Origin: a virus
DNA length: 22,595 nt
Reading direction: 5' to 3' (one strand)
IMG/VR virus record: IMGVR_UViG_3300017779_000175
Coordinates: 1 to 22,595 of that record
The position numbers and the translations under genes were made by a program. Position 1 is the first letter of the stretch, and each line of letters starts with the position of its first letter. The notes below the pieces were generated by a model. The model was not told the DNA's origin. It saw nothing but the letters and a program-made list of their open reading frames with translations, and searched no databases. Positions 1 through 22,595 of the stretch are shown here, piece after piece.

Positions 1-1007
1 GATTGTCCATATGCTTTTGTATATAAAAAATTTGAAGGATCAAATGCTATATCTAATTTACTTCTACCATCTTTAATACCTAACCCTATATTATCAGGAT
101 TTGGTATTATTTGTTCATCTGATTTATCACTGATCCCTGCACCAAATTGAATTTCTAATTGATTATTTGGTTTTAATCTACTAACAAATCTTCTAGGAAC
201 TTTTTTTAGTTTTAATAAATAGGGGGTTTCATTATTATATCCATGTAAAGTAGGATCATTAGCCGCATTATTTGTTATTGGTTCAAATATAGTATCTTGA
301 GCTAAATAAGGAACTTCATTCCATTCATTACCCTCTGAATCTATGATAGATTCAATAGATATTACATTAGTATCAAATAAATTTATAGTTTTATATTTTT
401 CAGCAGCTCCTATAGTAAATGTTTGGGTTCTAATATCCCCCGAAATTGCAGGAACTGTTTTTTCAAGTATATAATATTCTGGGTTATTACTACTATCATA
501 TTGAAAAACACTAGAAGTTACAGTATTAAAAGAAGAAGAATAAGTAAAATCAGCATCTTTAGTTAAATAAAAATTATCTCCTTTTAAAGTAGAAAATGTA
601 GAATTTTCTTTTATTCTTAAGGCGTAATCATAATCAGGTACATAAGTACTGTCTACTGTTTTAGAAGGAACTAATTGGGATATGGTTAAATCTGCTGTAG
701 AAGCTGCTGTTGATTTAGGTTTATACCCCATAGTATAAGCCATATTGTATACATTTTCTTTATCTTGTGCTAAATGTAAAAAGGACTCTTGAAGTTGAGT
801 GTCTGTATAATAAGATAAAACATCACCTACGTAAGCAGACATTTCAAGAAACATCATTCCAGGATTACCTTCACTAAAATCATTAAAATTTTCAGGAAAA
901 TATACTTCAGCAAAGTTTCTTAAATTTTCTTTAAAAGAGTTATAATCTTTATTTAAGTACTTTATGTCTTTATCTTGTGTTTTATTTGATACTTTATTGT
1001 AAGCCAT
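1..1007 (-). CDS. gp6: Baseplate wedge protein, T4 gp6-like (partial, C-terminus off the left edge)
   Basis: I translated this frame by hand from the ATG at 1005-1007. It stays open to the window edge, giving about 335 N-terminal residues. It begins MAYNKVSNKTQDKDIKYLNK and continues with a segment rich in F, N and G (NFAEVYFPENFNDFSEGNPG) followed by MMFLEMSAYVGDVLSYYTD. This is the recognisable N-terminus of the gp6/J-like wedge family in marine T4-like phages. In T4, gp6 forms the ring that ties the baseplate wedges together. The gp25-like gene ends 2 bp upstream of this start, and that adjacency is common in T4-like phages and supports the call. The C-terminal half, with the dimerisation and core regions, is outside the window. 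Confidence 0.82.
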   Translation of the reverse strand, partial: MAYNKVSNKTQDKDIKYLNKDYNSFKENLRNFAEVYFPENFNDFSEGNPGMMFLEMSAYVGDVLSYYTDTQLQESFLHLAQDKENVYNMAYTMGYKPKSTAASTADLTISQLVPSKTVDSTYVPDYDYALRIKENSTFSTLKGDNFYLTKDADFTYSSSFNTVTSSVFQYDSSNNPEYYILEKTVPAISGDIRTQTFTIGAAEKYKTINLFDTNVISIESIIDSEGNEWNEVPYLAQDTIFEPITNNAANDPTLHGYNNETPYLLKLKKVPRRFVSRLKPNNQLEIQFGAGISDKSDEQIIPNPDNIGLGIKDGRSKLDIAFDPSNFLYTKAYGQ

Positions 1008-1009
1008 TG

Positions 1010-1414
1010 TTAATTAAAATTTAGTTGTATACTATCTTCTTGTGCATCTAATAAAGATTGATAAGTTATAGTTATAAATAGAGAATGTTTATCTTCTGAC
1101 ATTTGTATTTGTACATTATTTACTTTTATACCCGAAATATACCTAGAGGTTTGGTCTTGGATTATTTGTTTTAAATAATCTAAATTTATTTGTTGTTCAA
1201 ATAATAGCTTTTTTAACCCTACACCATAATTAGGTAAATTAATTCTTTCACCAGGTTCTGTTAGTAAAAGATTAATAAGATTAGATTTATTTTGTTCCTC
1301 TATAGTTTCAGTACCTTTAAACATATTATTTTCGTCTAAAGGAAAAGCAACCCCTATAGTAACATTTTTGTTAATATTTAAAGGACTTATTCTTCTTGAT
1401 CTTATTAAGGGCAT
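1010..1414 (-). CDS. gp25: Baseplate wedge protein, gp25 / GPW_gp25 family
   Basis: The product is 134 residues, the usual length for gp25-like proteins. The diagnostic segment is at about residues 52-72: EPGERINLPNYGVGLKKLLF, matching the conserved EPGER...G..L...LF block of the GPW_gp25 family. In T4, gp25 nucleates sheath assembly on the baseplate by contributing a sheath-like handshake strand, and it contacts gp6 and gp53. The gene lies 3 bp from the gene upstream and 2 bp from gp6 downstream, so it is probably co-transcribed with both. Its start follows an A/T-rich leader with no Shine-Dalgarno. The family assignment is strong. Any lysozyme activity, once proposed for gp25, is not supported by a visible catalytic motif. 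Confidence 0.88.
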   Translation of the reverse strand: MPLIRSRRISPLNINKNVTIGVAFPLDENNMFKGTETIEEQNKSNLINLLLTEPGERINLPNYGVGLKKLLFEQQINLDYLKQIIQDQTSRYISGIKVNNVQIQMSEDKHSLFITITYQSLLDAQEDSIQLNFN

Positions 1415-1417
1415 ATA

Positions 1418-1855
1418 TTATTTATTTCTTTTTTTATCTATTGCTTTCATTAAACTACTATAATCTCTTGTTACCGCATCTGCTACTGGTTTAGATACAG
1501 CTTCTATAGGCATTTCCCCTATATTGGTAAAACCTTCATCTATAGAAACAGGTGATGCCCTCCCATTTAAATTAGTACTTCCTTGGGCAGTCTCATTTAA
1601 TAAATCATTTAAAGCTGTATTAGAAGTAAAATTAAGTTTTCTATGAGGTTTTTCTATAACATTATTTATTACTTCTTCTTTTAAAGAAGTATTTGTGTTT
1701 TTAATTTTTGAAAAATCATTTTGGTTTTCTGTTATTAATTGTTGGTATTCTTTAGTAATATCTTCTTTAAGAGATTTAATTTCTCTACGTAAAGAATAAT
1801 CTATTTCTTCTCTAACTATTTTTCTAATTAAATTTTCAAATGTTTTTGCCTTCAT
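1418..1855 (-). CDS. Putative virion/baseplate-associated protein of unknown function
   Basis: The product is 145 residues. The N-terminal half (about 1-80) is strongly charged and helical, beginning MKAKTFENLIRKIVREEIDY, and probably forms a coiled coil. The middle is low in charge and rich in N, S and G. The C-terminus (TRDYSSLMKAIDKKRNK) is a basic helix. I do not recognise a catalytic or binding motif. It sits between the gp25 gene (3 bp away) and a larger virion-like gene, in an unbroken baseplate operon, so a structural or assembly role is the best guess. A candidate promoter motif lies about 16 bp upstream of the start, at 1872-1881, so this gene may head a transcript that includes gp25 and gp6. 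Confidence 0.6.
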   Translation of the reverse strand: MKAKTFENLIRKIVREEIDYSLRREIKSLKEDITKEYQQLITENQNDFSKIKNTNTSLKEEVINNVIEKPHRKLNFTSNTALNDLLNETAQGSTNLNGRASPVSIDEGFTNIGEMPIEAVSKPVADAVTRDYSSLMKAIDKKRNK

Positions 1856-1871
1856 ATTTTATTGTTGTTTA

Positions 1872-1881
1872 TTATAAATAT
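1872..1881 (-). promoter_or_regulatory. Candidate late promoter motif (ATATTTATAA)
   Basis: On the minus strand this reads ATATTTATAA, ending about 16 bp before the ATG of the 145-residue gene at 1855. Three other intergenic sites (5221-5230, 10950-10959, 16005-16014) have the near-identical ATATTTATTA at similar distances from start codons. The shape resembles both the AT-rich -10-like late promoters of T4-like phages and the Bacteroidetes -7 element TAnnTTTG. This copy differs from the others at one base. Confidence 0.35.
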
Positions 1882-1889
1882 AATTTTTT

Positions 1890-2807
1890 TTAAGATTTGT
1901 TTGATTTTTTGTTAAAATTGACTATCTTAAAACTAATATTGTGGTCTTCTTCTAAATTTTCTTTTATTTTAAATACTCTTTTAAGAGCTTTTTCATTACC
2001 TAAATCTTGGAGTTTATTATATACATCATTATATTGATTTTTTAATAATGACATATATTGTTGTAAAGGAGTAGTTTCATTAGGGTCAGGAATTATAGAG
2101 GTAGCAGTGTTTTGAGAATTGTTTAATTCAGCACATCCTTCTTCAAATTGAAGACGTAAACTAACCATAAATAATAATAATTTATCTACTTGTTCTTTAA
2201 TAGGTTGTATTTTTTCTTTAACAGGAGTTACACGATCTATTACCTTTTTTGCTTGTTTTTTAAAAAATAAAATCATTAGAGGAATAGCTATCATTAGTTG
2301 AGTTAATTCTTTTACTAAAGCTACTGCTTTATCTCTTCTTTTTTGTGCTTGATCTATACCTATTCCTGTTACTACAGGGACTGTTTGGGATATTAATAAA
2401 GCAGGAGCTGCTAATATTATTATTTCAAGTACGGGAACTACATTTTCTTTTAAAATTTTTGCTAATTTGCTTATAGTCCCTATAGGACCTTCTTCATTTA
2501 TTATAGGATTTATAGTATTTTCTATACTTTCTAGTTTTAATAAAGCTTCTTTTAAAATGTTATTTATTCTATTTAATTTTTTTTCTAAATTATTATATAT
2601 TTTATTAAATTTTTCTTGACCTTCAGGACTACAAGAATCGTCGTTTATGTTTACTTGAAGTTTTTTCATTATTTCTTCAGGAGTAAGAAGCTCATTTTTC
2701 ATTTCTTCTACTTTGTTTAAACCTTCTTGTTTTATTTTTTCTTTAGCTCTTGTTAACACAGAGTCAATTTGGGAATTTAAAATATTTCTTACTTGTTTTG
2801 TAGCCAT
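1890..2807 (-). CDS. Putative virion protein with helical and hydrophobic segments
   Basis: The product is 305 residues. Residues 1-110 are charged and helical. Two hydrophobic stretches follow: about 125-150 (VVPVLEIIILAAPALLISQT) and about 170-185 (LMIAIPLMILFF, followed by KKQAKK). A second charged helical region then runs to the end. Such amphipathic or hydrophobic helices flanked by coiled coil occur in tail and baseplate proteins that contact the membrane or the tail lumen, but I recognise no family. The ATG overlaps the stop of the upstream spike-like gene by one base (TAATG), implying translational coupling. It could be a tail-tip or tape-measure-associated protein. It is too short to be the tape measure itself in a myovirus. 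Confidence 0.6.
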   Translation of the reverse strand: MATKQVRNILNSQIDSVLTRAKEKIKQEGLNKVEEMKNELLTPEEIMKKLQVNINDDSCSPEGQEKFNKIYNNLEKKLNRINNILKEALLKLESIENTINPIINEEGPIGTISKLAKILKENVVPVLEIIILAAPALLISQTVPVVTGIGIDQAQKRRDKAVALVKELTQLMIAIPLMILFFKKQAKKVIDRVTPVKEKIQPIKEQVDKLLLFMVSLRLQFEEGCAELNNSQNTATSIIPDPNETTPLQQYMSLLKNQYNDVYNKLQDLGNEKALKRVFKIKENLEEDHNISFKIVNFNKKSNKS

Positions 2808-3280
2808 TATACTAATTTTGTTTTTATGCTTTTAATACTTTGTAGTTCCTCTTTTATAGTTTCTATTTCTTTAGTTCTTTTATTTAAAAGATTTATATTT
2901 TTAGGGTATATACCTGTAGGGCTGCCTGGGGGAGATGATAAAAAAGAAACCTGAAATGCTAAATCTGAATATATTTTTTGTATTAAATCTAAAACTTCTT
3001 CTAAAGAAATTATTAAATCATTTGCTAAAACTGCTGGTTGTTCAGGTAATTTATTATCTTCTAGCCCTAAATAAATATTAGGAGAATTTACTATAAATTT
3101 ACTTTTACTTTTATCTGAATTATTTGTATCAAAATGGAAATTACCATTTGTACTAAATCCTATAGCTTTATCTGAATATAATAATATACTGTCAGTTTTA
3201 GCATTAAATATTAATCTATTTGAATTTAATATTACTTGGTCTCCTATATATGATTTTGGTGATAATGGTATGTAAGTCAT
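2807..3280 (-). CDS. Tail spike-like beta-solenoid protein (gp5 C-terminal / VgrG-tip type)
   Basis: The product is 157 residues. From about 12 to 75 it shows short alternating hydrophobic strands: QVILNSNRLIFNAK, ILLYSDKAIGFSTNG, FIVNSPNIYLG. This is the register of the beta-helical needle found at the C-terminus of T4 gp5 and VgrG proteins. The remainder (about 85-157) is helical, with SSPPGSPTG as a linker. It is coupled to the next gene by a TAATG overlap and lies just downstream of an M15 peptidase gene and a gp5-like hub gene. In T4, lysozyme, OB-fold and needle are all parts of one protein, gp5; here hub, peptidase and needle appear as separate genes. The fold assignment rests on the strand pattern only. 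Confidence 0.55.
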   Translation of the reverse strand: MTYIPLSPKSYIGDQVILNSNRLIFNAKTDSILLYSDKAIGFSTNGNFHFDTNNSDKSKSKFIVNSPNIYLGLEDNKLPEQPAVLANDLIISLEEVLDLIQKIYSDLAFQVSFLSSPPGSPTGIYPKNINLLNKRTKEIETIKEELQSIKSIKTKLV

Positions 3281-3291
3281 TTTTCTTAAAT

Positions 3292-3879
3292 TTAAAAGTC
3301 TGTAAATCCTACTATAGATTCGTCTGCTTCAGGTATGTTGTGTAAGTATTTTCCTCTTTTAATCATTTCTTCAGGGTAACCTTCATCCATTAATTCGTGG
3401 TATACTTCTACTTCAGAAGACATAGTACAGGTTTTAGGGTTATTTCCCTCAATATATGAAATATGAACCCATGAAAAGGGTTGATCAGCATTAGTAAAAT
3501 CTTCTCTTTCAGGAAATTCCCAAATTAATTGATTCCACTCAGGTAAATTTTGAAAACACCAATTCCATAAAACAGATGAAGATTTACTTAAACTAAGTAA
3601 ATCTATAGCATATCCCTTAACATGTTGGCTAGTTTCAGTTCCCCCCATTAATTTGTTTAGTTCAGTAGATCTATAAGCAGATGTTATTTTAATATCTTCA
3701 ATACCAAAAGCTTCTACAATAGGTATTATACAGTTAGTATGCAATAAATTTAAATTATTCCATATAAAATCTTCGGTAAGAGTAGGATCTAAATATTCAT
3801 CTACTCCTGGATAGTTATTAATACCATTGTTATTTGCTAATTTGCTGTATATATTATGTATTTTTTTAAATTTTGCCAT
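3292..3879 (-). CDS. Peptidase M15-like D,D-/L,D-peptidase (cell-wall hydrolase)
   Basis: The product is 195 residues. The zinc-site motifs of family M15 are visible. SAYRSTELNKLMGG (about 67-80) is the substrate and structural block. SQHVKGYAIDL supplies the first His and the Asp in the H-x6-D arrangement. WVHIS at about residue 137-141 supplies the last His. M15 phage enzymes cut peptide cross-links in Gram-negative peptidoglycan. The gene sits inside the baseplate cluster, 1 bp from the hub gene and 11 bp from the spike-like gene, so it is more likely a tail-tip lysin acting at DNA entry than the lysis endolysin. No holin is adjacent and there is no signal peptide. An endolysin role remains possible. 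Confidence 0.8.
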   Translation of the reverse strand: MAKFKKIHNIYSKLANNNGINNYPGVDEYLDPTLTEDFIWNNLNLLHTNCIIPIVEAFGIEDIKITSAYRSTELNKLMGGTETSQHVKGYAIDLLSLSKSSSVLWNWCFQNLPEWNQLIWEFPEREDFTNADQPFSWVHISYIEGNNPKTCTMSSEVEVYHELMDEGYPEEMIKRGKYLHNIPEADESIVGFTDF

Positions 3880-3880
3880 T

Positions 3881-4834
3881 TTATCCTATTTCTTCGTTTA
3901 AAAAATTATCATTTATATTATCGGGAAGTACATAATTTTCAGATAAAATTAAATTAGAATTTATAGAAATTGTCTGTGCTTCTGTAGAGGCTATATCATA
4001 ATAGTCTGTTTCTATTTCTTGTACATTAGCTAGTTCTGTACTTTGGGTTTCTTCAGGGGGTAATTCTTCTGCGGGGCTTAAAGAAGGATCTTCTTTTACA
4101 TTTTCAGATAAAGCATTATTTTGAACTTCTGGTTCTTCTGAATGTTTTTCTCTTTCTCTATCATAGTAATATGATAAATCATGTAATGAAGCTATTTCAA
4201 AATTATTTATTTGTTGATCAGAACATAACCAAATGCTTGAATTATCTTGATTTATATTTTCTACAGTATGTTCATATTCTTCTTCTATATTAGTTGAAAT
4301 TGTTTGATGACCATTACTTATTATAGTAATAGGGGATCCTATTTGTCCTTCATTACTCCAATTATTTTTTCTTGTTATTTTTTCTGTATTTATAGTAGAT
4401 CCAAATCTTATAGAATTTCCAAATCTACCTTGTAAAATCATATCCCCCTCATATGGTTGTAAACGTTTTATAAGAGCATTTAATTTAAAATAATTATCAT
4501 TTTTATGATTTAACCTATCAATAAAAGCATTACTATTAACATTCTGCATTATAGATAAAGGAGACAAATAATATTTATCTGGTTTTTCTAGTTCATTATG
4601 TTTAGGGCTTGCAGAATATTTTATATGAACTAATTCATTTTTTACAGGAATATGAAGCAAATTGTAATGATAAGGTTTAGCTGTAGATAGTTCAAAGTCT
4701 TTGTCAGCTTCAGGAGTAAGTTCATCTAATTCAGTAAAATAAATTGTTCCTATATCATCTGCTGTACAATTAGGTTTACATGCATCATGATTTTTATCTA
4801 AAATTATATCATAAACTCTTACAATTTTATCCAT
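3881..4834 (-). CDS. Baseplate hub protein, gp5-like of marine T4-like phages
   Basis: The product is 317 residues. The N-terminal third has an OB-fold-like pattern, with GTIYFTELDE and later NELVHIKYSASP. The central block at about 126-210 is the recognisable part: RLQPYEGDMILQGRFGNSIR, then FGST, IGSPITIISNG and SSIWLCSDQQI. That succession is typical of the lysozyme-less gp5-like hub proteins of cyanophages and other marine myoviruses. The C-terminal 100 residues are acidic and E/P-rich (about 230-275), probably a flexible linker, before a hydrophobic tail. It overlaps the upstream gene by 8 bp. Its separation from a peptidase gene next door fits a hub whose lytic domain is a separate polypeptide. 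No catalytic residues are seen. Confidence 0.68.
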   Translation of the reverse strand: MDKIVRVYDIILDKNHDACKPNCTADDIGTIYFTELDELTPEADKDFELSTAKPYHYNLLHIPVKNELVHIKYSASPKHNELEKPDKYYLSPLSIMQNVNSNAFIDRLNHKNDNYFKLNALIKRLQPYEGDMILQGRFGNSIRFGSTINTEKITRKNNWSNEGQIGSPITIISNGHQTISTNIEEEYEHTVENINQDNSSIWLCSDQQINNFEIASLHDLSYYYDREREKHSEEPEVQNNALSENVKEDPSLSPAEELPPEETQSTELANVQEIETDYYDIASTEAQTISINSNLILSENYVLPDNINDNFLNEEIG

Positions 4835-5207
4835 CAGTTTCTTTAGGTTTGTTTAGTTGTTTAGGTTCTTCAATATTTTTTGATATTTCATCAGCTACTT
4901 GTTGAAGTTGTTCCATTTCTTCTTCTGTTAGTAGTCCTCCATCTCCACTAGAAGTAGCCCCTGTAGATAAACGTTGGACTATAGCAGCCATTTTTATTAA
5001 TTGATCATCATTTTTAACACTAATTTCCATGTATTCTTTAATTAATGGTACTACTACGGTAGCATCTCCTAAAGAAGTAATAAGGGGTCTTAATTCAGCT
5101 ATTAAACTAGCTAATTGTTTTGATTTTTTTGATTGGTTTTTATGAATTTCTTTTAACAAATCAGAAAATGATTTATCATCAAAAATTACTTGGTTTAATG
5201 AATCCAT
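4827..5207 (-). CDS. Small helical protein of the baseplate operon, unknown function
   Basis: The product is 126 residues and almost entirely helical in character, with a basic N-terminal third and an acidic C-terminal third (EEEMEQLQQVADEISKNIEE). A central hydrophobic stretch, ATVVVPLIKEYMEI, is followed by a glycine/serine hinge (SSGDGG). I recognise no motif. It is the first gene of the baseplate run. The start at 5207 lies 13 bp below a candidate promoter motif, and its stop overlaps the hub gene by 8 bp. A chaperone, assembly or structural role in the tail is the contextual guess. Confidence 0.55.
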   Translation of the reverse strand: MDSLNQVIFDDKSFSDLLKEIHKNQSKKSKQLASLIAELRPLITSLGDATVVVPLIKEYMEISVKNDDQLIKMAAIVQRLSTGATSSGDGGLLTEEEMEQLQQVADEISKNIEEPKQLNKPKETDG

Positions 5208-5214
5208 AATTATT

Positions 5215-5230
5215 TATTTATAATAAATAT
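5215..5230 (-). promoter_or_regulatory. Candidate late promoter (ATATTTATTA overlapping TATAAATA)
   Basis: The minus strand reads ATATTTATTATAAATA across these bases, followed by the ATG at 5207. It contains both the recurrent motif ATATTTATTA (5221-5230) and an exact T4 late promoter box TATAAATA (5215-5222). It lies in the only gap between the late sigma gene and the baseplate operon. T4 gp55 recognises TATAAATA, and a gp55-like gene is immediately upstream, so this is the best-supported late promoter in the window. Either element could be the functional one. Confidence 0.5.
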
Positions 5231-5238
5231 GGAAAAAT

Positions 5239-5997
5239 TTAAATTTTTACATATCCTGTTTCAATATATTCTTGATGTAACTTTTTATATATTTTTTTTA
5301 GTATTTTTGTTACTTTTGTAATAACAGGAGTATCTACATTAGTCATTTCACGAATGTATATATAAAGGGCCTTTTTATTAAAAATTTCTAAATTTTCTCT
5401 GCGCTTAAAAAGAGTATTAATAGCATCACATACTTTTCTATCTTTATCTTTTTTAAATATAGTAAACATGTTTTTGTCTATATATTCAGTAAGATGATCT
5501 ATAAAATCTTTTAATTCTTTTTTTCTTTGGTCTCTACCTAATTGGTGTATTACTCCATCATCTTCATCTGCTGCTAGTAAATCTACTTTTTGTTTTTTCT
5601 TTTTATAGTTGTTATTATTATATAATATAAGGTAATTTTTTCCTACAATACTAAAATAAGAAAAAGCTTTTGAACCTTTTTCAGGTTTAAAATAATCTAA
5701 TTTTTCTAATAAAAAACAAATTACTTCATGTTTTAAATCTTCTAAAGATTCTACTTCTGTATAGTAAAATTTAAAAGTATGGATTAAATTTTCAGCTAGT
5801 TTATAAAAGGGATAATAAATTCTTGTTTTAAATATATAATCTCTTTCATCTTGATTAGATGATGATAAGTACTGTTTTATAGCTAAATCAGTATCTTCAG
5901 TAAAATATCTTTTTTTTGTTCTTTTTCTTCCTCTTTTTTTCTTTGGTGGGGGAATAGAGTTTGATTCTATAATGGGGGGTTTTGGTTTAGTTATCAT
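5239..5997 (-). CDS. gp55: Late-transcription sigma factor, T4 gp55-like
   Basis: The product is 252 residues. A Pro/Lys/Arg-rich head (1-35) includes KKKRGRKRTKKR, an AT-hook-like basic patch. A sigma region-2-like block follows: LEDLKHEVICFLLEKLDYF, then KPEKGSKAFSYFSIVGKNYL at about 85-125. The pattern 'D.....F.LEKLD.F.p.kG.kAFsYFs.v.kNyli' is characteristic of the gp55 late sigma family, as opposed to ordinary housekeeping sigmas. The C-terminus is helical and basic. In T4, gp55 binds host core polymerase and, with gp33 and the clamp gp45, directs transcription from late promoters. Promoter-like motifs ahead of structural genes in this window fit this role. No gp33-like gene is visible here. 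Confidence 0.8.
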   Translation of the reverse strand: MITKPKPPIIESNSIPPPKKKRGRKRTKKRYFTEDTDLAIKQYLSSSNQDERDYIFKTRIYYPFYKLAENLIHTFKFYYTEVESLEDLKHEVICFLLEKLDYFKPEKGSKAFSYFSIVGKNYLILYNNNNYKKKKQKVDLLAADEDDGVIHQLGRDQRKKELKDFIDHLTEYIDKNMFTIFKKDKDRKVCDAINTLFKRRENLEIFNKKALYIYIREMTNVDTPVITKVTKILKKIYKKLHQEYIETGYVKI

Positions 5998-6001
5998 AAT
6001 T

Positions 6002-6256
6002 TTATTTAAGGGTAAATTCGTTTAAGGCTTCTTGGATTTTTTTAATTTCATTAAAAAACCATCCTATTTCATCATCTGAGCTAAATGTACCTCTAGTATC
6101 TATTTCTTTTATCCTTTTATCACATTCATTTACAGCATCACTTTGTTTAGAGATAAAATCTTCTAAAGCTTCATTCTTTTTTAATAAATTAAAAAGAGCA
6201 AAACCTAAAATAATTGTAATAATAATAAGTAATATTGTTGATATTGTCCATCCCAT
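6002..6256 (-). CDS. Small membrane-anchored protein, unknown
   Basis: The product is 84 residues. A single hydrophobic helix at about 4-25 (WTISTILLIIITIILGFALF) is followed by a charged, soluble helical tail. The layout suggests a bitopic inner-membrane protein with a cytoplasmic or periplasmic coiled coil. It is 4 bp downstream of the HD-domain gene and 4 bp upstream of the sigma gene, so all three are likely in one transcript. Nothing in it marks it as a holin or spanin: there is only one membrane segment, no lipobox and no dual start. Function unknown. Confidence 0.6.
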   Translation of the reverse strand: MGWTISTILLIIITIILGFALFNLLKKNEALEDFISKQSDAVNECDKRIKEIDTRGTFSSDDEIGWFFNEIKKIQEALNEFTLK

Positions 6257-6259
6257 ATT

Positions 6260-7045
6260 TTAATCTTTAAAAAATGAATCTATTACATCTAAGGTAGCAT
6301 TAGATAGATTCGGGTTATTTTTAGTATTTATTTTTTTAGCATTTCTTATTGTTTTATCTCCCTTAGAACCATTTGTAGGTTTTGATTGTTTAGGAACTGC
6401 ATCTGTTGCATTATTCCATATCTCATATTCAATTTGAGCTGCCATATGGTCTGCTTGGTGCATAAGTAAGGGTAAATGTGATCTTAATTTAGTTTCTTTC
6501 ATACCTGACATAAAGTAAAATTTATTACTTTCATCATATAAACCATCATGTATTTTAATACCAATAAATTCATTTTGAGTTACCTTAACACCAATTTCTT
6601 GTAATAAGAATAAAGATCGTTCTGGTATTTTCATAGCAGGAATGTCAGTATTAAACTTATAAATTTGGCCTAATTTATCAATATGCCATTGTGAGTCGTT
6701 TGGTTTATAATATTCACCTTCTTGTTGGCCCATCTTACCTAAATCATGAAATAAAGCGATGAAATGCATTTCTTCAATTGTATATGTGGATATATCTCCT
6801 CCCATTTTATTCCACGTTTTATATAATTCATTTGCGCAATCAAATACACGTAATACATGGTCAGTATAACCACCTGCAAATGCTGAATGGTGCCAGTTTT
6901 TAGCTGCGGCAGGCATCATCATCATTCTTTCTTGATATTTTTCCATAAAAGGAATTAATATATCTGTCCGTTCTTTAGATATATTTGTTTTTATTTCGCT
7001 AATATAGCGATTCCAATTTGATTGGATTTTTTCTGCTGATAACAT
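6260..7045 (-). CDS. HD-domain phosphohydrolase
   Basis: The product is 261 residues. The HD metal-site residues are in order: His63 in GGYTDHVLRV, His100-Asp101 in ALFHDLGKMG and Asp199 in LMHQADHMAA. HD proteins hydrolyse phosphomono- or diesters of nucleotides or cyclic nucleotides. The DHVLRV...FHDLGK layout is similar to that of cellular HD hydrolases annotated as metal-dependent phosphohydrolases. The C-terminal 45 residues are basic and low-complexity (K, N, T). It lies 3 bp upstream of a membrane protein gene and near the late sigma gene. Possible roles include nucleotide salvage or removal of signalling nucleotides such as (p)ppGpp or CBASS-type messengers. The sequence does not discriminate between these substrates. 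Confidence 0.8.
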   Translation of the reverse strand: MLSAEKIQSNWNRYISEIKTNISKERTDILIPFMEKYQERMMMMPAAAKNWHHSAFAGGYTDHVLRVFDCANELYKTWNKMGGDISTYTIEEMHFIALFHDLGKMGQQEGEYYKPNDSQWHIDKLGQIYKFNTDIPAMKIPERSLFLLQEIGVKVTQNEFIGIKIHDGLYDESNKFYFMSGMKETKLRSHLPLLMHQADHMAAQIEYEIWNNATDAVPKQSKPTNGSKGDKTIRNAKKINTKNNPNLSNATLDVIDSFFKD

Positions 7046-7059
7046 AACTTATTTTTTTA

Positions 7060-7278
7060 TTAAAATGTACCCATATTTGAAGTTCCCCTAGCTCCTATGT
7101 TGCCAGTTTGAGATATAGTTATAATATTTTGTAACTCTTCGTAACGATCTTTTAATTCTCCCTGTTCCATAAAATTAATTGCATCTGCTGTTTGTCCTCT
7201 TTTGATTAAATTTCTTAATTTTGATAAAGATTGATCTAATCTTTCCATTGCTGTTTGTAATTGTTGTTCGTAAGCCAT
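7060..7278 (-). CDS. Small coiled-coil protein, unknown
   Basis: The product is 72 residues. It is helical from 3 to 55 with heptad-like leucine spacing (AMERLDQSLSKLRNLI, then LKDRYEELQNII), and has a short glycine-rich tail (TGNIGARGTSNMGTF). I recognise no family motif. It begins the cluster leading to the HD hydrolase and sigma gene (14 bp to the next start), separated by 57 bp from the PD-(D/E)xK-like gene. The leader is A/T-rich and without Shine-Dalgarno. It may be a small structural or regulatory protein. Confidence 0.55.
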   Translation of the reverse strand: MAYEQQLQTAMERLDQSLSKLRNLIKRGQTADAINFMEQGELKDRYEELQNIITISQTGNIGARGTSNMGTF

Positions 7279-7335
7279 AATTATTTTATTTTATTTATTG
7301 TTATATAGTAAGAAAATATGGGAAATCCAAATTTT

Positions 7336-8847
7336 TTAATAGAACTTTATGTGTTGAGATGAAGCTTTTGTAGATGAAGCAGCATATCTCATAACATCAT
7401 TTATTACTTCATCTGCTGAATCTGCATTATCGTATATTTTTTCTAAAAATTCTAAACCCATATATTTTGCAGTTCTCCAACTTAATTCAGAGGTATCATA
7501 TAATTTTTTAAAATCTTCTTTAGAAATGTTTTCCATAAATCTATCAAAAAGATAATAAAACTTTTCATAATAATTTTTATCATCTATTTGAAAGGCTTTT
7601 TTTACATCTTTACTTGTAGGTAATGTTTCTATATTATTTAATTTTAAGACATCATTTATCCCACCATGACAAGCTTTTCCTCCTCTAGCTGCTTTACCTG
7701 ATATTTCAGCACACCAGCCTGAATCAACGTTAAAGTTTTTTAACATTAAAGTCCCTGCATTTTCATCTGAATCTTCTTTAGTTGTGTCTATATATTTTAT
7801 TTCTATATTAGCTGACTTTACAGAAGCATCAAAATCATTAAATTTGTATATATTTTCTTTAGGTATTTCAGGATCATTTTGAATTACTGCTTTAGGTTCT
7901 CTATTTTTAGGTATTTGTTTTAAAGATATTCCTATTAATTTATTATCAGCGTAAAAATTAGATATTTGACCATTTAATACTTCTAAATTACCTGACCAAT
8001 CATGGTTTTTTAGGTCATTAGATATTAACCAAATGTCAGCTGGGTTCCATTTGTCATTAGCCATTTTTAAATTTCCTTCTTTTTTTGCAACTTCACTCCA
8101 AGCATTATATATTCTATCTACTTGTTCTGAACCCCTATGGATTTTAAAATTGTTATTTGGAAATGTTTTAATTATACTATTTACAGATTTAGATATTGAA
8201 TCTTTCCATTTAGGGGATTCATTTAAAAAATTTATTACTTCTTCAATAGAAGCATCAGCATCTACATATGATGCTACTTGTTCAAAGTTTTCATTATTTA
8301 AATCATCACTTGTTATAGAACTGTTGTTTATATAATATGCTACAGCACACCCGTATGCATGAGCAGTTTCTTGTAATCTAGTTTCATCAGTACCCCCTCC
8401 TGCTCCTTTACTTGATCCAAATTCTTCTGTTTTTTTAAAAGAATCTAAAGCATAAGGTGTTTCATTGTCATCATAAAAAACTAAACCTGTTAAGTTATCT
8501 TGAAAATTAATTAAATATTGTTCTAATCTTTCAATAGCTTCTTGAGATTTTTCTTTATTGATAATTAATTTAGTACCATCTACCATTTCAAACTCACTAC
8601 CACCTTCAATTTTATCTAAAACTACTTGTACACGAATACCTGGTTCTTTAATTTTACCTATTCTATCTTTTCTTAATTCACTAGGATTTAAAGAAGCTTC
8701 TTTTAAGGATTTTATAATAGTACTAGATGGTAAATCAAGTTTTTCTAAAATTTGTTTAAGTATAGAGATATCAGAAGGGCTATCCAATAATGGATACCCC
8801 TTTTCTGATTTATAAGACCACTCTAATAATAACTCATCAAGAGTCAT
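7336..8847 (-). CDS. Large phage protein with PD-(D/E)xK-like nuclease signature
   Basis: The product is 503 residues. Between residues 142 and 312 there is a pattern like the PD-(D/E)xK fold: SSKGAGGGTDETRLQETAHA with a helix Glu at 160, then WNPADIWLIS with Asp271, then LIGISLKQI with Lys310. The last motif has Ser308 where a second acid is usual, a variant seen in divergent members. Such domains cut DNA or act as structural scaffolds. The flanks are helical, and the C-terminal block contains CAEISGKAARGGKACHG (about 375-395). The gene sits among virion-like genes, 3 bp from an acidic-protein gene. It could be a packaging or head-associated nuclease, or an inactive structural relative. The family call is tentative, but the ORF itself is certain. 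Confidence 0.5.
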   Translation of the reverse strand: MTLDELLLEWSYKSEKGYPLLDSPSDISILKQILEKLDLPSSTIIKSLKEASLNPSELRKDRIGKIKEPGIRVQVVLDKIEGGSEFEMVDGTKLIINKEKSQEAIERLEQYLINFQDNLTGLVFYDDNETPYALDSFKKTEEFGSSKGAGGGTDETRLQETAHAYGCAVAYYINNSSITSDDLNNENFEQVASYVDADASIEEVINFLNESPKWKDSISKSVNSIIKTFPNNNFKIHRGSEQVDRIYNAWSEVAKKEGNLKMANDKWNPADIWLISNDLKNHDWSGNLEVLNGQISNFYADNKLIGISLKQIPKNREPKAVIQNDPEIPKENIYKFNDFDASVKSANIEIKYIDTTKEDSDENAGTLMLKNFNVDSGWCAEISGKAARGGKACHGGINDVLKLNNIETLPTSKDVKKAFQIDDKNYYEKFYYLFDRFMENISKEDFKKLYDTSELSWRTAKYMGLEFLEKIYDNADSADEVINDVMRYAASSTKASSQHIKFY

Positions 8848-8850
8848 AAT

Positions 8851-9300
8851 TTATTTTTTAATATTAGCAAGTTTTTTAAACCTTGATTTCATTTTAACTT
8901 CAGCTAATAATTTTGAATTTTTATTTTTTTTCTTTTCATTTAAAGACGTAGTATAAGCACCACCACCATTAATTGTAGTTTCTTCTAAATCAGCTTCTTC
9001 ATCTTCTTTATCTTCAACATCATCACCCTTATCATCATCTTTTTTATCATCTTTTTTATCATCTCCCTCAAAGTGGTCTTTTAACATATCAAATATATCT
9101 TTTAATATATCTGTAGGTGAATCATCTTTTTCTGTAGCATCTATATCATCATCAGATACAGCTACAGTAGGATCAGGTAGATCATCTATATCACCCATAG
9201 GACCCATAGGACCCGCAGGTAATGGTTGTTCTTTAATTTTTTCTTTTTTGTATGCATCATATTCTTCTGCAATCATTTTTTTAAGTTCTTTTAAATTCAT
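8851..9300 (-). CDS. Acidic scaffold-like or head-associated protein
   Basis: The product is 149 residues. After a charged helix (1-25) it has a collagen-like PLPAGPMGPMGD stretch, then a very acidic region (about 38-105) built of D, E and K, including DDKKDDKKDDDKGDD. It ends in a strongly basic C-terminus (KMKSRFKKLANIKK). Acidic low-complexity middle and basic end are typical of phage scaffolding or internal proteins. LLAEVK near residue 130 fits the loose L-x-E consensus of T4-type prohead protease sites, which is suggestive only. It lies 3 bp upstream of the PD-(D/E)xK-like gene. No catalytic motif is seen. Confidence 0.5.
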   Translation of the reverse strand: MNLKELKKMIAEEYDAYKKEKIKEQPLPAGPMGPMGDIDDLPDPTVAVSDDDIDATEKDDSPTDILKDIFDMLKDHFEGDDKKDDKKDDDKGDDVEDKEDEEADLEETTINGGGAYTTSLNEKKKNKNSKLLAEVKMKSRFKKLANIKK

Positions 9301-9338
9301 GTTTTTATTTTTTTAATAAATTATTATTGGTTTAAGTC

Positions 9339-9488
9339 TTATAATTCAACCCCAAAATTTAATAATATTAATCTAAACTTAACTCCGGGATTCCAATTAA
9401 GTTCAAATAGAGTCAATACTCCAAGTCTTAGGGAAATATCAATAATATTTTTTTTATTACCTTCTCTCCAACTGTCTATAAAATTCAT
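9339..9488 (-). CDS. Small (49-residue) conserved-looking protein
   Basis: I read this frame by hand: ATG at 9486-9488, stop at 9339-9341. The product begins MNFIDSWREGNKKNIIDISL and ends GVKFRLILLNFGVEL. The alternating hydrophobic pattern (LGVLTLFELNW, RLILLNF) suggests a compact beta-rich domain rather than a chance frame. It fills the only gap between the acidic protein gene and the 92-residue gene, on the same strand, 15 bp below the stop of the upstream gene. That context supports it being real. Function unknown; a small virion component is possible. Confidence 0.5.
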   Translation of the reverse strand: MNFIDSWREGNKKNIIDISLRLGVLTLFELNWNPGVKFRLILLNFGVEL

Positions 9489-9503
9489 AACTATTTTTTT
9501 ATT

Positions 9504-9782
9504 TTATTTAAAATACAACAATAAACCTGCTGTACCTACTTTTATTCTTCCTATTGGACCTTCAATATCACTACCTACAGTTGCAGTTATAGGTGTAGTT
9601 ATATCAGCAATAGCAGAATCTACAAATTGAGACCCTGTTAAAGTTAGTCTATTACCTTCATCTGGATCTCCCCACATAGTGTTTAATATAGTCCCCGTAG
9701 CTAATACATGCATTTTTGATATACTTCCTGTGTATTCTGTAGATTGGGATGAACTAACTATTTGTGAATATTTTTGATACAT
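9504..9782 (-). CDS. Small beta-rich putative structural protein
   Basis: The product is 92 residues. It is rich in S, T, G and I with alternating strands (MHVLATGTILNTMWG, RLTLTGSQFVDSAI, ITTPITATVG) and a C-terminal hydrophobic strand GTAGLLLYFK. There is no signal peptide. The composition and size resemble capsid decoration or tail accessory proteins of marine phages, but I cannot name a family. It is 4 bp downstream of the large charged protein gene and presumably co-transcribed and produced late. A virion role is inferred from neighbours only. Confidence 0.5.
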   Translation of the reverse strand: MYQKYSQIVSSSQSTEYTGSISKMHVLATGTILNTMWGDPDEGNRLTLTGSQFVDSAIADITTPITATVGSDIEGPIGRIKVGTAGLLLYFK

Positions 9783-9786
9783 TGAT

Positions 9787-10929
9787 TTATAATTTTAATG
9801 CATTAGCTACACCTTCTAAATAAGCTGCTTTTGCTATTTCATAATATACTTTTACTCCCTCTGATCCTTCTCTTAAAGAAATTCCATTTTCTTTACATAT
9901 TTCAAGAAGTCTAAGAGCTTCTTCACGTGTCATTTGAGATTTAGCTATTTCACGTCTAGTTCCTCTAGCTTCTTCTTCTACTCCTGCTCTTGCTTTATCT
10001 AAACCTAATTTAAGTCTTTCTTGAAGGCTTTTTATAGTTTTAAATAATTCTTGATCTTTTACATATAAATTAAGAGTATCATCTGTGTCAAATTCTTGAT
10101 TAAACTTGTCAAAAGCGTCTTCAAAATCTGCATTTGCTTCTTTTTGTAATTTATTATAAGCGTCTTCTTTATCTTTAGGTTTTTCTAATTTAGGGTCATT
10201 TTTTATATCGTTTTTATACGTGTCTAATAACTCATCTTTAATAAAAAGCATACTACCAGGAGCAGGATTATCTTTTGTGTAATCTCCTTCTTCCTTTGGT
10301 TTTTTTCCTTTAGCATCTACCCTAAATAATATATCTTTTATAGCTTCTTCTTCTCTATCAAACCTATCTTTTCTTACTGGTTTGTCTTTTTTAGCTTTTC
10401 CTTTACCTTTTTTAGGAGTTCCCTCATTATCTTCCATATCAGCCATAGCTGCTGCCTTTGCTGCTCCTTGTTCTTTAAGAATTAATTTCATTTCTTTTTT
10501 AATAGCTTCTTTAAGTTCTTTCATTTTATCATCCTTAAAATTAGTTTTTTTAGTTTTGCTAAATTTTTCATCTACAACAGGTTGCATTTTATTAAGATCA
10601 AAATGATCATTAAGCCATGTTTTAAAGTTTTTACCTTCAATTTGACCCGCATGATTCATTCCTGATTCAAATTGCATTAAACCAGAATAGTAAGCATCAT
10701 GGGATTGAAGGTTTTTAAGTACTTTTTCTGTAGCTTTTTCTCTTTCTTCTGGAGTAGATTCTCTTAATCTTGTACATCCTAGTTCAGTTAATTCATAATC
10801 CATACCTTTTCTAAATTCGAAGGGGTTTACTTGGTCAAGTAAATTTCCCCCTCCCTTAAAAGCGGATTCTTCAGAAGTAGAGACTTTTTCTTTTTTTGGT
10901 GTGTATCCGTAAAATTTGTTGTTAGCCAT
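9787..10929 (-). CDS. Large charged protein, possible scaffold/internal head protein
   Basis: The product is 380 residues. The N-terminal domain (about 1-120) looks globular, with FEFRKGMDYELTELGCTRLR and HFDLNKMQPVVDEKF. The centre is a Lys/Asp/Glu-rich helical stretch (about 125-330) with an Ala-rich segment (AAKAAAMADMEDNEG). The C-terminus (about 335-380) resembles a small helical domain, EEALRLLEICKENGISLREG. High charge, coiled coil and position near other head-like genes suggest an internal or scaffolding role, without direct proof. A candidate promoter motif lies about 20 bp upstream of the start. It is the first gene after the envelope cassette and may open the late structural block. 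Confidence 0.5.
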   Translation of the reverse strand: MANNKFYGYTPKKEKVSTSEESAFKGGGNLLDQVNPFEFRKGMDYELTELGCTRLRESTPEEREKATEKVLKNLQSHDAYYSGLMQFESGMNHAGQIEGKNFKTWLNDHFDLNKMQPVVDEKFSKTKKTNFKDDKMKELKEAIKKEMKLILKEQGAAKAAAMADMEDNEGTPKKGKGKAKKDKPVRKDRFDREEEAIKDILFRVDAKGKKPKEEGDYTKDNPAPGSMLFIKDELLDTYKNDIKNDPKLEKPKDKEDAYNKLQKEANADFEDAFDKFNQEFDTDDTLNLYVKDQELFKTIKSLQERLKLGLDKARAGVEEEARGTRREIAKSQMTREEALRLLEICKENGISLREGSEGVKVYYEIAKAAYLEGVANALKL

Positions 10930-10949
10930 TATTATAGTATATTATTCCC

Positions 10950-10959
10950 TAATAAATAT
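10950..10959 (-). promoter_or_regulatory. Candidate late promoter motif (ATATTTATTA)
   Basis: The minus strand reads TTTATATTTATTAGGG here, about 20 bp before the ATG at 10929 and in the 49-bp gap after the T9SS-type gene. It shares the decamer ATATTTATTA exactly with the sites at 5221 and 16005. The position at the border between the envelope cassette and the structural block is where a promoter would be expected. Confidence 0.4.
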
Positions 10960-10978
10960 AAACTTATTTCAAAAGGCG

Positions 10979-13900
10979 TTATTGTTTTATGATTCTATTA
11001 TTTATTATCTTATTATCATGTGTTATATTTAGATTATAAACTCCACTTGATAATGATGTCATGTCTATTTGTTTTGTTTTTGTTTTGGAAATAACTAAAT
11101 TTCCTATCATATCATATATCTTTATATCAACTTCTTGTGTACTATTTAATATGTCTGTTACTGGATTAGGATATATTAGTAATTCTCTACTCATTTCTTC
11201 TAAATCAATAGGCCATCCTAAATCACAATAATTATATAATTCTACACAATATGAATTCCAACTACCTGTACAACATTCTGTATCAATGGATATTACCCAT
11301 TCAAAACAATCGTTAGGTAACCAATAAGGGACTCCAGGCCCACCACTACATTCTGCATCATACTCACAACTTCCATCATCTGTGTTAACATTTCCATCAT
11401 AATTATAAGCATTAACATCAGTACATCCTATTAATATATCAATACATGTTCCATTATCTGTATTAGCTAATTCATCATAGTTAAATGCTTCTGAATCTGT
11501 ACATCCATAAACTACTTCAATACAGCTAAAGTCTTCTGTATTTGCGTCTGAATTATAATTAAATGCTGTTGAATCTGTACACCCATAAACAACTTCTATA
11601 CATGAACCATTATCTGTGTTTGCTAACTCATTATAATTAAATGCTGTAGAATCCGTACAACCATATACATAATCTATACACGAAAAATTATCTACATTAG
11701 CTAATTCGTTATAATTTAAAGCTGTTGAATCTGTACAACCTTCTACTATTTCAATACATGTTCCATTATCTGTGTTTGCTAATTCGTTATAATTTAATGC
11801 TGTCGAATCTGTACAACCATAAATGTAATCTATGCATGAAAAATTATCAACATTTGCGTTTTCATTATAATTTATAGCAGATGCATCTGTACATCCATAC
11901 ACAATTTCTATACATGAATCATTATCTACATTAGCATCTTCATCATAATTAAGAGCATCTGGGTCTGTACAACCATAAACTGTTAATATGCAACTACCAT
12001 CATCTACGTTAGCAAAAGTATCATAATTAAATGCAAATATATTTGTACAACCTTCTACTATAGGGATACATGAATCATTATCTGTGTTAGCTGTTGAATC
12101 ATAGTTAAATGCAGTTGGATCAGTACAACCATATATAGGTAATATACAACTACCATCATCTATGTTAGCTTCAGAGTTAAAATTAAATGCTGAAGAATCA
12201 GTACATCCGGGATATAAACATGAACCATTATCTACGTTTGCACCTTCATTATAATTAGTTGCTTCAGAATCTGTACATCCAAAATATAAACATGAATTAT
12301 CACTTACATTTGCATCTTCATTATAATTCCAAGCTACTGAATCCATACATCCAAAAACTATTCCTTCACACGAACCATCGTCAAAGTTTGCGTTTTCATC
12401 ATAATTAAATGCTATTTCTTGAGTACATCCAGGTATAACTTCAATACAAGAACCATCATCTGTATTTGCTTCTTCATTATAATTTAAAGCAGTTGAATCT
12501 AAACACCCTTCTACTGTTGGGATACATAAAGTACCACAAAAAGGCATTGCTTGATACACATTATAAAACGGAGGGCTAAACGATTGTAGTGCTCCTTGAC
12601 CATTATCTGCAAATGGGTTCCATCCTTCATATAATAATACGTTACCGTTTGCGTTTGTTAATTTAAAGGAGTTATGTAAAGTTTGAAATTCTACTTCTTC
12701 TGGTGGTGTTTGTGCACCTCCTACTTCAAAGTAATATATTTTAACAGGTTTATCTGTTTCTAACCATATAGGAAATGTTTGTTCATACTGTCCTGGTCCC
12801 ATTGTAAATGACCATTGGTTATCTCCCTGAACAACTCCTAAGAATGAATTACCCCATCCATCAGCACCAGCGTCTCCTATCCATAGTTCATAGTTACAGT
12901 TAGGATATATTTCCATTTGTGTAGCTAATGAATCATAATTAAATGCTATAGGATCAATACACCCTAATACATGCTCTGTAAGGCATGAGTCATCATCTGT
13001 ATTTGCTAAGGGGTTAAATTCTTGGTAATTAAAATCTGTACATCCTAATATTTCTTCTACATTACCACATATGGTTGTTTGTTGCCAAGTTGAATAAGCT
13101 ACATTTCCAAAACCAACTCCTACTGTATCTTGTGCTGCATTTACCCAAGTATTAGAGGATAATGAAGTAATTACTTCTCCATCACATCCTTTTATTACAA
13201 CATCACCATCTATTGTTCCTCCTGAAGTAGAACCAGCTAAACCATCACCAAAAGTATCTGATATAATAAATTCAAATCCACCTTCCATTGCACAAACATT
13301 ATAAGTGTAAGTCTGTCCAACATCTTGATAAGTATATGTTCCGTCTGGAATTTCTGTACTACCATCACCACTAACAAATGACCAACCTGTTTCACCTGGC
13401 CAATTATCTAAAGTTACTTCTATCACTAATGGTACATATCCTACATCACAAGCTTGACCTCCACAAGAACCATCATCTACTGTTGCCCATGGATTGTAAT
13501 TAGGAGCATTTTCATCTGTACATCCTTGTGTACATGGGTATGGAGTAAAGAGTATTGTATCTGATGCTAGGCTATCTGCTGTAAATAATTGGGCATAGAA
13601 TTCATCTTCCCAATTAGGTGGCATTGTACCATTACCAGCATAAACCCCCCATATACCATTATCTATATCTGTGTCAAAATTATAAGAATTAGTTCCATTA
13701 CTACCATAAGTTATTTGAGTTATATTACAGTTAGGGTTATCTGAAACATCCCAGTTGTAATAAAGAATTGCTAAACCACCATCACATGTTTGTTCTACAT
13801 AAATATTATCGATTGATTCACAAGGAGGGTATTCACATAACATTGAATCGTTTATATCCGCATCAGGATTATAATTGACTGCACCTTCATCCATACAATC

Positions 13901-14287
13901 AATAACTGGTGGTTCTGGTGGAGCACAAGGTGCTATTGTTAAAGATTCAATTAAACCTATACCATAGTTTCCTTGGGCAAAAAATAAAGTATCCTGACAA
14001 GCATTTGACACTAAACAATAACCATCATTAGGCCATGATAAACCATCCCCATAAGCATCTAATAATTCAAATGTATAATCTCCTGATTCTAAAGAATCGA
14101 TTACAATAAAGGCATTTGGTTGTCCATTATCATAAGGACCACCTGATTCAATAACACCATAACTATTTGATAAATTCCATGTTACTTCATCTGCATAACC
14201 ATCAAATTGAAATTCAACATTTACCCAAGTATTTTGGGTTAACAACAACATTGGCAATAATGCCAATAAAAATAATAACTTTTTCAT
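10979..14287 (-). CDS. Secreted Cys-rich repeat protein with type IX secretion sorting domain
   Basis: The product is 1102 residues. A signal peptide (MKKLLFLLALLPMLLLTQN) is followed by jelly-roll-like modules carrying GDG motifs: LDAYGDGLSW at about 88 and ISDTFGDGLAGS at about 345. There are 19 copies of a ~28-residue unit, GCTDsxAxNYNxxANxDdGSC, fifteen of them in a near-continuous run. A Cys-rich block (CFEWVISIDTECCTG) precedes a C-terminal ~70-residue domain, LLIYPNPVTDILN...IYDMIGNLV...LSSGVYNLNI, which is the Por-secretion (T9SS type A) sorting tail. In Bacteroidetes, such tails route proteins through the outer membrane to the cell surface. The repeat resembles units in marine flavobacterial adhesin-like proteins. 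It lies 10 bp downstream of a thioredoxin-like gene. It could be a host-surface modifier expressed during infection or a virion fibre using a host-derived sequence. The signal peptide favours the former. Confidence 0.85.
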   Translation of the reverse strand: MKKLLFLLALLPMLLLTQNTWVNVEFQFDGYADEVTWNLSNSYGVIESGGPYDNGQPNAFIVIDSLESGDYTFELLDAYGDGLSWPNDGYCLVSNACQDTLFFAQGNYGIGLIESLTIAPCAPPEPPVIDCMDEGAVNYNPDADINDSMLCEYPPCESIDNIYVEQTCDGGLAILYYNWDVSDNPNCNITQITYGSNGTNSYNFDTDIDNGIWGVYAGNGTMPPNWEDEFYAQLFTADSLASDTILFTPYPCTQGCTDENAPNYNPWATVDDGSCGGQACDVGYVPLVIEVTLDNWPGETGWSFVSGDGSTEIPDGTYTYQDVGQTYTYNVCAMEGGFEFIISDTFGDGLAGSTSGGTIDGDVVIKGCDGEVITSLSSNTWVNAAQDTVGVGFGNVAYSTWQQTTICGNVEEILGCTDFNYQEFNPLANTDDDSCLTEHVLGCIDPIAFNYDSLATQMEIYPNCNYELWIGDAGADGWGNSFLGVVQGDNQWSFTMGPGQYEQTFPIWLETDKPVKIYYFEVGGAQTPPEEVEFQTLHNSFKLTNANGNVLLYEGWNPFADNGQGALQSFSPPFYNVYQAMPFCGTLCIPTVEGCLDSTALNYNEEANTDDGSCIEVIPGCTQEIAFNYDENANFDDGSCEGIVFGCMDSVAWNYNEDANVSDNSCLYFGCTDSEATNYNEGANVDNGSCLYPGCTDSSAFNFNSEANIDDGSCILPIYGCTDPTAFNYDSTANTDNDSCIPIVEGCTNIFAFNYDTFANVDDGSCILTVYGCTDPDALNYDEDANVDNDSCIEIVYGCTDASAINYNENANVDNFSCIDYIYGCTDSTALNYNELANTDNGTCIEIVEGCTDSTALNYNELANVDNFSCIDYVYGCTDSTAFNYNELANTDNGSCIEVVYGCTDSTAFNYNSDANTEDFSCIEVVYGCTDSEAFNYDELANTDNGTCIDILIGCTDVNAYNYDGNVNTDDGSCEYDAECSGGPGVPYWLPNDCFEWVISIDTECCTGSWNSYCVELYNYCDLGWPIDLEEMSRELLIYPNPVTDILNSTQEVDIKIYDMIGNLVISKTKTKQIDMTSLSSGVYNLNITHDNKIINNRIIKQ
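11364..12508 (-). repeat. In-frame tandem repeat array (15 units of GCTD...NYN...DGSC)
   Basis: This array encodes repeats 5-19 of the 1102-residue protein. Each unit is about 75-85 bp and encodes two cysteines and an Asp/Asn-rich loop, which suggests a disulphide-closed, possibly calcium-binding module. Neighbouring units around 11550-11850 are most alike at DNA level (GCTDSTALNYNELAN and GCTDSTAFNYNELAN recur), so the array has probably expanded recently by recombination in that stretch. Confidence 0.85.
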
Positions 14288-14297
14288 ACGCTTTTTT

Positions 14298-14633
14298 TTA
14301 AAATTGATCCATTAAGACTTCATCTATTACTTCTTGTACCTCATTTTTCGTTGCTTTCATAGCAAACGAAATGTCAGCTTGAAATCTCTTTACTTCTTTT
14401 CCATTAAATACTATAATAGTAGGTACAACTACTATTTTCCATTCTGCTTGAGCAGCTGCGTCAGCTGCTATATCAATGTACTGAATTTCGCAGTCTTTTA
14501 ACTTTCCTACCCATTCTACATTATTTGCTGAATTCCATCCAGCATTAAATTGTACTACACATAACTCTGATTCACATGGTGATTGAGTATATACTAAAAG
14601 GGGTAATAATAATAAAAATAATAATTTTTTCAT
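14298..14633 (-). CDS. Secreted thioredoxin-fold protein lacking the CxxC motif
   Basis: The product is 111 residues. A signal peptide (MKKLLFLLLLPLLVYTQS) is followed by a short thioredoxin-like domain. The strand VVQFNAGWN at 26-34 aligns with the canonical F-x-A-x-W-C of thioredoxin, but the active-site C-x-x-C is replaced by N-S-A-N (34-37). The cis-proline strand VVVPTIIVFNGKEVKRF at 68-84 is intact, with Pro71. Three cysteines (20, 25, 48) lie elsewhere and could form a structural disulphide. A redox function by the usual mechanism is therefore unlikely; a chaperone or binding role is more plausible. It lies between a membrane protein gene and the Cys-rich T9SS-type gene, both very close by, so a role in folding or export of that protein is attractive but unproven. 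Confidence 0.75.
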   Translation of the reverse strand: MKKLLFLLLLPLLVYTQSPCESELCVVQFNAGWNSANNVEWVGKLKDCEIQYIDIAADAAAQAEWKIVVVPTIIVFNGKEVKRFQADISFAMKATKNEVQEVIDEVLMDQF

Positions 14634-14638
14634 ATGTT

Positions 14639-14923
14639 TTAATTTAGTTGGTCTATTTTGTCTTCAATACGTCTAAGATCTTCTTTTATTTCTGTTACAT
14701 CATCCTGTGTATTTTGGATAGTTAAACGTATATTTTTGTCTTTCATATCAAATTCCATCCTTGTAACATCAGCTGGTGGAGGTATTGGTAATTCTTTAGC
14801 TTCAGCTATGTCAGCTTGAAGTGTAAACCACATTCCTACTATAGTAAAAATAAATACTGCTATACCTCCTAGGGTTTTTATACTTACATTAAAGCCTGTA
14901 TCTTCATTTAATTCTTTTGCCAT
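14639..14923 (-). CDS. Small membrane protein with C-terminal coiled coil
   Basis: The product is 94 residues from the ATG at 14923. I prefer this start over an upstream one at 15004, because the upstream one would overlap the outer-membrane protein gene by 77 bp. The chosen start begins MAKELNEDTGFNVSIKTLGG and lies 4 bp after the stop of that gene. One transmembrane helix (GIAVFIFTIVGMWFTLQADI, about 20-39) is followed by a proline hinge (PIPPP) and a charged helical tail ending DLRRIEDKIDQLN. The topology suggests an inner-membrane anchor with a coiled coil. It might be a spanin- or holin-like accessory, but no lysis partner is adjacent. Function unknown. Confidence 0.6.
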   Translation of the reverse strand: MAKELNEDTGFNVSIKTLGGIAVFIFTIVGMWFTLQADIAEAKELPIPPPADVTRMEFDMKDKNIRLTIQNTQDDVTEIKEDLRRIEDKIDQLN

Positions 14924-14927
14924 TTTT

Positions 14928-15989
14928 TTAAAATATTTTGTAGTTAAGTCCAAGTGAGAAATTATGCCATTCTCTATTCCAATATTTGTTATATTTACCC
15001 TCAATAAAGGTACCTAAATTTTTATTAAACCAATAACCAAAAATCAAACCGCCAGAATAATCTAACCATTGACCTCCATTAAAATTATGATATGAGTATT
15101 CATTTCCATCATCATAATGATAAGGCATTAAATTGCCCCATGAATGTAACCAAAACTTTTTATCGTAATGATAAAAGTCAAAACCAATAATTACGGAATG
15201 CTGTAATGTATTGCTTAATTTATTTCTTTCTGATTCAACAAATCCATCTAATACTTGTGGTATAACAACCTCTTTCCATACTTCATTAGATGTTGCAACT
15301 ATATTTCCATTTGGATCTGTATATGTACTAGTAAAAGGATCTATGTTATATCCTTCTTGTAATGCTAAATATGTGTAGTGTAAATTTCCGTTTTCTAATA
15401 CCCAATTTGCTAATGGGTCAAACCCATAAGGTTCAGCAAATCTTTGTACTATTCCTATATTAAGTGATAATTTTTTGCTTATTTTTTGTCTGTATCTTTG
15501 TGTTGATTCGAAATATTCAATATCTGCAAATCCATTTGTATAGTATTCTACTTTAATTAACCATTTATCTGCAACATATCTTAAAAAATGATGTTGATCA
15601 AAATATGATAAACCTTGTTGTCTTTTATATTCACCTTCAAATAAAAATTCAAAACCAGTTACTTTACCCATTGTTGCTGCATCAGAAAATGAATTTTCGT
15701 TTCCTTTTTTAAATGCTTCTTTTGGTAAATAACCAAACCTTGCAATTTTTCTTACACCAAATTTTATTGAATAATCAAAAGGCGTTTCTATAATGTCTTG
15801 GTTTAATGTACCTGTTGTAATAGAATATATGTCATCATCAGATATTGATGTTCCCCCATTAACGGCACCATAAAATGTTGAAAATTTAAAGATTTTTTTA
15901 ACTTCTTTTTTTAGGTTAAATTTTTTTTCCTCTGTTTGACCTAACATAAGAAGAGGAAATGCCAACAGCATAACTAATAGATATCTCAT
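14928..15989 (-). CDS. Outer-membrane beta-barrel-like protein
   Basis: The product is about 353 residues. An in-frame GTG sits one codon upstream of the ATG at 15989; I use the ATG. The signal peptide is MRYLLVMLLAFPLLMLGQ. The mature part alternates polar and aromatic residues in strand-length pieces (KWLIKVEYYTNGFADIEYF, WLDYSGGLIFGYWF, LGTFIEGKYNKYW). It ends FSLGLNYKIF, with the terminal Phe typical of barrels inserted by the BAM machinery. I recognise no named porin family. A candidate promoter motif lies 16 bp upstream, immediately after the tmRNA terminator, so this gene appears to head the envelope cassette. Outer-membrane proteins on phages can block superinfection or change permeability, but the sequence does not say which. 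Confidence 0.7.
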   Translation of the reverse strand: MRYLLVMLLAFPLLMLGQTEEKKFNLKKEVKKIFKFSTFYGAVNGGTSISDDDIYSITTGTLNQDIIETPFDYSIKFGVRKIARFGYLPKEAFKKGNENSFSDAATMGKVTGFEFLFEGEYKRQQGLSYFDQHHFLRYVADKWLIKVEYYTNGFADIEYFESTQRYRQKISKKLSLNIGIVQRFAEPYGFDPLANWVLENGNLHYTYLALQEGYNIDPFTSTYTDPNGNIVATSNEVWKEVVIPQVLDGFVESERNKLSNTLQHSVIIGFDFYHYDKKFWLHSWGNLMPYHYDDGNEYSYHNFNGGQWLDYSGGLIFGYWFNKNLGTFIEGKYNKYWNREWHNFSLGLNYKIF

Positions 15990-16004
15990 CACAATGGGTT
16001 TTTG

Positions 16005-16014
16005 TAATAAATAT
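16005..16014 (-). promoter_or_regulatory. Candidate late promoter motif (ATATTTATTA)
   Basis: The minus strand reads TTCTATATTTATTACAAA, 16 bp before the ATG at 15989 and directly after the tmRNA terminator. It is an exact copy of the decamer found at 5221 and 10950. A promoter is needed here because the terminator at 16032-16053 should stop read-through from the genes above. Confidence 0.4.
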
Positions 16015-16027
16015 AGAAAAGAAAATA

Positions 16028-16053
16028 AAAAAAGCAGCCCTTTCGGGCTGCTT
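16028..16053 (-). terminator. Intrinsic terminator after tmRNA
   Basis: On the minus strand, AAGCAGCCC-GAAA-GGGCTGCTT forms a 9-bp stem with a stable GAAA tetraloop (16032-16053). A run of T follows, interrupted by one A. This is a textbook rho-independent terminator. It ends the permuted tmRNA and separates it from the envelope cassette. Confidence 0.9.
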
Positions 16054-16351
16054 CTAGGATTTTAACGACATGATCCTTGTTTGCCGTGTGGTGTGGGTGC
16101 CTAACTAGGCAGCCATTGCAAATACTGACTCTTCAGTAGCTACAGTCTCTTTTGCAAGAGATCGAATAGCAAATAATGAAGCGAAAACATTTGTTATCAC
16201 CGTGTTAACCTGTTTGCCGGTTACTGCGTTGGTCTTCCCTATACCCTTACTTGCTGTCAAAGCCGGTCATCCCCCTATCGTGTATTTTTAGTGGAGATGC
16301 CGGGAATCGAACCCGGGTCCAAACAAGCAGCTAATATAAGTACTAGCGACC
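16054..16351 (-). ncRNA. ssrA: Circularly permuted (two-piece) tmRNA precursor
   Basis: Read on the minus strand, the 3' half of a tRNA-like domain comes first. The T-arm is CCGGG-TTCGATT-CCCGG, then the acceptor strand CATCTCC, discriminator A and CTA (16289-16316). After about 14 bases comes the 5' half, GGGGATGACCGGCTTTGACAG, from 16274 downward. The halves pair in a 7-bp acceptor stem, GGGGAUG with CAUCUCC, including the G3-U70 wobble and A73 used by alanyl-tRNA synthetase. A P2-like helix pairs GGTATAGG (16238-16245) with CTTATATT (16333-16340), extended by GACC/GGTC. A hairpin TAACC/GGTTA precedes the tag frame, and a stop codon sits in a TGCCT-AGTT-AGGCA hairpin like P5. This order is that of alpha-proteobacterial and cyanobacterial permuted tmRNAs. 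CCA is not encoded. The exact mature ends are uncertain. Confidence 0.88.
16105..16191 (-). other. tmRNA proteolysis-tag reading frame
   Basis: The frame ends ...SVFAMAA-stop. The last four residues resemble the ALAA/VAA C-termini that ClpXP-type proteases recognise. Going back from the stop it reads NVFASLFAIRSLAKETVATE then ESVFAMAA, 28 codons from the AAT at 16189-16191. The exact resume codon cannot be fixed: the frame is open further upstream (VIT), and the GCT at 16180-16182 is another choice, giving a tag of 25 codons. The stop codon TAG lies inside the P5-like hairpin at 16098-16111, as in other tmRNAs. The tag is longer than the common 8-15 residue bacterial tags. Confidence 0.7.
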
Positions 16352-16388
16352 ATTTATACCTATAAAAAATATGTTTATTCGAACCAAG

Positions 16389-16562
16389 TTATTGGTTTAA
16401 AATTTTTACTTTATTTAAAGCGTATTCCCATATTTCTTTGGTATCTTTATATTTGTGATGTTCTTGGGTTTTCATTTTTTTAATTTGTTTATCAAATTGC
16501 TTTTGTACCCCAAGTTTAGTTATTTCTTCTTGAGCAAACCACCAAAAATCTTCTACTGACAT
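16389..16562 (-). CDS. Small (57-residue) charged protein, unknown
   Basis: I read this by hand: ATG at 16560-16562, stop at 16389-16391. The product begins MSVEDFWWFAQEEITKLGVQ, continues with a basic middle (KQFDKQIKKMKTQEHHKYK) and ends KVKILNQ. It starts 1 bp after the stop of the upstream gene and ends just before the tmRNA leader. That tight packing and the coherent amphipathic helices support it as a real gene. There is no recognisable motif. Its stop lies about 40 bp from the start of the tmRNA acceptor half, so tmRNA may be processed from a transcript that includes it. Confidence 0.6.
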   Translation of the reverse strand: MSVEDFWWFAQEEITKLGVQKQFDKQIKKMKTQEHHKYKDTKEIWEYALNKVKILNQ

Positions 16563-16563
16563 A

Positions 16564-16755
16564 TTATTTAATCCATTCGTTATATGCTAGTACATATGCT
16601 TCAAGTCTAGAAAGATTTGGATCTTCTTTAAGTTCCTGCATAGCCCATTGTTCTACTTCTATTCTTAAACCATAAGCACCCGCTTCTAGCAACAATAATT
16701 CAATTTGATCATCATCCTCTATTTTGCTTTCGGCCTCTCTTTTTTGGTCTTTCAT
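16564..16755 (-). CDS. Small protein, unknown (start uncertain)
   Basis: From the internal ATG at 16753-16755 the product is 63 residues, beginning MKDQKREAESKIEDDDQIEL. It contains a helical C-terminal domain, LLLEAGAYGLRIEVEQWAMQ, followed by ELKEDPNLSRLEAYVLAYNE. An upstream ATG at 16854 would give 96 residues but would overlap the preceding gene by 143 bp; the shorter form overlaps by 44 bp. The C-terminal part looks like a genuine folded helical domain. I recognise no family. It is followed 1 bp later by the 57-residue gene. Confidence 0.55.
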   Translation of the reverse strand: MKDQKREAESKIEDDDQIELLLLEAGAYGLRIEVEQWAMQELKEDPNLSRLEAYVLAYNEWIK

Positions 16756-17053
16756 TTGGAAAAAGTCTATAATGCTCCTCCCAATATTTTTTCTCAACCA
16801 ATTCCATCTTTTTTTTACTATCTTTAGTGATTCGCTGTTTTCTTCCATTTTCATGATATTTAGGTTCTTTTAATTTTTCTAATTTATAATATAATTTTTC
16901 GAGTTTATCGTATGTTGTATCTAATTGTTCTACCATATAGGGCCCACGAGGATATTTATTTAAATCATAATGCCATCTAGAGTCACCATAATCTACAGTG
17001 AATTTTATTTTTTTTTCTATATTTTCTTTAGGTCTTCCTCTATTTTCTTTCAT
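16712..17053 (-). CDS. Basic helical protein, unknown
   Basis: The product is 113 residues and rich in Lys, Arg, Glu and Tyr. It starts MKENRGRPKENIEKKIKFTV, with an AT-hook-like GRP motif, and ends RPKKRGRKQNRG with another basic patch, so nucleic-acid binding is possible. A central pattern (YDKLEKLYYKLEKLKEPKY) suggests a coiled coil. The ATG overlaps the stop of the VWA-domain gene by 4 bp (ATGA), implying translational coupling. It may work with that protein, but there is no direct evidence. Confidence 0.6.
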   Translation of the reverse strand: MKENRGRPKENIEKKIKFTVDYGDSRWHYDLNKYPRGPYMVEQLDTTYDKLEKLYYKLEKLKEPKYHENGRKQRITKDSKKKMELVEKKYWEEHYRLFPNERPKKRGRKQNRG

Positions 17054-18813
17054 GATACTAATTCTTTTTTTAATAATAAATTATTTAATGTTTTAGTTAT
17101 TTCATTTATATTATTAATATTAATAAAAGATGCATCTTTACCATACATTTGTTTAAAATTATTTTCTGCATCATGTTTATAACTATTATATTCACCTTCT
17201 ATAAAATAACTTAATATATTAACCCCACCTTTTTTGATATTTTTTATTACTCTAGCTGTATCCAATATTGCTTTTTTACCTTTATATTCTAAAAATGTAG
17301 GCATTCCATCACTCATATTGATAAGATATGAATCTAAGTAATATGAAGAATTAGGTATGTTTAATGCTTCTAAACATATACCTTCAGGTGTTAATCCATC
17401 TTCACGATAATATTTTAATTTTTTTAAATCTTTTAATTTATGTTTTTTACTATCAAAAGCTAAAATTAATAAAGGTACTTGACCTCTTGTAAATGCATCT
17501 CCAGAAGTTCTAATAGATATTAATATATTAATATTATCCATATTGAGGGATACATAACCTAATGCTATAGTATTAATTAAAACTTGTTCCCATTTATCCC
17601 CCCTCATACTACCACTACCATCAATTGATATATTTAAATTAATTGGCTTATAATTTGATTTATCTATTTTATAAAATAAATCTTCTTCAAAATTAGCAGC
17701 ATATATTCTCCTAGGATCTATCTTACCTTGTTTTAATCTTTTAGATGATGAAGTAATTTGTTCATTTCTAATTTGTAATTTATTTAATAATCTTTTACCT
17801 TTAGTTATTCCCTGTTCTATTAAATTATTATTTTTAGTATATTTAAATGAATGAAATTTATCATATAAATTTTCATTTATAGATGCATCACTAATCCCAT
17901 CCATTATATGAACTGGTCTTTTTTTATTAGCAGATGTAATAAATTCTACTTTAATAAGAGATTCACTAATAGCTTTTATTTTATTTTTATGTAAAGTTGA
18001 TATTTTTTGTTTATGAACTTTTCCCATAGTAAAATCTTCTTGTTTTTTAAGTAGATTTTTTAAGGATTTTATAGATGCACCTTTAGGGTTGTTATTTTTT
18101 TTATTTAATTGACTTTGTTTTGCATATTCTTCTTTTGTTAAAGTTACTAAATAATCACGGATACAACTATACATTTTAGATGCAATATTAAGTGAATCTA
18201 AAGTATTTTCAAGTCTACTAATATTTTTTAAATCTAATATATTATACACTTCTTTTAATTTAGTTAAAGCAGTAAGATCTGTGTTTTTATTAAATATATT
18301 AATTATACGAAATATGTAAGATTCCCAATTTTCTTTTCTAAATTTATTACTTAGAATTCCGTTATCAACTGTACTATTATAAAAATATTTATCATACATT
18401 GCTTTATAATAACTTTGATAACCAGGAGCTGTATTATAAACTAATTGGTCTATTCTTCTATCTTCAACAAAATTAAGTAATAATAATATTATTTCTTTAC
18501 CATGTATTAAATTACGTTCTAATAAGAAATTACCTATTTTTTTAGGTACATCAAAATTTGTATAAGTACAATGCGCCCCCTCATGTAATGCTAACCCAAT
18601 TGTACTGTCTAATGTATTTTGTGTTATGTTTGATGATATGGTGATTGATTTGCCATCAGTCATACTATCACCTGTAGTTGTAAATTCAACTGGTATTTCT
18701 TCTCCAGTAAGTATTTTTACAAAATTAGTTATGCTACGTTGTGTGTTAGCTAATTCAATTAAATCAAATTTTTCCCATGAGTGTTTACTCCAATATTTAG
18801 AACCTTTATTCAT
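17050..18813 (-). CDS. Metalloprotease-like plus von Willebrand factor A domain protein
   Basis: The product is 587 residues. The N-terminal domain has HEGAH at 77-81, a gluzincin HExxH motif, and about 36 residues later NFVEDRRID (114-122), whose Glu/Asp is a candidate third zinc ligand. A Lys/Asn-rich helical linker spans about 220-350. The C-terminal domain (about 390-587) has the MIDAS motif D398-G-S400-G-S402 in NISIDGSGSM and a later MSDGMPTF, as in VWA domains of CobT-like or MoxR-partner proteins. Such proteins usually work with an AAA+ ATPase that remodels a target; none is in this window. It heads a coupled set with the basic 113-residue gene. Signal peptide absent, so it acts in the cytoplasm. 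The substrate is unknown. Confidence 0.8.
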   Translation of the reverse strand: MNKGSKYWSKHSWEKFDLIELANTQRSITNFVKILTGEEIPVEFTTTGDSMTDGKSITISSNITQNTLDSTIGLALHEGAHCTYTNFDVPKKIGNFLLERNLIHGKEIILLLLNFVEDRRIDQLVYNTAPGYQSYYKAMYDKYFYNSTVDNGILSNKFRKENWESYIFRIINIFNKNTDLTALTKLKEVYNILDLKNISRLENTLDSLNIASKMYSCIRDYLVTLTKEEYAKQSQLNKKNNNPKGASIKSLKNLLKKQEDFTMGKVHKQKISTLHKNKIKAISESLIKVEFITSANKKRPVHIMDGISDASINENLYDKFHSFKYTKNNNLIEQGITKGKRLLNKLQIRNEQITSSSKRLKQGKIDPRRIYAANFEEDLFYKIDKSNYKPINLNISIDGSGSMRGDKWEQVLINTIALGYVSLNMDNINILISIRTSGDAFTRGQVPLLILAFDSKKHKLKDLKKLKYYREDGLTPEGICLEALNIPNSSYYLDSYLINMSDGMPTFLEYKGKKAILDTARVIKNIKKGGVNILSYFIEGEYNSYKHDAENNFKQMYGKDASFININNINEITKTLNNLLLKKELVS

Positions 18814-18825
18814 ATATTTTATTTT

Positions 18826-19293
18826 TTAATAATAGTATCCATTTTCATCACATAATAATGGATAACAATCAGCATCATATGCTATTATATCAATTTTAAT
18901 TTCTCTCTCAATGTTATTAATATTTCCTATAATATTTAAAGTATCTCCTATTAATGATTCGTTAACATATACCATTTGATATCCTACTCCATTTTCATCC
19001 GCATGAGTGCTGTAGTTTACTACAGAAGTCCATGTTGTATCCTGAAAAGCAACTACATAATATTCATCTGGTGAATTCCAATAGACCCTTTGATAGGGAG
19101 AAGTATTATATGTTATTTTAAAATAAGTATTACTTAAATTATCAGGATACCTAAATTTATAAGTTTTAGTAATATCATTGTAGTCTAGTTCATCAATGTA
19201 TATTTCTAAATTAGATGTATCATCTATTAAATCTTTATATTGATCCTCACAACTAGTTAATATTATTGTTAGTATTAATAATAGTTTTTTCAT
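18826..19293 (-). CDS. Lipoprotein, unknown
   Basis: The product is 155 residues. The signal MKKLLLILTIILTSC contains a lipobox (LTSC), and the +1 Cys is followed by acidic residues (EDQYKDLIDD). Acidic residues after the Cys resemble Bacteroidetes lipoprotein export signals that lead to the outer surface. The mature domain is beta-like and rich in Y, T, N and D (TYKFRYPDNLSNTYFKITYN). It is flanked by a 51-residue membrane protein gene (3 bp) and the VWA gene (12 bp). Its role may be surface exposure on the infected cell, for example exclusion of other phages, but no motif identifies it. Confidence 0.7.
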   Translation of the reverse strand: MKKLLLILTIILTSCEDQYKDLIDDTSNLEIYIDELDYNDITKTYKFRYPDNLSNTYFKITYNTSPYQRVYWNSPDEYYVVAFQDTTWTSVVNYSTHADENGVGYQMVYVNESLIGDTLNIIGNINNIEREIKIDIIAYDADCYPLLCDENGYYY

Positions 19294-19296
19294 ATT

Positions 19297-19452
19297 TTAT
19301 TTTTTAAAGTTTAAATTTATCCATAAACGAAATGCTGATATAGCAAAAAGTAGTAATGATAATAAGGGGCTTGTTTCTATTGTTAAAACTCCTATTACCA
19401 AAACGTAAAGTGGAATTTCTAAAATTTCAAATATTGGGTGTAAATGTTTCAT
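19297..19452 (-). CDS. Small (51-residue) membrane protein
   Basis: Hand translation from the ATG at 19450-19452 gives MKHLHPIFEILEIPLYVLVI, then GVLTIETSPLLSLLLFAISA and FRLWINLNFKK, with the stop at 19297-19299. Two hydrophobic stretches separated by a short TSPL turn suggest a helical hairpin of two membrane segments, with a basic C-terminus. It lies between cysteine synthase and the lipoprotein gene, 3 bp from the latter. The size and hairpin topology would suit a holin-like or membrane-perturbing peptide, but there is no adjacent endolysin, so I leave the function open. Confidence 0.55.
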   Translation of the reverse strand: MKHLHPIFEILEIPLYVLVIGVLTIETSPLLSLLLFAISAFRLWINLNFKK

Positions 19453-19519
19453 AACTCATCGTTTTATCCGATAAGATACGAACCCTCTTTGGCTACTCCA
19501 AGTTTTTTCGCAATTATTT

Positions 19520-20398
19520 TTAAAGACAGCTGAGATATCTTTCGCCTCTATCACAAAGAATAGTGATAGCGTTAGTTTTATTATTATCACGTAACCATTC
19601 AAATGATGCTTTCACATTAGCCCCCGCACTTATACCAACAAATAATCCATATTTACTGGCCATATATTTAGCTATTGTTTTTGCGCATTTTGTTTTTACA
19701 GTTTTTATTTCGTCTACGAAATCCAAGTCCACTAGAAATTTGCTTCCATCCCCTATTCCTTGTATCCCATGAAGCCCTGGTTGTTCTCCTGACATGACTG
19801 CACTCTCCGCCGGCTCTACGGCAACGATCTTCATATTCTTCCAGTAGTGTTTTAACTTTTGCCCGCATCCCATTAAAGTTCCTCCTGTGCCTGTACCTAA
19901 AATAAAGGCGTCTGGCGCTGTAGTATTTTTCCATTGTTTAAATATTTCTTCTCCTGTATTATTAAAATGTACTTCTATATTCCATGGGTTATGGAATTGG
20001 TTGCAATTATACCATCCTTTAGCTTTACATAAATCATCTCTCATTTCGATAGCACCATCAAAATCACCTTCATCTACTTGTATTAATTCTGCACCGTAAA
20101 ATCTCATCATAGATTTTCTTTCCTCAGACATATTAGAAGGCATAATAATTTTCATTTTATAACCCCTTTCAGCAGCTAACATAGCAAATGCAATTCCTGT
20201 ATTACCTGAAGTTGCTTCACATAATGTGTCGCCTTTTTTAATTAACCCATAAGATTCTGCTAAATTTATTATGTATGTAGCCATTCTGTCTTTAACTGAA
20301 CCACTTGGGTTCATAAATTCGGCTTTTCCCCAAACTGTTAAATTACCTAATGTAATTGGGATTAGTGGTGTATTACCTACATTATCTGATAAGCGCAT
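19520..20398 (-). CDS. cysK: Cysteine synthase (O-acetylserine sulfhydrylase), PLP-dependent
   Basis: The product is 292 residues, slightly short for CysK/CysM (about 300-320). The fold type II PLP enzyme motifs are all present. Lys36 in NPSGSVKDRMA is the Schiff-base lysine. EATSGNTGIAF (61-71) is the substrate loop. GTGTGGTLMG (168-177) binds the PLP phosphate. VGISAGAN (254-261) supplies the Ser that contacts the pyridine nitrogen. The C-terminus DRGERYLSCL is complete. It makes cysteine from O-acetylserine and sulfide. As a phage-carried metabolic gene it may sustain cysteine supply during infection. Genes nearby encode a very Cys-rich secreted protein. It lies 13 bp downstream of a zinc-ribbon gene. 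The family also includes cystathionine beta-synthase; length and motifs favour cysteine synthase. Confidence 0.88.
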   Translation of the reverse strand: MRLSDNVGNTPLIPITLGNLTVWGKAEFMNPSGSVKDRMATYIINLAESYGLIKKGDTLCEATSGNTGIAFAMLAAERGYKMKIIMPSNMSEERKSMMRFYGAELIQVDEGDFDGAIEMRDDLCKAKGWYNCNQFHNPWNIEVHFNNTGEEIFKQWKNTTAPDAFILGTGTGGTLMGCGQKLKHYWKNMKIVAVEPAESAVMSGEQPGLHGIQGIGDGSKFLVDLDFVDEIKTVKTKCAKTIAKYMASKYGLFVGISAGANVKASFEWLRDNNKTNAITILCDRGERYLSCL

Positions 20399-20411
20399 AT
20401 AACCTTAATTA

Positions 20412-20600
20412 TTATTCCCATCTTCTTAAATATTTTTCTCTTTGATCAACATCTACATAATGGACTGTGTCGTATTTCCCACAATGTGGGCATCTTAATT
20501 TTTCTAAATTACTTGCTTCATTAATCTTCCATTCACCCTCGCAAATGGTATCACTACATTTATAAATGTAAGTATGACGTATAAAGATTTTATGGGACAT
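20412..20600 (-). CDS. Small zinc-ribbon-like protein
   Basis: The product is 62 residues. Cysteines at 15, 20, 37 and 40 (YKCSDTICEGEW and RCPHCGKYD) suit a four-Cys zinc ribbon. The sequence between is short and polar. The C-terminus is basic and aromatic (REKYLRRWE). Zinc ribbons of this size in phages often bind nucleic acids or RNA polymerase. It ends 13 bp upstream of cysteine synthase. The leader includes AATTATTTATTATC, a weak relative of the ATATTTATTA motif. No specific partner can be named. Confidence 0.65.
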   Translation of the reverse strand: MSHKIFIRHTYIYKCSDTICEGEWKINEASNLEKLRCPHCGKYDTVHYVDVDQREKYLRRWE

Positions 20601-20657
20601 TGAATACTTTTGATAATAAATAATTTAGTTAAACTTAAATATCGTAAATACATATAT

Positions 20658-20885
20658 CTATTTTTTATCTTCACAAGGTTCTTTACAGGTATCCTCATTA
20701 TGGTAAGGAAACCATTTATTCCATAAATCTTTTCTTCTATCACACCCACAATCTTTATCCCCATATATCCACTTTACAAAACGTTTAATTCCTGTAAATA
20801 TCATTATTTTCTCAAAAGTATCTCCAAAGCCTTTACTTTCTTGGTTTTCTTGTAGTGTTTGTTTGATTTGGTCGCGTAGATCCAT
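20658..20885 (-). CDS. Small CGC-motif phage protein
   Basis: The product is 75 residues. The centre reads KDCGCDRRKDLWNKWFPY (44-61), a C-x-C followed by a basic-aromatic helix. This resembles a recurrent small protein in marine and flavobacterial phages of unknown function. Its ATG lies 53 bp inside the preceding lipoprotein gene, so the two genes overlap in different frames. An amphipathic N-terminal helix (IKQTLQENQESKGFGD) and pairs of cysteines near the end (CKEPC) suggest a metal or disulphide site. Confidence 0.6.
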   Translation of the reverse strand: MDLRDQIKQTLQENQESKGFGDTFEKIMIFTGIKRFVKWIYGDKDCGCDRRKDLWNKWFPYHNEDTCKEPCEDKK

Positions 20886-21171
20886 TATTATTAGAATTAT
20901 TATTGTTAAAACTAGGCCTATTATTAGGCTTATTAGGCTTATTGGGTTTATTGGGTTTTATTATAACATAATTAGTATATGTTGGTTTATTCCAATTCCA
21001 CCAATACCAATTTGGGTATGTTTGTTGGTATGTTTGAGAGGGGTTACAACATCTATGATCTGTTAGGCATTCTTCACCCCTTAACATTAACTCGCATTTA
21101 GGAGGTTCATATGTTATGGCACAACTACTTAAAAGTAATATAAAAAATAATATTTTACTCAAATTCCCCAT
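20833..21171 (-). CDS. Lipoprotein with KPN repeats
   Basis: The preferred start is the ATG at 21169-21171, giving 112 residues; an upstream ATG at 21234 would put 21 basic residues ahead of the signal. MGNLSKILFFILLLSSC is a lipoprotein signal with lipobox LSSC. The mature part has several cysteines (CELMLRGEECLTDHRCC), an aromatic patch (NWYWWNWNKP), then the tandem KPNKPNKPNKPN repeat and an Asn/Ser-rich tail ending TTRKPRK. Such low-complexity tails are common in surface lipoproteins. It overlaps the upstream gene by 17 bp and the next by 53 bp. A cell-surface role in the infected cell is likely. The function is unknown. Confidence 0.65.
   Translation of the reverse strand: MGNLSKILFFILLLSSCAITYEPPKCELMLRGEECLTDHRCCNPSQTYQQTYPNWYWWNWNKPTYTNYVIIKPNKPNKPNKPNNRPSFNNNNSNNNGSTRPNQTNTTRKPRK
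20924..20957 (-). repeat. Short tandem repeat encoding KPN
   Basis: Four near-identical 9-bp units (AATAAGCCT / AATAAACCC on the minus strand) encode (Lys-Pro-Asn)4. Copy-number changes here would alter the lipoprotein tail by whole triplets of residues. Confidence 0.8.
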
Positions 21172-21412
21172 AAATGTTATATGTTTTAGGTTTTTCTGGT
21201 TCAGGTTCTGGTTTTTCTTCTTCAGAATACACAAATACTGCGCCTTCTGCTGCCTTTACTAAAAAGTCATGTTTTTTTGTATTTTGAAACACCCATTCTA
21301 TACCTTCAGTTAATGAAGACAATATAGGTTCATCAGAATTTACTGGAGTCCATCTATCTCCTGGAGGAAAGCGTTTTAAAACTTGTTTTACGTGTATTTC
21401 TTTATCTACCAT
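21155..21412 (-). CDS. Small acidic-tailed protein, unknown
   Basis: The product is 85 residues. The N-terminal part (MVDKEIHVKQVLKRFPPGDR) and centre (GIEWVFQNTKKHDFLVKAAE) look like a compact alpha/beta domain. The C-terminus is a Pro/Glu/Lys stretch (EEEKPEPEPEKPK) ending in TYNIYGEFE. I recognise no family. It overlaps the zinc-ribbon-like gene upstream by 11 bp and the lipoprotein downstream by 17 bp, so translation is probably coupled. Likely cytoplasmic because there is no signal sequence. Confidence 0.6.
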   Translation of the reverse strand: MVDKEIHVKQVLKRFPPGDRWTPVNSDEPILSSLTEGIEWVFQNTKKHDFLVKAAEGAVFVYSEEEKPEPEPEKPKTYNIYGEFE

Positions 21413-21629
21413 TTAAGTATTTATTTAATTCTTGCGGCGTGGGCATGCCTATAGTTTTTCCGCACCCCCCACAGACGCATCTAACAACAAAAGTTGAGGA
21501 ATCCTCATTTTCTTTAATAGATTTTACAACTTTATTTAGATGTTCACAATTATTTTGTAAATTATCAATTTCTTTTAAAATTTTACGCTTCTTCTCAATC
21601 AAAGAAGCTACTTTTTTATCACTTGCCAT
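21402..21629 (-). CDS. Small zinc-binding protein
   Basis: The product is 75 residues from the ATG at 21627-21629. I prefer this to an ATG at 21647, which adds only the unlikely MLRIYF. A charged helix (1-27) is followed by NNCEHLNKVVKSIKE and FVVRCVCGGCGKTIGMPTPQ. Cys28, His30, Cys51, Cys53 and Cys56 could form a zinc site. This arrangement recurs in small proteins of marine myoviruses. A candidate promoter lies upstream at 21686-21713. The function is not known. Confidence 0.65.
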   Translation of the reverse strand: MASDKKVASLIEKKRKILKEIDNLQNNCEHLNKVVKSIKENEDSSTFVVRCVCGGCGKTIGMPTPQELNKYLNGR

Positions 21630-21685
21630 AAAATAAATTCTAAGCAACCTTTTCGTAACTTCTATACTACACCCATCATCCTACA

Positions 21686-21713
21686 TATATACGCCCTGAC
21701 ATTAAAAAATCAA
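21686..21713 (-). promoter_or_regulatory. Weak sigma70-like promoter
   Basis: On the minus strand, TTGATT (21708-21713), a 16-bp spacer and TATATA (21686-21691) resemble -35 and -10 boxes. They lie 57 bp upstream of the zinc-binding protein start. Bacteroidetes housekeeping sigma uses different boxes, so this match may be chance. Confidence 0.25.
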
Positions 21714-21763
21714 AATCGATAGTGATACATATGTGGCGGACGAACCAAACATGGATAGATACG

Positions 21764-21792
21764 CGGTGGACGGTGTGACGGTGTACGGTGTA
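21764..21792 (+). repeat. Tandem iteron-like repeat cggtg(g/t)(g)a
   Basis: Four adjacent copies: cggtgga, cggtgtga, cggtgta, cggtgta. Short direct repeats like this may be protein-binding sites, for instance iterons at an origin or an operator array. They are G-rich against an AT-rich background and non-coding. Confidence 0.6.
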
Positions 21793-21881
21793 TATATGAG
21801 GCTCGATTGAAAAAGGGTGTGAGAATCTCTTTTTTGATTACTGTATAACTTACAGTCAAATGGTCTATTTGGAATTCTGTA

Positions 21882-21971
21882 TTATAATGTTATGCCTACA
21901 GCGAATGCTACGAATATAATTAACACATAGATATAGGCGCTGATGTCGACTTTTTTTTCTTGTGAATTCAT
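21882..21971 (-). CDS. Putative 29-residue membrane peptide
   Basis: From the ATG at 21969-21971 the product reads MNSQEKKVDISAYIYVLIIF followed by VAFAVGITL: a short charged head and a single transmembrane helix. A longer frame from 22151 crosses the GC-rich island and gives an implausible N-terminus, so I reject that start. The charged-then-hydrophobic layout fits a small membrane protein, but at this length chance is not excluded. Confidence 0.35.
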   Translation of the reverse strand: MNSQEKKVDISAYIYVLIIFVAFAVGITL

Positions 21972-22080
21972 AATGTTTTTTGTTGATACATAATATTCCG
22001 TGAGGCTACAGCGATGACTTATATATGAAGTGATTATGACGTTTTTATGCATATATTTTATATGCGTATATACGCTCGAT

Positions 22081-22200
22081 GGTGAAAGACCGTTAGCGAA
22101 CTGAGAGTCACGCCAGCCCGCGCGTGATCCGCGCACATATGTCGACGGCACGCATATGTGGCGCCCTTATATGCACACATACGTGCGCGTTGCGCTAGCG
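22081..22200. other. GC-rich, palindrome-dense island
   Basis: I count 72 G/C in these 120 bases, far above the surrounding sequence. It holds a perfect 5-bp hairpin GCGCG-TGATC-CGCGC (22120-22134), the palindromes ACATATGT, GTCGAC, GGCGCC and CGCTAGCG, and a perfect 12-bp palindrome GCGTATATACGC just outside it at about 22064. There is no ORF of note on either strand. Confidence 0.6.
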
Positions 22201-22225
22201 TACGACAAAATATGTTTACAAATTA

Positions 22226-22591
22226 TTATTTTATAAACTTAACAGTCTTTAAATTAATAGTAACATTCACACGTTTGCCTAATACAAACGAATAACCTTT
22301 AACTTTAGTACGACCAATGTAATCTATATTACACACATGACCACCTACAACGCTTGTTATATAACCATGTTTATTTACTTTATCACCACACACATACACA
22401 TACTCACCAGCACTATCATTGTTGACTTTAAATTTTACACCATGTATAAATTGACTATGTAATTTATTATATAATCTTTGCTTACGCAATCTAATTTGCC
22501 TAGACGATTTTTTATTTACAGGTCTGCCTGTATTATTATTACGACCATCTACTTTAACTTCTTTTATTACGTTGATATTTACTTTATTCAT
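22226..22591 (-). CDS. Small basic protein, possible nucleic-acid binder
   Basis: The product is 121 residues. The N-terminal half is strongly basic, with NNNTGRPVNKKSSRQIRLRK, a GRP AT-hook-like motif similar to short basic segments in other marine phage proteins. The C-terminal half is beta-like (EYVYVCGDKVNKHGYITSVV; GKRVNVTINLKTVKFIK). It is the most upstream gene in the window, and the non-coding interval lies directly downstream. A DNA-binding or regulatory role is plausible but not proved. Confidence 0.6.
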   Translation of the reverse strand: MNKVNINVIKEVKVDGRNNNTGRPVNKKSSRQIRLRKQRLYNKLHSQFIHGVKFKVNNDSAGEYVYVCGDKVNKHGYITSVVGGHVCNIDYIGRTKVKGYSFVLGKRVNVTINLKTVKFIK

Positions 22592-22595
22592 GTTA

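Follow-up and report, generated by a model that had tools for sequence, protein, structure and literature searches.

The window analysed here is the whole stretch of 22,595 nucleotides from a virus (IMG/VR record IMGVR_UViG_3300017779_000175, positions 1 to 22,595), and it is a fragment. On its minus strand it carries a permuted (two-piece) tmRNA, whose parts are listed in Table 1 together with the neighbouring genes. In gene order, the element consists of the 3' strand of P2, the T-arm, CAUCUCC, A73, a 16-nt intervening segment, GGGGAUG, the D-loop, the 5' strand of P2, the tag, a pseudoknot and a terminator.

Table 1. Parts of the permuted tmRNA and neighbouring genes, in positions of the window.
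Feature	Position	Strand	Evidence or remark
Acceptor piece (P2 3' strand, T-arm, acceptor 3' strand, A73; first in gene order)	16291..16351	-	RF04321 match starts at 16351
T-arm CCGGG-UUCGAUU-CCCGG	16300..16316	-	100% paired in 27 copies; compensatory changes at two pairs
Acceptor 3' strand CAUCUCC, bearing U70 of G3-U70; A73 is 16292	16293..16299	-	U-G pair invariant in 27/27
Intervening segment, 16 nt; removal by RNase P and 3' processing expected	16275..16290	-	tRNA-Ala gene there in some relatives
Acceptor 5' strand GGGGAUG; expected 5' end of coding piece	16268..16274	-	RF04321 match; pairing in relatives
D-loop-like region ACCGGCUUUGACA	16255..16267	-	RF04321 alignment
P2 5' strand	16231..16254	-	Segments 84-99% paired; 9/16 pairs changed on both sides
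Resume-codon hairpin AACC[GGCAAACA]GGUU	16207..16222	-	100% paired in 27 copies
Tag frame, GGC to stop UAG, GKQVNTVITNVFASLFAIRSLAKETVATEESVFAMAA, 37 aa	16105..16218	-	Exactly 37 codons open in homologues
Post-tag H-type pseudoknot	16056..16087	-	ACGGC 16083-16087 with GUCGU 16065-16069; AGGAU 16073-16077 with AUCCU 16056-16060
Intrinsic terminator GCAGCCC-GAAA-GGGCUGC-U7	16024..16051	-	Sequence; arms co-vary in close relatives
Downstream neighbour, 354-aa protein with signal peptide	14928..15992	-	tmRNA directly upstream in relatives
1102-aa protein with T9SS C-terminal sorting domain	10979..14287	-	PF18962 Por_Secre_tail, 42.6 bits, cut-off 27

The 354-aa neighbour is probably an outer-membrane beta-barrel, judging from its sequence. 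Neither Pfam nor PHROGs has a family for it and it matches nothing in deposited phages, but 392 relatives were found in viral contigs, being widespread in marine ones. The 1102-aa T9SS protein contains many GCTD..A.NYN..AN.D..SC repeats. Beside it are encoded a 121-aa protein and a secreted, thioredoxin-like one (14298-14633), and the three recur as a cassette in relatives. Elsewhere in the window, positions 19520-20398 encode a cysteine synthase-like PLP enzyme (PF00291, 219 bits), which is likely to be an auxiliary metabolic gene.

The Rfam search of the window returned a sole RNA family above gathering score, RF04321 (tmRNA_permuted), matching at 16351-16105 (-) with 77.7 bits (gathering cut-off 47 bits; E=1.3e-13) and covering model positions 1-213 of 213. 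A permuted tmRNA* was called independently by ARAGORN at 15898-16383 (-), with a wrong tag; the tag reported by this program, AARKGCFFYFLF..., has been discarded because its start lies past the true stop, and tags of 36-37 residues are in general miscalled by it. No one-piece tmRNA (RF00023) reached the gathering threshold in the window, any overlapping match staying under 43.4 bits, and no one-piece order with better pairing was found. Related to this, none of the alpha, beta and cyanobacterial tmRNA models (RF01849, RF01850 and RF01851) scored above its cut-off: the best of them, beta_tmRNA, gave 43.4 bits of the 84 needed, the others being lower or unlisted, and the element is therefore no ordinary member of these three subfamilies. 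The 3' acceptor half stands ahead of the 5' half with the intervening segment between them, which is the order that defines permuted tmRNAs. The reversed tRNA-like halves described in the first-pass annotation are thus borne out by the covariance model and by ARAGORN. The element extends past the RF04321 match, through the pseudoknot and the terminator, to about 16024.

The tRNA-like domain and P2 have been compared in 27 distinct related viral copies. The acceptor stem, the T-arm, the three segments of P2 and the hairpin around the resume codon comprise 32 named pairs, in which 97.1% of the cells are paired. Over these pairs there are 72 double-sided changes, against 15.3 in shuffled controls and at most 13 in slid controls; the shuffled controls ignore relatedness, whereas the slid ones retain it and still score far below the observed value. 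The acceptor pairing GGGGAUG/CAUCUCC, which had been read from the letters together with G3-U70 and A73, is confirmed as a stem of 7 bp with an invariant wobble, and the P2-like helix also proposed is made up of three covarying segments, in which GCAAG (16250-16254), GUAUAGG (16238-16244) and GACC (16231-16234) pair with 16323-16327, 16334-16340 and 16348-16351, respectively. The encoded 3' end beyond A73 is CUA and not CCA.

Concerning the intervening segment, in two related loci ARAGORN finds a tRNA-Ala(UGC) within it (L335, 4462-4536; L323, 4786-4860), and a short-tag relative (L422, about 3650-3740) apparently has a tRNA-Ala there as well, as seen by sequence. By description, these nested genes can be likened to the permuted tmRNA of a nominally archaeal MAG, in which a tRNA-Ala lies inside the intervening sequence (PMC11915505). 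In two other relatives (L353, L354) the stop of a small upstream ORF is apparently located inside the first P2 strand of the tmRNA (GGU CGC UAG), which implies co-transcription and cleavage.

The resume codon is assigned to GGC, at 16218 (-), and it is enclosed in a hairpin in which C-G/U-A exchanges compensate each other at two pairs (AACU/AGUU, AAUC/GAUU), although few evolutionary events are involved. A similar helix around the resume codon, helix m, has been predicted with weak support in other tmRNAs (PMC1168896). Pseudoknot 1, which is typically located upstream of the tag and is not strictly defining of permuted tmRNAs, is absent from the tmRNA of the window. The distance from the 5' acceptor strand to the resume codon is 54-61 nt in the class to which this tmRNA belongs, and the gap between P2 and the resume hairpin is just 8 nt in the window, so there is no room for this pseudoknot. 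The same distance is 89-102 nt in the one-piece tmRNAs of Bacteroidota and at least 76 nt in the majority of the other permuted tmRNAs of phages, the shorter exceptions being L120 and L192 (61-62 nt), the L176 group (70 nt) and the GGC-type outliers L361, L290 and L188 (62-69 nt). A candidate second stem for pseudoknot 1, between the hairpin loop GGCAAA and a downstream UUUGC, was set aside, as by eye it fails in some copies. In E. coli tmRNA, tagging is kept when pseudoknot 1 is replaced by a hairpin or by a single strand (PMC4236655), and therefore its loss is compatible with function. The short-tag relatives have UAACU-GGC-GAA as their resume region, exactly as do the Bacteroidota tmRNAs encoding GENNYALAA.

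The tag is 10 residues long in most relatives (GEQVELAMAA and similar) and 36-37 residues long in the window and about ten relatives. The 37-codon frame is kept exactly in seven homologues including the window; both alternative frames are interrupted by stops in six of these seven and one of the two in the seventh (L355), and dN is lower than dS in most pairs, the constraint being modest. Further long tags are encoded at two 37-codon loci and in one 36-codon lineage. It has been modelled that mRNA-like regions can reach up to 126 nt (PMC1168896), so the long tag is unusual yet has precedent. Tags of 31 residues (e.g. AKDIDTAANNIVAFSRVLTREFARTSELATA) are found in other permuted phage tmRNAs (L176, L182, L187, L105), and therefore long tags arose more than once. 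The tag of the window finishes in FAMAA plus stop, that is, in the hydrophobic end expected of a permuted tmRNA; an AMAA end is present in 11 of 39 tags of Bacteroidota tmRNAs. Among 59 short-tag relatives, codon 6 is always Met, Leu or Tyr, codon 7 is always Ala (GCG or GCA), and codons 9 and 10 likewise encode nothing but Ala, through three different triplets each; all three stop codons are used. Codons 6-10 vary synonymously or conservatively, a constraint at the level of translation, which argues for a resume point upstream of codon 6.

Downstream of the tag, the H-type pseudoknot has 91.4% of its cells paired, a covariation score of 0.425 (0.265 when shuffled) and 35 double-sided changes against 13.9 in the shuffled controls; all 5 pairs of the second stem are changed on both sides.

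The architecture, the covariation, the conservation of the tag frame, the missing pseudoknot 1, the terminator and the recurrence in the virus family were established computationally. On this basis it is rather likely that the element is a working phage two-piece tmRNA, from a lineage without pseudoknot 1, used in Bacteroidota cells. The tmRNA would be transcribed with the surrounding genes and its transcription would end at the terminator (16051-16024). As in tmRNAs whose biology is established, the 16 nt of the intervening segment would then be cut out by RNase P and by enzymes that process the 3' end. This would yield an acceptor piece (about 16351-16292), to which CCA would be added, and a coding piece from 16274 to about 16054, both pieces being joined by the acceptor stem and P2. 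The acceptor piece would be charged by the host AlaRS via G3-U70 and, with host SmpB, the tmRNA would enter ribosomes stalled on broken mRNA. Translation would resume at GGC, the 37-residue tag ending in FAMAA would be added, and the tag would direct the product to the tail-specific proteases of the host, the ribosome being freed.

Two observations go against the resume point at GGC: this codon lies within a hairpin of 4 bp, which has to be opened first, and the RF04321 alignment sets the resume point eight codons further on, at ACA, which is codon 9 in the window. Consequently, it could be proposed that the hairpin is a reduced pseudoknot 1 and that translation restarts about 12 nt past this hairpin, at codon 9, which reads GCA in most relatives; the tag would then have 29 residues here and would be Ala-Ala in the short-tag relatives. 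In its favour, the remaining 37-codon tags have Ala at codon 9, tags made up of just Ala-Ala are known elsewhere (PMC11915505), and the E. coli tmRNA whose pseudoknot 1 was cut to a hairpin still tags (PMC4236655). Nevertheless, this proposal would leave untranslated both codon 6 of the short tags, restricted to Met, Leu or Tyr, and codon 7, which changes only synonymously, and these codons form with the following ones an [MLY]AMAA end like that of host tags. Moreover, the AA at positions -4/-3 is fixed before GGC in 27 of 27 copies and is not fixed before codon 9. Resumption at codon 9 is consequently considered unlikely, and GGC is kept as the resume codon in what follows.

Relatives were searched for in viral contigs by means of the permuted-tmRNA pattern, the exact T-arm, the neighbouring proteins and the resume region. 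The class defined by the resume region has 75 distinct matches, one of which (L170) is apparently spurious and a few of which are truncated at a contig end or a gap. Homologues of this phage's gp6, HD-domain, p252, p317 or VWA proteins are encoded at most of the tmRNA loci that were inspected. In the closest relatives the tmRNA occupies the identical locus, with p113-p96 upstream and the 354-aa protein downstream, and a more distant syntenic relative (G025) has it in the equivalent place with the short tag GEQVELAMAA. This recurrence at a shared locus makes the tmRNA an established trait of the virus family. The suggestion that it had been acquired from another lineage does not hold in the form of a one-off capture, since dozens of related viral contigs contain it. 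When the tmRNA was compared at the nucleotide level with 50,697 deposited phages, only short matches around the T-arm came up, and therefore no deposited relative of this tmRNA class was detected. In the two deposited phages nearest to the gp6 protein, Flavobacterium phage immuto and Microcystis phage Mel-JY01, there is no permuted tmRNA, nor a one-piece tmRNA above the cut-off.

Regarding the host, the marine phage of the window very probably infects Bacteroidota, on the evidence of its sequence and of its relatives, as had been supposed in the first-pass annotation. The gp6 protein is 46% identical to both immuto and Mel-JY01, with equal scores, and the best deposited-phage relative of the HD protein is that of immuto. 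In the long-tag loci, 2 of 165 genes have a Shine-Dalgarno-like site ahead of them, which is at or below background; the fraction is 0.03 in immuto, 0.0 in a Bacteroidota prophage and 0.28 in Mel-JY01. Besides, the 354-aa protein has a relative in a Sphingobacteriales MAG. T9SS cargo, a close Bacteroidota isolate and a lack of Shine-Dalgarno sites, by which a phage of Bacteroidota was to be recognised, were all found. The T9SS domain that had been taken as a sign of the host is indeed present, but it does not settle the question alone; as lone proof it was rejected because some T9SS-bearing relatives have Shine-Dalgarno sites. Three short-tag relatives (L408, L409 and L413), two of them with T9SS domains, have such sites at about 40% of their genes, which suggests a host group different from that of the clade of the window, and therefore the carriers need not all share one host group.

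It is also true that one-piece tmRNA is the usual form in Bacteroidota, since it scores above the cut-off in 141 of 148 genomes. A permuted tmRNA was found above the cut-off in just 1 of 395 sampled Bacteroidota genomes, within a prophage that encodes DNA polymerase, DnaB, primase and integrase, and this genome also has its own one-piece copy. In this prophage (L361, L405-L407; genome G262, C1 about 949000-1005000) the permuted tmRNA encodes the tag GKVIQMNNAPVRLAA, has a 7-bp hairpin around the resume codon and is adjoined by tRNA genes.

If the host were instead an organism with permuted tmRNA, such as a cyanobacterium, the T9SS gene would be foreign and the tmRNA would be host-like and unsurprising. 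The close gp6 relative in Mel-JY01 and the Shine-Dalgarno sites of some related short-tag phages could be understood in this way. On the other hand, the clade of the window differs from Mel-JY01 in having no Shine-Dalgarno signal, the resume region matches Bacteroidota ones exactly, the best-scoring permuted subfamily stays at roughly half of the bits it needs (43.4 of 84), and an unrelated Bacteroidota prophage also has a permuted tmRNA. Such a host is thus improbable, and a phage of Bacteroidota remains the preferred interpretation.

No SmpB was found in eight related contigs, three of them of 133-153 kb, so host SmpB would be needed. A phage tmRNA depending on the SmpB of its host could also be imagined as a decoy that binds this protein and blocks host trans-translation without tagging, as has been suggested for mycobacteriophage DS6A, whose tmRNA is TLD-only (PMC4131195, PMC11915505). 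A decoy, however, needs neither a tag frame with a stop nor a post-tag pseudoknot, and here the frame is conserved and the pseudoknot covaries, which makes this role still less probable than a host outside Bacteroidota. That the tmRNA is a decaying remnant or a passenger without function is hardly credible: its distribution is patchy (above the cut-off in 7 of 30 examined relatives, several of these records being fragments), but compensatory changes are present in every helix and the frame and the terminator are intact across many viruses.

Two-piece tmRNA is established in Alphaproteobacteria, Cyanobacteria, some Beta- and Gammaproteobacteria and marine phages such as Melnitz (PMC9004378). 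The family RF04321, published in 2025, merges the alpha, beta and cyanobacterial forms (PMC11915505). The tmRNA of the window shares with the members of this family the permuted order, the intervening segment, the tRNA-like domain with G3-U70, the split P2 and the Ala-Ala tag end, and differs from them in the lack of pseudoknot 1, in the Gly resume codon located in a covarying hairpin and in the tag of 36-37 residues; it also falls clearly under the thresholds of the three subfamilies. Like Methylophilales phage Melnitz and the pelagimyophages, this is a marine phage with a two-piece tmRNA; however, the tmRNAs of those phages have been placed with alphaproteobacterial ones and their hosts have permuted tmRNA (PMC9004378), whereas the hosts here are probably Bacteroidota with the one-piece form. 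The new distribution suggested at first is supported as far as the probable phylum of the host is concerned, and does not stand for marine phages, in which permuted tmRNAs were already documented. With the one-piece tmRNA of Bacteroidota (RF00023; tags such as GENNYALAA and ANDYSYAMAA), the element has in common the UAACU-GGC-GAA of its short-tag relatives and the Y/F-A-M-A-A tag end, and it differs in gene order, number of pieces and absence of pseudoknot 1. No description of permuted tmRNA in Bacteroidota phages was found in the literature searched, whose coverage is incomplete and does not include supplementary tables. The pseudoknot 1-deleted derivatives of E. coli tmRNA (cited in PMC4236655) tag without this pseudoknot too, but they are laboratory constructs, whereas the window represents a natural lineage.

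From these sequence comparisons, it may be proposed, with about equal chances of being right or wrong, that there is a fourth, virus-borne lineage of two-piece tmRNA, belonging to T4-like phages of Bacteroidota and perhaps of related bacteria with one-piece tmRNA. In this lineage pseudoknot 1 would have been naturally lost, translation would resume within a covarying hairpin in a host-like resume region, and the tag would have grown from 10 to 36-37 residues in a clade without Shine-Dalgarno sites. If this is true, two-piece tmRNA is now present in viruses infecting a phylum whose own tmRNA is one-piece, and therefore the phage tmRNA would have to be processed by host enzymes that otherwise encounter no permuted gene. 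The missing pseudoknot 1 would be the natural counterpart of the laboratory deletions. Finally, proteins bearing a tag of 36-37 residues may not simply be degraded but meet another fate, and the long conserved frame raises the question of what advantage the phage draws from adding 37 residues to proteins of its host or of its own.
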